This document shows positions 1-64,000 of a DNA stretch of 64,000 bases, piece after piece. The position numbers and the translations under genes are program-made. The notes below the pieces were generated by a model, which was not told the origin of the DNA, did not search any database, and worked only from the letters and a program-made list of their open reading frames with translations. Source of the stretch: Clostridia bacterium (GTDB taxonomy: Bacteria > Bacillota > Clostridia > Christensenellales > Aristaeellaceae); contig JAFWQU010000003.1 in assembly GCA_017508975.1 (NCBI GenBank), positions 1 through 64,000 on the forward strand. The letters run 5' to 3'. The number at the start of each line of letters is the position of its first letter. Within the stretch, counting starts at the first letter, position 1.

Positions 1-161
1 CCGATCCCGCCTCCTGCGGCAAGCTTCCATGTGCCGGGGAGGTTATGGGACAAGATGGCATACGCTGTCACAGCCCAGACGGTCATGAAAAGCACCAGTC
101 CGGTCATGATGAGGAGGAAGATTTTGAGGCCGCGGCGGAATTCCGGATCCTTGTTGTTCAT
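1..161 (-). CDS. Partial small membrane protein, C-terminus beyond window
   Basis: An open frame runs from an ATG whose complement is at 159-161 to the window edge with no stop (53 codons visible). It begins MNNKDPEFRRGLKIF and continues into one hydrophobic segment (about residues 13-37), followed by a short extracytoplasmic-looking stretch ending in AAGGGI. A weak purine-rich AGAAG precedes the start. The basic N-terminus and single hydrophobic helix suggest a membrane-anchored or secreted protein. No family can be named from this piece. Confidence 0.5.
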   Translation of the reverse strand, partial: MNNKDPEFRRGLKIFLLIMTGLVLFMTVWAVTAYAILSHNLPGTWKLAAGGGI

Positions 162-208
162 CGATTCTTCTTACCCTACACTGCATCCTGTTGTCATACT
201 AAGTATGG

Positions 209-1051
209 TCAATACCCCGAGGTCGCAATCTCCCACGCCCCGTCCTCCGTTTTCAGGAGGATCCAGTTGTAGCGGCTATAGCCGCGGCCGCTCTCAAAGC
301 CGGTCCAGCCATCGTCGGTCATGGGTGCGTGGAAGGAGGACTCGAAGACGATCCCATCCACATAAGGCCGTCCCTGGCTGTCCCGGTAGTTATACTTGAT
401 CCCATAGGTCTCGAACTCCCTCCGGGATCTCTCGTCGGACGTATAGTGGATTTCGTGCAGGACATAGCCCACCCAGCCGCTGAGTCCAAAGTCCTGACCC
501 GCCTCATGCCGTGCGCTGAAATGCGCCAGGATCACGGCGAGGGCTGCGTCCATGTCCTCGCGGGTGAAATGCGCCGAGGTTCCATAGTCAATGGCCGCAT
601 GGGTGATGTCCCCATAGGCAGGCATCAGCTCCATGTTCTGGATCTTCACATCCAGGGACGGGTCCACAATGACATAGAGATTGCAGCGCCAGCTTGGCAC
701 TCCGTCCTTGCAGAGTTCCAGGTGAACATGTGCGTCTTCCGGGGCTACACCTTCAAATCGGATTTCATACACAAAGACTGCGTCCGGCGCGTCTTTCGGC
801 TCGGACAGCGGGATCGGGGTGACGGTTACGCGGACAATCTCATCATCCAGTGATACTGCCTGAACCTCCCAGTGGCTGCCGGACCCGGAGAAGTCCGGGA
901 GATACATCACAGCGCCGGGAGAGAAGTCCTCGACATAGGCCCACTCGCTTTCAAAGTCAAAGGATGACCTTGCTGCTGTTTCTTCACAAACTGCTCCAGA
1001 GCATCCCATCACCACGCACACCGCCAGCAGCAGAGCGAGAAGCTTCTTCAT
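209..1051 (-). CDS. Secreted lipoprotein-like hypothetical protein
   Basis: A 280-residue product. I chose the ATG at 1051 because AGGAGG lies just upstream; a longer frame to 1087 lacks a good ribosome site. The N-terminus MKKLLALLLAVCVVMGCSG is a signal peptide with a plausible lipobox (V-M-G-C), so the protein is probably lipid-anchored outside the membrane. The body is soluble, rich in Asp/Glu and aromatic residues, and seems to have a beta-rich first half and a mixed second half (GYSRYNWILL near the end). No enzymatic motif is recognisable. A promoter directly upstream supports independent expression. Function unknown. Confidence 0.75.
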   Translation of the reverse strand: MKKLLALLLAVCVVMGCSGAVCEETAARSSFDFESEWAYVEDFSPGAVMYLPDFSGSGSHWEVQAVSLDDEIVRVTVTPIPLSEPKDAPDAVFVYEIRFEGVAPEDAHVHLELCKDGVPSWRCNLYVIVDPSLDVKIQNMELMPAYGDITHAAIDYGTSAHFTREDMDAALAVILAHFSARHEAGQDFGLSGWVGYVLHEIHYTSDERSRREFETYGIKYNYRDSQGRPYVDGIVFESSFHAPMTDDGWTGFESGRGYSRYNWILLKTEDGAWEIATSGY

Positions 1052-1093
1052 GAGAGGTACCTCCTGTCCTCGGTTATGCTTTACCATGCTCCT

Positions 1094-1122
1094 ATTATAT
1101 GGCCGAACCGCATCATCTGCAA
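1094..1122 (-). promoter_or_regulatory. Promoter for the lipoprotein gene
   Basis: On the minus strand, TTGCAG and TATAAT are separated by 17 bases, ending about 43 bases before the start codon at 1051. Confidence 0.6.
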
Positions 1123-1348
1123 GATATCGGGAAAGGGTTTACAAGATCCGCCTCCATTTGACGAATGCGGCAGCAGGAACGGGTGTGACGAATCACACGG
1201 CAATCATATGTTCTTCCCTTCTGAGTGACGAGAATCAATGGAAATGAATGCCCCCTATCATGGCAATTCGAACACAAAACCCGCACAAAATCTGTCCGCA
1301 AAATAAGGGATAAAGCTTTACAAGTCAACATCTGCGGCGGGTGGAGCG

Positions 1349-2119
1349 GTGGCGGATGTGGTTGGCGTGTGCCTGCTGATGGAGACGCTGTCCCCGGATC
1401 AGGTGGTCGTTTCCCCGGTGCATACCGGCTGCGGCCAGGTCCGCTGTGCCCACGGCATTCTGCCGGTGCCCGCGCCGGCCATGGCCCTGATCCTGCAGGG
1501 AATCCCCTCCTATGGCGGGGAGGTGCGCGGCGAACTGTGCACCCCCACGGGTGCGGCGCTGCTGAAGCACTTCGCAACCCGGTTCGGCGCGCGTCCGGTG
1601 ATGGCGGTGGAGGCTATCGGCTACGGCATGGGCAAGAAGGATTTCGAGCAGGCCAACTGCGTCCGCGCGTTCCTGGGCGTGAGCGAGGAGGCGCAGACGA
1701 CGATCACCCGGCTCGAGTGCAATCTGGACGACATGACGGGGGAGGACCTCGGCTTCGCCATGGAGCAGCTTTTCGCGCAGGGGGCGCTGGATGTCTATAC
1801 CCAGGCGATCGGCATGAAAAAGAGCCGGCCCGGCGTCCTGCTCTCGGTGATCTGCCGGACGGAGGACGCGGACGGCATGGCGCGGGCGATGATGAAGCAC
1901 ACGACCACGCTGGGCATCCGCCGCCAGGATATGAACCGGTATGTGCTGCGCCGGGAGATGGAGACGGTGGACACGGCTTACGGGCCCGTGCGGGTCAAGC
2001 GCGCCTCCGGGCTGGGCGTGGACAGGGCGAAGCCGGAGTTTGAGGATATCGCGGAGCTGGCCAGGAAGAATGATCTTCCGCTGGGGGTTATTCGGGAAGC
2101 GGTTTCTCATCTCAAATAA
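1349..2119 (+). pseudogene. larC: 5'-truncated larC (nickel-pincer cofactor biosynthesis)
   Basis: The 256-residue frame matches the C-terminal two thirds of LarC, the CTP-dependent enzyme that inserts nickel into the pincer nucleotide cofactor of lactate racemase. Recognisable blocks are ADVVGVCLLMETL, VRCAHGILPVPAPA and the LarC2-type block ECNLDDMTGEDLG. Full LarC is about 400 residues and starts with an acidic DCFSGISGDM-like segment. Here homology begins abruptly at GAVADVVG. The in-frame upstream codons read STSAAGG and then a stop at 1304-1306, and no other frame upstream carries the missing part. The likely reading is a truncated, non-functional remnant, with GTG at 1349 the first usable start. 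Its last codons lie inside a repeat element. A natural LarC1/LarC2 frameshift would break further downstream, so it does not explain this. Confidence 0.7.
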
Positions 2120-2234
2120 AAAAGCTGCAAATCTTGTAAACAGCATGCGTCCGAAGGTCCAGGGCTTTCTGATCGCCCTGGACCTTCGGCCACATGCTGT
2201 TGCTGGATTTGTGATTCCTACTTGAGATTGGTAT
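2103..2234 (+). repeat. TIR repeat, copy 1 (left-arm palindrome)
   Basis: The right end is TGAGATTGGTAT (2223-2234); the left end is a degenerate TTTCTCATCTCA that overlaps the last larC codons. Unlike other copies, both arms are of the left type (CAACAGCATG plus CCGAAGGTCC, then their reverse complement), so the whole unit is one long palindrome centred near 2171. It is probably a derivative made by inversion or recombination. Confidence 0.8.
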
Positions 2235-2252
2235 GAGATCAGGATGATTCCG

Positions 2253-4169
2253 TTATTCGCCCTCGTTCTCAGAGACGGCAGCGGCCTCCGGAATCTCCTC
2301 CGCCGGAGCGGCGGGGACTTCCTCGGGCTGGGCCTCGGGGGCGGACTCGGTCTCGTCCGCGACGACCTCCACTTCGTCGGAGGAAGCGGCTGCCTCGGGC
2401 TCGGCGGGGTTCTCTTCCTCCTCCGCGGGCGCAGCCTCGGGGGCCGGCTCCCCGGGGAGCTCCATGCCGTCGGAGGTGTCGGCCTCCTGGTCGGTGCCCT
2501 CCGAGGCCTCCTCGAGCTCGACGGGGGTCACCGTGAGCCCGCTGACAGACATGCTGTTGCCGTTGCCGATGTTGCCGCACTGGATTCCGAAGAACAGGGC
2601 GGCACTATCCGCCGTAAAGGTGATGGTGTGCGTTCCGGCTGTGTCGGCAAAGTTATAGCGATCGCCGCCAATTTTATCGTTCTTCAGGAAGAAGAATTCG
2701 CCGACGCCGTTGTCCCCGGAGAGCGTGAAGGTCGCGGTATACTCCTTCCCGGGCTCCAGTACGAAGCCGGAGTCGAAGAGCGCCTTTGAATCCCAGACGT
2801 CGGGGTTGTCGTCCGTATCCGTCAGTGTGATCACGCCCTCGCTGACTGTCTCCGTGCAGTTTGCACCCTCCTTGTGCAGACCCGGGATGCGGAAGAGATC
2901 TTGGATAGTGACGGTCATCTCATTTCCCTCGCCCAGATTGCCGAACTGCATTCCGGCGTAGAGGTCATTATCCTCCGCCTTGAACTGCGCCGTGTGATCC
3001 CCGGGCGTATTGTTGAAGGAGTACCGCTTTTCCAGATCGTCCTCCTTGCAGAAGAAGAATTCACCGAAAGTACCGTCGTCGTTCCCGCCGGCGAGGTTGA
3101 AGTTCGCGGCATAGACGCTGTTCTCCTCCAGAAGCTCGCCCAGATAGACGAGCAGGCTGGAGGTCCAGACGTCCTCCTCGGGACTGGTGTCGACACCGGT
3201 GATCGTCGTCTGGCTGCCGCTGCTCTCCATCTCATAGGTGCAGTTCTTTGAGCTCAGCACCGCGGGGACGGCCGGCTTCGGCCTGTCGGTTCCGGTTCCC
3301 ACCGCTTTCCGGACCTCCCGCAGTTCCTCCAGGGTGAAGGTCACGCTGTTGCCGGCGCCCAGATTGCCGAACTGCATGCCGATGTAGAGCACGTCGCTGC
3401 AGGCGTTGAAAACCACGGTGTTTGAACCCGCCTGATTTACGAAGGTCGAGTCGTCGCGGTCGTTCAGATTCTGGGACTTGCAGACGAAGAACTCGCCGAC
3501 GCCGTGGTCGCCGTCCAGGGTGAAGCTCAGCTTGTAGCTCTTGCCGACCTCCATCGGGATGCCTGTGTTGAAGAGCAGCTTGGAGTTCCAGACGTCGTTG
3601 TTGTCGTGGGTGTCGGTGGCGGTGACCGAGTTGTCGGTGACGCTCACGGTGCCGTTTTCCGTGCGCAGCAGCGAGGGGTTCGCGGACTCGGACAGCGCGG
3701 AGAGATTCGAGAGGGTCGCCGTGACGCAATTGCCCTTGCCCAGGTTGCCGACCTGCATGCCGATATAGACCCGGTTCTGGGCGGCGGTGAAGCTGATGCT
3801 CCTGTCCCCACCCTCGGCGGCAAAGGTCTCGTCATAGCGCTCGTCGATGTTCTCGCTCTTGCACAGGAAGAACTCGCCGACGCCGTGATCCCCGACGAGG
3901 CTGAAGCTGACGGTGTACTGCTCGCCCGGCGTCAGCTCCATGCCGGCGTCGAGGAGGAGCTTGGAGCTCCAGACATCGTTGTTGTCGTCCGTGTCGGTGA
4001 CGGTCAGCGTGTTCCCGTCGAAGGCGGCCTCGCACTGTTCGATCAGTTTGATGTCCCTCTCGGAACACTGCACGGGGCTTTCCGCGCAGCCCGCGGCCGC
4101 GAGTCCGAGCACGAGGGAGAACAGCACGGCGCAGAGGACAAGGCGCATCGCAGTCTTTCTGGTTCTCAT
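2253..4169 (-). CDS. Lipoprotein with four beta-sandwich repeats and acidic tail
   Basis: A 638-residue product from the ATG at 4169, which has AAGGAG ten bases upstream; a further ATG at 4190 lacks a ribosome site. The N-terminus is a signal peptide ending LGLAAAGCAE, a plausible lipobox. Then come four repeats of ~115-130 residues, each with a D-x-D-D/S block, DVW-S-L, a G-D-x-G-x-GEFF segment, a Y/F-x-G-x-Q-x-GN block and a final strand. This pattern resembles carbohydrate-binding-module-like jelly rolls, but the family is not certain. The last ~95 residues are almost entirely Glu, Pro, Ala and Asp, an extended acidic tail. It is probably a cell-surface binding protein; the ligand is unknown. 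Confidence 0.75.
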   Translation of the reverse strand: MRTRKTAMRLVLCAVLFSLVLGLAAAGCAESPVQCSERDIKLIEQCEAAFDGNTLTVTDTDDNNDVWSSKLLLDAGMELTPGEQYTVSFSLVGDHGVGEFFLCKSENIDERYDETFAAEGGDRSISFTAAQNRVYIGMQVGNLGKGNCVTATLSNLSALSESANPSLLRTENGTVSVTDNSVTATDTHDNNDVWNSKLLFNTGIPMEVGKSYKLSFTLDGDHGVGEFFVCKSQNLNDRDDSTFVNQAGSNTVVFNACSDVLYIGMQFGNLGAGNSVTFTLEELREVRKAVGTGTDRPKPAVPAVLSSKNCTYEMESSGSQTTITGVDTSPEEDVWTSSLLVYLGELLEENSVYAANFNLAGGNDDGTFGEFFFCKEDDLEKRYSFNNTPGDHTAQFKAEDNDLYAGMQFGNLGEGNEMTVTIQDLFRIPGLHKEGANCTETVSEGVITLTDTDDNPDVWDSKALFDSGFVLEPGKEYTATFTLSGDNGVGEFFFLKNDKIGGDRYNFADTAGTHTITFTADSAALFFGIQCGNIGNGNSMSVSGLTVTPVELEEASEGTDQEADTSDGMELPGEPAPEAAPAEEEENPAEPEAAASSDEVEVVADETESAPEAQPEEVPAAPAEEIPEAAAVSENEGE

Positions 4170-4326
4170 GATGTGAACGCTCCTTTTCATGAAGGGACCG
4201 GACCGGGTAGATTTACATTTTGTAAATCTCAGTTGTGCTTTGTGTAAACAGTGTAACTTATATTTCATCATTTGTCAACCTGTTTTGTAAAAAAAGCGGG
4301 GATTTCTCCCCGCATCATCCATTCTC

Positions 4327-4483
4327 ATACAATTCTCAAGTAAAAACTGCAAATCCAGCAACAGCATGCATCCGAAGGTCCAGGGCGATCGGAAAGCCGC
4401 CAGTCCGGCTGCGGACCTGGTCGCGGCCCGCAGGCCGCGAAATCCTGATGTTGACAAAAAACATACTAAGCTGAGAACAGTAT
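4327..4483 (+). repeat. TIR repeat, copy 2 (full length)
   Basis: 157 bp. Left end ATACAATTCTCA, right end TGAGAACAGTAT; core CCGAAGGTCCAGGGCGATCG followed by the second hairpin CGCGGCC-CGCA-GGCCGCG. The right-end T is also the last base of the MFS gene's TGA stop on the other strand. Confidence 0.9.
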
Positions 4484-5655
4484 CAGCCATCCCTTTTTCC
4501 GAACCAGACAATCCCCGTGCCCAGAGCGCCGCAGGCGAGGGCGACGAGCAGCATGCCATCGATGCCCAGGGTGTCGATCAGCCAGCCGCCGCAGAGGGAG
4601 CCGAGAATGGTGGCCACGGTCAGGGACATGGTCATGTAGGCCTGGCCCTTGATCCGGTCCTGTTCGCGCATGATTTCGTTGACATAGTAGACCGAGGCGA
4701 CCGTGAGCAGTCCCCAGCCCATGGGCTGAAACAGCTGCACCAGGTACAGCGCGCCCATGGTGGAGGCCAGCTGCGTCCCCAGAACCTTGAGCGTGAAGAA
4801 GATGCCGGACAGCCTGAACCAGAAGCCGCTGTTCTTCTTTTGCAGCATCCAGGGGAAGATGAACATCGGGATCACTTCCAATAAGCCGGCCAAGGCCATG
4901 GCGATGCCCATGTGCTCGCTGCCGCCGCCCTTGGCGACGACGATCTGATAGACGTAATTGTTGATCAGCACATGGCTCACATAGATGAGCACGCAGCCGA
5001 TCAGCGTGACACAGAACACCGGATAGTGGCGGATAAACGCGGAGATGGACCCCTGGTCCCGTCCACCCCCGCGAAGTTCCCGCCTGCGCTTCCGGAAGGG
5101 AAAGCAGAGGATGGCCAGCAGCAGGCACACGCAGAAGAACACCAGCGCGGGCGGCTGAAGCTCCGGACCTTTTCGCGCGATCAGCTGTCCCATGGAGAAG
5201 GACATGACCGCGTAGCCGATGGAGCCGAAGCCCCGGGCGATGCCAAAGTTCAGCGGCATTCCGGCGTTCATGCTCTCGGTGGCCAGGGCGTTCACCAGCG
5301 GCAGGCTCAGCTGGAGGGCCAGGATGACGACGCCCAGCAGCGCGCCGCTCACGGTGCCGCTCTTACCCGTGCTGACCGCAAGCAGAATGCTGAAAAGGAG
5401 CATGATTCCCAGCAGCACGGTCAGAATCACCTTCAGGGAAGGGCTTTTCTCCCGGTCCGCGAAGGCCGCCAGCGCGGGCTGAATCAGCACGGACAGGGTG
5501 CACGCAGCGGCGTTGATCAGTCCGATGGCCGTGTTGGACAGTCCGCAGGCCAGCAGGTAGGGGCTGGCGTAGGACAGCGCGGTGCCGTAGGCAAACCAGA
5601 AGAAGAATTGAACGACCGCGTAGGATGCGGTCCATTTGAGGGCTCCGTTTTTCAT
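4483..5655 (-). CDS. MFS transporter, sugar-permease-like
   Basis: A 390-residue integral membrane protein with about 12 hydrophobic segments and a basic cytoplasmic loop (FRKRRRELRGGG) near the middle, the usual 6+6 MFS layout. The N-terminus FFFWFAYGTALSYASPYLL resembles the LacY/nucleoside-symporter-like branch of MFS. The ATG at 5655 is preceded by GGAGG; the frame stays open upstream but without a ribosome site. Its promoter holds a LacI/CcpA-type palindrome in the spacer, which suggests carbohydrate-responsive control and a sugar or oligosaccharide substrate (inference). It stands alone, followed directly by a repeat element and with no hairpin terminator of its own. Confidence 0.85.
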   Translation of the reverse strand: MKNGALKWTASYAVVQFFFWFAYGTALSYASPYLLACGLSNTAIGLINAAACTLSVLIQPALAAFADREKSPSLKVILTVLLGIMLLFSILLAVSTGKSGTVSGALLGVVILALQLSLPLVNALATESMNAGMPLNFGIARGFGSIGYAVMSFSMGQLIARKGPELQPPALVFFCVCLLLAILCFPFRKRRRELRGGGRDQGSISAFIRHYPVFCVTLIGCVLIYVSHVLINNYVYQIVVAKGGGSEHMGIAMALAGLLEVIPMFIFPWMLQKKNSGFWFRLSGIFFTLKVLGTQLASTMGALYLVQLFQPMGWGLLTVASVYYVNEIMREQDRIKGQAYMTMSLTVATILGSLCGGWLIDTLGIDGMLLVALACGALGTGIVWFGKRDG

Positions 5656-5704
5656 ATCCAGACCTCCGTGCGTCGGCGGCTTTTTCTTTGGAATCAGCCG
5701 ATTT

Positions 5705-5733
5705 ATGGTACAGCAAAAGCGCTTTTTCGGCAA
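5705..5733 (-). promoter_or_regulatory. MFS promoter with operator in the spacer
   Basis: Minus-strand TTGCCG, 17-base spacer, TACCAT. The spacer carries the perfect palindrome AAAAGCGCTTTT (5715-5726), the core of LacI/CcpA operators. A bound repressor would block RNA polymerase directly. Confidence 0.5.
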
Positions 5734-5837
5734 GGGCGAATTGCGGGAGGGGGCGTGGTTTTGCATCTTCTTCTCACGGCTTTGTCTTTGGCGCTTTGGA
5801 ATATGGTTTTTGCATGGGGATTTCTGAAGAGGGATTT

Positions 5838-5897
5838 CGCGCCCGCAGGCGCGAAATCCCACTGCTGACAATAAGCATTCTAAACTGAGATCAGTAT
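5838..5897 (+). repeat. TIR repeat, copy 3 (right half only)
   Basis: Only the second hairpin (CGCGCC-CGCA-GGCGCG) and the right arm, ending TGAGATCAGTAT (5886-5897), are present. The left arm and first hairpin are lost. The rest of the 5656-5965 gap holds the MFS promoter and the tRNA terminator. Confidence 0.75.
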
Positions 5898-5930
5898 AAG
5901 AACCGCGTCAGAAAGACACCGCTCACGCAC

Positions 5931-5962
5931 AAAAAACCGGATCCCCGTCTCCGGAGATCCGG
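5931..5962 (-). terminator. tRNA operon terminator
   Basis: Stem CCGGATC/GATCCGG followed on the minus strand by six T residues, just after the tRNA-Pro gene. Confidence 0.8.
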
Positions 5963-5965
5963 CCG

Positions 5966-6039
5966 TCGAAGTGGTGGGACTCGAACCCACGGCCTCCTAG
6001 TCCCGAACCAGGCGCGCTACCAAACTGCGCTACACCTCG
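5966..6039 (-). tRNA. tRNA-Pro (CGG)
   Basis: 74 bases fold into a normal cloverleaf: acceptor CGAGGTG/CACTTCG with the C1-G72 pair and A73 typical of bacterial tRNA-Pro, anticodon loop TTCGGGA on a CCTGG/CTAGG stem, and T-loop GTTCGAGTC. The anticodon is CGG. It is the second gene of a two-tRNA transcript, 10 bases after tRNA-Thr. The CCA end is not encoded. Confidence 0.95.
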
Positions 6040-6049
6040 GTGTCGCTGG

Positions 6050-6122
6050 AGCCGATAATGGGACTCGAACCCATGACCTGCTGATTACGAATCAACCGCT
6101 CTACCAACTGAGCTATATCGGC
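6050..6122 (-). tRNA. tRNA-Thr (CGT)
   Basis: 73 bases. Acceptor GCCGATA/TATCGGC pairs perfectly; D-arm AGCTCAGTTGGTAGAGC; anticodon stem GTTGA/TCAGC around loop TTCGTAA, giving anticodon CGT; T-arm GGGTTCGAGTCCC. First gene of the tRNA pair. CCA is not encoded. Confidence 0.95.
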
Positions 6123-6138
6123 AAGTCCAGCAATGGAC

Positions 6139-6166
6139 ATTATACCAGAAAAAGCTCATTTGTCCA
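6139..6166 (-). promoter_or_regulatory. tRNA operon promoter
   Basis: Minus-strand TGGACA, 16-base spacer, extended -10 TGGTATAAT, about 17 bases before tRNA-Thr. Confidence 0.6.
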
Positions 6167-6180
6167 GTCCCGGAGAAAAT

Positions 6181-6837
6181 TTATTTTTCTCCCCGCTTCC
6201 GGGCGGCGTAGTCCGCCTCGACCGCGTGCTTCCAGCCGGCGCCGAGGGGACGGGCGGCGCGGACCTGCTCGATTGCGCAGTCCGCGGCCTCGAAGCTCAG
6301 GGCCTGGCCCCGGGCGTCGTGGTGCGCGGTGACGGCGCGCTCCGGGGCGATGCCGAAGTGCGCGGCGGTCTCCACCGCGTCGATATTCGCCGCCAGGAAC
6401 AGAAACTCCCAGTCGCAGACATCCTGCTGGCGCTTCACCATCGCCTTGACGTCGTCGCTGGAGAACTCGCGGCTCGCGTTCTCCATGCCGTCGGTCATGA
6501 TGACGAAGACCGTGTGCTCCGGGCGGTCCTCCTCCCGGGCGTACTTGTGGACATTGCGGATGTGGCGGATCGCGCCGCCGATCGCGTCGATCAGCGCGGT
6601 GCCGCCGCCGACCCGGAAGTCCTCCCGCGTCATCTGCGGAATCCGCCTGATCGGGACACGGTCGTGGATGACCTGGCTCCGGAAGGAGAACAGCACGGTG
6701 GAGACCAGCGCCTCGCCGTCGGCCTCCCGCTGCCGCGCGATCATGCTGTTGAACCCGCCGATCGTATCCTCCTCCAGACCCGCCATGGACCCGCTGCGGT
6801 CCAGAATAAATACCAGCTCCGTCAGACCCTTTTTCAT
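6181..6837 (-). CDS. VWA-domain protein
   Basis: A 218-residue soluble protein made of one von Willebrand A domain. The metal-ion-dependent adhesion site is intact: D13-R-S15-G-S17 near the N-terminus, a GGGTAL threonine near residue 80, and MTDGMEN further on. It has no signal peptide or membrane helix, so it is cytoplasmic. A GGAGGGATC ribosome site precedes the ATG. The VWA fold mediates metal-dependent protein contacts; such free-standing copies often sit near stress or tellurium-resistance-type genes, but none is seen here. The upstream co-directional gene encodes a macro-domain protein. Confidence 0.85.
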   Translation of the reverse strand: MKKGLTELVFILDRSGSMAGLEEDTIGGFNSMIARQREADGEALVSTVLFSFRSQVIHDRVPIRRIPQMTREDFRVGGGTALIDAIGGAIRHIRNVHKYAREEDRPEHTVFVIMTDGMENASREFSSDDVKAMVKRQQDVCDWEFLFLAANIDAVETAAHFGIAPERAVTAHHDARGQALSFEAADCAIEQVRAARPLGAGWKHAVEADYAARKRGEK

Positions 6838-6946
6838 GCCGATCCCTCCTTGATCCTGCTGCGGTGGGAGGCTTTTTCCTCCTCACAGCCTGATCATACA
6901 CGGAATCGCGCACGCCGTGGTCGCCTGCCGGGCGACAAATGAACTT

Positions 6947-7102
6947 ATACTAATCTCAAGTAAGAATTACAAATCCAGCAACAGCATGTGACCGAAGGTC
7001 CAGGGCGATCGGAAAGCCGCCAGTCCGGCTGCGGACCTGGTCGCGGCCCGCAGGCCGCGAAATCTCACTGTTGACAATAAGCATTCAAAATGAGATTAGT
7101 AT
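6947..7102 (+). repeat. TIR repeat, copy 4 (best full-length copy)
   Basis: 156 bp with perfect 12-base terminal inverted repeats, ATACTAATCTCA and TGAGATTAGTAT. The interior runs from AGTAAGAATTACAAATCC through the core hairpins to GTTGACAATAAGCATTC. The right end overlaps the TAA stop of the macro-domain gene by one base. Confidence 0.95.
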
Positions 7103-8172
7103 TACAGGGAGCCCAGCAGCGGCAGATCGAACTGGTACAGCACCTCGTTGATCTCGTCGATGTCCCACAGATGCCGCTCCAGGAAGAACTTCACCACCAG
7201 ATCGCTCTTGCTGGCGTCCGAGAAGGCGAATCCCGCCTTGCGCAGCAGGTCCTCCGTCTCCGGCAGCGTCAGCCGCAGCGCCACGGCGAAGGCGAAGACG
7301 GTGCTCTTGCTCGGGCGGTAATCCGGGTTCGATCGGATTTTGCTGAACAGCCGCCGGTCGACGTTCGCGCGGCGGTAGGCCTGCGCGTCGGTCATTCCGC
7401 GTTCGTCGATCAGCCGCAGGAGCGCCGCGGAGAAGCCCTCGTCCGTCCGCTTGAGCAGTTCCTCGACCGCCGCCATCAGGGGCGTGGCCATCGCCTCGTC
7501 CGCCGCCGCGTAGACCTGCCGGCGGGCTTTTTCCCGGGCGGCCTCCTCGACGCGGATTGCCTGCTCCGCTTCTCTTTTCCGCCGGGGCCGGTCCTCCGTT
7601 CCGGCGGGCGGCGGGGCCATCGGGGCCGGCATCGCCCCCGCGGCGGCCTGGCGCGCCCAGCCGATATAGCGCAGGACCTCCAGCAGGACTCTGCTCCGGG
7701 TGGGGAGCTCCGTCGGACCGTACAGTACCAGATAGACCGTCAGATCGTGCTCCATCAGATAGGCGCGGATGGTCTCCTCGGCGACCGCCACGGCCTGGGA
7801 CTCGGGATAGCCGTAGGCCCCGGCGGAGATCAGCGGAAAGGCGACGGTCTCGCAGCCGTTCGCCTCCGCCAGCGCCAGAGCGTTCCGGTAGCAGGCCGTC
7901 AGAAGCTCCCGCTCCCCGTTCCCGCCGCCGCGCCAGATGGGGCCGACCGTGTGGATCACATATTTCGCCGGAAGCCGGTAGGCGGCGGTGATCTTCGCCT
8001 CGCCGACATCGCAGCCGCCGAGGGTCGCGCACTCCGCCCGCAGCTCAGGCCCCGCGGCGGCGTGGATTGCGCCGTCCACCCCGCCGCCGCCCAGCAGGCT
8101 GCTGTTCGCCGCGTTGACGATCGCGTCCACCTGCATCCGGGTGATATCGTTCCGAACAATCTGGAAAGGCAT
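7102..8172 (-). CDS. Macro-domain protein with C-terminal helical domain
   Basis: 356 residues from the ATG at 8172, seven bases after AGGAGG; a GTG two codons earlier is less likely. Residues ~1-180 are a macro domain (ADP-ribose binding, often ADP-ribosyl hydrolase) with the signature [20 protein letters not shown] and the substrate loop [12 protein letters not shown] Pro/Ala/Arg-rich linker (~185-235) leads to a ~120-residue helical domain with [15 protein letters not shown], resembling an HTH-like module often attached to such macro domains. It probably removes or senses ADP-ribose in the cytoplasm; the helical domain may bind a partner or nucleic acid. The co-directional VWA gene lies beyond the repeat. 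Confidence 0.85.
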
Positions 8173-8207
8173 GCTCACACCTCCTGAGGGGAATCCAAAT
8201 CTGACAG

Positions 8208-10268
8208 TCAGACCAGCCCGTAGGGCACCGGACGCCCGTAGCGGTTTGCGGGGCTGCCGGTGATGATCAGCCGGAGCTCCGCCTCGCCGGAGCCGAGCAG
8301 GGCCGCGGGCACGCGCAGGGCGTGCGGCGTCCAGAAGGAGACGCCGCAGAAAACGCCGTTGACAAAGAGCTCCGCCATCTCCTCGGCCTCCGCGCGGACC
8401 AGCAGGTCCCGGCCGTCCGCCGACACCCGGGCGGTGTAGATCTTCCGGAAATGGCCGGCGTCGGTCTCCGCAAGGGTGAAGGCGCTGCCGGTCAGCACCC
8501 GCTCCGGGTCGGGAGCCGGCGGCGGCAGGGGCGCGTCACAGGTGAACAGCAGCAGGCTCTCCCGGTATCCGAGCCGCAGGGTCAGCTGCCGCCCGCCGGG
8601 GACGGGCCGGCTTTCCTGCGACCGGACGGCGCCGGTCCACAGGTCCATTGCGCCCAGGCTTTTCCCGGTGGGCAGCGTCAGTGTGGCTGCAATGGGGGCG
8701 TCGCCCTCGTTGACCAGCAGCCAGAGGCGCGTTCCCTCCCGCTCCAGCGCCGCCGCGCGGAGCGAAGGCTGCGGCGGCTCGCAGCGGCAGTCCGGCGGGA
8801 CGGCCCAGGGATCGTGGGAGACCGACGGGAAGCGTGCCGGGTCGCCGAGCACCGCCCGGAAGCGCATCCCACGGCACAGGAGCTCTCCGTCTTCTTCCCT
8901 GCATGCGCGCCACTCGCTCTCCGGCAGATACAGGAAGCCGCGCTGGGTTTCAAACAGCGGTGCGACCGCCTCCGCACGGAGCTCCCGGTTCCGGCAGAGG
9001 ACGGCGATGTCCGCCCGCTGCCGCGTCTCCGTCCGCAGGCAGCAGAGCCGGGTGATGTAGTCCGCCCAGCGCTTCCAGTGGGGCCACCAGATGCTCCCCG
9101 GACCCACGTCCGGCGGGCGCTCCTGGCAGCGCGGCCCCTCCAGGCTGTAGTAGAAGGCGTGGGGGATCAGCAGGTTGACGCCCCGAACGGTGAGCCAGTC
9201 GATGGTCCATTTCATGTCCGCGCCGGTGAAATGCCAGGGGTTGCCGTCGCGGTTGCAGGCGCCGAAGCACTCGTTGGCATTGCGCCGCCGCCCCGTCAGC
9301 CGGGCCATGTCGGCGGAGCACTTCGCCATGGTGCTGTCCATGCCCGCGGTGCCGCCCTTCTCCGGCGACACCCAGCGGAAGACCAGGTCCTGGCCGGGGA
9401 TGTGGAACCAGCGCAGCACCTCGATGTCGTCGCTCTGGTGCGGGTGCCCCATCAGCGCCAGCCCGTGCGCCTCGCACCAGCGGGAGAGCGCGCCGTAATA
9501 GACCTCGCTCTCGCGCCGCAGGATCAGTTGATGATACAGCGCGGTGTCCGGGTTCTCCCCGCCGGAGAACAGCGCCGCGAGGTTCTCCAGGCGGCCGCCG
9601 GCCTCTGTGAAGAGCTGGTCGAAATCCCGGCTCCAGGGGAACAGTCCGCGGGTATTCCGCCCCAGGATGCTGGGCTCGTCGGTGAAAAAGCCCAGAATGG
9701 TCTCCCCGAAGTCCGCGCCGAAGGCCCGGGCGTAGGCCTCGTGGGTCAGCCGGATGAAGCGCGCCACGGCCTCCGGGTTCAGGATGTCCGCGCTGGGCGG
9801 CGCGTAGGGCTCCCCGTCGTCCTCCCCGAAGTGGATGCCGCGGATGGTGCCGCCGCTGAAGCGCTCGACCAGCAAGCCCTCCGGCGTCTCCGCCAGCACG
9901 CGGTCCCCGGGCAGCGGCCGGTCCGTCAGCGCGATGCCCCGGCTGGCCAGCTCCGGGTGCCCCTGCACCACCAGTCCGCCCGCGGAGCCGGAGGGGTACA
10001 TCCCCTCGTCGTAGAGCACGATCTTCATGCCCAGTGCCCGCGCCTCGTCCACGGCGGGCCGGAGCGCGTCGAAAAAAGCGGCGGAGAGATAGCCGATGCG
10101 CTCCGGGATCCCGATGCGCGGGTGCAGCACCACGCCCCAGACCCCGTGCGCACAGAAATCCCGCAGCTGCCGGCGCAGCTCCGCCGCCGTCAGATCCCCG
10201 TTCAGGAACCAGAAGGGGATCGGTGTGTATTCCCGCGGTGGGTGGATCAGGCGTTCGAGGAATTGCAT
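8208..10268 (-). CDS. GH106-like alpha-L-rhamnosidase
   Basis: 686 residues, no signal peptide, so intracellular. The N-terminus [11 protein letters not shown], followed by a block ending GVVLHPR and by [13 protein letters not shown], matches the TIM-barrel start of GH106 rhamnosidases, which remove terminal rhamnose from rhamnogalacturonan. Other markers are [18 protein letters not shown] and [13 protein letters not shown]. The C-terminus ([13 protein letters not shown]) looks like a jelly-roll sugar-binding module. It is shorter than the best-studied GH106 enzymes (about 1,000 residues or more), so exact family membership needs a profile check. A purine-rich GGGAGG precedes the ATG. It belongs functionally with the pectin locus and lies next to the LacI-type regulator. 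Confidence 0.7.
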
Positions 10269-10292
10269 GGGGAGGACCTCCCTGTGGGCAAA

Positions 10293-10430
10293 TTCGGAAT
10301 TGAAATAGATTTACAGGTTTAGCAACGGTATTGTATCCGAAGGTCCAGGGCGATCGGAAAGCCCTGGTCGCGGCCCGCAGGCCGCGAAATCTCTCTGCCG
10401 ACATTCAGCACATGATACTGAGATTGGCAT
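10293..10430 (+). repeat. TIR repeat, copy 5 (degenerate left end)
   Basis: Core CCGAAGGTCCAGGGCGATCG with short first hairpin CCAGGGC/GCCCTGG, second hairpin CGCGGCC/GGCCGCG, right end TGAGATTGGCAT (10419-10430). The left arm is diverged and fused to an AATTCGGAATTG fragment of another repeat family. Confidence 0.8.
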
Positions 10431-10454
10431 GAAATCAGCAAGATAAGGATTCGG

Positions 10455-11480
10455 TCAGCCGGCGGGCTTGCTGCAGGAGGCGCGCTCGATCAGAGACCAT
10501 TCGGCCTGCCGGCGGGCTTTTTCGCCGCTGAGAAGCAGCTGAACCGCCTGCTCGCCGAGCCGCTGCTGGTTCAGGTTGACGCTGGTGAGCGGCGGGAAGA
10601 GGTGTGGGGCGAAGAGCAGGTTGTCGCAGCCGATGAGGGAGAGATCCTCCGGCAGGCGCAGCCCGTGGCGGCGCGCGGAGGACAGGCAGCCCATGGCGAC
10701 CATGTCATTGAGCGCGATGACCGCGGTCGGCCAGTGCGCGGGCTGCAGGCTGTCCAGCAGCCGGTCCAGCGCCGCCTCGCCCGCCTCCGCGGTGCCGTCG
10801 CCGTAGACGCGGTAGGAGGCGACGTACGGGAGCTTCGCGTCCCGCAGCCCCTGCTCATAGCCGACGTCGCGGCGCATGGGGTCCTGATCGTCCTGCAGGC
10901 CGCCGATGAAGGCGATCCTCTCATGGCCGAGGCCGACCAGGTACGCCACCGACTGCCGGAGAATCTCCGCCATGTCGAAGGTGATCGCCGGGAAGTCCAG
11001 GTCCTGGGGCACGCAGCCGATCAGCACCAGCGGCATATGCCGCTTCAGGTTCCGCAGAATCTCCCGCAGCCGGTCGTCCGCCTCGTGCGGCAGATACTCG
11101 ATATAGATGATCGCGCCGTCCAGCCGCCGCTCCGCCAGAAGGGCCACCGAGCGCTGGGGGTCCAGCAGGAAGTCCTTGCGCAGGAACATGTTCAGGCTGT
11201 AGCCGTGGCGGACCGCCTCGTCAAAGGCGCCGGTGTAGATCATGGCGTAGAAGGGGTTGAGCATTTTCGGCAGCACGATGCCCAGCGCGTTGGTCTTGCT
11301 GGTGGTCATGCCGCGGGCGATGGAGCTGGGGCAGTAGTGCAGCCGGTCGATGACCTCCTGCACCCGCCGCCGGGTCTCCGGGGACACGCTCTCCGCCCCG
11401 CGCAGCACGCGCGAGACCGTCGAGATGGAGACCTCCGCCTCCTGCGCGACGTCGTAGATATTGACCCGGGCCGCGTCCAC
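10455..11480 (-). CDS. LacI-family transcriptional regulator of the pectin locus
   Basis: 341 residues. The GTG at 11480 is used because AAGGAGGGG lies just upstream. Residues ~7-55 are a LacI helix-turn-helix (IYDVAQEAEVSISTVSRVLR) with hinge helix. The rest is a periplasmic-binding-protein-like sugar sensor (LGIVLPKMLNPFYAMI, CVPQDLDFPAITFD, VIALNDMVAMG, LIGCDNLLFAP). It is divergent from the GH105-transporter operon and the shared promoter region has two matching operators, so it probably represses that operon and itself, released by a pectin-derived oligosaccharide (inference). Confidence 0.9.
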   Translation of the reverse strand: MDAARVNIYDVAQEAEVSISTVSRVLRGAESVSPETRRRVQEVIDRLHYCPSSIARGMTTSKTNALGIVLPKMLNPFYAMIYTGAFDEAVRHGYSLNMFLRKDFLLDPQRSVALLAERRLDGAIIYIEYLPHEADDRLREILRNLKRHMPLVLIGCVPQDLDFPAITFDMAEILRQSVAYLVGLGHERIAFIGGLQDDQDPMRRDVGYEQGLRDAKLPYVASYRVYGDGTAEAGEAALDRLLDSLQPAHWPTAVIALNDMVAMGCLSSARRHGLRLPEDLSLIGCDNLLFAPHLFPPLTSVNLNQQRLGEQAVQLLLSGEKARRQAEWSLIERASCSKPAG

Positions 11481-11520
11481 AGCGATCCCCTCCTTTCACT
11501 TTCTCTCCGACTTCTGCCCC

Positions 11521-11549
11521 ATCATAGCAGAAAAAAAACGCCCGCACAA
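11521..11549 (-). promoter_or_regulatory. Promoter of the LacI-type regulator
   Basis: Minus-strand TTGTGC, 17-base spacer, TATGAT, roughly 40 bases before the GTG start. An operator-like site lies nine bases upstream of the -35. Confidence 0.55.
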
Positions 11550-11557
11550 GACAAAAA

Positions 11558-11571
11558 TGAAAACGCTTTCT
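11558..11571. promoter_or_regulatory. Operator / cre-like site
   Basis: TGAAAACGCTTTCT matches the CcpA cre consensus TGWAARCGYTWNCW at every position and is also a LacI-family half-palindrome. It sits between the two divergent promoters. Confidence 0.6.
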
Positions 11572-11670
11572 GAAAAAGTTTCGCGGCCCCGATCCCGGGG
11601 AGTCCCCCAGCCCAGGTTTCAGGCCGTTTTCGGAGCTTTCATGGAAAAAAAGAGAAATTTCCGGACGGTC

Positions 11671-11699
11671 TTGACATCCGCCGTCAAATCGGGTATCAT
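11671..11699 (+). promoter_or_regulatory. Promoter of the pectin GH105-ABC operon
   Basis: Consensus TTGACA, 17-base spacer, TATCAT. The -10 abuts the downstream operator. Confidence 0.8.
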
Positions 11700-11712
11700 G
11701 AAAGCGCTTTCA
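11699..11712. promoter_or_regulatory. LacI-family operator over the transcription start
   Basis: TGAAAGCGCTTTCA is a perfect 14-base palindrome beginning at the last base of the -10, so a bound repressor would block initiation. It also fits the cre consensus. Confidence 0.75.
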
Positions 11713-11737
11713 AAATCACGTTGCGGAGGGAATGCCA

Positions 11738-12787
11738 ATGCGCTATGAAGAACTGGCTACAAAAATCCTGTCCGTCCTGCAGCAGCCCCCGAAGGAGGAT
11801 CCCTCCCTCGGGCATTTGACGATGGATAACTGGGACTGGCCCTCAGGCGTCGCGCTCTACGGCGTCTACAAGACCTACAAGCAGAGCGGGGACCCGGAGA
11901 AGCTGCGGTACCTGCTGAACTGGTTCGACGGCATGCTCGCCCGGCCGGAGAAGCCCCACCGCAATGTGAACTCCGTCGCCCCGGCGCTGACCCTGACCTG
12001 CCTGTATGAGGAGACGAAGGACGAGCGCTATCTGCCGGAGATCGAGAGCTGGATCCAGTGGGTCATGGAGGAGATGCCCCGCACGGAGTACGGCGGGCTG
12101 CAGCACTGCACGATCTGGAACCGGCACTATCAGCAGCTGTGGTGCGACACGCTGTTCATGGTCTGCCTCTTCCTGGCCAAAGCGGGCGTGGTCCTGGGCC
12201 GGGAGGAGCTGATCGAGGAGTCGGAATACCAGTTCCTGATCCACATCCGCTACCTGCAGAACAAGGTCAACGGCCTGTTCTACCACGGCTGGACCTTCGA
12301 CCGGCGGCACAACTACGCCGACGCCTTCTGGGCGCGGGGCAACTCCTGGTTCACCGCCGCCGCGATCGAGCTGTACGACATCACGAAGCGCGAGAACGCG
12401 GCCATGCGGATGATCCGCTCCGCCTGGACCGACCAGGTGCTGGCGCTGTGGAAATACCAGCGGGTCAACGGCCTGTACACGACGCTGATCGACGTGGAGG
12501 AGACCTACTGCGAGACCAGCGCGACCGCCGCCATCGCCTACGGCGTGCTCAAGGGCACCCGGCTGGGCTGGCTGCCCCAGGAGCCCTACGGGGAGATGGG
12601 CATGCTCTCCGCCCGCGCGGTGCTGGACCAGATCGACGAGCGCGGCGCGGTGCAGGGCGTCTCCGGCGGCACCGGCATGGGCAAGACCCTGCAGCACTAC
12701 AAGGACATCATCGTGACCCCGACCGCCTACGGACAGGGGCTGACCTTCCTGATGCTCACGGAGCTGATGCTCCAGGGCGCGGAGTGA
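11738..12787 (+). CDS. GH105 unsaturated rhamnogalacturonyl hydrolase
   Basis: 349 residues. I chose the second ATG (11738), seven bases after GGAGGG; the ATG at 11732 is too close. The protein has the (alpha/alpha)6-barrel features of YteR/YesR enzymes: WDWPSGVALYG, the catalytic aspartate in WCDTLFM (D137) and FWARGNSWFTAA. These enzymes hydrate the unsaturated galacturonyl end left by rhamnogalacturonan lyases, freeing rhamnose-containing products. No signal peptide, so cytoplasmic. First gene of an operon with the ABC importer, so it acts on imported oligosaccharides. The operator-bearing promoter is immediately upstream. Confidence 0.9.
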   Translation: MRYEELATKILSVLQQPPKEDPSLGHLTMDNWDWPSGVALYGVYKTYKQSGDPEKLRYLLNWFDGMLARPEKPHRNVNSVAPALTLTCLYEETKDERYLPEIESWIQWVMEEMPRTEYGGLQHCTIWNRHYQQLWCDTLFMVCLFLAKAGVVLGREELIEESEYQFLIHIRYLQNKVNGLFYHGWTFDRRHNYADAFWARGNSWFTAAAIELYDITKRENAAMRMIRSAWTDQVLALWKYQRVNGLYTTLIDVEETYCETSATAAIAYGVLKGTRLGWLPQEPYGEMGMLSARAVLDQIDERGAVQGVSGGTGMGKTLQHYKDIIVTPTAYGQGLTFLMLTELMLQGAE

Positions 12788-12818
12788 CGGACTGATCCGA
12801 CGTTTGAGGAGGGATCGC

Positions 12819-13787
12819 ATGAGCACCGCCAAATCGGCAACGTACGAAACCCCGAAAAAGCTCCACGGCACCGGCAAGGAGTACTGGCGCCGCCTGGGGA
12901 ACGACCTGGTCCGGGACAGATGGCTGTATCTGCTGCTGCTCCCCGGCCTGATCTACTTCATCGTCTTCAAGTATCTGCCGATGTTCGGCATCGTGATCGC
13001 GTTTGAGAACTACGTGCCCTTCTCGGGCGTGCTGGGCAGCGAATGGGTGGGCCTGAAGTGGTTCCAGTACTTCTTCCGCTTCCCGGCCTGGACCCGCTAC
13101 CTCTCGAACACGCTGATCCTCTCCCTGATGAACATCGTGTTCTTCTTCCCGGCGCCGATCATCCTGGCGCTGCTGCTCAACGAGATGCGCTCTCTGCGGT
13201 ACAAGAAGCTCCTGCAGACGCTGCTCTACGTGCCGCACTTCATCTCCATCGTGATCGTGGTGTCCATCACCTTCGTCATGTTCGGCTCCTCCGGCATCGT
13301 CTATAAACTGACGCAGCAGCTGCTGGGGCACACGGTCAATTACATGGGCTCCCCGGACACCTTCCGCTGGATGATCATCGGCCAGACGATCTGGAAGGAG
13401 ACCGGCTGGGGCACGATCATCTTCCTGGCGGCGCTGACCAACGTGGACACCCAGCTGTACGAGGCGGCCATGGTGGACGGCGCGGGACGGCTCCGGAGAC
13501 TGTGGCACATCACCCTGCCGGCGATCCGCTCCACGATCGTGCTGATGCTGATCCTGCGCATGGGCTCCGTGCTGGACACGGGCTATGACCACCTGATCCT
13601 GATGGCGAACCCGCTGAACCGCTCGGCCTCCCAGACGCTGGACGTGTTCGTCTACCAGCAGGGCATCCAGTCCGGCCAGTTCAGCTACGCCTCCGCCATC
13701 GGCCTGATGAAGTCCGTCATCAGCGTGACCCTGGTGGTCGGCTCCAACAAGATCGCGCACCTGCTCGGCGAGCAGGGCCTGTACTGA
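12819..13787 (+). CDS. ABC sugar permease, LplB/YtcP-type (first permease)
   Basis: 322 residues starting at the ATG after GAGGAGGG. Six membrane segments, starting with a hydrophobic stretch at ~38-58. The typical permease signature for contact with the ATPase, EAAMVDGAGRLRRLWHITLP, is intact near residue 215. With the second permease it forms the channel of a type I importer for oligosaccharides. No ATPase gene is present; such systems commonly share an MsmX-like ATPase encoded elsewhere. It starts 31 bases after the GH105 stop. Confidence 0.9.
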   Translation: MSTAKSATYETPKKLHGTGKEYWRRLGNDLVRDRWLYLLLLPGLIYFIVFKYLPMFGIVIAFENYVPFSGVLGSEWVGLKWFQYFFRFPAWTRYLSNTLILSLMNIVFFFPAPIILALLLNEMRSLRYKKLLQTLLYVPHFISIVIVVSITFVMFGSSGIVYKLTQQLLGHTVNYMGSPDTFRWMIIGQTIWKETGWGTIIFLAALTNVDTQLYEAAMVDGAGRLRRLWHITLPAIRSTIVLMLILRMGSVLDTGYDHLILMANPLNRSASQTLDVFVYQQGIQSGQFSYASAIGLMKSVISVTLVVGSNKIAHLLGEQGLY

Positions 13788-13803
13788 GAAGGGAGGGCCT
13801 GAC

Positions 13804-14763
13804 ATGAGCAAGCGCAGCGCTGAACAGATTCTCTCCCCCCGTTCTCACCTCCCGATGAAGGTCTCCACCGGCCCGGTCGGCGCGAACGCCACCGTCGGCA
13901 GCCGGGTCTTCGACGTGGTCAACTACCTCTTCGTCACCCTGGTGGCCATCACCACCATCATCCCCTTCATCTACATCATCGGCGCGTCCTTCGCGACGGA
14001 GTACGAGATCGCGACCCGCCCCATGTTCTTCATCCCCCAGGACGTGTCCGTGAACGCGTACAAATACATCTTCTCCTCCAACAAGATCCTGCGCGGCTTC
14101 GGCAACTCGCTGCTCATCACTTCCGCGGGCACGGCCATCAACCTGTTCTTCACGGTGACGATGGCCTACGCGCTGTCCAAGACGCGGCTGCGGGGCCGGA
14201 ACTTCTTCCTGAACCTGGTCATCTTCTCCATGTTCTTCTCCGGCGGCATGATCCCGGGCTACATCATCGTGGCGAACGTGCTGAATCTGAAGAACACCTT
14301 CTGGTCCGTGCTGCTGCCCGGCGCCATCAGCGCGTACAACATGATGATCGTCAAGAACTTCTTCCAGGGCATCCCCCAGGAGCTGGAGGAGTCCGCGTCG
14401 ATCGACGGCTGCACCGACATCGGCGTCCTGTGGAAGATCGTGCTGCCCCTGTCGCTGCCCGTGCTGGCCACTTTCGGCCTGTTCTACGCGGTCGGCCACT
14501 GGAATGCCTACTTCGGCGCGATGATCTATATGACCGGCGCGAAGGAGAAGTGGCCGCTGCAGGTGCTGCTGCGCGAGCTCATCATCATGTCCAACGGCAC
14601 GGCCGGCGATATGACGAATATGGACGCCGACTTCGTGCAGCCGCCCGAACAGTCCATCAAGATGGCGGTCATCGTGGTCTCCACGGTTCCGATCATGTGC
14701 GTCTACCCCTTCCTGCAGAAGTACTTCGTGAAGGGTGTCATGGTGGGCGCGCTGAAAGGCTGA
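13804..14763 (+). CDS. ABC sugar permease, LplC/YtcP-type (second permease)
   Basis: 319 residues with six predicted membrane segments. It has the N-terminal RVFDVVNYLFVTLVA and the cytoplasmic-loop motif EESASIDGCTDIGVLWKIVL. GAGAAGGGAGGG precedes the ATG, and the gap to the upstream permease is 16 bases. The conserved C-terminus (FLQKYFVKGVMVGALKG) is complete. It is the partner of the preceding permease; the binding protein follows 69 bases later. Confidence 0.92.
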   Translation: MSKRSAEQILSPRSHLPMKVSTGPVGANATVGSRVFDVVNYLFVTLVAITTIIPFIYIIGASFATEYEIATRPMFFIPQDVSVNAYKYIFSSNKILRGFGNSLLITSAGTAINLFFTVTMAYALSKTRLRGRNFFLNLVIFSMFFSGGMIPGYIIVANVLNLKNTFWSVLLPGAISAYNMMIVKNFFQGIPQELEESASIDGCTDIGVLWKIVLPLSLPVLATFGLFYAVGHWNAYFGAMIYMTGAKEKWPLQVLLRELIIMSNGTAGDMTNMDADFVQPPEQSIKMAVIVVSTVPIMCVYPFLQKYFVKGVMVGALKG

Positions 14764-14832
14764 TATTCCCTGTGGTTATCTGCGGCTGGGTGTCGCTGAC
14801 GATAACAATATGACAACAAGGAGGCATTCATC

Positions 14833-16572
14833 GTGAAGAAGAATCTACTCCCCATCGTGCTTGCGCTCGTCGCTGTGGTGGCGATCGTCTTCTGCTTCGT
14901 GATCAACGGACAGAAGGGCGAACTGCAGAAACAGGTCGATGAACTGAAGGCGAAAGTGGAATCCCTGACCACGGAGCTGGCGACCGCCAAGAGCGATCTG
15001 GCGGCTGCCCAGACGGCTGCCCAGGAGGCGTCCGCCGCCCAGGCTGCCGCGGAGGAAGCTGCCGCCCAGGCCGCCGCAGAGGCCGCTGCTGCTGCTGAGG
15101 CAGCCGCTGCAGCCGCTGCCGCCAAGCCCGCCGAGGAGCCCTTCGAAATCAGCATCCTGCTGCCGGAGTTCCCCGCTGACATCGACTTTGTCATGGAGAA
15201 CAACCCGGTCCTGGCGAAGATCCAGGAGCTGTCCGGCGTGAAGCTGAACATCCAGTGGGGTCCCAACTCCACCTACGGTGATATCCTGAATACCACCCTG
15301 GCGGACAAGAATCCCCCGATGCTGATCGCGGCGACCGACGCCCGCGCTCCCCTGATCGTGAACTCCGCCCGCGCCGGCGCGTTCTGGGATCTGTCCGAGG
15401 CGGTCAAGGATACGGCGAACTATCCGTACCTGGCGGCCGGCAACGCCGGTGTCTACTCGAACATCGCGGTGGACGGCAAGGTCTACGGCATCTACCGCAG
15501 CCGGGCGTATCCCCGCGGCGGCATCTACTATCGTCTGGACATCGCCAAGCAGGTCGGCTTCGACCGCGAGGTCAAGACCCTGGACGACCTGACCGAGCTG
15601 GCTGAGAAGCTGGCCGGCTACAGCGACGACACCTACGCGCTGAACATGTGCTCCTACACCGCGGGCACCATCAACGTGATCACCGTGGCCTTCGGCGCGC
15701 CCAACGTCTGGGGCGTGGACGAGAACGGCAACATCTATCCCGCGCACAAGTCCCCGGCCTACAAGGAAGGCCTCGACTGGCTGCGCCACCTCTACGAGAT
15801 CGGCGGCATCGACCCCAACTTCGCACAGATCTCCACCTCCGACTGGGACAACATCGAGCGCACCAACAAGGCCTTCATGCGCTTTGACTGCCTGGACAAC
15901 GCGCATCGTCAGCAGGAGTGGTTCGAGAACAACGCCGGCGTCACCGAGCAGATCTTCCAGTCTGTGGGCCCGGTGGCCAAGGCGGACGGCTCCATCACCG
16001 TGTGGCCGCAGAACGCCGGCTTCAACGGCGAGATCCTGGTCATGAAGAGCGCCGTTTCCGAGGAAGACCTGCCCAAGGTCCTCGCGTTCCTCGACTGGTG
16101 CAACAGCCCCGACGGCCAGACCATCATCAACGCCGGTCTGGAGGGCCTGACCTACGACGTGAACGCGGAAGGCTTCCGCTATGTGCCTGAGGAGAAGGCT
16201 GACGAGTACAGCAAGAACTCCCAGATGTATCACAACAACATCAACCAGATGGGCATGGGCGTCCCCGGCAACCTGGAGAATCCCAAGTCTTCCGTGAACC
16301 GCGGCTACACCGAGCTGCGCGCCCGCTATGAAGCGCTGAACCTCGAGCTGGCGCCCTACGCGGTGGCGAACCCCTGCTATCCGTTCGTGAGCGACACCTA
16401 CACCGCCTTCGGCGCGCAGCTGGATCAGATCATCTCCGACGCGGCTGTGCAGTACATCGCCGGCATGATCGACGAGGCGGGCCTGCAGGCTGCCTGGGAC
16501 GACTGGGCTGCGCAGGGCGGCGACCTCATCACCGAGGAGTACAACGCTGCTTATCAGGCTTCCAAGCAGTAA
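14833..16572 (+). CDS. Extracellular solute-binding protein on a coiled-coil stalk
   Basis: 579 residues. GTG start with AAGGAGG nine bases upstream. Residues ~5-25 are a membrane helix; the cysteine in it (VFCF) does not fit a lipobox, so the protein appears membrane-anchored rather than lipidated. Residues ~28-62 form a heptad-rich coiled coil (KGELQKQVDELKAKVESL), ~63-98 are almost pure Ala/Glu, and from ~102 the binding domain resembles the LplA/YtcQ oligosaccharide-binding family. The stalk is unusual, since relatives normally have a short lipobox. It probably binds pectin-derived oligosaccharides and delivers them to the two permeases. Confidence 0.88.
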   Translation: MKKNLLPIVLALVAVVAIVFCFVINGQKGELQKQVDELKAKVESLTTELATAKSDLAAAQTAAQEASAAQAAAEEAAAQAAAEAAAAAEAAAAAAAAKPAEEPFEISILLPEFPADIDFVMENNPVLAKIQELSGVKLNIQWGPNSTYGDILNTTLADKNPPMLIAATDARAPLIVNSARAGAFWDLSEAVKDTANYPYLAAGNAGVYSNIAVDGKVYGIYRSRAYPRGGIYYRLDIAKQVGFDREVKTLDDLTELAEKLAGYSDDTYALNMCSYTAGTINVITVAFGAPNVWGVDENGNIYPAHKSPAYKEGLDWLRHLYEIGGIDPNFAQISTSDWDNIERTNKAFMRFDCLDNAHRQQEWFENNAGVTEQIFQSVGPVAKADGSITVWPQNAGFNGEILVMKSAVSEEDLPKVLAFLDWCNSPDGQTIINAGLEGLTYDVNAEGFRYVPEEKADEYSKNSQMYHNNINQMGMGVPGNLENPKSSVNRGYTELRARYEALNLELAPYAVANPCYPFVSDTYTAFGAQLDQIISDAAVQYIAGMIDEAGLQAAWDDWAAQGGDLITEEYNAAYQASKQ

Positions 16573-16594
16573 TCCACTCTGAACGACAATCCCT

Positions 16595-16624
16595 GGAGGG
16601 CTGCCGCCGCGGCGGCAGCCCTCC
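16595..16624 (+). terminator. Strong hairpin after the binding-protein gene
   Basis: Perfect 14-base stem GGAGGGCTGCCGCC/GGCGGCAGCCCTCC, 22 bases after the stop. It lacks a strong T-run, so it may end or stabilise the transcript. Confidence 0.6.
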
Positions 16625-16681
16625 TCCTACAATTACTGTGAAAATACAGCGTATTATCATTTATCGTGGTCAATAATACTG

Positions 16682-16838
16682 ATACTGATCTCAGTTTAGA
16701 ATGCATATTTTCAACAGTGAGATTTCGCGGCCTGCAGGCCGCGACCAGGTCCGCAGCCGGACTGGCGGCTTTCCGATCGCCCTGGACCTTCGGATGCATG
16801 CTGTTGCTTGATTTGCAGCTTTTTCTTGAGAGCAGTAT
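16682..16838 (-). repeat. TIR repeat, copy 6 (full length, inverted)
   Basis: 157 bp in the opposite orientation: ATACTGATCTCA at the left, TGAGAGCAGTAT at the right, both core hairpins with the longer 20-base insert between them. With the hairpin at 16595-16624 it accounts for most of the 16573-16875 gap. Confidence 0.93.
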
Positions 16839-16875
16839 GACGTATTATGGATGATGATTTCAGGAGGAAACGGTC

Positions 16876-17937
16876 ATGATCGAATACCGCGATCCGGTTA
16901 CCGGCTATCTTGTGCGCCGCTACACGGAGGGTCCGGAGCGCAACGCCAAGCTCTATTTCACCTGTGAGAACTTTTCCACCGACGACCGCTATTTCTTCTT
17001 CATGAAGCAGCAGCTGCCGGGGAAGGACGACGGCGGATGCTACCGCGCGGACGTGGAGACGGGCGAGCTCACCCGGATCACGGATTACTCCTACCGGGGC
17101 TTCGCCACCGACCGGGAGAAGAATCTCGGCTACACCTGCCGCAACGAGACGGAGGTCTACGGCGTGGATCTCTCGACCGGCGAGATGAGCAAACTCGGCG
17201 ACCTTCCCCGGGGCGGACAGATCACCGGCCACCTCACCGCGGCGAACACCGGACGCATCGCCTGCAGCTATCACCTGGCCAACAAGTACTACGGCCTGGT
17301 GATCCTCGACCCGGGCAGGGAGGCGGAGGTCGTCTACCAGAGCGATTACCGCCTGGGCCACGCGCAGATCTGTCCCTCGGACGAGAACCTGATCTTCTAC
17401 ATCCACGAGACCGAGGGCGACGCCTTCCAGCGCACCTGGATGTTTGACGTGAAGGAGCGCTACGTCCGGCCCTACTATGTGGAGCACCCCTCGGAGTGGA
17501 TCACCCACGAGGTCTGGTCCTCCGACGGCACGGAGATGGCGCTGATGAAGCTCGATCCCGCCGGCTTTGTGGACGGGGAGAAGGGCGAGACGCACACCGG
17601 CAACATCATCATCGCGGACAAGGACGGCCGGCACTTCGACATCGCGGCCACGAGCACGCAGCTGCTGCACCCCTGCATCAGCCGGGACCACAAGTGGCTG
17701 TGCGCCGACCGGATCAGCTACCTGGGCACCACGATCCAGGAGGGTGTCGTGCTGATCGAGCGCGCGACGAAGAAGGCGAAATTCATCGCCTCCACGGGCC
17801 GCTGCAAGACCGGTGCCGACCACCAGCACCCCTCCTTCAACCGCCGCGGCGATCAGATCCTGTTCTCCAACCCGGACGAGCAGGGCAACGCGCAGGTCTG
17901 CGTGATCGATCTGCATCAGGTGTGGAAGGACTGGTAA
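16876..17937 (+). CDS. PL22 oligogalacturonate lyase
   Basis: 353 residues, AGGAGG nine bases before the ATG, no signal peptide. The sequence is a seven-bladed-propeller-like protein with the PL22 blocks RLGHAQICPSDENLIFY, EWITHEVWSSDG and HQHPSFNRRGDQILFSNPDE, supplying the histidines and glutamine that bind metal and substrate in Ogl enzymes. These cytoplasmic lyases cleave short oligogalacturonates by beta-elimination, producing an unsaturated keto-sugar. It starts a second tightly packed run (lyase, esterase, deacetylase) downstream of the importer operon, across a repeat element. Confidence 0.9.
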   Translation: MIEYRDPVTGYLVRRYTEGPERNAKLYFTCENFSTDDRYFFFMKQQLPGKDDGGCYRADVETGELTRITDYSYRGFATDREKNLGYTCRNETEVYGVDLSTGEMSKLGDLPRGGQITGHLTAANTGRIACSYHLANKYYGLVILDPGREAEVVYQSDYRLGHAQICPSDENLIFYIHETEGDAFQRTWMFDVKERYVRPYYVEHPSEWITHEVWSSDGTEMALMKLDPAGFVDGEKGETHTGNIIIADKDGRHFDIAATSTQLLHPCISRDHKWLCADRISYLGTTIQEGVVLIERATKKAKFIASTGRCKTGADHQHPSFNRRGDQILFSNPDEQGNAQVCVIDLHQVWKDW

Positions 17938-17942
17938 GGCGC

Positions 17943-18614
17943 ATGGAGAGACTCTTTCTCTGCGGCGACTCCACCATGGCCTCCTACAGCCCGGCGGACA
18001 CGCCGATCGTGGGCTGGGGGCAGGTGCTCGCCGAGCGGCTGGGGACGGACCGCGTGCGCAACCACGCCATGGCGGGCCGCAGCACGCGCACCTTCCTGCA
18101 GGAGGGGCGCCTCGCGCGGATTGAGCCCGAGCTCGCGCCGGGGGATCTGCTGCTGATCCAGTTCGGCCACAACGACGGCGGGAACAAGCCGGAGCGGCAC
18201 ACGGAGCCCTGGGGGGATTTCACGGAGAATCTGACAGTGTTTCTGGACACCGCGGAGGCGCACGGCGCGCGGCCGGTGCTGCTGACGCCCATCTGCGTCC
18301 AAATCTGGGAGGACGGCGTCCTGCTGCTCTCCCACGCGGGCTATCTGGAGGCGGTGCGCGCGCTGGCGGAGCGGCGGGGGGTCCCGCTGATCGACCTGTA
18401 CGCGGAGAGCCGCCGCGTGGTGGAGGCGCTGGGGCCGGAGGCGAGCAAGGCGCTCTACCTGCACCTGGCGCCCGGGGAGGACGTCCACTTCCCCGATGGG
18501 GTGTCCGACACGACGCACACCCGCCGCCCGGGCGCGGAGCGCTACGCGGAGATTGTACAGCGCGCGCTGGAGGATTTGTCCCTCCTGCCGCGCGGGGAGG
18601 AGCGGAACGCATGA
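17943..18614 (+). CDS. SGNH esterase, CE12 rhamnogalacturonan acetylesterase-like
   Basis: 223 residues. It carries all SGNH blocks: GDSTMASY with nucleophile Ser10, the glycine in AMAGRST, GHND, and the C-terminal D-x-x-H in SDTTHTRRPGAERY. This is the pattern of rhamnogalacturonan acetylesterases (YesT/CE12), which remove acetyl groups from galacturonate so lyases and hydrolases can proceed. No signal peptide. It starts five bases after the PL22 stop and overlaps the next gene by four bases (ATGA), so the three genes are translationally coupled. Confidence 0.88.
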   Translation: MERLFLCGDSTMASYSPADTPIVGWGQVLAERLGTDRVRNHAMAGRSTRTFLQEGRLARIEPELAPGDLLLIQFGHNDGGNKPERHTEPWGDFTENLTVFLDTAEAHGARPVLLTPICVQIWEDGVLLLSHAGYLEAVRALAERRGVPLIDLYAESRRVVEALGPEASKALYLHLAPGEDVHFPDGVSDTTHTRRPGAERYAEIVQRALEDLSLLPRGEERNA

Positions 18615-19414
18615 ACAGGGTCTATTACTGCTTCGACGGGGGAAAGCACAAGGCGCTGACCCTCAGCTATGACGACGGCAAGCTCCAGGACCGCCGCCTG
18701 GCCGCGCTGTTCAATCAGCACGGCATCAAGGCGACCTTCAACCTGAACAGCGGCATCTGGGACCGGGACGACGCCCGGATCAAGCCGGAGGAGATGCCGG
18801 AACTGTACCGCGGGCACGAGATCGCCTGCCACACGGTGACGCATCCGACCATCGCGCGGTGTCCGCTGCCGGAGGTGGCGGAGGAGGTGCTGGCGGACCG
18901 CCGGGCGCTGGAGGCGATCACCGGCTATCCGGTGCGCGGCCTGGCCTATCCCAACGGCTCCGTCTCGGAGGAGATCGAGAAGCTGCTGCCCGCCTGCGGC
19001 ATCCGCTACGCGCGGGTGGTCGGCTCCTCGGACAGCTTCGGGCTGCCGGAGAACCCCTACCGCTGGCAGGCGACCTGCCACCACAACCACAACCTGCTGG
19101 AGCTCGGAGACCAGTTCCTCGGCCTCTTCAAGCGGCAGTATCTCTATCTGATGTACGTCTGGGGCCACAGCTACGAGTTCGACGACCGGGGCAACTGGGA
19201 CCTGATCGAGGCGTTCTGCGAGAAGATGGGCGGCCATGAGGACATCTGGTACTGCACGAACATCGAGTTCTGGGACTGCATGGACGCGCTGCACAGCCTC
19301 CGCTTCGCCGCGGACAACAGCTTCGTTCAGAATCCCGGCGCCCGCGACTGCTGGATCTCCGTCAACGACGGCACGCCGGTGCGGATTCCGGGCGGGGAGA
19401 CGGTAAGGCTGTAA
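18611..19414 (+). CDS. Polysaccharide deacetylase (NodB/CE4-like)
   Basis: 267 residues. NodB-type motif 1 is LTLSYDDGK (D21/D22) and motif 2 is CHTVTHP (H74 and H78), the usual metal ligands, with AYPNGSVSEEI as motif 3. No signal peptide, so it is likely cytoplasmic and acts on an imported sugar rather than on peptidoglycan or chitin. It overlaps the CE12 gene by four bases. The deacetylation substrate is not proved; a pectic oligosaccharide is the simplest guess from context. A bidirectional terminator follows. Confidence 0.85.
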   Translation: MNRVYYCFDGGKHKALTLSYDDGKLQDRRLAALFNQHGIKATFNLNSGIWDRDDARIKPEEMPELYRGHEIACHTVTHPTIARCPLPEVAEEVLADRRALEAITGYPVRGLAYPNGSVSEEIEKLLPACGIRYARVVGSSDSFGLPENPYRWQATCHHNHNLLELGDQFLGLFKRQYLYLMYVWGHSYEFDDRGNWDLIEAFCEKMGGHEDIWYCTNIEFWDCMDALHSLRFAADNSFVQNPGARDCWISVNDGTPVRIPGGETVRL

Positions 19415-19430
19415 GAGAAACACACAGAAA

Positions 19431-19468
19431 AGCTCCTGTCCGCTGCGGGCAGGAGCTGAGTGTTTTTT
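19431..19468. terminator. Bidirectional terminator
   Basis: Stem AGCTCCTG/CAGGAGCT with a T-run on each side, between the convergent deacetylase and foldase genes. Confidence 0.85.
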
Positions 19469-19477
19469 GGAGGATGA

Positions 19478-20986
19478 TCAGGGATTGGCTTCCGCGTCCG
19501 TGGGGGTGGTGATCTCCTCGGGCTGATCGGGATTCTCAGGATCCGTGGGCTCGGGATTCGTGGGTTCGGGATCCGTAGGCTCGAGATCCGTCTGGGTGGC
19601 GGGCTGGTCCGGCTGCTCGGGCTGCTCCGACTGATCGCCGCCCTGCTCGCCGCTCTGGTCATTCCCGCCCTGGTTGTTCTGCTGGCCGCCCTGGTTCTGC
19701 ACGGGCGTGGTCTCGGCCGGCGGCACGTACTTCCAGGTCTCGCCCTCCTCGGTGTAGACGACCTCGGAGCCGGCGAGCCAGGCGTCGACAGCCGCCTGCA
19801 GGGCCTCGGAGCGCTTCTCGTCCAGCAGGCTGGCGCGCATCTCCTCACGGTCCGCGTCGGTCATGGGCAGGACGCCGCCCAGCAGGTCGTTCAGATAGTA
19901 GATCACATACACGCCTTCCTGGCCGACCACCGGCTTGGAGATCTCGCCGGGGTTCTCGATGGAGATGGCGCCCTGCACAAAGGCCGCGTCGTAGATGATG
20001 CTCTCGGGGTGCACCGGCAGACCCTCGGAGCGCATGGGCTCCTCCTTCAGCGTGGTCTCCTCGGAATACTGATCCACCAGGTCGATGAACGGGGTGCCGG
20101 CCTCGAAGGCGGCATAGATCGCGTCCAGCTTGTCCTGAACCGCGGCGATGACCTCCGCCTGGGCGGCCTCGACCTGCTCATAGGCGATCTGGCCCTCGGC
20201 GATGTCGGTGGGGGTGGCGCCGGTCTCGATGGCCTGGGCCTGCTCCTCCCAGCTCGCGTTCAGCTCCACATACGCGTCCAGCACGTCCTCCGGCGGAACC
20301 AGCAGGATGCGCAGCACCGAGCGGTAGCCCTCCGGGCGGTACTTGGGCGTGACGCCGTAGAGATACATCGCGAACTCATACATCATCGCGTTGGAATAGT
20401 ACTCGGTCTCCTCGGCGGCAGCCTGTTGCCAGGCGGCCTCGATGTCCGCGTCCGCCAGGGAGTCCTCGGACACGAAGCTGGCCAGCAGCTGGTCGTAGGT
20501 CCAGTTCTCCTTCGCGGTCTCGAGGGTGGACTCCATGGTGTAGCCCAGCGACTCGAAGTAGGCGATCGCCGCCAGGCGCGCCGCGGCCTTGTCGTCCTCG
20601 GAGGCGTCCTCGGCCAGGTTGGCCTCGTACTGGATATACTCGGAGATGGCGTTCTCCCACATCTCGTTGTTCTGCTGCTCCAGCGCCGCCAGGTCCTCGG
20701 GGCTGATCACGTTGAGTCCCTTCTCCTCGATCAGGTGGCTGATCGCGAGCTCCTGCAGCTTATAGTTCAGCGCCATGCCCCGGGCGACCGCGGTGCTCGC
20801 CTCGTCGGTCATGTCATAGCCGTTTTCGCTGTAATAGTCGACAATGTCCTGATAGGTGGCCATCGCCTGCGAGCGGGTGATCGCGGTGCCGTTCACGGTG
20901 ACCAGCACGGGATCCTCCTCCGCCAGGGCGAGCCCGGCAAGCATCACAGCCGCCAGCAACAGGGAAATCAAACGCTTCATTTTCAT
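19478..20986 (-). CDS. Secreted SurA/PrsA-like foldase with Pro/Asp-rich tail
   Basis: 502 residues. The N-terminus is a cleavable signal peptide ending LALAEED, without a lipobox. The next ~200 residues resemble the SurA/PrsA N-terminal chaperone domain (LVTVNGTAITRSQAMATYQDI). The middle has a parvulin-like order with SVLRILLVPPEDVL, FIDLVDQYSEE, PVHPES and GEISKPVVGQEGVYVIYYL. The last ~80 residues are low-complexity Gln/Gly then Pro/Asp/Glu repeats, possibly a wall-spanning spacer. It probably assists folding of exported proteins. The ATG at 20986 is preceded by AAAGGATC. Confidence 0.85.
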   Translation of the reverse strand: MKMKRLISLLLAAVMLAGLALAEEDPVLVTVNGTAITRSQAMATYQDIVDYYSENGYDMTDEASTAVARGMALNYKLQELAISHLIEEKGLNVISPEDLAALEQQNNEMWENAISEYIQYEANLAEDASEDDKAAARLAAIAYFESLGYTMESTLETAKENWTYDQLLASFVSEDSLADADIEAAWQQAAAEETEYYSNAMMYEFAMYLYGVTPKYRPEGYRSVLRILLVPPEDVLDAYVELNASWEEQAQAIETGATPTDIAEGQIAYEQVEAAQAEVIAAVQDKLDAIYAAFEAGTPFIDLVDQYSEETTLKEEPMRSEGLPVHPESIIYDAAFVQGAISIENPGEISKPVVGQEGVYVIYYLNDLLGGVLPMTDADREEMRASLLDEKRSEALQAAVDAWLAGSEVVYTEEGETWKYVPPAETTPVQNQGGQQNNQGGNDQSGEQGGDQSEQPEQPDQPATQTDLEPTDPEPTNPEPTDPENPDQPEEITTPTDAEANP

Positions 20987-21082
20987 GTCTGCTCGGATCC
21001 TTTCCCGGCCCGCTTCGCCGCGAAGCCGCAAAGGTATTATGACATAAAAATGCAGAAGAATCAAGGGAATATGACGGAAAAG

Positions 21083-21826
21083 TTACAGATTGTTCACAAA
21101 CGGCATCAGCGCGGCGCAGACCCGGGCGACATCGTCGTGGAGCACCAGGCTCGCCCGGCTGTCGGCGGGGGTGGGTTCCCGATTGATGACGACCAGGTCC
21201 CGCCCGCGGAACCCCTCGAGGAAGGAGGCCGCCGGCTCCACGGAGAGGGACGTGCCCGCGACCAGCAGCAGGTCCGCGTCCGCGATCTCCCGCCGCGCGC
21301 CGATGCAGACGAAGGGCTCCGGCGCCTCGCCGTAGAGCACCACGGCGGGTTTCACCACGCCGCCGCAGTCGTCGCAGCGCGGGATCCCGTCGGTGGAGAG
21401 AATCTTTGCCAGGGGATAGAACGCGCCGCACTCGGTGCAGTAGTTCTCGTGGATGCTGCCGTGCAGCTCGTAGACCCGGCGGTTCCCTGCCAGGCGGTGC
21501 AGGCCGTCCACGTTCTGCGTGACGATCCCCCGCAGCCGGTCCCGCTTCTCCAATTCATACAGCCAGCGGTGGGCCGCGTTGGGCTGCGCCTCCGGGTGCA
21601 CCAGCGCCCGCCGGTAGTAGGCGAAGAAGGTCTCCGGGTGCAGGTAGAAGAAGGTTTTGCTCAGGATCATCTCCGGGGAGAGTCCCTCGAACTCTCCGGC
21701 GTACAGCCCCTCCGGGGAGCGGAAATCCGGGATGCCGCTGGCGGTGGAGACCCCCGCGCCGCCGAAAAAGACGATGCGTCTGGCGCGCTCCACGAGCCGA
21801 CGCAGAAGATCCAGTCCTGCCTCCAT
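21083..21826 (-). CDS. Sir2-family NAD-dependent protein deacylase
   Basis: 247 residues, complete sirtuin. NAD pocket GAGVSTASGIPDFRS, catalytic block TQNVDGLH with LHGS, two zinc-binding cysteine pairs (CTEC and CDDC) and GTSLSVEPAA. It removes acyl groups from lysines using NAD. It is cytoplasmic. GGAGGGATCGCG precedes the ATG. It is divergent from the sugar-isomerase operon, sharing a ~105-base gap. Presumably it links protein acylation to carbon status. Confidence 0.93.
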   Translation of the reverse strand: MEAGLDLLRRLVERARRIVFFGGAGVSTASGIPDFRSPEGLYAGEFEGLSPEMILSKTFFYLHPETFFAYYRRALVHPEAQPNAAHRWLYELEKRDRLRGIVTQNVDGLHRLAGNRRVYELHGSIHENYCTECGAFYPLAKILSTDGIPRCDDCGGVVKPAVVLYGEAPEPFVCIGARREIADADLLLVAGTSLSVEPAASFLEGFRGRDLVVINREPTPADSRASLVLHDDVARVCAALMPFVNNL

Positions 21827-21877
21827 CGCGATCCCTCCCGCACCAGCGTATCAGAAGCGTTCCATGCTGTCAATGGC

Positions 21878-21906
21878 TTGCAAAAACCGCGCCGATCTGT
21901 CATAAT
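21878..21906 (+). promoter_or_regulatory. Promoter of the isomerase-GH43-rsgA run
   Basis: TTGCAA, 17-base spacer, CATAAT, about 25 bases before the start codon. Confidence 0.6.
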
Positions 21907-21931
21907 AGCAGCTTAGAAGGAGGTCGTTCAC

Positions 21932-22681
21932 ATGGAAGTCGGAGCACAGCTTTATACCCTTCGGGCGTCCTGCAAAACCCTGGAGGATTTCGCCCTGACG
22001 CTGCGGCGCGTGGCGGACATGGGCTATAGAACCGTGCAGGTCTCCGGGACCTGCCCCTATCCCGCGGAGTGGCTGCGGGACCAGCTGGCGGCCAACGGAC
22101 TGCGCTGCGTGCTGACGCACACGCCGCTCAAGCGCATCGCCGAGGAGACCGAGCAGGTGATCCGCGACCACGATGTCTTCGGCTGTCACTATATCGGGCT
22201 CGGCTTCTGGTCCTACCAGCCGGACAGCGAGATGACCCTCGAGCGCTTTTTGTCGGTCGTTCCGCCGGCCGCGAGGAAGCTGCGCGAGGGCGGGAAGTAT
22301 TTCATGGCGCACAACCACGACCATGAGTTCCAGCACGTGGACGGAAAGCCGATCCTGCAGATCCTGGCCGAGACCGTTCCGGCGGAGGACATGGGCTTCA
22401 CGCTGGACACCTTCTGGGTGCAGGCCGGCGGCGCTGACCCCGCGGACTGGATCCGCCGCCTGAGCGGACGCGTGCCCTGCGTGCACCTGAAGGACTTCGC
22501 CTACGGCCGGCGCATGGCTGTGCTCGGCGAGGGAAACCTGAACTTCGACCGGATCCTCGCGGAGGCGGAGGCCGCCGGTACGCAGTATCTGCTCGTGGAG
22601 CAGGACGACTGCAACGGGGAGGACCCCTTCGACTGCCTGGCCCGCTCGCTGGCGTACCTGAAGGCCCGCGGACTGCGGTAA
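21932..22681 (+). CDS. Sugar phosphate isomerase/epimerase (xylose-isomerase-like TIM barrel)
   Basis: 249 residues; GAAGGAGG precedes the ATG. The barrel follows the AP-endonuclease-2/xylose-isomerase-like family, starting EVGAQLYTLR and having YIGLGFWSYQ, FMAHNHDHEFQ, MGFTLDTFWVQAGG, PCVHLKDF and LLVEQDDC. The Glu/Asp/His residues in those blocks are the expected divalent-metal site. It probably isomerises or epimerises a sugar or inositol-like compound; the substrate cannot be read from sequence. Seventeen bases separate it from the GH43 gene, so the two are probably co-transcribed. Confidence 0.85.
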   Translation: MEVGAQLYTLRASCKTLEDFALTLRRVADMGYRTVQVSGTCPYPAEWLRDQLAANGLRCVLTHTPLKRIAEETEQVIRDHDVFGCHYIGLGFWSYQPDSEMTLERFLSVVPPAARKLREGGKYFMAHNHDHEFQHVDGKPILQILAETVPAEDMGFTLDTFWVQAGGADPADWIRRLSGRVPCVHLKDFAYGRRMAVLGEGNLNFDRILAEAEAAGTQYLLVEQDDCNGEDPFDCLARSLAYLKARGLR

Positions 22682-22698
22682 CGGGGAGGAAAAACGCC

Positions 22699-23763
22699 AT
22701 GTTCCGCTGCACGGACGACACCGCCGACCTGGAGCGCTACCCCTATCACATCCGGGACGTGCATATCAGCGACCCCTGCATTCTGGCGGACCCCGTGAGC
22801 CGCCGGTATTATACCTATGTCCAGTTCGCCGACCGGGCGCGCTTCCCGGAGCTGCCCGCCGGGCGCGGGTACTTCTTTGTGCTGGAGAGCGAGGACCTGA
22901 TCCACTGGTCGAGGCCGCGGGTCTGCTTTGAGCGCGGGGATTTCTGGGCGGATCTCGACTATTGGGCCCCGGAGTGCCACCTGTGGCGCGGAAAATACTA
23001 TCTGTTCAGCACCTTCCGCGCCGAGGGCACCTACCGCCGCTGCCAGTGCCTGGTGGCGGACAGCCCGCTCGGGCCGTTCCGGCCGGCCGGTCCCGCGCCG
23101 CTGACGCCGGAGGGCTGGCAGTGCCTGGACGGCACGCTCTATGCGGACCCCGAGGAGAAGCCCTGGCTGGTCTTCTGCCACGAGTGGCTGCAGGTCGAGG
23201 ACGGACAGGTCTGCGCGGTGCGGCTCTCGGAGGACCTGAGCGAGGCCGTGGGCGAGCCGCGGATCCTCTTCCGCGCCTCCGACGCGCCCTGGACCGGCTC
23301 GCTGCAGCGCGGCGGCGGCGTCACGGACGGGCCGTTCCTGCACCGGCTGCCGGGCGGCGCGCTGCTGATGCTCTGGTCGAGCTTCGGGCCGGACGGCGCC
23401 TATGCGCTGGGCTGCGCGCTGAGCCCCTCCGGGCGCATTGAGGGCCCCTGGCGGCAGCAGGAGCGCCCGCTCTACACGATGGACGGCGCCCACGGCATGC
23501 TGTTTTACACGTTCTCCGGCCAGCTGATGCTGGCCTGCCACAGCCCCAACGACCATCCGCGCAAGCGCATCCTGCTCTTCGAGATGGAGGAGACCGCCGA
23601 CGGGCTGCATATCGTCAACGAGGTCACCGGCAACTGGGTCACCGCCCTGGGCGGGCACGGCGCGCCTTACGCGCAGCGCGTCCCCTGCCGGGAGACGCCG
23701 TGCTTCCGCGCCGACCCCAGGGGAACCGCGAAGGAGGGACCGCTTTGCTTGAGGGAATCCTGA
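22699..23763 (+). CDS. GH43-like glycosidase, cytoplasmic
   Basis: 354 residues, no signal peptide. It follows the five-bladed propeller pattern of GH43: HISDPCILADP (catalytic-base Asp25), DYWAPECHLWRGKYYLF, CLDGTLYADPEEKPWLVF and VTDGPFLHR with a DG where some relatives have EGP. GH43 enzymes remove arabinose, xylose or galactose residues. Because the usual general-acid Glu is not obvious at TDGPF, activity should be tested against a profile. AGCGGGGAGG precedes the ATG. The C-terminus overlaps the rsgA start by 19 bases, coupling translation. Confidence 0.8.
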   Translation: MFRCTDDTADLERYPYHIRDVHISDPCILADPVSRRYYTYVQFADRARFPELPAGRGYFFVLESEDLIHWSRPRVCFERGDFWADLDYWAPECHLWRGKYYLFSTFRAEGTYRRCQCLVADSPLGPFRPAGPAPLTPEGWQCLDGTLYADPEEKPWLVFCHEWLQVEDGQVCAVRLSEDLSEAVGEPRILFRASDAPWTGSLQRGGGVTDGPFLHRLPGGALLMLWSSFGPDGAYALGCALSPSGRIEGPWRQQERPLYTMDGAHGMLFYTFSGQLMLACHSPNDHPRKRILLFEMEETADGLHIVNEVTGNWVTALGGHGAPYAQRVPCRETPCFRADPRGTAKEGPLCLRES

Positions 23764-24623
23764 TCCGGGGGATCGGCAGCTTCTATACCGCGGTGACGGC
23801 GGACGGGGAGGAGTATCTGCTTCGCTGCAAGAAGAAATTCCGCCACCTCGGGCAGACGCCCATGGTGGGCGACCGGGTGCGCTTCACCCCCGGAACCGGC
23901 GAGGAGGAGGGCTGGGTGGAGGAGCTGCTGCCCCGCCGCTCGTTCTTCGTCCGCCCGCCGGTGGCGAATGTGGAGACGCTGCTGATCGTCCTGTGTCCGA
24001 CCCCGGAGCCGGACTTTCTCCTGGCGGACCGACTGCTGGTCGAGTGCCGGCGGCAGGGCATCCGCTCGCTGCTGGTCTCCGCCAAGACGGACCTGGGCGA
24101 GGATCTCCCCGAGCGCCTGCGCCGCGAGTACGCCAGGGCGGAGGCGCCGGTCTATCCCGTGAGCACCGTCACCGGCGAGGGCCTGCAGGCGCTGCGGGAG
24201 GCGATGGGTCAGGACCTGTGCTGCCTGGCGGGGCAGAGCGGCGTCGGGAAATCCACGCTGCTCGGCGCGCTGACCGGCCTGAACCTCGAGACCGGGGAGA
24301 TCAGCCGCCGGATCGCCCGCGGCAAAAACACAACCCGCCGGGCGGAGCTGCTGCTGGCCGGCGGGCTGCGGGTTTTCGACACGGCAGGCTTCAGCCTGCT
24401 GGCGCTCTCCGGGGTCACCGAGCCGGAGAAGCTGCGCGAGGACTATCCCGAGTTCCTGCCCTACGAGGGAACCTGCCGCTTCCAGCCCTGCCTGCACGAC
24501 CGGGAGCCCGGCTGCGCGGTCACCAGGGCCGTCGCGGAGGGCGAACTAAATCCCGAGCGCATCGCACGCTACCGCCAGCTTCTGGCCGAGGTCCGGGAAA
24601 CCTGGAAGGGAAGATACGATTGA
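23745..24623 (+). CDS. rsgA: RsgA, ribosome small-subunit biogenesis GTPase
   Basis: 292 residues from a TTG six bases after AAGGAGGG; a longer upstream frame lacks a ribosome site. The order of motifs is that of the circularly permuted GTPases: OB-fold first (GSFYTAVTADGEEYLLRC), then the G4-type AKTDL, then G1 GQSGVGKSTL and G3 DTAGF, then a C-terminal zinc knuckle (C-x5-C-x-H-x-x-x-x-x-C). G4 is AKTD rather than NKxD. RsgA binds the 30S subunit late in assembly. It is overlapped by the GH43 gene and followed, after a repeat, by rpe, the usual neighbour in Firmicutes. Confidence 0.93.
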   Translation: MLEGILIRGIGSFYTAVTADGEEYLLRCKKKFRHLGQTPMVGDRVRFTPGTGEEEGWVEELLPRRSFFVRPPVANVETLLIVLCPTPEPDFLLADRLLVECRRQGIRSLLVSAKTDLGEDLPERLRREYARAEAPVYPVSTVTGEGLQALREAMGQDLCCLAGQSGVGKSTLLGALTGLNLETGEISRRIARGKNTTRRAELLLAGGLRVFDTAGFSLLALSGVTEPEKLREDYPEFLPYEGTCRFQPCLHDREPGCAVTRAVAEGELNPERIARYRQLLAEVRETWKGRYD

Positions 24624-24679
24624 TTCCCTTTCCATCTAATCCTCAATCTGTCACACAGAAAACGTCAAAAACACGGACA

Positions 24680-24752
24680 ACTCCAACAAGGTGCACCCGA
24701 AGGTCCAGGGCGATCGGAAAGCCCTGGTCGCGGCCCGCAGGCCGCGAAATCC
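24680..24752 (+). repeat. Core repeat, copy 7 (short-flank form)
   Basis: Left flank CTCCAACAAGGTGCACC instead of the TIR arm; core with short first hairpin CCAGGGC/GCCCTGG and second hairpin CGCGGCC/GGCCGCG. It sits inside the otherwise conserved rsgA-rpe pair. Confidence 0.85.
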
Positions 24753-24815
24753 CCTTGTAAAAAGCCCAAATCTCAAAGAGCAACAGATAAAAGATCAGTT
24801 TGAGGAGGAAAAACC

Positions 24816-25463
24816 ATGCTGCTGATCGCGCCGTCGATTCTCGCCGCGGATCCGCTTTTTCTGGGCCGGGATGCCCGCCGCATGGTTCAGGCGGGCTGCG
24901 ACTGGCTCCATGTGGACGTGATGGACGCCCATTTCGTCCCGAACCTGTCCTTCGGACCGGACACGGTAGCGGCGCTGCACCGGCGCTTCCCCCATATGCC
25001 ACTGGACGTGCACCTGATGATGGACAACCCGGAGCACTATATCCACCGCTTCGCCGAGGCGGGGGCGGCGGGCATCACGATCCACGCGGAGATTCCGAAG
25101 GACCTGCCCGCCCTGCTCCGGGAGATCCGCGCGGTGGGCTGCAGGGCAGGCCTCTCCCTGAAACCCGCCACATCCGTGGACGCGGTGCGGGAGCTATTGC
25201 CCCTGTGCGACCTGGTGCTGGTGATGACCGTGGAGCCCGGCTTCGGCGGTCAGCCTTTCATGCGCGAGATGATCGAGAAGCTCCCCGCCCTGCGCGCGGC
25301 CGGCTTCACGGGCCTGATCGAGGCCGACGGCGGCATCCGCGCCACGAACCTTCCCCTGCTGACCTCCCGCGGCCTGGACGTGGCGGTCATGGGCACCGCC
25401 CTGCTGCGCTCCAAGGAGCCCGAGAAGGATATGGCGGAGATGCGGAAGGCGGCTGCGGTCTGA
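24816..25463 (+). CDS. rpe: Ribulose-phosphate 3-epimerase
   Basis: 215 residues, complete. It has the standard barrel blocks IAPSILAAD, HVDVMDAHFVPNLSFGPD (metal-binding His and catalytic Asp), LDVHLMMDNPE, LVMTVEPGFGGQPF and EADGGIRATN (second catalytic Asp). It interconverts ribulose-5-phosphate and xylulose-5-phosphate in the pentose phosphate pathway. GAGGAGG precedes the ATG. Gene order rsgA-rpe is conserved despite the repeat between them. Confidence 0.96.
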   Translation: MLLIAPSILAADPLFLGRDARRMVQAGCDWLHVDVMDAHFVPNLSFGPDTVAALHRRFPHMPLDVHLMMDNPEHYIHRFAEAGAAGITIHAEIPKDLPALLREIRAVGCRAGLSLKPATSVDAVRELLPLCDLVLVMTVEPGFGGQPFMREMIEKLPALRAAGFTGLIEADGGIRATNLPLLTSRGLDVAVMGTALLRSKEPEKDMAEMRKAAAV

Positions 25464-25468
25464 TCCCC

Positions 25469-26746
25469 TCAGCGGAGGACATACCGCTTCTCTTTTCCCC
25501 GTCCGCGAACCGTGATCAATCCCCGCTCCTGCATCTCCCGCGCGATGGTGTAGGCGCGGGTTTTTTTCACGCCCAGAAGGTTCTCCAGTTCCGCGCCGGT
25601 GATTCCGCCGTGGGTCCGGATGTGGTCCACGACCGTCTGGTCGCGCGGAGTGTTCTGAGTGCGGTCTGTGGATATGTTCCGGTTCGGCAGGGTCATCCGG
25701 AAGGTATTGGGTGTGATCTCAATGCGCGGCTGCATGGGACAGTCGGCATACAGGGCATAGATCCGGCGGATTCCGGTGCCGTAGGCTTCTATCAGCCGCA
25801 GTCGGTGGAAAACGGCGGCAAGCAGTTTGTTCCTGGGCTGGGAGATGCCGCTCCGGATATCCTCCGGGGTCAGACCGGGCATCAGACCGCCCAGGGAGAC
25901 AAAGCCGATCTCCCGGTCATTGACATTGATGATGATGCTTCCGCTGTAACTGTAGTCGCGGTGGACCACCGCGTTGAGCAGTGCCTCGCGGAGGGCTTCC
26001 TCCGGGTAGTCGGGGCTGTCAATCCGCTCCAGTCCCCGGAAGGTAGCCGCGGTGCGGTTGCAAAGCTTCAGATATTGAAAAGCTTCCTCCAGCTGGGTGA
26101 AAACGGAACCGCCGAACTCCTTCTGGTCCCGAAATACCGTGTTGTTTCCGTCCGCGAAAACACCGATTTTGATGCTGTGCCTGCATTGATCGGACAGCAG
26201 AAGCGCAAGGTTGGTAAACAAACCGCTGCCGGTCTGTGTGAGCCCGAGCGTGAGGTATTTCTCCGGCCCGAAGGGAACACCATACCGCCGGAACGCCGCA
26301 CCCATGGCTTCGAAGGTCAGGTCCTGATCCATGGAGCGCAGCTCCTCGAAACTGTCCCCGTCGCTGTCCTTGATCATCTGCCGGATCATGTCGAACGATG
26401 CAGGCACACTGGAGGCTCCCTGGCGCACATAGACACCGCTGGGCTTCAGCCCTTTTCCCTTGAGATAGTAGGGCTTGCGTGCTCCTTCACTGACAATGAT
26501 GCATACCACGCGATCCTCGCGGATACTGCAGCGGACAAAGAGCGTTACGTCTGGTACAATCGCATCCCGGATGCCGTTGGTGATCCGGGTGTATTCATCG
26601 TCCGGATGTTCCAGACCGACCGCCTGTCCCGCATCATCCACGCCGATCAGAATTTCGCCGCCCCCGGTGTTGGCAAAGGCCACGACCTCTTTATAAAGAT
26701 CCTCCGTGAAGCGCAGTTTGAACTCCCTGTGCTCTGATTCAATCAT
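25469..26746 (-). CDS. AlbA_2-domain regulator with winged-helix end
   Basis: 425 residues. The N-terminus (ESEHREFKLRF, FANTGGGEILIGVDD) is an AlbA_2/Schlafen-like domain. The middle holds the HATPase-like block ALREALLNAVVHRDYS and LMPGLTPEDIRSG with NKLLAAVFHRLRLIEAYGTGI. The C-terminus is a winged helix (THGGITGAELENLLGVKKTRAYTIAREMQERG). These proteins are usually annotated as putative DNA-binding transcriptional regulators. It is cytoplasmic. Its promoter is overlapped by palindromic repeats of a kind expected for autoregulation. It converges with rpe, with only five bases between the stops. Confidence 0.85.
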   Translation of the reverse strand: MIESEHREFKLRFTEDLYKEVVAFANTGGGEILIGVDDAGQAVGLEHPDDEYTRITNGIRDAIVPDVTLFVRCSIREDRVVCIIVSEGARKPYYLKGKGLKPSGVYVRQGASSVPASFDMIRQMIKDSDGDSFEELRSMDQDLTFEAMGAAFRRYGVPFGPEKYLTLGLTQTGSGLFTNLALLLSDQCRHSIKIGVFADGNNTVFRDQKEFGGSVFTQLEEAFQYLKLCNRTAATFRGLERIDSPDYPEEALREALLNAVVHRDYSYSGSIIINVNDREIGFVSLGGLMPGLTPEDIRSGISQPRNKLLAAVFHRLRLIEAYGTGIRRIYALYADCPMQPRIEITPNTFRMTLPNRNISTDRTQNTPRDQTVVDHIRTHGGITGAELENLLGVKKTRAYTIAREMQERGLITVRGRGKEKRYVLR

Positions 26747-26770
26747 TTCTTCTCAGCTCCTCTCAGCGGA

Positions 26771-26799
26771 ATTATAAGACATGATTTTTCACTCGTCAA
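26771..26799 (-). promoter_or_regulatory. Promoter of the AlbA_2 regulator
   Basis: Minus-strand TTGACG, 17-base spacer, TATAAT, about 25 bases before the ATG. Confidence 0.75.
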
Positions 26800-26807
26800 G
26801 TGAACAT

Positions 26808-26864
26808 AGTGAAAATTCACTGAATATTCCATAAAAGGATGAATTTTCAGTGAATTATTCAGTG
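26808..26864. promoter_or_regulatory. Repeated TTCACTGAAT palindromes, candidate operators
   Basis: AGTGAAAATTCACT (26808-26821) is a near-perfect palindrome; TTCACTGAATATTCC and its inverted copy GGATGAATTTTCAGTGAA flank ATAAAA; a further TTATTCAGTG follows. Three or more copies of one half-site just upstream of the -35. Confidence 0.55.
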
Positions 26865-26901
26865 CCGTGAACCTTAGACAGAAGTACTTCCACAAACAAA
26901 C

Positions 26902-26934
26902 AGAACCGCGCCCGATGACTCGGGGCGCGGTTCT
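26902..26934 (-). terminator. Terminator of the leucine-rich-repeat gene
   Basis: Stem AGAACCGCGCCCC/GGGCGCGGTTCT with a T-rich tail on the minus strand, 18 bases after the stop. Confidence 0.7.
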
Positions 26935-26951
26935 GTTGCTGTACGGAGGGT

Positions 26952-28385
26952 TTATTCCTTTGCGTCGGCGTAGACGAAATTCAGCCGGCCGCGGCTGCAG
27001 AACTGCTCGATGGTGGGGTTGTGGGGAATGACGAGGGTGAGCTTGGGACACTTGGCGAATGCCGCGTTCCCGATCTCCGACAGGCTGTCCGGGAGGATCG
27101 CGCTCTCCAGATTCTCGCAGCTCATGAACGCAGACTCCCCGATGGCAGTCACGCCCTCCGGGATCGTCACGGCGGTCAGGTTGCCGCATTTGTAGAACGC
27201 GTTCTTCCCGATGCGGGTGACGCTCACCGGGATCGTGATCTCCGAGAGGCCGGTTTTTTCAAACGCCCGGTCCCCGATCACGGTCACTGTGTTCGGAAGC
27301 GTGACACTCCGGAGCAGAGGGCACTCGGAGAACATGGAATCTCCGAGGACTGTCACGCCCTCCGAGAGGTCCGCGTTCTTCAGCCTGGAGCAGGTGGAGA
27401 AGGCCGCCAGTCCGATCTCGCGCACGCTGCCCGGGATCGTGACGCTCTCCAGATAATCGCACCAGGAGAACGCTTTTTCCCCGATGCGGGTCACCGTGTC
27501 CGGGATCGTGATGTTCCGCAGGCCGGTGCAGGAGAAGAACATTCCGTCCGGGATGCCGGAAAACCCCTCCGGGAACGTCACGCGGTTCAGGCCTGTGCAG
27601 AAGCTGAACGCGCTTGATCCGATGTGTTCCACCCCCGCGGGGATCACAACGCCCGTCAGACGCGTGCAGTGGGTAAACGCGCCGCTGCCGATCACGGCCA
27701 CGCTGTCCGGAATCGTGATGTTCCACAGATTCTCGCACCAGTAGAACGCCTGCTCTCCGATCTCCCGGATGCCCTGCGGGATGGCGCAGTTCGTCTGCGG
27801 CCCCGCCGGCGGGAACCACACCAGCCGCCGGTCCGCCTTGCTGTACAGCGCGCCGTCCACGACGGCCAGCGCCGGATGCTCCGGAGAGACGTGGACCGTC
27901 TTCATCTTCAGGCTGTAGAGAAATGGATTGGCCCCCACGACGGCCACGCTGTCCGGGAGGGTCACGTCCGTCAGCTTGTCGCAGCCGGAGAATGCGTTCA
28001 CCCCGATGGATTCCACGCCCTCCGGGATCGTGACACTTGTCATACTGTCACAGTTGGAGAACGCGTTGTCCCCGATCTCCGTCACCTTCGCCCCGCCCAG
28101 GGTGTCGGGAATCGCCGGTTCGGCGGCGCTGCCGGTGTATTTCGTGATCGCCGCCGTGCCGTCGGATAACAGAACGTACTCGAAATCGCCGCCGGTTTGC
28201 GTCTCCGAGACCGGGGTTCGCACGGGCAGCTGCGGCACCGCTGCGGATTCGGACTCCTGCAGCCACGCGGGAACCGCGCTGGCGGCGGGTGCGGGTGAGT
28301 TCGCCGCCGTGGGCTCCCGCGCGCCGCACCCGCACAGGGTCAGCAGCAGCACAGACAGCAGCGCAAAGCACAGCGTGCGTTTCAT
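26952..28385 (-). CDS. BspA-type leucine-rich-repeat lipoprotein
   Basis: 477 residues from the ATG at 28385 after AAAGGAG. The signal peptide ends LLTLCGCGA, a lipobox. After a low-complexity Ala/Pro/Ser spacer (~25-60), about 14 repeats of ~23 residues follow, with the LRR_5 pattern I-P-x-x-V-x-x-I-G-x-x-A-F-x-x-C-x-x-L-x-x-V/I-T. Such BspA-like proteins are displayed on the surface and mediate adhesion or protein contacts in gut bacteria. Cysteines recur at the conserved C position of the repeats. The start lies next to a cluster of GC-rich intergenic repeats. Confidence 0.9.
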   Translation of the reverse strand: MKRTLCFALLSVLLLTLCGCGAREPTAANSPAPAASAVPAWLQESESAAVPQLPVRTPVSETQTGGDFEYVLLSDGTAAITKYTGSAAEPAIPDTLGGAKVTEIGDNAFSNCDSMTSVTIPEGVESIGVNAFSGCDKLTDVTLPDSVAVVGANPFLYSLKMKTVHVSPEHPALAVVDGALYSKADRRLVWFPPAGPQTNCAIPQGIREIGEQAFYWCENLWNITIPDSVAVIGSGAFTHCTRLTGVVIPAGVEHIGSSAFSFCTGLNRVTFPEGFSGIPDGMFFSCTGLRNITIPDTVTRIGEKAFSWCDYLESVTIPGSVREIGLAAFSTCSRLKNADLSEGVTVLGDSMFSECPLLRSVTLPNTVTVIGDRAFEKTGLSEITIPVSVTRIGKNAFYKCGNLTAVTIPEGVTAIGESAFMSCENLESAILPDSLSEIGNAAFAKCPKLTLVIPHNPTIEQFCSRGRLNFVYADAKE

Positions 28386-28425
28386 GGACAGGACTCCTTT
28401 CTGATATGGATCAACGTAATAGCAA

Positions 28426-28515
28426 GGTTCCGCGCCTGCGGGCGCGGCCAGGTCCGCAGCCGGACTGGCGGCTTTCCGATCGCCCTGGACCTTCGGGGAT
28501 GCACCTTTTTGGAGT
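28426..28515 (-). repeat. Core repeat, copy 8a (short-flank form, inverted)
   Basis: GGTTCCGCGCC-TGCG-GGCGCGG hairpin, the long form of the first hairpin, then CCTTCGGGGATGCACC and TTTTTGGAGT. Confidence 0.85.
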
Positions 28516-28787
28516 GTACGGGTATTTTGCGGGAGACGGCCCCTCTGTCGCTGGCGCGACATCTCCCCAGCAAGCTGGGGAGACTGAGGAGTTCCGCGCC
28601 TGCGGGCGCGGCCAGGGCTTTCCGATCGCCCTGGACCTTCGGGGCTGCACTCTTTTGGAGTAATTGGGTCAGCTTTGTTCAGTAACCTGAGCCTCCCCAG
28701 CTTGCTGGGGAGGTGCCCGAAGGGCGGAGGGGCTGTTCTGCTGTCATCGGATCCTTCAATTCCGCATTCCGCATTCCGAATTCCGCA
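28516..28787 (-). repeat. Composite repeat cluster
   Basis: In order: a ~72-base unit with GTATTTTGCGGG, CTGTCGCTGGCGCGACA and CTCCCCAGCAAGCTGGGGAG hairpins; a second core copy (8b, 28590-28661) ending CTTTTGGAGTA; a CTCCCCAGCTTGCTGGGGAG plus GCCCGAAGGGC unit (28692-28734); and an ATTCCGCATTCCGAATTCC tract (28757-28787). The whole 28386-28787 gap contains no gene. Confidence 0.85.
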
Positions 28788-29342
28788 CTAGATCACCCCT
28801 CCGTACCCGGCGGCGATGCCGAGCGCGGCGGAGAGGAGGATCAGGAGGATCGGGTGGGTCTTGCGGAAGGCGAGGACCGCGGTGAGGAGGAAGATTCCGG
28901 CGTGGACCGCGAGGGCCGCGGGGGACTCGGGCACGACGGGGAAGAAAACGGCTTTCGCCGTCGAGAAGAGCGCGGCGGCGATCATGCCCACCACGGCGGG
29001 GCGCAGGCCGGCCATGGCGTTCTGCACCAGCCGGCTGGCGCGGAAGCGGTCGTAGAAGTGCGCGACCAGCAGGATCACCAGGAACGAGGGCAGCACCACG
29101 CCCAGCGTCGCGCCGGCCGCGCCCGCGAGCCCGCCGGTGATCCGTCCGACGTAGGTGGACATGTTCACCGCGAAGGGCCCGGGCGTGCTCTCGCTGACCG
29201 CGACGAAGTCCAGAACCTCCTCCAGGGACATCCAGCCGTGGGCGAGCACCTCCCCCTGGACAAGGGGCAGCATGGCGTAACCGCCGCCGAAGGTGAACAG
29301 GCCGATCTTGAAAAACGTCAGAAACAGCGTCCAGACGATCAC
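28788..29342 (-). CDS. Chromate transporter half-protein, second gene
   Basis: 184 residues from a GTG that overlaps the upstream stop by four bases (GTGA). It has the ChrA half signature FFKIGLFTFGGGYAMLP, the SESTPGPFAVN block and LGVVLPSFLVI, then further hydrophobic segments. Short ChrA proteins work as pairs in the membrane; fused relatives export chromate by exchange with sulfate uptake. The physiological substrate in an anaerobe is unclear. Downstream is the repeat cluster. Confidence 0.9.
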   Translation of the reverse strand: MIVWTLFLTFFKIGLFTFGGGYAMLPLVQGEVLAHGWMSLEEVLDFVAVSESTPGPFAVNMSTYVGRITGGLAGAAGATLGVVLPSFLVILLVAHFYDRFRASRLVQNAMAGLRPAVVGMIAAALFSTAKAVFFPVVPESPAALAVHAGIFLLTAVLAFRKTHPILLILLSAALGIAAGYGGVI

Positions 29343-29878
29343 TGCGCGCCCCTCCTCCACAGGCCCGAGAGGAGCCCCAGCGCGGCGCTGGCGGCGATGA
29401 CCCAGACCGCGTCGAGCTTCAGGAACGCCACCGTGAGGAACACCCCGCCCATGACAGCCCAGGCGAAAGGATGCCTCGGGGCTTTCTTGAACATGGACAC
29501 CAGCGCACGCAGGATCAGCGCGAGCACGCCCGCGCGGATGCCCCAGAAGGCGTACTGCACTGCCCGGATGTGCCGGAAGGTTTCCAGAATATAGGAGAGC
29601 CCCAGGATGATCAGAAACGAGGGCAGGACCACGCCCAGCGTCGCGCAGACGGCGCCCGCGGTCCCCGCCGTCCGACGCCCGATGAAGGTCGCGGCGTTGA
29701 TCGCGATCGGGCCCGGGGTGGACTCCGCGATCGCGATGATGTCCAGCAGGTCCGCGTGGCTGATCCAGCCCTTGCGGTCCGCCGTCTCGCGCTCGATCAG
29801 CGGGATCATGGCATAGCCTCCGCCGAAGGTGAAAGCGCCGATGCGCGCGAAGGTCCAGAAGAGGTCCAGAAGAATCAT
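29339..29878 (-). CDS. Chromate transporter half-protein, first gene
   Basis: 179 residues. It has the matching ChrA half features FARIGAFTFGGGYAMIP, AESTPGPIAIN and LGVVLPSFLII, and about six membrane segments. AAAGGAGCG lies just before the ATG. It is translationally coupled to the second half by a four-base overlap, so the two are expected to assemble together. Confidence 0.9.
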   Translation of the reverse strand: MILLDLFWTFARIGAFTFGGGYAMIPLIERETADRKGWISHADLLDIIAIAESTPGPIAINAATFIGRRTAGTAGAVCATLGVVLPSFLIILGLSYILETFRHIRAVQYAFWGIRAGVLALILRALVSMFKKAPRHPFAWAVMGGVFLTVAFLKLDAVWVIAASAALGLLSGLWRRGAQ

Positions 29879-29982
29879 CCGCAGCGCTCCTTTTGTCCGG
29901 TTTTCTCCCCCAGAGCATACCGCAGATCCGTCCCGCCTGTCAACCCTGCACTATTTGGGAGATTATTATTAGAAGAAATCCC

Positions 29983-30011
29983 TTTTCAGAAGATGAATTT
30001 TGTGGTATAAT
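29983..30011 (+). promoter_or_regulatory. gyrB promoter
   Basis: TTTTCA, 17-base spacer, extended -10 TGGTATAAT, about 40 bases before the ATG. Confidence 0.7.
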
Positions 30012-30023
30012 CTAAAAGGTTAG

Positions 30024-32018
<1,995 letters not shown>

Positions 32019-32080
32019 TACGCTGCAGAATTTCAGAGTATTCAAGACCTTTTCGGCCCTGAAACCAAAGGAGGAAAAAC

Positions 32081-32375
32081 ATGCTGTATCCTTTCATGAC
32101 CCTGCCTGACGAGACAGAGATCGTGCACTCCGAGATGATTCTATCGGATGGGATAAAGCATGTGAAGGTATGCATTGAGAAGCCTGTGGAGGGTGGGTTT
32201 CAATCCGCAATCTGCTGGCTGCCTGAAAACCGGTGGGAAAAAGTGACCGGATATACCCAAGAGGAGCTTGACAAACTACATAAGCTGATCCAAAGCCGAA
32301 TTGCGGAGATTTATCAACGAGCCGGAGAATACAGTCTTAACCTGGCAAGAATAACCAACAAGGAGTCCTGCCCCC

Positions 32376-32383
<8 letters not shown>
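32081..32383 (+). CDS. Small conserved-looking protein between gyrB and gyrA
   Basis: 100 residues, with a strong AAAGGAGG seven bases before the ATG. It begins [19 protein letters not shown] and has [22 protein letters not shown]; no signal peptide or membrane helix. I recall similar ~90-residue hypothetical proteins from Clostridia but cannot assign a function. Base composition is AT-richer than the flanking gyrase genes. Its stop overlaps the gyrA start by eight bases, so gyrA translation may be coupled to it. Confidence 0.75.
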
Positions 32384-34901
<2,518 letters not shown>

Positions 34902-34907
34902 ACAAGA

Positions 34908-34944
34908 AACCTCCGGCGCGGGTCTGACTGCGCCGGAGGTTTTC
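34908..34944 (+). terminator. gyrA terminator
   Basis: Stem ACCTCCGGCGC/GCGCCGGAGGT followed by TTTTC, right after the stop. Confidence 0.88.
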
Positions 34945-34986
34945 TGTACGCGGATCCGAATAACAGTGAATCAGCAAGGAGAAATT

Positions 34987-35124
34987 ATTCCAATCTCAAG
35001 AAAAACCTATAAATCCAGTAAGCAGCATGCGCCCGAAGGTCCAGGGCGATCGGAAAGCCCTGGTCGCGCCCGCAGGCGCGAAATCTCCCTGTTGACATTT
35101 TGCACACGATACTGAGATCAGTAT
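34987..35124 (+). repeat. TIR repeat, copy 9 (short core)
   Basis: 138 bp. Left end ATTCCAATCTCA, right end TGAGATCAGTAT; short first hairpin CCAGGGC/GCCCTGG, second hairpin CGCGCC-CGCA-GGCGCG. An AATTCCGAATTCCGC tract follows up to the neighbouring gene's stop. Confidence 0.92.
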
Positions 35125-35142
35125 CAATTCCGAATTCCGCCC

Positions 35143-36012
35143 TCAAAACATCCCCATCTGCTCATACCGCTTCGGAAACTCGTTCAGATAGGCAAAGCAG
35201 TCGTCCGGGGTGTCCAGGATGCCGTGCTCCCGGCAGAAGCTGTGGAAGAGGGCATAGAGGGCGGCGGCGTTGGGGCTCGGCAGCTCGTAGGCATTGCCGT
35301 AGCGCGCGATGTAGCGCGCCTTGAGCCCCGGAAAATGCCGGTCCAGCGCGGCGTAGTAGTACTCGCGGTCGCCCTCCCGGAGCGTGAGGCCCATCCAGCA
35401 GATGATGCCCCGGACGCCGACGCGGGCGCAGGCCTCGAGGATCAGGCGGATGTTCTCCTCCGTGTCGTTGAGAAACGGCAGGACGGGGGTCAGCCAGACC
35501 ACGGTGGGGATGCCCCGCGCCTGCATCTGTTCGAGCACCTCGATCCGGCGGCGGGTACTGCACACATGCGGCTCCACCAGCCGGCACAGCGCGTCGTCGT
35601 AGGTGGTGAGGGTCATCTGGACCACGCACTTCGCCTTCCGGTTGATTGCGTCCAGCAGGTCAATGTCCCGCAGGATGCGGTCGGACTTCGTCTGGACGGC
35701 GGCGCCGAAGCCGTATTTCAGGATGATCTCCAGGCAGCGCCGCGTCAGCCCGAGCTGCTCCTCGCAGGGCATATAGGGGTCCGACATGGCGCCGGTGCCG
35801 ATCATGCAGGGCCTGCGCTTCGTGCGCAGCGCCTTCTCCAACAGCTCCGGGGCGTTCCGCTTAACCTCCACGTCCTCGAAGGGGTGCGTAAACTGATAGC
35901 AGCGGCTGCGGCTGTCGCAGTAGATGCAGCCGTGGGTGCAGCCCCGGTAGAGGTTCATCCCGCAGCGGCCGCCGCTGTTCGTCAGGATTCCTTTTGCGTC
36001 GACGAAATGCAT
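35143..36012 (-). CDS. SPL-family radical SAM protein
   Basis: 289 residues. The iron-sulfur motif is at RGCTHGCIYCDSRS (C-x3-C-x2-C), near residue 25, with GAMSDPYMPCEE and VQTKSDRILRD, as in the spore-photoproduct-lyase-like/Rv2578c-type radical SAM family. It should cleave S-adenosylmethionine reductively; the substrate is unknown, and a DNA-repair role would be speculation. The start is uncertain: the ATG at 36012 has only GGGAGAG upstream and lies 31 bases inside the preceding gene, which suggests coupled translation. Confidence 0.85.
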   Translation of the reverse strand: MHFVDAKGILTNSGGRCGMNLYRGCTHGCIYCDSRSRCYQFTHPFEDVEVKRNAPELLEKALRTKRRPCMIGTGAMSDPYMPCEEQLGLTRRCLEIILKYGFGAAVQTKSDRILRDIDLLDAINRKAKCVVQMTLTTYDDALCRLVEPHVCSTRRRIEVLEQMQARGIPTVVWLTPVLPFLNDTEENIRLILEACARVGVRGIICWMGLTLREGDREYYYAALDRHFPGLKARYIARYGNAYELPSPNAAALYALFHSFCREHGILDTPDDCFAYLNEFPKRYEQMGMF

Positions 36013-36806
36013 GGCAGGCAGATCTCTCCCATGTAGTACTGTTCCTGAAAGTCGATGGCCCGCCGGATCTCCTCCTCCGTGAATGACCGCCCGTCCGGCG
36101 AGACGATCCACTTGTCCTCGTGGTCGTTCAGCCGGTGCACCACCGCGGCCACGGTGCCCTCGAAGGTCTCCAGCGGCCGGTCCGGGCCGAGAAGATAGAC
36201 GTCCTGCTCCATGCCGTCCCCGCCGAGGACGCCCTCCACATAGCCGTAGTTGACCGGATAGACGTGATCCGGATACCGGGGGTGGGCGCTGCCCAGGGGA
36301 CGGTCGATGACCCCGTGGACCCGCGTGCCGAGGACGGCGCTGTAATCCCTCCGGTCCACCGGCAGCCGGTAGACCCGGGTCTCCTCACCGCTCTGCGCGG
36401 TCATGGTCCGCCAGAAGGTGAAGCCGTATTTTTCATAGAGGCCGGTATGGTCCGTGGAGAGATAGAGATACGAATGCCCGTCCGCCTTCGCGAGGCGGTA
36501 GGCGTGCTCCAGGAGCTTCCCCATGCGGCGCTTTCCCCGCGCCTCGGGGAAGGTGTAGACGAACCCCGCCCAGGGCGTCAGCGACGGGGCCGCGATTTCG
36601 TCGCGCTCCGCGTAGGTGCAGAAGGCCAGCAGCCGTTCGCCCTCGGTCAGCAGCAGCACCCGGCTGCGGGCGCCGTACCGCTCGTGAAAGCGCCTCTCCC
36701 GCAGGAGACTGTGCAGATACTGCCCGGCCCGCCAGTCGCTCTCCCCGATCTGCCGGAGCCAGAGCTCCGGGTCGGGTGCCTGAAAGTAGTCCAAAACGGT
36801 GAACAA
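35982..36806 (-). CDS. GNAT acetyltransferase fused to a pyrophosphatase-like domain
   Basis: 274 residues from a TTG nine bases after GGGAGG; an ATG at 36827 is the alternative. The promoter -10 covers 36844-36849, so a start at 36845 is excluded. N-terminal half: GNAT fold (LLAFCTYAERDEI, FPEARGKRRMGKLLEHA, LYLSTDHTGLYEKYGF). C-terminal half: GVIDRPLGSAHPRYPDHVYPV-like block, YGYVEGVLGGDGMEQDVYLLG and VHRLNDHEDKW, matching a small inorganic-pyrophosphatase-like family. Linking a coenzyme A acyltransfer domain to this module in one chain is unusual. Cytoplasmic; shares its transcript with the radical SAM gene. Confidence 0.8.
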   Translation of the reverse strand: MFTVLDYFQAPDPELWLRQIGESDWRAGQYLHSLLRERRFHERYGARSRVLLLTEGERLLAFCTYAERDEIAAPSLTPWAGFVYTFPEARGKRRMGKLLEHAYRLAKADGHSYLYLSTDHTGLYEKYGFTFWRTMTAQSGEETRVYRLPVDRRDYSAVLGTRVHGVIDRPLGSAHPRYPDHVYPVNYGYVEGVLGGDGMEQDVYLLGPDRPLETFEGTVAAVVHRLNDHEDKWIVSPDGRSFTEEEIRRAIDFQEQYYMGEICLPCISSTQKES

Positions 36807-36843
36807 GAGAACGTGCCTCCCGGTCATTGCAGTGTGTGGGAGC

Positions 36844-36872
36844 ATTATACCGTATCCCGATCGGGCTGTAAA
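36844..36872 (-). promoter_or_regulatory. Promoter of the GNAT/pyrophosphatase-like gene
   Basis: Minus-strand TTTACA, 17-base spacer, TATAAT. The predicted start of transcription (~36837) leaves ATG 36827 or TTG 36806 as possible initiation codons. Confidence 0.7.
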
Positions 36873-36958
36873 CCAGGAAAAATCATGCCCGCCGGCAGGA
36901 TTTTCGGGGTCAGGGCGGAATAGGATGGGAGAGCCTGTTCTGAAAGGAGAATGGAAAG

Positions 36959-37378
36959 ATGAAGAGAACGTTTTTGCTGCTGATGGCCCTCCTGCTGGTC
37001 TGGGCCGTGCTGCCCGCCGGCGCGGAGGTGCCGGAGACGGTCGCGGAGGTGAACCCGGAGGCGGCGCCGGAGGATTTCGCCGGGGAGTATGTCTGCGGCT
37101 ATCTGCTCGTGCAGGGCAAGCCGGTGCCCGCGGACCTGGAGGCCATGCGGACGGAGGAGGTTCCGACGCTGCGCATCGAGGGTGAAACAGCGGTCTTCAC
37201 CGGTCTGACGGAGATGGGTACCGATCCGGTGAAGCTGGTCTTCGCGGACGGCACCCTGTGCTTTGAGCCGGAGGAGAATGTGCGGGTCTTCACCCTGCGG
37301 CTGCTGCAGGATGGCACCGTCACGATGACCTTCGACATGATGGAGTTCGCGCCGGTGTTCTGCTTTGTGAAGAAGTGA
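36959..37378 (+). CDS. Small secreted protein of unknown function
   Basis: 139 residues; AAAGGAG lies upstream of the ATG. Signal peptide MKRTFLLLMALLLVWAVLPAG with likely cleavage after AGA. The mature part begins with an acidic, Glu/Pro/Val-rich stretch, then a beta-rich domain with FAGEYVCGYLLV, GETAVFTG and FADGTLCFEP, reminiscent of small lipocalin-like barrels, but no family is certain. Three cysteines in the mature part. Expressed alone. Confidence 0.7.
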   Translation: MKRTFLLLMALLLVWAVLPAGAEVPETVAEVNPEAAPEDFAGEYVCGYLLVQGKPVPADLEAMRTEEVPTLRIEGETAVFTGLTEMGTDPVKLVFADGTLCFEPEENVRVFTLRLLQDGTVTMTFDMMEFAPVFCFVKK

Positions 37379-37422
37379 TGCGGTAACGGTTCTATCCTCG
37401 GAATATGAGAATTCTTGCAAGG

Positions 37423-37494
37423 GAATTTCGCGCCTGCGGGCGCGACCAGGGCTTTCCGATCGCCCTGGACCTTCGGGAATGCACCCTTTTGGAG
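37423..37494 (-). repeat. Core repeat, copy 10a
   Basis: GAATTTCGCGCC-TGCG-GGCGCG hairpin, short first hairpin, then CCTTCGGGAATGCACCC and TTTTGGAG: TIR-type on one flank and short-flank type on the other. Confidence 0.85.
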
Positions 37495-37511
37495 ATGTCG
37501 ATGCAGGCACG

Positions 37512-37635
37512 CTGAACCTCACCCCTGACCCCTCTCCTTTCAGGAGAGGGGAATAAATTACGCATATTCGAGACTTTGGGATGGCTGGGACGGCCCCTCC
37601 GCCCTTCGGGCACCTCCCCAGCAAGCTGGGGCGGC
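37512..37635 (+). repeat. GC-rich hairpin repeats between core copies
   Basis: CCCCTCTCCTTTCAGGAGAGGGG palindrome-type element (37528-37551) after AACCTCACCCCTGA, then GGCCCCTCCGCCCTTCGGGC and CTCCCCAGCAAGCTGGGG (37592-37631), the inverted form of the unit at 28692-28734. Together with the neighbouring copies they fill the 37379-37962 gap, where no gene is seen. Confidence 0.8.
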
Positions 37636-37663
37636 ACAGGTTACTGGACTATGCTGACCCGAT

Positions 37664-37811
37664 TACTCCAAAAGGATGCATCCCCGAAGAGTCCAGAGGC
37701 GATCGGAAAGCCTCTGGCCGCGCCCGCAGGTGCGGAACCTCTGAGTCGCCCCAGCTTGCTGGGGAGATGTCGCGCAGCGACAGAGGGGCCGTCCCCCGCA
37801 AAATACCCGAG
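37664..37811 (+). repeat. Core repeat, copy 10b plus linked hairpin unit
   Basis: TACTCCAAAAGGATGCATCC, core with compensated stem CCAGAGGC/GCCTCTGG, CGCGCCCGCAGGTGCGGAACC, then the CCCCAGCTTGCTGGGG and TGTCGCGCAGCGACA hairpins (37744-37811), the reverse complement of 28516-28590. Confidence 0.88.
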
Positions 37812-37884
37812 TACTCCAAAAAGGTGCACCCGAAGAGTCCAGGGCGATCGGAAAGCCCTGGCCGCGCCCGCAGGCGCGGAACCT
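37812..37884 (+). repeat. Core repeat, copy 10c
   Basis: TACTCCAAAAAGGTGCACCC, short hairpin CCAGGGC/GCCCTGG, CGCGCC-CGCA-GGCGCG, ending GGAACCT; a tandem partner of 10b. Confidence 0.88.
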
Positions 37885-37920
37885 TTCCAATAATCCTCCA
37901 AAACCTTGAGAAAACCGCAC

Positions 37921-37960
37921 AAAAAAGGTTCTCCAGCGTTCTGCACCGGAGAACCTTTTG
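37921..37960 (-). terminator. RNase Y terminator
   Basis: Stem AAAGGTTCTCC/GGAGAACCTTT with a T6 tail on the minus strand, adjoining the rny stop. Confidence 0.85.
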
Positions 37961-37962
37961 TT

Positions 37963-39543
<1,581 letters not shown>

Positions 39544-39829
39544 TTCCAGGCTTTCCTCCTTCTCTTCAGATTTTTGATTGCTCAGTTCATGCAACCGGCA
39601 AAAGCCGTGCCCAACCGGCGCACGGCATCAGGCTGTTCTGCATCGAACATCCCGCGGAGAAAAAACACCGCCTCTTATTCTGCAAACAGGGGAAAGAGAA
39701 CAACTGGTTTTTCTATGGCTTCCTCAAATGCGGCGTCCCCGCCGCAGTGTTCAGAAAAGGGGTTCTATGATAAACAGCCCGTCGGCGTATTTGCGCCGAT
39801 CCCAGCCGATCATGGAAATTGTACTGTTT

Positions 39830-40351
39830 TCATCTCCATCTGTCAAGCACTTGTGAAAATTTCGTAACAGACTTGTTTCTTTCCAGCCCGAGCAGCGCGG
39901 CCTTGCGCTCCAGACCGCCCGCGTAGCCGGTCAGGCGGCCGTCGGCACCCACAGCCCGGTGGCAGGGGATGATCAGCGAGACCGGGTTGCGGCCGACCGC
40001 GCTGCCCACCGCCCGCGCGGAGGCGCAGGGCACCGGCAGCCGGGCGCCGATCTCCCCGTAGCTCAGCGTACAGCCCCAGGGGATGGTCAGCAGGACCTCC
40101 CATACCGCCCGCTGGAAGGGGGTGCCGCGGGGGCGCAGGGGCGGGGTGAAGTCCGGCGCGCGGCCGCTGAAATAGGTCTCCAGCCAGCGTTCGGTCCTGT
40201 CAAAAACGGGCAGCGCCGCCTCCGCGCGGTCCGTATCCAGCGTCCGCGCGAAAAACCGCTGCCCGTCAAACCAGCATCCGATGAGCGCCTCCCCGTCGCT
40301 GGCCAGGGTAATCCCGCCCAGGGGGGAGTCCACATGGTGGAGAAAGTCCAT
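39830..40351 (-). CDS. ogt: Methylated-DNA-protein-cysteine methyltransferase
   Basis: 173 residues. The active-site motif IPCHRAVGADG carries the alkyl-accepting cysteine, preceded by the helix-turn-helix FQRAVWEVLLTIPWGCTLSYG and the SAVGRNP block. It repairs O6-alkylguanine in DNA by a single-use transfer. GGAGGA lies seven bases before the ATG. It is last in a same-strand cluster, 18 bases after the GH43-like gene. Confidence 0.94.
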   Translation of the reverse strand: MDFLHHVDSPLGGITLASDGEALIGCWFDGQRFFARTLDTDRAEAALPVFDRTERWLETYFSGRAPDFTPPLRPRGTPFQRAVWEVLLTIPWGCTLSYGEIGARLPVPCASARAVGSAVGRNPVSLIIPCHRAVGADGRLTGYAGGLERKAALLGLERNKSVTKFSQVLDRWR

Positions 40352-40369
40352 GCCCGGTCCTCCTCCGGA

Positions 40370-41308
40370 TCAGTCAAAGCGCCAGTCGTGATCCCGCACG
40401 CGCGCATACTCCTCCTCCGTGATCTCCAGCACGGTGCCGTGCTTGAAACGGTAGGGGAAGGTGAAATCGCCGTCTGCCCGGACGAAGCAGGGGTCCGCGA
40501 GGCGGTCGGCGAGGAAGGGCCGGTAGCCCTGCTCACGGCCTTTCGCGCCGAACCAGTCCAGGTACAGCACCCAGCGTCCGTCCGGCAGCCGCAGCGCCGT
40601 GGGCGCCTCATAGTGCCCGTCCGCGCCGGCGGCCACCATCGCCCGGTCGAAAACCTCCATGCGCTCCCAGGGGCCGGTTGGGCACGCGCTCCGGAAGAGC
40701 TGCACCCGGCTGGGATTCTTCGCGCTCTTGACAAAGAGATACCAGCGGTCCCCCTCGCGGTAGCAGGCGGAGTCGATCGTATCGCCCTCCTCCCTGCGGA
40801 AGAGGACGAAGGGTTCGCCCCAGGTCCGCAGGTCCCGGGAGCGGCTCGCGAAGATCACCTGGGGATGGCCGGGCCGGTCGGGGTCGGGGCTTGTCCAGTG
40901 CAGGAGATAGTCGTCCCCGTCCTTCAGGACGTCCGGCGCCCAGAGGCTGGTGAAGCGGCCGTCCCCCAGGGGCAGCAGCTCCTCGTCGCTCCAGTTCACC
41001 AGGTCCTCGCTGTGCCAGTGGGCCAGGCAGCGGCTGCCCTCGGTGCGGACCGCCTCCCAGGAGTTGTGGTACTTGCCCCGCATGCCATAGGCGAGGCTCA
41101 GGTCGGTGGCGAAGATGTCAAAGCCGCCCGCAGGACCGCGGGTGATGGTCATGTCCCGGACACCGTGATCCCCGCAGTACGCCCAGAGCACCGGCTGGCC
41201 GCCGTTCACGGCCTCCCAGCGGAAGCCGTCGCGGCTCAGCCCGAAATAGACCTGCTCCCCGTCGGGGGAGCGCTTCTCCCGGAAGTGGACGAACAGATAG
41301 CAGCTCAT
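40370..41308 (-). CDS. GH43-like five-bladed propeller protein
   Basis: 312 residues, no signal peptide. It has GH43-family features: VRDMTITRG, TSLWAPDVLKDGDDYLLHW, TIDSACYREGDRWYLF and YEAPTALRLPDGRWVLY. The Asp in WAPDV and the Glu in YEAPT fit two of the three expected acidic residues. It is probably an alpha-L-arabinofuranosidase or xylosidase-type enzyme, but a non-hydrolytic member cannot be excluded. GAGGAAAG precedes the ATG. Its start is only eight bases after the ATP-grasp stop. Confidence 0.75.
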   Translation of the reverse strand: MSCYLFVHFREKRSPDGEQVYFGLSRDGFRWEAVNGGQPVLWAYCGDHGVRDMTITRGPAGGFDIFATDLSLAYGMRGKYHNSWEAVRTEGSRCLAHWHSEDLVNWSDEELLPLGDGRFTSLWAPDVLKDGDDYLLHWTSPDPDRPGHPQVIFASRSRDLRTWGEPFVLFRREEGDTIDSACYREGDRWYLFVKSAKNPSRVQLFRSACPTGPWERMEVFDRAMVAAGADGHYEAPTALRLPDGRWVLYLDWFGAKGREQGYRPFLADRLADPCFVRADGDFTFPYRFKHGTVLEITEEEYARVRDHDWRFD

Positions 41309-41316
41309 GGCTTTCC

Positions 41317-42501
41317 TCAGCGCAGCGCGTCGGAGTAGAAGGCCCACATGGCCTCCTCGGTGGGGAAGACCGCCACGAACATCCGGTTGCCCATGGCACC
41401 GGAGAGGGCGTCGGGGATGCGCTCGAGCATCCGCATCTGGCCGGCGTAGCGCGAAGCGAGCTCGTCGTCGCTCAGTTCAAAGTCCTTGCCGTCGCGGCGG
41501 CCGACGAAGGCGCAGAACTGGTGGTCGCCCGTGGGCTTGGTGGAGCGGTTGAAGGCGATCATGTCCGCCCAGATCTTGTAGACGTCGGTGGCGTTGGCGA
41601 AGTTCATCATGTCCGGGGAGTAGCCGCCGCAGGGGCGCATGTTGACCTCCAGGGCCACGACGTCGCCCTTCTGTCCCATGGGCTGGTCGCAGGTCAGGCG
41701 GAAGAACTCGAAGTGCACAAAACGGCTGCGGACGCCGAAGGCCTTCACCGCGGCGCGGCCGGCCGCGCGCACGTCATCGGCCAGGTCCCGCACGATATAG
41801 TAGATGGAGTTGTCGTTGTTGTTGACGATGTCCATGATGGAGTCCGGGGTCACGTTGCCGGTCTCGAAGAGCGGGTTGCCCTGCGCGTCGATGATCGCGT
41901 CGTAGCTGTTGACCTCCGCGGTGACGAACTCCTCCATGATGTAGCGGATGTCCGGATCCCAGTCCCGCAGGAAGGCGTGCAGCTCCTCCTCGTCGTCCAG
42001 CTTGTAGGTGTGGGAGGCGCCCACGCCGTTGTCCGGCTTGACGATGACCGGGAAGCCGACCTCGCTGATGAACTCCATGCAGCGCTCGAAGTCATCGACG
42101 ATATGATAGCGCGCCGTGCGGATGCCCGCCTGCTGGTAGTAGGGCTTCATGCCGCTCTTGTACTTGATGCGCGCCATGTCCTCCGGCTGCCAGCCGCTGA
42201 GGATATGGAAGTCCTCGCGCAGCTGCGCGTCGCGCTCGAGCCAGTACTCGTTGTTGCTCTCCAGCCAGTCGATGCGCCCGTAGCGGCCGATGAAATAGCC
42301 CACCGCGCGGTAGACCTCGTCGTAGTTCTCCAGACTGTCCACCTTGTAATACTCGTCCAGGCTCTCGCGCAGCTCCTGCCGCAGCTGGTCATAGGGGCAG
42401 TCGCCGATGCCCAGCACCCGCAGCCCGTTGCGCTTCAGCTCCTGGCAGAACTGCCAGTAATTCTCCGGAAAGTTCGGAGAGAGAAAGATGAAATTCTGCA
42501 T
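41317..42501 (-). CDS. ATP-grasp carboxylate-amine ligase-like protein
   Basis: 394 residues, with GGAGGAAAAACT before the ATG. N-terminal block MQNFIFLSPNFPENYWQFC, then the ATP-grasp core: FPVIVKPDNGVGASHTYKL (nucleotide-binding loop), YIMEEFVTAEVNSYDAI, and the metal site GDVVALEVNMRPCGGYSPD. ATP-grasp enzymes activate a carboxylate as acyl-phosphate and join it to an amine or thiol. The product is unknown. It sits between an esterase and the GH43-like gene, and I recall this ligase-esterase neighbourhood in other Clostridia; a small amide or peptide-like product is possible (inference). Confidence 0.85.
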   Translation of the reverse strand: MQNFIFLSPNFPENYWQFCQELKRNGLRVLGIGDCPYDQLRQELRESLDEYYKVDSLENYDEVYRAVGYFIGRYGRIDWLESNNEYWLERDAQLREDFHILSGWQPEDMARIKYKSGMKPYYQQAGIRTARYHIVDDFERCMEFISEVGFPVIVKPDNGVGASHTYKLDDEEELHAFLRDWDPDIRYIMEEFVTAEVNSYDAIIDAQGNPLFETGNVTPDSIMDIVNNNDNSIYYIVRDLADDVRAAGRAAVKAFGVRSRFVHFEFFRLTCDQPMGQKGDVVALEVNMRPCGGYSPDMMNFANATDVYKIWADMIAFNRSTKPTGDHQFCAFVGRRDGKDFELSDDELASRYAGQMRMLERIPDALSGAMGNRMFVAVFPTEEAMWAFYSDALR

Positions 42502-42528
42502 AGTTTTTCCTCCAAGCCCTATCAGTTT

Positions 42529-42706
42529 AATTCGGAATGCGGAATTGAGAGTGTGGGGGAACCCTCCTCCGGCCCCTCCCTGTCGAGGGAGGGGAGAAGG
42601 CACGCGGCCTTTCTGCTGCTGCCCCCATGCCTCCAAAAGAGGATTCTGCCGAAGGTCCAGGGCGATCGGAAAGCTGCCAGTCCGGCCGCGCCCGCAGGTG
42701 CGAAAC
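42529..42706 (+). repeat. Composite repeat unit, copy 11a
   Basis: ATTCGGAATGCGGAATTG tract, CCCTCCTCCGGCCCCTCCCT with CCTCCCTGTCGAGGGAGG hairpin, GCACGCGGCCTTTCTGCTGC, CTCCAAAAGAGGATTCTG, then the core and CGCCCGCAGGTGCG. It is the inverted counterpart of the unit at 57929-58138. Confidence 0.88.
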
Positions 42707-42712
42707 TCTCTT

Positions 42713-42811
42713 ATACCAATCTCAAGTAAGAATTGCAAATCCAGCAACAGCATGTGGCCGAAGGTCCAGGGCGATCGGAAAGCCCTGGTCGCGCCCGCAG
42801 GCGCGAAACCC
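42713..42811 (+). repeat. TIR repeat, copy 11b (right end lost)
   Basis: Left end ATACCAATCTCA and arm AGTAAGAATTGCAAATCC, both core hairpins, then truncation at GCGAAACCC. No TGAGATTAGTAT right end follows; an AATTCCGAATTC tract does. With copy 11a this fills the 42502-42839 gap. Confidence 0.9.
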
Positions 42812-42839
42812 TTTCACGTTATCAATTCCGAATTCGTTT

Positions 42840-43592
42840 TCAGTCCAGCAGGTGCGGAATATGGTATGCCGTCTGCTTGTACCACCAGTCCCAGTCGTGC
42901 TTGCAGTCCCAGCCCCAGACATCCACCCAGACGTGGATCCCCTTCTCGGCGAAGATGTCCCGCAGACGGAAGGTCGTGTCCGGGATCTCCCAGGGCCCCT
43001 GACCCACCACGATGATCCCGCGGTGGCGGTTGTACTCGGCGATGTACGGGTGGTCCGCCGGCATGTTCGCCAGGCAGTCCACGAGGCTGTTGCGGTACAC
43101 GTCCTCGTTCATGAAGCCGCCGAAGCCGTAGGAAGCGGTGTAGATGCCGCTCAGGGCCAGCAGTCCGTCGAAGAGGTCCGGCCGGCGGAAGAACAGGTTC
43201 GCCGCGTGGGTCGCGCCCAGGGAGGCGCCCACCGCGATCACGCCCGGATAGCCGGTCCAGCCGTTGCGCGCGTTCACCATATCCCGCATGAAGGGCACCA
43301 GCTCGTCGGTGATGAAGCGGATCCACTGCTCATAGCGCCCGATGCGCCACACCGGATCGCCGTCGGGGTTGCTCCAGGTCTCCGGGTCGATGGTGTCGAT
43401 GGAGAAGACCATCGCGCGCCCGTCCTCGATCCAGGGCGCCCACACATCCACCATTTTGAAATCCTCAAAGTCAAAAAAACGCCCGTTCTGGCAGGGGATG
43501 TACAGCACGGGTCTGCCGGCGTGTCCCCAGACCTTGACCTCCATGTCCTTCCCCAGCGCGGGACTGTACTGCTTGAAATACTGGACCTCCAT
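42840..43592 (-). CDS. Alpha/beta-hydrolase esterase
   Basis: 250 residues from the ATG at 43592, preceded by GGGGGAGGG; an ATG at 43613 lacks a site. It matches the esterase-D/PHB-depolymerase-like family: RPVLYIPCQNGRFFDFEDF, nucleophile elbow VGASLGATHA (Ser in G-A-S-L-G), the Asp in DCLANMPADHPYI or WGWDCKHDWDWWYKQ (catalytic Asp/His end region). No signal peptide, so cytoplasmic. Upstream of the ATP-grasp gene on the same strand, with two repeats between. Confidence 0.82.
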   Translation of the reverse strand: MEVQYFKQYSPALGKDMEVKVWGHAGRPVLYIPCQNGRFFDFEDFKMVDVWAPWIEDGRAMVFSIDTIDPETWSNPDGDPVWRIGRYEQWIRFITDELVPFMRDMVNARNGWTGYPGVIAVGASLGATHAANLFFRRPDLFDGLLALSGIYTASYGFGGFMNEDVYRNSLVDCLANMPADHPYIAEYNRHRGIIVVGQGPWEIPDTTFRLRDIFAEKGIHVWVDVWGWDCKHDWDWWYKQTAYHIPHLLD

Positions 43593-43711
43593 CCGGTCCC
43601 TCCCCCTTTGCATAAGAGTTCAAAGCTTATGATACCATCCGCGCGCCTTGCCTGCTGTACTTTTTTTGTACTCGTGCCGGTTCTATGCAGGAATATGGGC
43701 ATTTATACGGG

Positions 43712-43815
43712 GGATTTCGCGGCCTGCGGGCCTCTGGCCGCGCCCACAGGCGCGGAACCTCTCTTCAGTCGCCCCAGCTTGCTGGGGAGATGCCGCGCAG
43801 CGGCAGAGGGGCCGC
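43712..43815 (-). repeat. Mosaic core repeat, copy 12
   Basis: GGATTTCGCGGCCTGCGGGC, truncated first hairpin region, CGCGCC-CACA-GGCGCGGAACC, then CCCCAGCTTGCTGGGG and GCCGCGCAGCGGC hairpins: TIR-type right arm joined to the linked hairpin unit. Confidence 0.75.
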
Positions 43816-43823
43816 CTCTTGGG

Positions 43824-43856
43824 AAAAGGGCTTTCCCCTCTCGGAGAAAGCCCCTT
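43824..43856 (-). terminator. Terminator of the giant surface-protein gene
   Basis: GGGCTTTC/GAAAGCCC stem followed on the minus strand by a short T-run, about 14 bases after the stop. Confidence 0.7.
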
Positions 43857-43869
43857 CCCGTTAGATTCT

Positions 43870-46800
43870 TTACTTCTTGCCGCCATCCTTGCCGCTGCCG
43901 TCCTCGGGAGCGGAGGCAGGCGCGGCCGGTTCCTCACCCAGCCGGAGCAGCTCGTTCCGCCAGATCATAGCCATCTGCTCGGCGACCGTCTCCGGGGCGT
44001 CGGGATACAGGGCGCCCAGCAGCGCCTCGTGCTCGGCGGCCACGGCATTGAAGGACTGCCGGTACGCGCTCAGCGCGCCGCGCAGGTCATCGCCGCCGGC
44101 GGTATAGATTCCGCTGAGGCGCTGGTTCATCGCGGTGACCCACAGCCGCTGGCTCTTGCGGAAGGCTTCCGCGTAGTCGTCCCGGGTCAGCGCGGTCTCC
44201 AGCATCGTCATCCCGGTCACGTGCAGATTGCCGTTCACGGGATCCAGACCGACCCGGATCAGGACTGTGCCGTCCTCGCCGTCTGTGAACTCCAGCCGGT
44301 TCGACAGGCCCTCGGGCATCAGTCCGCCGTAGACGCTGCCGACCACGCTGTCCGGACGCGCCGCCGGCGCGTTGCCGTACAGATAGCACAGCTCCGTGCA
44401 CTGCCGCATCCACAGCTGCGCCATGGTCCTGCTCACCCGGGCCGTGTCCTCCGGCCACAGCAGGCTCAGCACCTGCTTCAGATTCTGGGCATAATTCTCA
44501 AACAGTGCCTGCTCCGCCGTGAGGTGGATCCGCGCTTGCGGGCCGCAGGTGCCCAGCATCTCCCCGTATTCCTCGGAGACCGCCTCGTGCCACAGGCTCT
44601 CCGCCTGCGCCCAGGCCGCGGCCGTGTCGGCCTCCGTCGCCGCCTCCGCGGTCAGCCGCCGCACCTCCGCCAGGACTGCCCCGTGCGTCGGGCAGGGGGT
44701 CAGCGTGTAGAGCGCGCCGTCCAGGCCCAGCGCAGTCAGCTCCGTGACGCAGCTGGTATTCGGGCCCGCGCCCTCCACGGGCGGGAAACCCGGCTTCAGC
44801 GGGCTGCGGACCTCGTTGGAGATCACCGGCACATGGGTGTGCCGGCCTCCGTCATAGTAGCCGGTCGCGCTGTTGTAGATCCAGTCAAATCCCATGTCGG
44901 ATTCCTTCACGGTGTAGCTGAAGGTGAAGGAGTGGCTCTGGTTGACCTTGAGGACGGACAGGGTGCCCAGATAGACCCAGCCCAGATTGTCGTAGACCTC
45001 GACGTTCTCGAGGTCACACTCGCCGGTGTTGGTGACCGTGATCACATAGAGAATGATATCGTTCGGCTCATAGTAGCCCTTGGCCGGCCGGTTGATCTCC
45101 TCCTTCTGGAGACTCATGCCGGCGGGGATCTCGCCCCTGTGGCCGGTGGTCGCGCTGGCGTCGCCGGAGTCGGTGCGCGGGGCGCCGCTCTCGTCGATGC
45201 CGGAGGCCGTCGCGGTGTTGAAGACCGATCCGGTGCCCGCGTCGCCGATCGTCACGGTGTAATAGACGTCCTCGCTCTTCTTCTCATGCGGCGCCAGGGT
45301 CGGGTACAGCGCAAGGGTGCCGCCGGGGTTCGGGGACAGGGGGTCTGTCACGAGGACGTCGGTCATGACACTGTCGGAGTCGTTCTCGACGGTGACCACA
45401 AAGTGAATGACCTCGTCCTGCACATAGTAGGAACCATTGTTCGGCTCGCCGACGCGCGTCTTGGTCACATGCAGGCTGCCGGGCCGCTCCGGCTCCTCCC
45501 AGGTCTGGATGGTCACGGCGTTGGACTTCTGCGTGCAGACCTCCCCGGAGGCCGGGTCGGTCCATCTGGCCAGGGCGGTGTTGATCACGGGGCCGCCGAT
45601 ATCCTCCGGCTGGATCGTGTAGGTGAAGGTCACGTCGCGGTTCTCATGCGGCTGGAGCAGGTGCAGGGTCTGATCCTCGCTGCTGCCCGGCAGCTCGTCG
45701 TGGATCTTCACGGAGTCGATCGCGACGTCGCTGTCGTTGGTGACTTTGACGTTGAAGGTTACCTTCTCGCCCACCACGTAGCCATGGGGGTCGTTTTTGG
45801 CGGTGCTGGTCTCCGTCTTGACCAGGGTGACGCTGGTCACGGTCCAGGGCTCGGTGTCCTGCACCGCGTGGGAGAGCTCATGGGGATTCGTGTAATACTC
45901 CAGGTCCTCATAGGAGCAGACACCCTTGAACGTGGCGTGCATTCTGCCGTCCGCGTGCTTCGCCTCCCCGTCGAAGACGAAGGTGACCGGCTGGGTCCAG
46001 CTCTCGCCCGGGTAGAGGAGCTTGGGGGGCGCCGCATGGGTGGGAACGGTGGCGTACCCGTCGTCGAGCTCGATCCGGACGGTCTTCACCGGGAACTTGC
46101 TGTTATTGGTCACCACCGCCGTGTAGTGCACCGGCTGGGTCTGGTTCGCGGCGTTCAGGGTCAGGGGCTCCGCCGTGGAGGTGGTCACCTTCAGCGAGAG
46201 AGACGGAACCTTGGGCCCGCTGGGCGTGCCGTCCAGCTCGATGTTCACGTCCTTTTTGTTCGAATTGATGAAACCGTAAGGGTTGAAATCGTGACTGTCG
46301 TTATGGGCGACGCCGTAGATCTGTCCGACAAGCGCGCCTGCCTCCAGATCGGGGTCCTCAACCCAGAGACTCCCGGTCTCGGTAAAAGTAGCGCCGGGTT
46401 CGATGTCTGAGAATGTGTTGCTGCTGCAGCCGCTGAGCTTCCAAATGTTGGAGCCGTTTGCCCAGCTGAAATTGACCCCGAAGAATTCAAGCGGAGCGTC
46501 GCCGGTATTCTGGAACTCTAGGGTGACCGGAATGGTATCGCCCTTCTTTTTGCCCAGGCCCGAACCGGTTGTGACGCTGACCAGGGTGAGCTCCGCCCTG
46601 GGCTCGGCGTCCAGGGGGATGTTCAGCACTTTGGCCTGGGACCGGATGGGAAGAGCGTCCTCCACGTCGGCTTTGACGGTGAGGGTTCCGTGCAGCGCCT
46701 TGTCATCCAGATTCTCCGGGATGAGCTGGATCTGCAGGGTGAAAGAGCGCTCCTCGCCGGGCGCGAACAGGACGCCCGCCGGCTCGTCCGAGCTCTGCTG

Positions 46801-48186
46801 CCGGGTGGGGTTGTAGCTGCCGACGCTCGCGTCGGCGAATGTGATGCCGGAGTAGGTCCAGGGCACCCCGCCGGTGTTCTTCACACCGATGCCGACGCTG
46901 ACCCAGTCGCCGGCCTTCTTGCCCGCGCCGGAACCGGGGGTCACCTTGGTGATCGTCACCTCCGGCTCCTCCTTGAGGGTCAGGGTGATGTGTACGGGCA
47001 CCCTCGGGGAATTGATCCTGCCCTCGGGCGTGTCCGCAACCGCTTCCACGGAGCCGCTGATCTGCAGCGGATCGATGTCCTCCGCCCCGACAGACAGATA
47101 GATGGGAATGGAATAGGTTTCTTCGGGCTTGACCTTGGTCCCGGTTCCGGTGGTCAGGCCTGTCGCTTTGCTGACGGCCAGGTCGCCGCTCGCGCTGTAG
47201 AATCTCAGTCCCTGGTAGGTCCACTCCTCCTTGCCGGTATTTTTCACCATGATATTGACGCGGGCTTTCTCACCCACCACCGCCTTTGCGGTGCTGGGTT
47301 CCACCGACACAATGGTGATATTCCCCGGGTCTGACTCGTCCGTTTTCGGGATCAGCTGGACTTGGTAGGGGACATAGTACGAGCTGACCGAGCCGTCGTG
47401 ATGCTTGCCATACGCGCTGGCAGTTCCGATCACTTTGCAGGACTCCGCCTCCTTGGACACGATCCTGAATTTAAAGGGGACAGTCAGCGTCTCCCCCGGT
47501 GCGAGATAGGTTCCGCCGCCGGATACAAGATTAAAATCGCCGCCAAAAACGGTTTCGCCGTTCTCGCGGCGGGCGTTAATGCCCTGGAATTGGATGGTCA
47601 CCTGGCTGGTGTTCTTCACCACGGCCGAGAAACTCACCCATGCGCCGACCCTCGCCACGGTCGGGACTCCGGAGATAGAGACGATGGTGAGGCGGGCCTC
47701 CTTCGACAGCTCCTCCGGGACCAGCTGCGGGATCTCCCTTGTCTCCACATGGGAGGAATCCCGCTTGCAGACCCGCGCCTGGAGACCGGGCATTTCCACA
47801 GTGGCCGGTTTCGTAGTGACCCACTCGCCCCAATCGTGGCCCAGGGCCGGGACCGTGCTGTACTGTTTATGCAGACTGATTCGCTTGCAGATACGCACTT
47901 CCTTGCCGTCCTCGGTGCAGGTCGCCTCGGTGACGGTCTGCGCGGGACCCCAGTCGTGGCCCAGCGCGTGGATGGTTTTTTTCTCACCGTACGCGCCGCA
48001 TTTCCGACAGCGATAATGGATAAAGCCGTTCTCCGTACAGGTGGGGTCCAGCCAGTCCCCCTTCACCCAGACGTGCTCTCCATCCTTGCAGGGTACGGGG
48101 CCGGCCGCCAGCGCGGACAGCTCGGGGGCCGTCCCGAGCACCAGCAGCGCGGTCAGCAGCAAACACACGATTCGTTTCATCCGCAT
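43870..48186 (-). CDS. Giant secreted protein with Ig-like repeats
   Basis: 1,438 residues, signal peptide ending LSALAAGP. Residues ~33-150 hold two Cys-rich modules ending ALGHDWG, a module common in Clostridial surface proteins. Eight or so Ig-like domains follow (~160-1125) of the CARDB/DUF11 type, marked by blocks such as VSFSAVVKNTS, VTLEFQNTGDAPL, TFNVKVTNDSDV and LYVITVTNTG. Residues ~1170-1420 are helical and contain two diverged copies of a ~90-residue unit (LLWPEDTARVSRTMAQLWM and LLGALYPDAPETVAEQMAM). The tail ends GSGKDGGKK, with no LPXTG sorting motif. Likely secreted or surface-associated; role unknown. Confidence 0.85.
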   Translation of the reverse strand: MRMKRIVCLLLTALLVLGTAPELSALAAGPVPCKDGEHVWVKGDWLDPTCTENGFIHYRCRKCGAYGEKKTIHALGHDWGPAQTVTEATCTEDGKEVRICKRISLHKQYSTVPALGHDWGEWVTTKPATVEMPGLQARVCKRDSSHVETREIPQLVPEELSKEARLTIVSISGVPTVARVGAWVSFSAVVKNTSQVTIQFQGINARRENGETVFGGDFNLVSGGGTYLAPGETLTVPFKFRIVSKEAESCKVIGTASAYGKHHDGSVSSYYVPYQVQLIPKTDESDPGNITIVSVEPSTAKAVVGEKARVNIMVKNTGKEEWTYQGLRFYSASGDLAVSKATGLTTGTGTKVKPEETYSIPIYLSVGAEDIDPLQISGSVEAVADTPEGRINSPRVPVHITLTLKEEPEVTITKVTPGSGAGKKAGDWVSVGIGVKNTGGVPWTYSGITFADASVGSYNPTRQQSSDEPAGVLFAPGEERSFTLQIQLIPENLDDKALHGTLTVKADVEDALPIRSQAKVLNIPLDAEPRAELTLVSVTTGSGLGKKKGDTIPVTLEFQNTGDAPLEFFGVNFSWANGSNIWKLSGCSSNTFSDIEPGATFTETGSLWVEDPDLEAGALVGQIYGVAHNDSHDFNPYGFINSNKKDVNIELDGTPSGPKVPSLSLKVTTSTAEPLTLNAANQTQPVHYTAVVTNNSKFPVKTVRIELDDGYATVPTHAAPPKLLYPGESWTQPVTFVFDGEAKHADGRMHATFKGVCSYEDLEYYTNPHELSHAVQDTEPWTVTSVTLVKTETSTAKNDPHGYVVGEKVTFNVKVTNDSDVAIDSVKIHDELPGSSEDQTLHLLQPHENRDVTFTYTIQPEDIGGPVINTALARWTDPASGEVCTQKSNAVTIQTWEEPERPGSLHVTKTRVGEPNNGSYYVQDEVIHFVVTVENDSDSVMTDVLVTDPLSPNPGGTLALYPTLAPHEKKSEDVYYTVTIGDAGTGSVFNTATASGIDESGAPRTDSGDASATTGHRGEIPAGMSLQKEEINRPAKGYYEPNDIILYVITVTNTGECDLENVEVYDNLGWVYLGTLSVLKVNQSHSFTFSYTVKESDMGFDWIYNSATGYYDGGRHTHVPVISNEVRSPLKPGFPPVEGAGPNTSCVTELTALGLDGALYTLTPCPTHGAVLAEVRRLTAEAATEADTAAAWAQAESLWHEAVSEEYGEMLGTCGPQARIHLTAEQALFENYAQNLKQVLSLLWPEDTARVSRTMAQLWMRQCTELCYLYGNAPAARPDSVVGSVYGGLMPEGLSNRLEFTDGEDGTVLIRVGLDPVNGNLHVTGMTMLETALTRDDYAEAFRKSQRLWVTAMNQRLSGIYTAGGDDLRGALSAYRQSFNAVAAEHEALLGALYPDAPETVAEQMAMIWRNELLRLGEEPAAPASAPEDGSGKDGGKK

Positions 48187-48270
48187 GAGATCGCATCCTT
48201 TCTTCCGGTCCCGGATCCATCAAAAGAAGTATATCTGTTCATCACTATCGGGAGAAGATTTTCTGCTGCT

Positions 48271-48299
48271 ATTATACACAAGCGCGGCGGGTTTGTAAA
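48271..48299 (-). promoter_or_regulatory. Promoter of the giant surface-protein gene
   Basis: Minus-strand TTTACA, 17-base spacer, TATAAT, about 85 bases before the ATG. Confidence 0.6.
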
Positions 48300-48301
48300 T
48301 G

Positions 48302-48326
48302 AAAAATCCCCCGGCTTGCGGGGGAT
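48302..48326 (-). terminator. Terminator of the zinc-ribbon gene
   Basis: Stem ATCCCCCG/CGGGGGAT and a T5 tail on the minus strand. Confidence 0.8.
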
Positions 48327-48351
48327 CGGGAAAGAAAAGCCCGTATCTGGT

Positions 48352-48990
48352 TTACTTTTTCGTGAACGCCGGGTTCTGAGCCATCTCGCCGTAGAGGGGC
48401 TCGTCCGGTTTCCGCTCCTTCTGCAGGGCCTCGACGAAAGTCTCCGGCGTGGCGAAGACATGCGGGCGGTTCTGCTCGGGCACCGCGTCGATCTTGCTCA
48501 CATGCGCCCGGTTGGCCAGCTTCATGACCACAAAGCCGAGCACGGCCGCAGCGATCGCGATGATAGAAGGCAGATAGCTTCCGCCGGTCTTGCGCGTGCC
48601 GAAGAGGATCACGGCACCGATCGCGCCGACGATGCACAGGAGCATGCCGGGTGTCCACCAGGCGATGGGCAGGTTCCAGGCCTGCCGGGTGCCGCACTTG
48701 CCGCAGACGCCCGGCGCCTGCACACAGCCCATCCAGCCCTTGTGCAGCGTCTCGTGGGTCACGGTATAGAGCTTGCCGCTCATGGCCTGATCCAGGCGAT
48801 TGCGGGCGTCGTCATCCCGCTGCTTCATGTTCTGATTGATGGTCGAGCGGCGGATGCCGGCGTTCCGGTTGTCATAGCTGGTGGAGACCTCGATCGGGTA
48901 CATCGCGACGTTCAGCGCGCCGCACTCGGTGCAGCGGAAGTAGAAGGGCCGCTTGGTCTTCTTGGTCAGGGTGGTCGTGGTGGTGCTCAC
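48352..48990 (-). CDS. Zinc-ribbon membrane protein
   Basis: 212 residues. Two cysteine pairs, CTECG (~20-24) and CGKCG (~96-100), form a split zinc ribbon around a basic segment, followed by two hydrophobic helices (~108-126 and ~135-157) and a soluble tail with VPEQNRPHVFATPETF. AAAGGAAGCG lies before the ATG. It is probably an inner-membrane protein with both ends inside. No function is recognised. Confidence 0.7.
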   Translation of the reverse strand: MSTTTTTLTKKTKRPFYFRCTECGALNVAMYPIEVSTSYDNRNAGIRRSTINQNMKQRDDDARNRLDQAMSGKLYTVTHETLHKGWMGCVQAPGVCGKCGTRQAWNLPIAWWTPGMLLCIVGAIGAVILFGTRKTGGSYLPSIIAIAAAVLGFVVMKLANRAHVSKIDAVPEQNRPHVFATPETFVEALQKERKPDEPLYGEMAQNPAFTKK

Positions 48991-49012
48991 GGGAAGCGCT
49001 TCCTTTCTCAGA

Positions 49013-50134
49013 TCAGTTCGCCTGTGTCAGCTCCGCCAGGGGGGTGCACTCCCGCCCGTGGGCGGCGGCGACGTTGGCGTTGGTGATGTGACCCAGATAG
49101 CAGTTGACGCCCAGCGCGATGGCGGCGGAGCGGCGGGCGGCCTCCTCCAGGCCGTACTGGGCGATCTGCAGGCCGTAGCGCAGCGTGGCGTTGGTCAGGG
49201 CGATGGTGCTCGTCCGCGGCACGGCGCCGGGCATGTTGCCCACGCAGTAGTGCACGACGCCGTCCAGGATGTAGACCGGGTCGTCGTGGGTGGTGACGTG
49301 CGAGGACTCGCCGCAGCCGCCCTGGTCGATGGCCACGTCCACGAACACCGCGCCGTCCTTCATCTCCGGCAGATACCGCGCCTTGAACAGCTTCGGCGTG
49401 GAGCCGCCGGGGATCAGCACGGAGCCGATGACCAGGTCCGCGTCCCGCAGCACGCGCTCGACGTTGGAGTCGTTGGAGACCAGCGTCTGGATGTGCGCGC
49501 CGAACATGTTGTCCAGCTCCTCCAGGCGGCGGAGGTTGATGTCGAGGATCGTGACGTTTGCGCCCATGCCGACGGCGATCTTGCAGGCGTTCATGCCGAC
49601 GGTGCCGCCGCCGAGGATCACGACGTTGGCCTTCGGGGTGCCGGGTACGCCGGCCAGCAGGATGCCCTCGCCGCCGAACTTCTTCTCCAGATACTTCGCG
49701 CCCTCCTGGATGGAGAGGCGGCCCGCGATCTGGGACATGGGGGCCAGGCAGGGCAGGGAGCCGTCGGGCTCCTGGATGGTCTCATAGGCCACGGCCTTGA
49801 CCTTCCCGCGCAGAAGCGCCTCCATCTGCTCCGGGTCCGCGGCCAGGTGCAGGTAGGTGTAGAGGATCATGCCCTCGTGGAAGAGCGGATACTCCTCCGG
49901 CAGGGGCTCCTTGACCTTGACCATCATGTCGCACAGATGCCACACGTCCGCCGCGTTGTCGATCAGCGAGGCGCCCGCGTCCACATACTCGTTGTCCGAA
50001 AAGCCGGAGCCCGCGCCGGCGCCCTTTTCCATATACACATGGTGGCCCGCCTGGATGAACGCCCGGACGCCGTCCGGCGTCAGGCCCACGCGGAATTCGT
50101 TGTTCTTGATCTCTTTCACGCAGCCGATCTTCAT
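49013..50134 (-). CDS. ald: Alanine dehydrogenase
   Basis: 373 residues, normal length. Substrate residues are in KEIKNNEFRVGLTP (Arg) and EKGAGAGSGF/VKVKEPLPEEY (Lys), with YLHLAADPE carrying the catalytic His. The NAD-binding loop is VVILGGGTVGMNA, followed by GSVLIPGGSTPKL and the catalytic Asp in VDVAIDQGGCGE. It reversibly deaminates alanine to pyruvate and ammonia. GAAGGGGGAAA precedes the ATG. Likely used in nitrogen and redox balance. Confidence 0.96.
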   Translation of the reverse strand: MKIGCVKEIKNNEFRVGLTPDGVRAFIQAGHHVYMEKGAGAGSGFSDNEYVDAGASLIDNAADVWHLCDMMVKVKEPLPEEYPLFHEGMILYTYLHLAADPEQMEALLRGKVKAVAYETIQEPDGSLPCLAPMSQIAGRLSIQEGAKYLEKKFGGEGILLAGVPGTPKANVVILGGGTVGMNACKIAVGMGANVTILDINLRRLEELDNMFGAHIQTLVSNDSNVERVLRDADLVIGSVLIPGGSTPKLFKARYLPEMKDGAVFVDVAIDQGGCGESSHVTTHDDPVYILDGVVHYCVGNMPGAVPRTSTIALTNATLRYGLQIAQYGLEEAARRSAAIALGVNCYLGHITNANVAAAHGRECTPLAELTQAN

Positions 50135-50253
50135 CTGGTTTCCCCCTTCAACTCTCTTTCGCGCGCGGCGGCGCGCTGTTCGCAGGCATTCTGTCACAAA
50201 ATGAGGCGCTTGTCAATAAATGGCTGCGGTTTTGCGGGGGAGAAGGCTGCGCT

Positions 50254-51696
50254 TCACGGGGACGTGTCCCGTTCGCAGAGGCACCAGTCATACGGCATGC
50301 GCGGGTTCCGGGCGCGCCAGGCTTCCGCCATCTCGAGGGCGCGCAGGCGGTTCCCGGGGTTCCGGATCTCCTCAAAGGCGTCGCGCACGCTGTGGAGACA
50401 GCAGGTGTGCTCCAGGGAGGTCAGGCTCTCCCAGCTGCCCGCCCCGGCGTTGTAGCGCGCGACATGGTCCCGGGCGATGATCGTGTCCACGGGCAGCCAG
50501 CAGCCGGCGGTCCAGGTGAGCAGCGCCGCCAGGGCCAGTACCGCGCAGATCCGCAGGTTCGGCCGGATGGCTCTGGCTAGGCAGGCGAGCAGCGCCAGCA
50601 GGATCATGGCCATCCCCCAGACGGTTACCAGCCGCAGTGTCGTCAGCCCGTAGGCCTGCATGTACAGGCGCATGCGGAAGAACGCGGAGGCGTCGATGAC
50701 GCCGGTCAGCACCGCCGTCAGCCCGCTGAGAAACCGCACCGCGCGGCTCTCCCGGCACAGGGAGATCGCCGGGAGAATCAGCGCCAGGGTCAGCAGCGCC
50801 AGTACCGTCAGCTGGAAAAAGCCGGAGCGCGCGTAGGCCGCGTAGCCGCCGCTCATGCGGACGCTCTCCACGCCGGCGAAGAGATAGCGGATCTGCACAT
50901 AGGCGAAGGCCGCGTAAACCAGCGCGAGCGCCGCCAGGGCCGCGCAGAAAACCGCCGGCTGCGCCGCGGGCCTGTGCAGGGGCGGCAGCTCCCGGGCGGG
51001 GCACAGCGCGGTATAGAAATGCGAGAAGAGCAGCAGCCCGGTCCCGGCGCTCAGCAGCAGCCGGAACAGCGAGCGGGAGTTGAACCGGGAGACGCCGGCC
51101 GTCAGCAGGCCGGAGAAAACGCTGTCCGCGGAGCTCAGCAGCGCGAGCGCCAGTCCTCCGGCGATCAGCCCCGCCGCGGCGGCGGCCAGCCACCGCTCCG
51201 CCCGGGCTTTTCCCATCCGCCGGGACGCCTCGCGGAAGGGCAGCTCCACCTGCGACACCAGCCCCGGCAGAAAGCGCCGCACACCCTCCAGCAGACCCTC
51301 CCCGCTCAGCGGCGGGAACGTCCGCCGGCCGGTCAGCGTGGTAAGCGCCTGCGCCGTCAGCAGGATCAGGACCGGGAGGCTCAGCAGGCGCAGCGTGTCG
51401 TTCGCGTGCACCGCGTAGGTCCCGGACAGCGCCGCCGAGAGCGCCAGGAGACCCCAGCCCATCGCGTTTCCGCGCACCGGGCGCAGGCTGCTCCGCCGCA
51501 TGCCCAGGACCACCGCGGTCAGGACAGCGTGGCTGACCGTGATGCCGATGCCCGGCGCGTGAAACGACGTCAGCGGGTCGCGCAGGAACCAGAACGTCGC
51601 CGCGGACAGCAGCGCGGCCGCCAGCAGGACCGGCCAGCCGCGCAGCGCCTCCGGGGTCTGCGGGAGCTGCGGGGTTTTCTCACGTGTTTCTTCCAT
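50254..51696 (-). CDS. DUF4173-like polytopic membrane protein
   Basis: 480 residues with about 11-12 hydrophobic segments. It has the hallmark RMSGGYAAYARSGFFQLTVL block and CRESRAVRFLSGLTAVL seen in DUF4173/DUF4153 proteins, and a soluble C-terminus of ~90 residues (TSLEHTCCLHSVRDAFEEI). Function unknown; some relatives sit in signalling operons. GAGGATCATGG lies before the ATG. Divergent from the flavinylation operon. Confidence 0.8.
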   Translation of the reverse strand: MEETREKTPQLPQTPEALRGWPVLLAAALLSAATFWFLRDPLTSFHAPGIGITVSHAVLTAVVLGMRRSSLRPVRGNAMGWGLLALSAALSGTYAVHANDTLRLLSLPVLILLTAQALTTLTGRRTFPPLSGEGLLEGVRRFLPGLVSQVELPFREASRRMGKARAERWLAAAAAGLIAGGLALALLSSADSVFSGLLTAGVSRFNSRSLFRLLLSAGTGLLLFSHFYTALCPARELPPLHRPAAQPAVFCAALAALALVYAAFAYVQIRYLFAGVESVRMSGGYAAYARSGFFQLTVLALLTLALILPAISLCRESRAVRFLSGLTAVLTGVIDASAFFRMRLYMQAYGLTTLRLVTVWGMAMILLALLACLARAIRPNLRICAVLALAALLTWTAGCWLPVDTIIARDHVARYNAGAGSWESLTSLEHTCCLHSVRDAFEEIRNPGNRLRALEMAEAWRARNPRMPYDWCLCERDTSP

Positions 51697-51747
51697 ACTC
51701 CATGATCCTCCTCGGAAACCGGAAGAACTCCGGTGTTTTTCGGGATC

Positions 51748-51776
51748 AGGATAGCACGGCCGTTCTGTTTTGTCAA
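51748..51776 (-). promoter_or_regulatory. Promoter of the DUF4173-like gene
   Basis: Minus-strand TTGACA, 17-base spacer, TATCCT. Confidence 0.7.
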
Positions 51777-51784
51777 CAAAAATT

Positions 51785-51799
51785 TATCGAATAACGATA
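51785..51799. promoter_or_regulatory. Palindrome TATCG-n5-CGATA, candidate operator
   Basis: TATCGAATAACGATA sits between the two divergent promoters, nine bases upstream of the DUF4173 gene's -35 and ~48 upstream of the flavinylation -35. A dimeric regulator could control both. Confidence 0.4.
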
Positions 51800-51846
51800 G
51801 AATTTTACCGTTGTGCGGTTTGATCCGTCCGGGCGAGCGCTGTGCC

Positions 51847-51875
51847 TTGCGAAACGGGCGCGCATGTGTTATAAT
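51847..51875 (+). promoter_or_regulatory. Promoter of the flavinylation operon
   Basis: TTGCGA, 17-base spacer, TATAAT, with GAGGA just ahead of the first ATG. Confidence 0.7.
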
Positions 51876-51921
51876 GAGGCAGAATCTTTCTGAAGGAATA
51901 CTTTTTGCGCGAGGAAATCGC

Positions 51922-52284
51922 ATGAGGAAAGGGATTGTCTGGGCGCTGATCGCGGCGGTCGCGCTCTGCGCGGCGGCGCTGCTGTTCTTCCGGGGAAAGC
52001 CGGCGGCGGCCGGGGACACCGTCGTCGTCACGGTGGACGGCCGGGAATACGCCCGGGTGCCCGTGGGCCAGCGGCAGCTGATTACCGTCCGCCAGGACAA
52101 CGGCGCGGAGAACGTGATTGAGATCACGGCGCGGGGCGCGGTGATGCGCTCCTCGACCTGTGAAAACCAGCTGTGCGTTCACATGGGCGAGGTCACGCTG
52201 GACAACTGGGAATACCGGCCGAACGGGGCCTTCATCATCTGCCTGCCCAACCGGGTGAGCGTGGAATTGGCGGTGAGTGAGTGA
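51922..52284 (+). CDS. NusG-II-domain extracytoplasmic protein
   Basis: 120 residues: one membrane/signal helix (~4-24), then a small beta domain with VDGREYARVPV, and STCENQLCVHMG followed by AFIICLPNRVSVEL. This is the NusG domain II-like family with a C-x4-C pair and CLPN block often encoded beside Rnf and flavinylation genes. The pair may bind metal or form a disulfide. Start chosen for GAGGA just upstream; a longer frame has none. The stop overlaps the apbE start by four bases. Confidence 0.85.
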   Translation: MRKGIVWALIAAVALCAAALLFFRGKPAAAGDTVVVTVDGREYARVPVGQRQLITVRQDNGAENVIEITARGAVMRSSTCENQLCVHMGEVTLDNWEYRPNGAFIICLPNRVSVELAVSE

Positions 52285-53270
52285 GAAAGAGAGTCCTTGC
52301 CGCGCTGCTGGCGCTGCTGCTGGGCGTGGCCGCAGCGGGGCGCCCGGCGCACGCGGAGAAAACCAGCGGCGTGGGGTACTATTTCGACACGGTGATTACC
52401 CTGACGCTCTATGACGCGGAGCCCGGGCTGTTGGACGAGCTCTGGGCGATGTGCAAAGGATACGAGGAGCTGCTGAGCAAGACCGTCGAGGGCAGCGACG
52501 TAGACCGGATCAACCGCGCGGAGGGCGTGCCGGTGGCCGTCTCGGCGGAGACGATGGAGATCCTGCGCACGGCGCGCGCGGTCCACGACGCGTCGGGCGG
52601 CGCCTTCAGCATCACCCTGGCGCCGGTCATCGCGCTGTGGGACTTCACCGGCGGCACGAACCGCATGCCCACGGAGCAGGAGCTCGCGGAGACGCTCCCC
52701 CTGGTGGACGACAGCCGCATCGTGCTGGGTGACGACGGGACCGTGACGCTCCCGGCGGGGATGCAGATCGACCTGGGCGGCATCGCGAAGGGCTATATCG
52801 CCGACAAAGGCGCCGCGCTGGCCCGTGGCCGCTGCACCGGCGCGGTTCTCAACTTCGGCGGCAATGTCTACACCGTGGGCAGGAAGCCGGACGGCTCCGG
52901 CTTCAACGTCGGCATCCGCGACCCCCAGGGTCCGGAGGGCAGCAGCAAATATGTGCTGCGCACCCAGGACGGCACGGTGGTCACCAGCGGCATCTACGAA
53001 CGGTACTTTGAACTGGACAGCGTGCGGTATCACCACATCCTCGACCCCAAGACCGGCGTCTCGTCCATGTCGGACCTGGCGAGCGCCACCGTGGTCTGCG
53101 GGAGCAGCATGCTGGCGGACGCCGTGGCCACGGCCTGCATTGTCCTGGGCTGCCGGGACGCTCTGGTTCTGCTCAACAGCCTGGAGCTGGACGGGCTGCT
53201 GATTACCCGTGACGGCGAAGCCTATGTCACTCCGGACTTTATCGAGAAATGGCAACTGCGCTCAGTGTGA
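52281..53270 (+). CDS. apbE: ApbE, FAD:protein FMN transferase (exported)
   Basis: 329 residues. GTG start overlapping the upstream stop. Signal peptide MRKRVLAALLALLLG ending PAHAEK; no lipobox cysteine. Family blocks: YYFDTVITLTLYD, FSITLAPVIALWDF, IDLGGIAKGYIADKGA, LNFGGNVYTVG and YHHILDPKTGVSS (metal-binding Asp). ApbE moves FMN from FAD to a threonine of the [S/T/A]GAT motif outside the membrane. The gene just downstream encodes a protein with eleven such motifs, the obvious substrate. Confidence 0.95.
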   Translation: MRKRVLAALLALLLGVAAAGRPAHAEKTSGVGYYFDTVITLTLYDAEPGLLDELWAMCKGYEELLSKTVEGSDVDRINRAEGVPVAVSAETMEILRTARAVHDASGGAFSITLAPVIALWDFTGGTNRMPTEQELAETLPLVDDSRIVLGDDGTVTLPAGMQIDLGGIAKGYIADKGAALARGRCTGAVLNFGGNVYTVGRKPDGSGFNVGIRDPQGPEGSSKYVLRTQDGTVVTSGIYERYFELDSVRYHHILDPKTGVSSMSDLASATVVCGSSMLADAVATACIVLGCRDALVLLNSLELDGLLITRDGEAYVTPDFIEKWQLRSV

Positions 53271-53301
53271 GCGGGCATCACGACCGAGAGGAGCACACAT
53301 C

Positions 53302-56300
53302 ATGGAAAACAAGCAGAAGAAATCCCTGCCCCCGTTTGTGATTCTGGGGATCATCGCTCTGGTGGCCGCGCTGGCGCTGGCGGTGACCAACGCCATCACG
53401 GAGGGCCCGATCCAGGCCCGCCGTCAGCAGCAGCTCCAGGAGGCTTTCTCCGCCGTGCTGCCGGCAGACGCCTATGAGAGTCTGTCCACCAGCGGCCATG
53501 ACAGCGTGAGCAACCTCGTCCGGGCCAAGGACGCGAGCGGCAATACGCTCGGCTACTGCGTGCAGGCCTCCGCGCAGGGCTATGGCGGCCCCGTGGCGGT
53601 CACCCTGGGCGTGGACCCCGACGGCAGGGTCATCGGCTCCGTCATCGGCGACGGCAGCTTCCAGGAGACGGACGGCTTCGGCAAGCGCTGGCTGCAGGAG
53701 CAGAACGTCGAGAAGCTCTTAGGGCTCGACGCGGTGCAGGGCGGCGCCTTTGAGGCACTCTCCGGCGCGACGCGGACCTCCAACGCGGTCCTGGCCGCCA
53801 CCAACAGCGCCCTCAAGTGTGTCTCCGAGGCCGCGCTCGGGAAGGAGCAGACCGGCACGGTCGTCTTCGGCGCGCCGGTTGCGCTCGCGGCCGCCGGCGG
53901 CGAGGAGGCCTCCGGCGCCGCGCCGAACGCGGTGCTGGTCGGCGAGGCCGAGGGCTTCGGCGGCGAGAAGATCTCTGTCCGCGCGAAGCTCGACGCCGAG
54001 GCGAAAATCGAGTCGCTGACCGTGGACGCCTCCACGCAGACGCCCGGCATCGGCCAGCGCTGCGCTGACGCGGAGTTCACGGATCAGTTCATCGGCAAGG
54101 CCATCCCCCTGACCCTCGGCGAGGATGTGGACGCGCTCTCCGGCGCGACCGTCACCTCCACGGCCGTCGTGACCGCACTCAACGGCGCGCAGGCGGAGAG
54201 CCCCTGGAAGCCCGGCGCCACCCTCGAGGGCCGTGCGGTGGGCTTCGGCGACGGGGAGGTTGTCGTCCGGGTGACCCTGGACGGCGAGGCAAAGATCGAG
54301 ACCGTCCGCGTGGACGCCGCCTCGCAGACGCCCGGCATCGGCCAGCGCTGTGCCGACGCGGAGTTCACCGACCAGCTGATCGGCAAGGCCGCCCCCCTGA
54401 CCCTCGGCGAGAACGTGGAAGCGCTCTCCGGCGCGACCGTCACCTCCACCGCGGTGGTGGAGGCCCTCAACGGCGCGGCCGCGGTGGATACCGGCGCGGA
54501 AGTGCTCACCGAGATCTACGCGGATGAGAGCGGCAGCGTGGGCGTCAACGAGCAGGGCGCCGCGAAGCTGACCCCGAACGAGAATTATTCCGGCACCGTG
54601 ACCGTGGCCTACACCGTCGAGAACGGCAAGGTCGTCGCCGCGGGCGCCCCCGAACCGGCCCCCGCGGCGGAGGCCGCGGTGGAGGCGGCCGTCGAAACCG
54701 CCGGGGCCGCCGGGCTGACCAGGACGCAGACCGTGCCGCCGCTGTACAACGGCTCCCCCGACACCGAGATCACGGTCACGGTCGAGGCGGACGCCGAGGG
54801 CGCGATCACCGCGCTGACCATGGACCTCTCCAGCCAGACCCCCGGCTTCGGCCAGAAGTGCGCGGACGCGTCCTTCGTTGACCAGTTCATCGGCAAGAAG
54901 GCACCCCTGGCGCTGGGTGAGGACATCGACGCCGTCGCCGGCGCAACCATCACCAGCCAGGCCATCGTGGACGCCGTGAACGAACTGCTGAGCGCTGCCC
55001 CGGCGGCAGCTGAGGCGGCCCCTGCGGAGGAAACCGCCGGAAAGACCGTCACCCAGACAGTCCCGCCGCTCTACGACGGCTCCCCCGACACCGAGATCAC
55101 GGTCACGGTCGGGGCGGACGCCGAGGGCGCGATCACCGCGCTGACCATGGACCTCTCCAGCCAGACCCCCGGCTTCGGCCAGAAGTGCGCGGACGCGTCC
55201 TTCATTGACCAGTTCATCGGCAAGAAAGCGCCTCTCGCGCTGGGTGAGAACATCGACGCCATCGCGGGTGCCACCATCACCAGTCAGGCCATCGTGGACG
55301 CCGTGAACACGGCCCTGGCCGCGGAAGCGCCCGCCGCGGAGGAGCCCGCTGTCGAGGAGACTCCCGCCGAGGCGCCCGCCGTGGAGGAGACCCCCGCGGA
55401 GGAGCCCACTGTCGAGGAGACTCCCGCGGAGGCGCCTGCCGCCGTGGAGGAAGCCCCCGTCGAGGAGCCGTCCGCTGAGCGGGTTCCCGCCGAGCGCGGC
55501 GCCGGCACCTGGGAGGCCTACACGAAGGTTGCGCCGTTCATGTACGGCATGGACGGAACCCGGATCGGCGTGAAGGTGACCACGGACGAAGCAAATACCA
55601 TCACCGCGCTGGAGGTGGACGCCGCCAGCCAGACTGCCGGCCTCGGCAGCAAGTGCGCGGAGCCCGCGTTCACGGAACAGTTTATCGGAAAGAGGGCCCC
55701 GGTGGCGCTGGGCGAGGGCATTGACGCCGTCACCGGCGCGACCATGACCAGCCAGGCGGTCGTCGACGCCGTCAACACGGCGCTGACCGTGACGCCCGCG
55801 GAGAAGGCTGCGCTGGAAGCCGCCGCTGCCGCCGCTGCGGAGCCCGCTGCAGAGGAAGAACCCGCCGCCGAGGCGCCCGCTGTGGAGCTGGTCTCCGCCA
55901 AGAAGGGCGCCGGCACCTGGGAGGCCTACACGAAGGTCGCGCCGTTCATGTACGGCATGGACGGAACCCGGATCGCCGTGAAGGTGACCACGGACGCCGA
56001 GAACACCATCACCGCGATCGAGGTGAACGCGGACAGCCAGACCGCGGGTCTGGGCAGCAAGTGCGCGGAGCCCGCGTTCACAGAGCAGTTCATCGGGAAG
56101 AAAGCCCCGGTGGCGCTGGGTGAGGGCATTGACGCCGTCACCGGCGCGACCATGACCAGCCAGGCGGTCGTTGACGCCGTCAACTCCGTCCTGGCCATGA
56201 CGCCCGAGGAGAAGGCCGCCGCCGAGGCTGCCGCGGCTGTCACCGAGGAGCCCGCCGCGGAAGAGGAACCCGCCGCCGAGGCGCCCGCTGTGGAGCTGGT

Positions 56301-57795
56301 CTCCGCCGAGAAGGGCGCCGGTACCTGGGAGGCCTACACGAAGGTCGCGCCGTTCATGTACGGCATGGACGGAACCCGGATCGGCGTGAAGGTGACCACG
56401 GACGAAACAAATACCATCACCGCGCTGGAGGTGGACGCCGCCAGCCAGACCGCCGGTCTGGGCAGCAAGTGCGCGGAGCTCGCGTTCACGGAACAGTTCA
56501 TCGGGAAGAAGGCCCCGGTGGCGCTGGGCGAGGGCATTGACGCCGTCACCGGCGCGACCCTGACCAGCCAGGCGGTCGTCGACGCCGTGAACTCGGTGCT
56601 GGCCATGACGCCTGAGGAAAAGGCCGCCGCCGAGGCTGCCGCGGCTGTCGCCGGGGAGCCTGCCGCAGAGGAAGAGCCCGCCGCCGCGGCGCCGGCCGCG
56701 GTGCTGAAGCCGGCCGACGTGGGCGCCGGCACCTGGGACGCCGCCGCAAAGGTCGTGCCGTTCATGTTCGGCATGTCCGAGACCGAGATCACCGTGAAGG
56801 TCACCACGGACGCGGAGAACACGGTCACCGCCCTGGAGGTGAACGCGGGCAGCCAGACGGAGGCCCTTGGCGGCAAGTGCGCGGAGCCCGCCTTCACGGA
56901 GCAGTTCATCGGCAAGAAAGCTCCCTTCGTGCTGGGCGAAAATATTGACGCTGTCGCCGGCGCGACCCTGACCAGCCAGGCGGTCGTGGACGCCGTCAAC
57001 TCTGTGCTGACCACGGCGGAAGCCGCGGAGGAGGCCCCGGTGGAAGAACCCGCCGTGGAGGAAGCCCCGGCGGAGGAGCCGGTCGTTGAGGAAGCTCCGG
57101 TGGAAGAACCCGCTGTCGAGGAGGCCCCCGCGGAGGCGCTCGCAGCCGCTCCGCTGAGCCTGACCCAGACCGTCCCGCCGCTCTATAACGGCTCCCCCGA
57201 CACCGAGATCACCGTGACGGTCGAGGCAGACGCCGAGGGCGCGATCACCGCGCTGACTATGGACCTCTCCAGCCAGACCCCCGGCTTCGGCCAGAAGTGC
57301 GCGGACGCGTCCTTCATCGACCAGTTCATCGGCAAGAAGGCGCCTCTGGCGCTGGGTGAGAACATCGACGCCATTGCGGGTGCCACCATCACCAGCCAGG
57401 CGATTGTGGACGCGGTGAACACCCTGCTGGCCGCGCCCGCCGGTGAGGAAGTGCCTGCGGAGGCGCCTGCCGCCGCTCCGCTGAGCCTGACCCAGACGGT
57501 CCCGCCGCTCTATAACGGCTCCCCCGACACCGAGATCACCGTGACGGTCGAGGCGGACGCCGAGGGCGCGATCACCGCTCTGACGCTGGATCTCGCCAGC
57601 CAGACCCCCGGCTTCGGCCAGAAGTGCGCGGATGCGTCCTTCATCGACCAGTTCATCGGCAAGAAGGCGCCTCTGGCGCTGGGTGAGAATATCGACGCCA
57701 TCGCGGGTGCCACCATCACCAGCCAGGCGATTGTGGACGCGGTGAACACCCTGCTGGCCGCGCCTGCGGCTGAGGAAGCAGCCCCCGCGGCGTAA
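53302..57795 (+). CDS. Multi-flavin carrier with eleven FMN-binding domains
   Basis: 1,497 residues from the ATG at 53302 after GAGAGGAG. Membrane helix at ~11-30, then an RnfG-like first domain and ten further FMN_bind domains separated by Ala/Pro/Glu linkers. Predicted FMN threonines: 157, 283, 379, 549, 658, 814, 950, 1086, 1222, 1362, 1471, each in [S/T/A]GAT-x-TS. Domains 2-11 share a QTPG/QTAG-type block followed by a cysteine (GQKCAD, GSKCAE, GGKCAE); domain 1 has none there. Domains 6-9 are spaced by exactly 136 residues, so they arose by tandem duplication. Multi-flavinylated extracytoplasmic electron carriers of this kind have been described in bacteria. Upstream ApbE would load it; no Rnf or Nqr genes are in the window. 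Confidence 0.92.
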   Translation: MENKQKKSLPPFVILGIIALVAALALAVTNAITEGPIQARRQQQLQEAFSAVLPADAYESLSTSGHDSVSNLVRAKDASGNTLGYCVQASAQGYGGPVAVTLGVDPDGRVIGSVIGDGSFQETDGFGKRWLQEQNVEKLLGLDAVQGGAFEALSGATRTSNAVLAATNSALKCVSEAALGKEQTGTVVFGAPVALAAAGGEEASGAAPNAVLVGEAEGFGGEKISVRAKLDAEAKIESLTVDASTQTPGIGQRCADAEFTDQFIGKAIPLTLGEDVDALSGATVTSTAVVTALNGAQAESPWKPGATLEGRAVGFGDGEVVVRVTLDGEAKIETVRVDAASQTPGIGQRCADAEFTDQLIGKAAPLTLGENVEALSGATVTSTAVVEALNGAAAVDTGAEVLTEIYADESGSVGVNEQGAAKLTPNENYSGTVTVAYTVENGKVVAAGAPEPAPAAEAAVEAAVETAGAAGLTRTQTVPPLYNGSPDTEITVTVEADAEGAITALTMDLSSQTPGFGQKCADASFVDQFIGKKAPLALGEDIDAVAGATITSQAIVDAVNELLSAAPAAAEAAPAEETAGKTVTQTVPPLYDGSPDTEITVTVGADAEGAITALTMDLSSQTPGFGQKCADASFIDQFIGKKAPLALGENIDAIAGATITSQAIVDAVNTALAAEAPAAEEPAVEETPAEAPAVEETPAEEPTVEETPAEAPAAVEEAPVEEPSAERVPAERGAGTWEAYTKVAPFMYGMDGTRIGVKVTTDEANTITALEVDAASQTAGLGSKCAEPAFTEQFIGKRAPVALGEGIDAVTGATMTSQAVVDAVNTALTVTPAEKAALEAAAAAAAEPAAEEEPAAEAPAVELVSAKKGAGTWEAYTKVAPFMYGMDGTRIAVKVTTDAENTITAIEVNADSQTAGLGSKCAEPAFTEQFIGKKAPVALGEGIDAVTGATMTSQAVVDAVNSVLAMTPEEKAAAEAAAAVTEEPAAEEEPAAEAPAVELVSAEKGAGTWEAYTKVAPFMYGMDGTRIGVKVTTDETNTITALEVDAASQTAGLGSKCAELAFTEQFIGKKAPVALGEGIDAVTGATLTSQAVVDAVNSVLAMTPEEKAAAEAAAAVAGEPAAEEEPAAAAPAAVLKPADVGAGTWDAAAKVVPFMFGMSETEITVKVTTDAENTVTALEVNAGSQTEALGGKCAEPAFTEQFIGKKAPFVLGENIDAVAGATLTSQAVVDAVNSVLTTAEAAEEAPVEEPAVEEAPAEEPVVEEAPVEEPAVEEAPAEALAAAPLSLTQTVPPLYNGSPDTEITVTVEADAEGAITALTMDLSSQTPGFGQKCADASFIDQFIGKKAPLALGENIDAIAGATITSQAIVDAVNTLLAAPAGEEVPAEAPAAAPLSLTQTVPPLYNGSPDTEITVTVEADAEGAITALTLDLASQTPGFGQKCADASFIDQFIGKKAPLALGENIDAIAGATITSQAIVDAVNTLLAAPAAEEAAPAA

Positions 57796-57801
57796 CAAAA
57801 G

Positions 57802-57834
57802 AAACAGCTTCCGGGTCCTCTGGAAGCTGTTTTC
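57802..57834 (+). terminator. Flavinylation operon terminator
   Basis: Stem AAACAGCTTCC/GGAAGCTGTTT followed by TCC, seven bases after the stop. Confidence 0.85.
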
Positions 57835-57836
57835 CT

Positions 57837-57889
57837 AATTCGGAAGAGGGTTTTCCAATTCGGAATGATGAATTCGGAATGCGGAATTG
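57837..57889 (+). repeat. AATTCGGAAT tract
   Basis: Three near copies of AATTCGGAATG(C/A)GGAATT-type sequence; the same tract occurs near 28760, 35125, 42529, 42822 and 58118. Confidence 0.7.
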
Positions 57890-57928
57890 ATATGCTGATT
57901 CACTTCTGGAATGTGAGAGTTTCTTGAA

Positions 57929-58138
57929 GAGATTTCGCGCCTGCGGGCGCGACCAGGTCCGCAGCCGGACTGGCGGCTTTCCGATCGCCCTGGACCTTCG
58001 GCAGCATCCACTTTTGGAGGCATGGGGACAGCAGCAGAAAGGCCGCGTGCCTTCTCCCCTCCCTCGGCAGGGAGGGGTCGGGGGAGGGTTTCCCGCAGCA
58101 CAATATTATTCCGATTTCTGAATTCCGCATTCCGAACT
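57929..58138 (-). repeat. Composite repeat unit, copy 13
   Basis: GATTTCGCGCC-TGCG-GGCGCG, long first hairpin, CCTTCGGCAGCATCCACTTT, GGAGGCATGGGGACAGCAGC, CCTCCCTCGGCAGGGAGG hairpin, then TTCTGAATTCCGCATTCCG. It is the same unit as 42529-42706, inverted. Nothing else is seen in the 57796-58160 gap. Confidence 0.9.
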
Positions 58139-58160
58139 GACCAAGTAGAGGAGGGTTTCC

Positions 58161-59618
58161 ATGATTCTGCGCAAAGCACGGGAGAGCGACCTGAAGGCGC
58201 TGTACGGGCTGTATGAGCTCGTGTCGGAGCGGATGCATGAGAAGGGCGTCGAGCAGTGGGAGTGGGGCAAGTACCCGAACGAGGAGCTGATCGCGGCGGA
58301 CGTCCGGGCGGGGCGCATGTACTGCCTCTACGGGGAGCTGGGCATGATGCTTTCCGTGGCGGTGAGCACCGAGACCTCCCCGGCCTACCGGAACGTCAAC
58401 TGGCTCTTCGGCGTGCGGCCCGGCGTCTTCCACCGGCTGGCGGTACACCCGTCGCTGCAGCGCGAGGGCTTCGGCCGGCAGGCCGTGGCGGACGTGGAGA
58501 CCATCCTGATCTCGCTGGGCTGCGACTCCCTGCGCTGCGACGCGGCGGAGGGCAACGAGATCGGCGCGCGCTTCTACCGCTCGCTCGGCATGCGCAAGGC
58601 CGGCACCGCCTGGATCGAGGACCGGCAGAAGGCCTTCGTCGGCTATGAGAAGCGCCTGACCGAGGACTGCCCGCTGCTCCCGCTGAACATGCATCCGGCC
58701 TTCCGCGCCGGCAAACTCACCCCCTGGGGCGGCGACCGCCTGCGCACCGTCTACGGCAAGGACATCCCCGAGGTGCCCACCGGCGAGAGTCTGGAGGTCA
58801 GCTGCATTCCCGAGTTCCCCTCCACGGACGATACGGGCGTGACCCTGCCGGAGCTCATCTCGACCTACGGCAGCATGCTCGTCGGCCGCTATGACTTCCG
58901 CGGCTTCCCGCTGCTCCTGAAGATCATCGACGCGCAGGAGGCGCTCTCGGTGCAGGTGCACCCGGACGACGCCTATGCCGCCGAGCACGAGGGCGGCAAG
59001 TTCGGCAAGACCGAGGCCTGGCTGATTCTGGACGCCCCCGAGGATGGGGAGCTGGTCTACGGCATCAAGCCGGGCACCGACCTGGAGACGCTGAAGGCCG
59101 CCTGTCAGCAGGGCGCCGCCGTGGAGCCGCTGCTGCGCCGCGTGAAGGTGCATCCCGGCGACGTCTGTTACATCCCCGCGGGCTGCGTCCACGCCATCGG
59201 CGCCGGCATCATGCTCTATGAGATCCAGCAGTCCTCGGACATCACCTACCGTTTCTACGACTGGAACCGCGTGGACACCCAGGGCAAGGGCCGTCCGCTG
59301 CACCTCGAGCAGGCGCTGGCCGTGACCGACCTGACCTTCTCCCCGGATCCGATCCCCGCCCCGGAGATCCCCGTCGCCCGGGTGCTGGACAAGCCCTACT
59401 TTACCCTGGATCTCCTCAACCCCAAGCCGGACTCCCCGGTGCACATCCCGCACATCCGCTCCTTCGGCCTCCTGACCGCCCTGGACGACGGTCTGACCCT
59501 CTCCTGGGAGGGCATGAGCCGCACCCTCAAGCGCGGCGAGTCCCTGCTGATCCCGCAGGCGGCCCCCGCCCTGACGCTCACCGGCCAGGGCCGTGCGGCG
59601 CTGAGCATGCCGAGGTAA
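58161..59618 (+). CDS. GNAT acetyltransferase fused to mannose-6-phosphate isomerase
   Basis: 485 residues; GAGGAGGG precedes the ATG. Residues ~1-165 are a GNAT domain (AVHPSLQREGFGRQA coenzyme A loop, GCDSLRCDAAEGNEIGARFY). Residues ~170-485 are a complete class I mannose-6-phosphate isomerase with NMHPAFRAGKLTPWGG, the metal block SVQVHPDDAYA, KTEAWLILDA and IPAGCVHAIGAG. Zinc ligands His, Glu and His are all present. ManA interconverts mannose-6-phosphate and fructose-6-phosphate. Reading through one uninterrupted frame, the GNAT unit is an in-frame N-terminal fusion, which I do not know as common. Cytoplasmic. Confidence 0.9.
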   Translation: MILRKARESDLKALYGLYELVSERMHEKGVEQWEWGKYPNEELIAADVRAGRMYCLYGELGMMLSVAVSTETSPAYRNVNWLFGVRPGVFHRLAVHPSLQREGFGRQAVADVETILISLGCDSLRCDAAEGNEIGARFYRSLGMRKAGTAWIEDRQKAFVGYEKRLTEDCPLLPLNMHPAFRAGKLTPWGGDRLRTVYGKDIPEVPTGESLEVSCIPEFPSTDDTGVTLPELISTYGSMLVGRYDFRGFPLLLKIIDAQEALSVQVHPDDAYAAEHEGGKFGKTEAWLILDAPEDGELVYGIKPGTDLETLKAACQQGAAVEPLLRRVKVHPGDVCYIPAGCVHAIGAGIMLYEIQQSSDITYRFYDWNRVDTQGKGRPLHLEQALAVTDLTFSPDPIPAPEIPVARVLDKPYFTLDLLNPKPDSPVHIPHIRSFGLLTALDDGLTLSWEGMSRTLKRGESLLIPQAAPALTLTGQGRAALSMPR

Positions 59619-59640
59619 ACTTTACAGGCGTTTCCTATGG

Positions 59641-59674
59641 TCCGGAGGGAGCTTGAATGCCCTCCGGGCTTTTC
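59641..59674 (+). terminator. Terminator of the GNAT/ManA gene
   Basis: Stem CCGGAGGG/CCCTCCGG with a TTTT tail, about 22 bases after the stop. Confidence 0.85.
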
Positions 59675-59739
59675 AAGTACGCGCATGGGAGGATTGTTCG
59701 GAATGCTCATCTGCATCCGGCGCGGCCGCCTCCTGCGCA

Positions 59740-59768
59740 TTGTCAACCCCTCCCCCTTCTGATATAAT
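59740..59768 (+). promoter_or_regulatory. Promoter of the alpha-galactosidase gene
   Basis: TTGTCA, 17-base spacer, TATAAT; the ATG follows about 39 bases later. Confidence 0.75.
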
Positions 59769-59807
59769 ACCCTTGCATTCATCCGTTCGATGACAGGAGG
59801 CAAGGCC

Positions 59808-62000
59808 ATGAGCATAGCATATCATGAGGAGAGCCGCGTGATCTCCCTGCGCACTGCGCACCAGCTGTATCAGATGAAGGTCGCCGAGGGCAATGTCCTG
59901 CTGCACCTCTACTATGGCCCGGCGGCGGAGGGGGAGATGGGGTACCTCCTCCGGACCGCCAACCGGGGATTCTGCGGGAACCCGTATGAGCAGCGGCATG
60001 ACCGCGGGTTCTCGCTGGACACGCTGCCGCAGGAGTACTCCGGCAGCGGGGTCGGCGACTACCGGCTCAGCGCGGTGCGGGCGGTAGCGGCGGACGGCAG
60101 CCGCAGTGTGGATCTGCGGTACGTGAGCCACCGGATCGAAGCGGGGCGGGCGGAGCTGCCCGGGCTGCCCTTTGTGCGGGCCGCGGAGGACACGGAGACG
60201 CTGGTGGTGACCCTGCGGGACAGCGTGACCGGGCTGCGGGCGGAGCTGCGGTACCATGTCTTCCCCGGGCACGACGTGATCGTCCGCTCTGTCCGGCTGG
60301 TGAACGAGGGCACCCGGCCGCTGGTGATCGGGAAAGCGGCCTCCGCCTGCGTGGACTTCCCCTATGGCGACTTCGACGTCCTGCATTTCCACGGGCGGCA
60401 CAACATGGAGCGGATGCCGGAGCGGGTCCGGCTGCCCCGGGGCGTCACGGCTTTCGGCTCCACGCGCGGAATGAGCAGTCATCAGAGCAATCCCTATATC
60501 ATTCTGCGCGATCGCCGCGCCACGGAAACCGCAGGCGACTGCTACGGGTTTATGCTCGTATACTCCGGCAACCATCTGGAGGAGATTGAGGTAGACCAGC
60601 TGGGCGGCACCCGCGTGGTCGCGGGCATCCATCCGGAGGGCTTCGCCTGGACGCTGGACCCCGGCGAGCGCTTTGACACGCCGGAGTGCATCCTGTCCCA
60701 CAGCGCGGAGGGGCTCAACGGCCTGTCCCGGCAGTTCCACAACCTGATCCGCGAGCAGGTCATCGCGCCCCGCTGGCGGGAGGCCCGGCGGCCGGTGCTG
60801 ATCAACAGCTGGGAGGCGGCGTACTTCGACTTCGACGCGGCCAAGATCCTGCGCTTTGCGCAGTCCGCCCGGGAGCTGGGCGTCGAGATGCTGGTGCTGG
60901 ACGACGGCTGGTTCGGGAAGCGGGACGACGACAACTCGGGTCTGGGCGACTGGACGGTGAACGAGAAAAAGCTGGGCTGCTCCATGGGGGAGCTGTCCGC
61001 GCAGATCCATGCGCTGGGCCTGCGGTTCGGCCTCTGGTTCGAGCCGGAGATGATCAGCGAGGACTCCGACCTGTACCGCGCGCACCCGGACTGGGCGCTG
61101 TGCGACCCGGACCGGAAGCCGATGCTGTCCCGGAACCAGCTGGTGCTGGACCTGTCCCGGCAGGACGTGGTGGATTACCTGTTCGGCGCCCTCTGCGCCG
61201 TGCTGGACCACGCGCAGATCGACTATGTGAAGTGGGACTTCAACCGCTCGGTCGCCAACTGCTATTCCCACGCGCTGCCCGCGGACCGGCAGGGGGAGAC
61301 GGCGCACCGGTGCATGCTGGGCACCTATCAGCTGCTGAGCCGGCTGCTGGCGCGCTATCCCGAGCTGATGATCGAGGGCTGCTCCGGCGGCGGCGGACGC
61401 TTTGACGCGGGCATGCTGTTCTACTGCCCACAGATCTGGTGCTCGGACGACACGGACGCCGTCGAGCGCCTGGAGATCCAGCGGGGCACCTCCTACGGCT
61501 ATCCGGTCAGCGCCATGGGCGCGCACGTCTCGGCCGTGCCGAACCACCAGACCGGCCGCGTCGTGCCGATGCGCACCCGGGGCATTGTCGCCCAGTCGGG
61601 CACCTTCGGCTACGAGCTGAATCCCAACGCGCTGACGGACGCGGAGAAGGAGGAGGTCAAGGCGCAGATCGCGGACTACCGGCGCTACGCTAGGCTGGTC
61701 ATGCACGGCGACTATTACCGCCTGACCGAGCTGGACGACGGAAAGGAGTTCTCCGCCTGGATGTTCGTGGCCCGGGACGGCGGGGAGGCGCTGGTCAACC
61801 TGGTCGTGACCCATGTCCGCGCCAATGACGCGTTCCCCTGGATCCGGCTGCGGGGCCTGATCCCGGAGGCCTGCTACCGCCTCGAGGGCAGCGGGGAGAT
61901 CTATGCCGGCTCGGCCCTGATGGCCGCCGGGATCAGCTTCCCCGCCGCCGCGGGCGAGTATGCCGCGCACCAGCTGCACTTTGTACGGGTGGAGGGGTAA
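59808..62000 (+). CDS. GH36 alpha-galactosidase, cytoplasmic
   Basis: 730 residues from the ATG at 59808, seven bases after ACAGGAGG. Beta-sandwich N-domain (~1-300), then a barrel with NSWEAAYFDF, MLVLDDGWFG, GLRFGLWFEPEMIS, nucleophile block DYVKWDFNRS and acid/base block WCSDDTDAVERLEIQ. These are the two catalytic aspartates of GH36. It removes alpha-galactosyl residues from raffinose-type sugars or galactomannan fragments. No signal peptide, so it acts on imported substrate. Confidence 0.95.
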   Translation: MSIAYHEESRVISLRTAHQLYQMKVAEGNVLLHLYYGPAAEGEMGYLLRTANRGFCGNPYEQRHDRGFSLDTLPQEYSGSGVGDYRLSAVRAVAADGSRSVDLRYVSHRIEAGRAELPGLPFVRAAEDTETLVVTLRDSVTGLRAELRYHVFPGHDVIVRSVRLVNEGTRPLVIGKAASACVDFPYGDFDVLHFHGRHNMERMPERVRLPRGVTAFGSTRGMSSHQSNPYIILRDRRATETAGDCYGFMLVYSGNHLEEIEVDQLGGTRVVAGIHPEGFAWTLDPGERFDTPECILSHSAEGLNGLSRQFHNLIREQVIAPRWREARRPVLINSWEAAYFDFDAAKILRFAQSARELGVEMLVLDDGWFGKRDDDNSGLGDWTVNEKKLGCSMGELSAQIHALGLRFGLWFEPEMISEDSDLYRAHPDWALCDPDRKPMLSRNQLVLDLSRQDVVDYLFGALCAVLDHAQIDYVKWDFNRSVANCYSHALPADRQGETAHRCMLGTYQLLSRLLARYPELMIEGCSGGGGRFDAGMLFYCPQIWCSDDTDAVERLEIQRGTSYGYPVSAMGAHVSAVPNHQTGRVVPMRTRGIVAQSGTFGYELNPNALTDAEKEEVKAQIADYRRYARLVMHGDYYRLTELDDGKEFSAWMFVARDGGEALVNLVVTHVRANDAFPWIRLRGLIPEACYRLEGSGEIYAGSALMAAGISFPAAAGEYAAHQLHFVRVEG

Positions 62001-62042
62001 AGATCCCTCCACCGGAAAAATCGGACGGATGGGGGAAGCGCC

Positions 62043-62519
62043 ATGACAAAAGAAGAAATCATGAATCTGGTGAACCGCTCTCTGTTTGCGACCGTCGGCT
62101 ATGTCGATGAGATGGACCGGCCGAATGTCCGCCGGGTGTTTTGCGTATGGCACAGGGGCCTGGGCAGACATCTGATCTCGACCAATACAAGCTCAGCCCA
62201 TGTGCAGAGCCTGCTGAAGAACGGGAACGCCTGCCTGTATTTCTCGGACGACGCGGCCTTCGAAGGTCTTTGCCTATTCGGAAAAGCCGTGGTGCATTTT
62301 GAGAGAGCGTACAAGGAGCTCCTCTGGAACGAGGGCGATGAGCGGTATTATCCGAAGGGCGTCGAGGACGAGGACTACTGCATCCTGGAGTTTATTGCCG
62401 AAAACGGGCGGTATTACCGCTTCGACGGAAAGGGCGACCTGTCAGCCCCCGAGATCGCGGCATTTGACGCAGGCAGAGAATTCGAGAACGGATACAATGC
62501 CGTCAATGCGCAGAGCTGA
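62043..62519 (+). CDS. Pyridoxamine-phosphate-oxidase-like flavin protein
   Basis: 158 residues; GGGGGAAG precedes the ATG. Split-barrel, FMN-binding-type family (PNPOx-like): SLFATVGYVDEMDRPNVRRV, HLISTNTSSAHVQSLLKNG, ACLYFSD and FGKAVV. Related proteins reduce or bind flavin and small electrophiles, but the substrate is unknown. Cytoplasmic. The stop is followed directly by a repeat copy. It starts 42 bases after the alpha-galactosidase stop, so co-transcription is possible. Confidence 0.85.
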   Translation: MTKEEIMNLVNRSLFATVGYVDEMDRPNVRRVFCVWHRGLGRHLISTNTSSAHVQSLLKNGNACLYFSDDAAFEGLCLFGKAVVHFERAYKELLWNEGDERYYPKGVEDEDYCILEFIAENGRYYRFDGKGDLSAPEIAAFDAGREFENGYNAVNAQS

Positions 62520-62673
62520 TCCGGGTCTGTCTCAAAGGCTGATTGCCAGCAGCGGGATTTCGCGGCCTGCGGGCCGCGACCAGGTCCGCAGCCGGACTGG
62601 CGGCTTTCCGATCGCCCTGGACCTTCGGGCACATGCTGTTGCTGGATTTGTGATTCTTACTTGAGATTAGTAT
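62519..62673 (-). repeat. TIR repeat, copy 14 (left end degenerate)
   Basis: Inverted orientation. Right end TGAGATTAGTAT (62662-62673) is perfect; both hairpins with the long insert are present. The left end (ATCCGGGTCTGTCTCA) is altered but begins at the A of the TGA stop of the preceding gene. Confidence 0.88.
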
Positions 62674-62731
62674 AACTCCCCACATTGTCAAGCGGAAATC
62701 GTTGATTTCCAAAGGCTTCCGATATTCTTTA

Positions 62732-63652
62732 CTATTGCCCGAGTTGTTTTACAAATTCATTTTTGACATAGCCATGCCACCGATTCCATTCTATCTCTGT
62801 CCAACCATTTTCAGAACTGTATACATCCACCTCTGTTCCGATACCCAGTTCAAGGATCTTTCTTGCCTTTGTAGTTGGCCTGAAACGGACATTGATCACA
62901 GCATTCCCGCTGGTTTTCCCATTCTTGGTCAGAACTGCTGTTCCTGACGGTTCTGTTGATTCCGGATAAACCAATCCCGAATCCTGGATATATCCCCAGC
63001 CTGACGCTTCATATCCTCCCTTTGTGGCATTGTATCGGAACCAAGCCCAGCCATCCACCACATCATCAACAACAATAACCATACCAGTCTGTTCTTTTCC
63101 CAGCGTATAAGAACCTTCGCCTAATCCACTTCGCGAAACCAGTCCTCCTGTGTCTTCCGCTGCGACGATAGCTTTCCGGCTGTCCCAGAAGCGGATCCAT
63201 TCAACCAGCATGAAACTTTCCTGTCCGGTCAATTCTTCTTTCTTGGTAAGAGTTCCGTCAGAGAGAAGGTACCACGTTTCATTCTGATCGCTTACCGCGA
63301 CACACACGACATTGTCGTCAGCCTGCCGATACATTCTGCGAATCATTCCAATCGGATCCTTTCGGTCGCCGATCAACAGCATCTCCTGATTATCAATATC
63401 AATCAGCGCATAAGCTGGTTCTGATTGCGGATTATCGACATAATCCCGCCACTCATATGAAAAAAAGGAATCTTTGAAATTACTGTCATAATGCGGATCA
63501 TGAATTGCCGCACGAAACTCGTCAATGACAGAAATAAATACCGATGCGCTGTCTGCAGAACTGATTTCGCTTTCCGCGTAGCCAAGTGACAAAACAGTAA
63601 AAACCAGCAGGCAGCTAATGCTCATCCAAAGAAAGACTATCGCTTTTTTCAT
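62732..63652 (-). CDS. Secreted protein with C-terminal SH3-like domain
   Basis: 306 residues; AAAGGAGG precedes the ATG. Signal peptide (~1-26, LVFTVLSLGYAES). The middle is a soluble domain with PAYALIDIDNQEMLLIG, a pattern reminiscent of a VCBS/secretory-repeat-like beta unit, and WYLLSDGTLTKKEE. The C-terminal ~70 residues (AVINVRFRPTTKARKILELG, WTEIEWNRWHGYVKNEFVKQ) are an SH3b domain, typical of peptidoglycan attachment. G+C is clearly lower than in the rest of the window. Confidence 0.85.
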   Translation of the reverse strand: MKKAIVFLWMSISCLLVFTVLSLGYAESEISSADSASVFISVIDEFRAAIHDPHYDSNFKDSFFSYEWRDYVDNPQSEPAYALIDIDNQEMLLIGDRKDPIGMIRRMYRQADDNVVCVAVSDQNETWYLLSDGTLTKKEELTGQESFMLVEWIRFWDSRKAIVAAEDTGGLVSRSGLGEGSYTLGKEQTGMVIVVDDVVDGWAWFRYNATKGGYEASGWGYIQDSGLVYPESTEPSGTAVLTKNGKTSGNAVINVRFRPTTKARKILELGIGTEVDVYSSENGWTEIEWNRWHGYVKNEFVKQLGQ

Positions 63653-63783
63653 GGTCAGCAACCTCCTTTGAAAAGAAACGATTCGTACCGTAATCACCGT
63701 CCCAGATGGAACGAAAAATCAAAAAATAAGCTTCCGAGATTTCTTTCTATCTGACACCTCGACAAACTGGAATTGTTCGGATT

Positions 63784-64000
63784 TCACAGCTTGTATACTG
63801 CGGGTATTTCCTGATCCTCTTTCCAGAGTTCTTTCTTTTCTTCAAACCCAAACGACAGATACAGCTTTCTCGCTACCTCATTGTCCGGCTCATAAGACAG
63901 CCAGCAGTATTCAGATCTCCCGCTCGGAGAAGTCTTTATAAAGTCTATGGCAAGCTTTAACGCTTCTTTCCCGTATCCATTGCCCTGATATCTATTATCA
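63784..64000 (-). CDS. GNAT acetyltransferase, N-terminus beyond window
   Basis: 72 codons and a stop (TGA, complement at 63784-63786) run in from the window edge on the minus strand. The visible part has the acetyl-CoA loop RYQGNGYGKEALKLAIDF and the C-terminal strand-helix block VARKLYLSFGFEEKKEL, so it is the C-terminal end of a GNAT. G+C is low, as in the SH3 neighbour. Substrate unknown. Sequence 63653-63783 holds no gene that I can see. Confidence 0.8.
   Translation of the reverse strand, partial: DNRYQGNGYGKEALKLAIDFIKTSPSGRSEYCWLSYEPDNEVARKLYLSFGFEEKKELWKEDQEIPAVYKL

Follow-up and report, generated by a model that had tools for sequence, protein, structure and literature searches.

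The locus

In the window (the whole stretch of DNA that was analyzed, 64,000 nucleotides), three genes lie in series on one strand, flanked by a promoter-like site and a hairpin:

51847–51875, plus strand: sigma-70-like promoter, TTGCGA-17-TATAAT, the -10 preceded by TG, lying 46 bases ahead of the first gene (sequence scan)
51922–52284, plus strand: gene for a NusG_II domain protein of 120 aa with a hydrophobic N-terminus (PF07009, 1.2e-19)
52281–53270, plus strand: apbE, FAD:protein FMN transferase, 329 aa (PF02424, 4.1e-76, 256.5 bits)
53302–57795, plus strand: mRnfG (multi-flavin RnfG), 1,497 aa with 11 FMN_bind domains (Pfam, motif and RnfG model)
57802–57833, plus strand: hairpin of 11 pairs with a 9-base loop, then a T run, a possible terminator (read by eye)

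Gene calls come from a codon-usage script that had six genes of the window as its training set. The promoter scan of 51500–58300 returned two sites, against a mean of 0.4 in shuffles, and the hairpin fell outside the reach of the automatic scan, whose loop limit is 8. NusG_II-apbE-mRnfG looks like one transcription unit. The apbE gene, placed just upstream by the original prediction, encodes a protein with a signal-like N-terminus (read by eye) and is the sole ApbE match in its own 66%-complete genome. The NusG_II gene adjoins mRnfG or rnf genes in relatives as well. Further upstream in the window, a minus-strand gene (43870–48186) encodes a 1,438-aa protein with a signal-like N-terminus and four DUF7507 stretches.

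The mRnfG open reading frame (ORF) runs from an ATG at 53302 to a stop at 57795. A Pfam search found FMN_bind (PF04205) in 11 stretches of the protein, for a total of 429.3 bits, and a six-frame search of the genome gave 11 separate matches over the ORF at 42.6–51.1 bits each (cut-off 22). The motif [STA]GAT-x-TS is present in all 11 domains, whereas 1,000 shuffles of mRnfG yielded a mean of 0.19 and a maximum of 2 [STA]GA[TS]-x-[TS] motifs. The original prediction, an FMN_bind protein with eleven attachment sites that would fall if fewer than about five domains scored, thus holds at the full count. Hydropathy analysis revealed one N-terminal hydrophobic stretch, with peak windows at residues 9–32, in keeping with the predicted export and membrane anchoring of the chain, which is strongly acidic (220 Asp+Glu versus 75 Lys+Arg).

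The flavinylation motif has been given as D-x-x-[S/T]-G-A-[S/T], with FMN on the last residue (PMC12052999). This strict form fits four of the 11 sites (domains 2, 6, 7 and 8); Ala occupies position 4 in five (domains 4, 5, 9, 10 and 11), and Glu replaces Asp at position 1 in two (domains 1 and 3). Mutation of the Asp to Ala is described as having a minor effect only (PMC12052999), and the form DxxxGAT, given elsewhere (PMC10339131), would allow Ala at position 4. The pattern [DE]xxxGAT fits all 11 sites. With its predicted acceptor threonines, mRnfG has the following layout:

53326–53397, plus strand: N-terminal hydrophobic (transmembrane) segment, residues 9–32 (hydropathy), coinciding with the start of the alignments to the RnfG model and chains
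53338–53826, plus strand: full-length RnfG homology, residues 13–175, holding FMN_bind domain 1, acceptor Thr157, EALSGAT (TIGR01947, PDB 7zc6_G)
53923–54195, plus strand: FMN_bind domain 2, acceptor Thr283, DALSGAT
54208–54483, plus strand: FMN_bind domain 3, acceptor Thr379, EALSGAT, four residues after domain 2
54445–54630, plus strand: Cadherin_5/Big_9-like stretch, residues 382–443, between domains 3 and 4 (Pfam)
54724–54996, plus strand: FMN_bind domain 4, acceptor Thr549, DAVAGAT
55048–55323, plus strand: FMN_bind domain 5, acceptor Thr658, DAIAGAT
55487–57013, plus strand: tandem DNA repeat, period 408, 3.7 copies, 86% matches (domains 6–9)
55513–55788, plus strand: FMN_bind domain 6, acceptor Thr814, DAVTGAT
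55921–56199, plus strand: FMN_bind domain 7, acceptor Thr950, DAVTGAT
56329–56607, plus strand: FMN_bind domain 8, acceptor Thr1086, DAVTGAT
56737–57012, plus strand: FMN_bind domain 9, acceptor Thr1222, DAVAGAT
57130–57778, plus strand: tandem DNA repeat, period 327, 2.0 copies, 95% matches (domains 10–11)
57166–57435, plus strand: FMN_bind domain 10, acceptor Thr1362, DAIAGAT
57493–57762, plus strand: FMN_bind domain 11, acceptor Thr1471, DAIAGAT

The Cadherin_5/Big_9-like stretch scores 28.4 and 24.8 bits, barely above the cut-offs of 26.5 and 23.6. The FMN_bind domains are joined by ten links, nine of which span 17–80 residues, most of them being rich in Ala, Glu and Pro; the shortest, of four residues, occurs only between domains 2 and 3. 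Links of this length and composition lend no support to the rigid form of the flavin wire first proposed for the protein, and a string of tethered domains is more likely. They would fit transfer by tethered collisions better than transfer through a fixed chain, which agrees with "beads-on-a-string" models for multi-flavinylated proteins (PMC11334425). In its tandem FMN-binding domains, outer-face location and association with ApbE, mRnfG resembles the multi-flavinylated extracytosolic proteins already described (PMC8238504, PMC11334425), but it starts with an RnfG part. It likewise shares with SaFMN3 and CbFMN4 an N-terminal membrane segment, followed by FMN_bind domains that are kept apart by flexible linkers in which small residues abound (PMC10339131); those proteins have three and four domains, respectively, against 11 here, and no RnfG part is described for them in the excerpted text of that source. 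SaFMN3 was shown to carry three covalent FMN (PMC10339131). The original prediction also put the chain at the upper end of known lengths, which is borne out: its 11 domains fall under the maximum of 13 sites given for a class of 2,081 multi-flavinylated proteins (PMC8238504) and under a 12-domain relative described below.

RnfG homology of the N-terminal part

Residues 13–175 of mRnfG align with positions 2–186 of the 187 in TIGR01947 (E 4e-23), a match that the original prediction had not recognized. Taken alone, residues 1–195 score 82.5 bits, below the curated cut-off of 102; the whole protein reaches 344.4 bits against the same cut-off, but as a sum over 11 stretches. In the PDB, domain 1 matches best the G subunits of RNF-type complexes with solved structures, four different sequences led by 7zc6_G (E 1.2e-11), and the next is a CbFMN4 domain. 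Two tail domains were compared in the same way: domain 6 matched RnfG and NqrC chains, and domain 4 matched two RnfG chains and, weakly, a lysozyme-named design. Domain 1 aligns nearly end to end with single-domain RnfG (7zc6_G and 9eri_G, of 189 and 207 residues), which has one FMN domain where mRnfG has 11. Among RnfG relatives in the best 80 of 151 confirmed loci from named genomes, 69 have a single domain and 11 have two to seven, several of the multi-domain rows ending at contig ends. The N-terminal RnfG match names a likely electron source for the protein.

Multi-flavinylated RnfGs within RNF clusters are already published (Meheust et al. 2021, PMC8238504), with the proposal that they open a second route for electrons, leading outward, and mRnfG, an RnfG with several FMN-binding domains like these, is a new and large example. 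It differs from the RnfGs presented there in its 11 domains, its NusG_II and apbE partners, and its setting, as no rnf gene is present among the window genes called from 40370 onward. The same source names a Christensenellales subset with a multi-heme domain; we scanned 14 genus sequences and 40 family proteins for CxxCH, found none, and rejected a multi-heme RnfG. None of the literature matches listed is a separate study of multi-flavinylated RnfG. The present analysis adds that the protein begins as an RnfG, that most of the genus encodes it apart from rnfCDEAB, and that its tail is specific to each lineage.

RNF and mRnfG across the genus

Our genus set comprised 12 genomes, own included, all with FMN_bind matches. 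RnfD (PF03116) and RnfA/E (PF02508) were both found in ten of them; these names, and those at locus L018, come from Pfam, and the other rnf names from HMMs built from congeners. In G009, the cluster reads rnfC-D-E-A-B-NusG_II-apbE-mRnfG, with mRnfG last. In nine other congeners, rnfC-D-E-A is contiguous and rnfB follows in eight, the ninth (G010) being cut by a contig end; in none of the nine does an FMN_bind match lie beside the rnf cluster. The start of mRnfG was seen away from rnf in seven of these (G001, G003, G004, G007, G008, G010 and G011), with no rnf gene called beside it. The other two, G002 and G006, have RnfD and gave no match to the RnfG part, and in G006 the gene is represented by its 3′ end alone, where a contig stops. 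Since the rnf clusters of these nine congeners have no FMN_bind neighbor, the unlinked mRnfG becomes the candidate for the missing G subunit. On this comparative evidence, the unlinked multi-flavin gene is likely the G subunit, with G009 alone providing the positional demonstration.

An intact gene of the mRnfG kind is present in five genus genomes, with 11 domains in our own, nine in G005, G010 and G011, and six in G004; it is broken at contig ends in six of the 11 genomes that hold any piece, own counted among them. Two unjoined contig-end pieces in G001 carry nine and four FMN_bind matches, which would make at least 13 domains if they belong to one gene. ApbE was found in nine of the 12 genomes, with no match in G002, G005 or G006; in G004 it is present but does not adjoin mRnfG. 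At the G005 locus, NusG_II is followed directly by the nine-domain mRnfG, without apbE between them. In the NusG_II protein beside mRnfG or RNF, three cysteines are conserved (C-x-N-[QH]-x-C ... C-[LV]-P): they occur in our own sequence, in all six aligned genus rows and in 14 of 14 family hits, which suggests a disulfide, metal or redox role.

RNF and mRnfG across the family

A search with the first domain of mRnfG matched 205 of 250 genomes of the family at E 1e-8 or better. Among the best 141 matches listed, which are ranked by similarity to mRnfG, the ORF is at least 400 aa long in 107, 260–399 aa in 12 and under 260 aa in 22; these are ORF lengths and not domain counts, and one of them (L179) is 916 aa in this listing versus 513 aa in the locus reading. 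A custom HMM was then applied to 40 loci from 39 genomes, chosen for long ORFs and several of them cut by contig ends. It counted 3–12 FMN_bind domains per locus in all 40, the largest numbers being 12 (L163) and 11 (L162). The multi-flavin gene shares its stretch with rnfC or rnfD in 24 of these 40 long-ORF loci, and in 16 neither lies within the stretch read; in three (L172, L184 and L194) it sits between rnfD and rnfA.

Of 116 high-quality genomes in the family, 110 encode RnfD. Genes with an RnfG domain, whatever their length, accompany it in 97 of these 110 and are present in two of the six that lack RnfD (Fisher p 0.004, the six RnfD-negatives being picked by rounded quality values and kinship ignored).

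These surveys bear on whether, in its own species, mRnfG has instead parted from RNF to act as a free-standing multi-flavin carrier fed by another membrane donor. Such a carrier would be in keeping with the self-contained look of the NusG_II-apbE-mRnfG unit, with its promoter-like site and hairpin, and with the absence of any PF03116 or PF02508 match in our own assembly (66% complete) or in G005 (89% complete). However, RnfD is nearly universal in the high-quality family genomes, and a gene kept at 82–86% identity to G011 in four other congeners searched is missing from our own assembly too, so an assembly gap is the simpler cause of the missing RNF. In addition, domain 1 of our own mRnfG shares 84% identity with its counterpart in G011, a genome that has RNF. 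We consider the free-standing carrier rather unlikely. Two genes near rnf in G011 were also sought in our own genome; one gave weak matches only (41% and 32% identity) and the other none, and in G003, G007 and G010 these flanking genes lie on contigs other than that of RnfD, so this comparison weighs neither for nor against a true loss of RNF in the species.

Evolution of the tail

To trace the origin of the domains, we compared their closeness within and between proteins, leaving out three short fragments. Domain 1 was closer to another domain of its own protein in none of ten cases and always nearer a domain of another species; for domains 2–3, their own genome's protein held the closer domain in 16 of 20 cases, and from domain 4 on it did so in 49 of 52. 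By this comparison, domain 1 is orthologous between species, and the later domains, closest within their own protein, appear to have been amplified or homogenized within each lineage. In mRnfG itself, domains 4, 5, 10 and 11 form one group at 91–98% identity, and domains 6–9 form a second at 73–92%.

Repeats this similar make the count of 11 dependent on correct assembly, and we asked whether the number could partly be an artifact. The repeat units match at 86% and 95%, and contig ends break the gene in over half of the genus genomes that hold it, as an assembly problem would predict. Yet the copies differ at 9–42 of 219 bases in the 13 pairs measured, the ORF stays open throughout, and intact relatives carry nine domains in three congeners and, outside the genus, 11 and 12. 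An artifactual count is thus very improbable.

In all 13 within-group copy pairs, dN is lower than dS (dN/dS 0.06–0.37), so the copies look selected to stay intact. Together with family membership, topology and the adjoining ApbE, this selection argues that mRnfG probably belongs to the multi-flavinylated extracytoplasmic carriers, the class to which it was originally assigned. Acceptor sites were scored across genus and family: of 359 hits, four were set aside for gaps, and the acceptor T/S is kept in all 355 scored domains, a conservation that may be favored by the scoring HMM, which was trained on windows around such motifs. GA[TS] is kept in 274 of the 355, and 43 of the 355 read AGA[TS]. 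Some tail domains of relatives (L016, L017, L018, L022 and family loci) have NAT, SAT or SAS in place of GAT, and TAAT stands in 15 of 50 scored first domains; the acceptor T/S is kept in each case.

The extra domains might alternatively be mainly structural or surface-variable repeats, spacer or adhesin-like, with flavin incidental. The lineage-specific amplification, the long acidic Ala/Pro/Glu linkers, the Cadherin_5/Big_9-like stretch and the change of GAT to NAT or SAT in several relatives would all be compatible with such a role. The invariant acceptor and the low dN/dS speak against it, and we regard it as improbable.

A proposed tethered relay behind the RnfG switch

RnfG has been described as the outer-face switch of RNF, taking an electron from the RnfA-RnfE cluster and passing it to RnfD (PMC12174285). 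Ten more flavin domains behind this switch suggest a branch to the outside. The reading we favor, to which we would give an even chance, is that mRnfG is the RnfG of an RNF-type, ferredoxin-driven ion pump, extended by a ten-domain, ApbE-flavinylated tail that passes electrons outward by tethered collisions. ApbE would load FMN on most or all mRnfG sites. The RnfG flavin would draw its electrons, as it does in known RNF, from the RnfA-RnfE iron-sulfur cluster, and part of them would pass to the tail flavins instead of back to RnfD and NAD+. Within the tail, transfer would occur by collisions between domains on flexible acidic linkers, making it a tethered relay and electron store rather than a rigid wire. 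Finally, the tail would hand electrons to acceptors in the cell wall, for example proteins combining FMN_bind and FAD_binding_2. Two such proteins are encoded in our own genome (L001 and L003, the latter a piece, on contigs C15 and C7), both with signal-like N-termini as read by eye. Our literature search met no experiment in which RNF passes electrons outward through such a tail. Also weighing against this reading are the missing RnfD and RnfA/E matches in our own assembly and G005, the sub-cut-off score of domain 1 taken alone, the 16 family loci with neither rnfC nor rnfD in the stretch, the three genus genomes with no ApbE match, the separation of ApbE from mRnfG in G004, the RNF-bearing G002 with no mRnfG match, and the strict motif at just four of 11 sites.

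The tail could instead serve purely as an extracytoplasmic electron store, a capacitor of up to 22 electrons that buffers RNF and has no dedicated terminal acceptor. The near-identity within domains 4, 5, 10 and 11 and within domains 6–8 (89–98% within groups) would lead us to expect similar redox potentials along the tail, as in SaFMN3, which was measured with a single potential of -184 mV (PMC10339131), and copy number varies freely among the five intact genus members (6, 9, 9, 9 and 11). The possible acceptors in the same genome argue against a store without an outlet, although store and relay are hard to tell apart by sequence. We judge a pure store unlikely but deserving of weight.

Extended to the family, the tethered relay would make RNF with a variable-tail RnfG a branched machine, delivering electrons from ferredoxin to NAD+ as well as to the cell wall, with a tail length that varies by rapid tandem amplification (3–12 flavin domains in all, in the 40 long family loci). 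We advance this wider proposal tentatively, as the comparative data leave it somewhat short of an even chance. If true, RNF in much of a gut/rumen Clostridia family is such a machine, its tail differing in length by species. Multi-flavinylated proteins are common in Gram-positive bacteria, and their roles are called unclear in the sources cited. Tying a multi-flavin family to the RnfG position of RNF would specify its electron donor and make it part of an outward branch, open to testing, of a pump that is central to anaerobic energy metabolism, and the variation in domain number among sister species provides a natural series in which to relate flavin number to electron transfer.

Our own genome encodes further FMN_bind proteins. 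On contig C21 (L002:1405–3060), a 551-aa protein with a signal-like N-terminus has a single FMN_bind domain (DAVAGAT), and beyond the stretch that Pfam assigns to FMN_bind it contains another two motifs, both DALSGATMS. On contig C16 (L012:4183–10997) lies a P19-type iron uptake cluster with genes for Iron_transport, FTR1 and FtrD-like proteins, two MacB/FtsX permeases and an ABC ATPase. One of its FtsX permeases carries an FMN_bind domain with DALSGAT, and FMN-binding genes have been reported in P19 clusters (PMC8238504).
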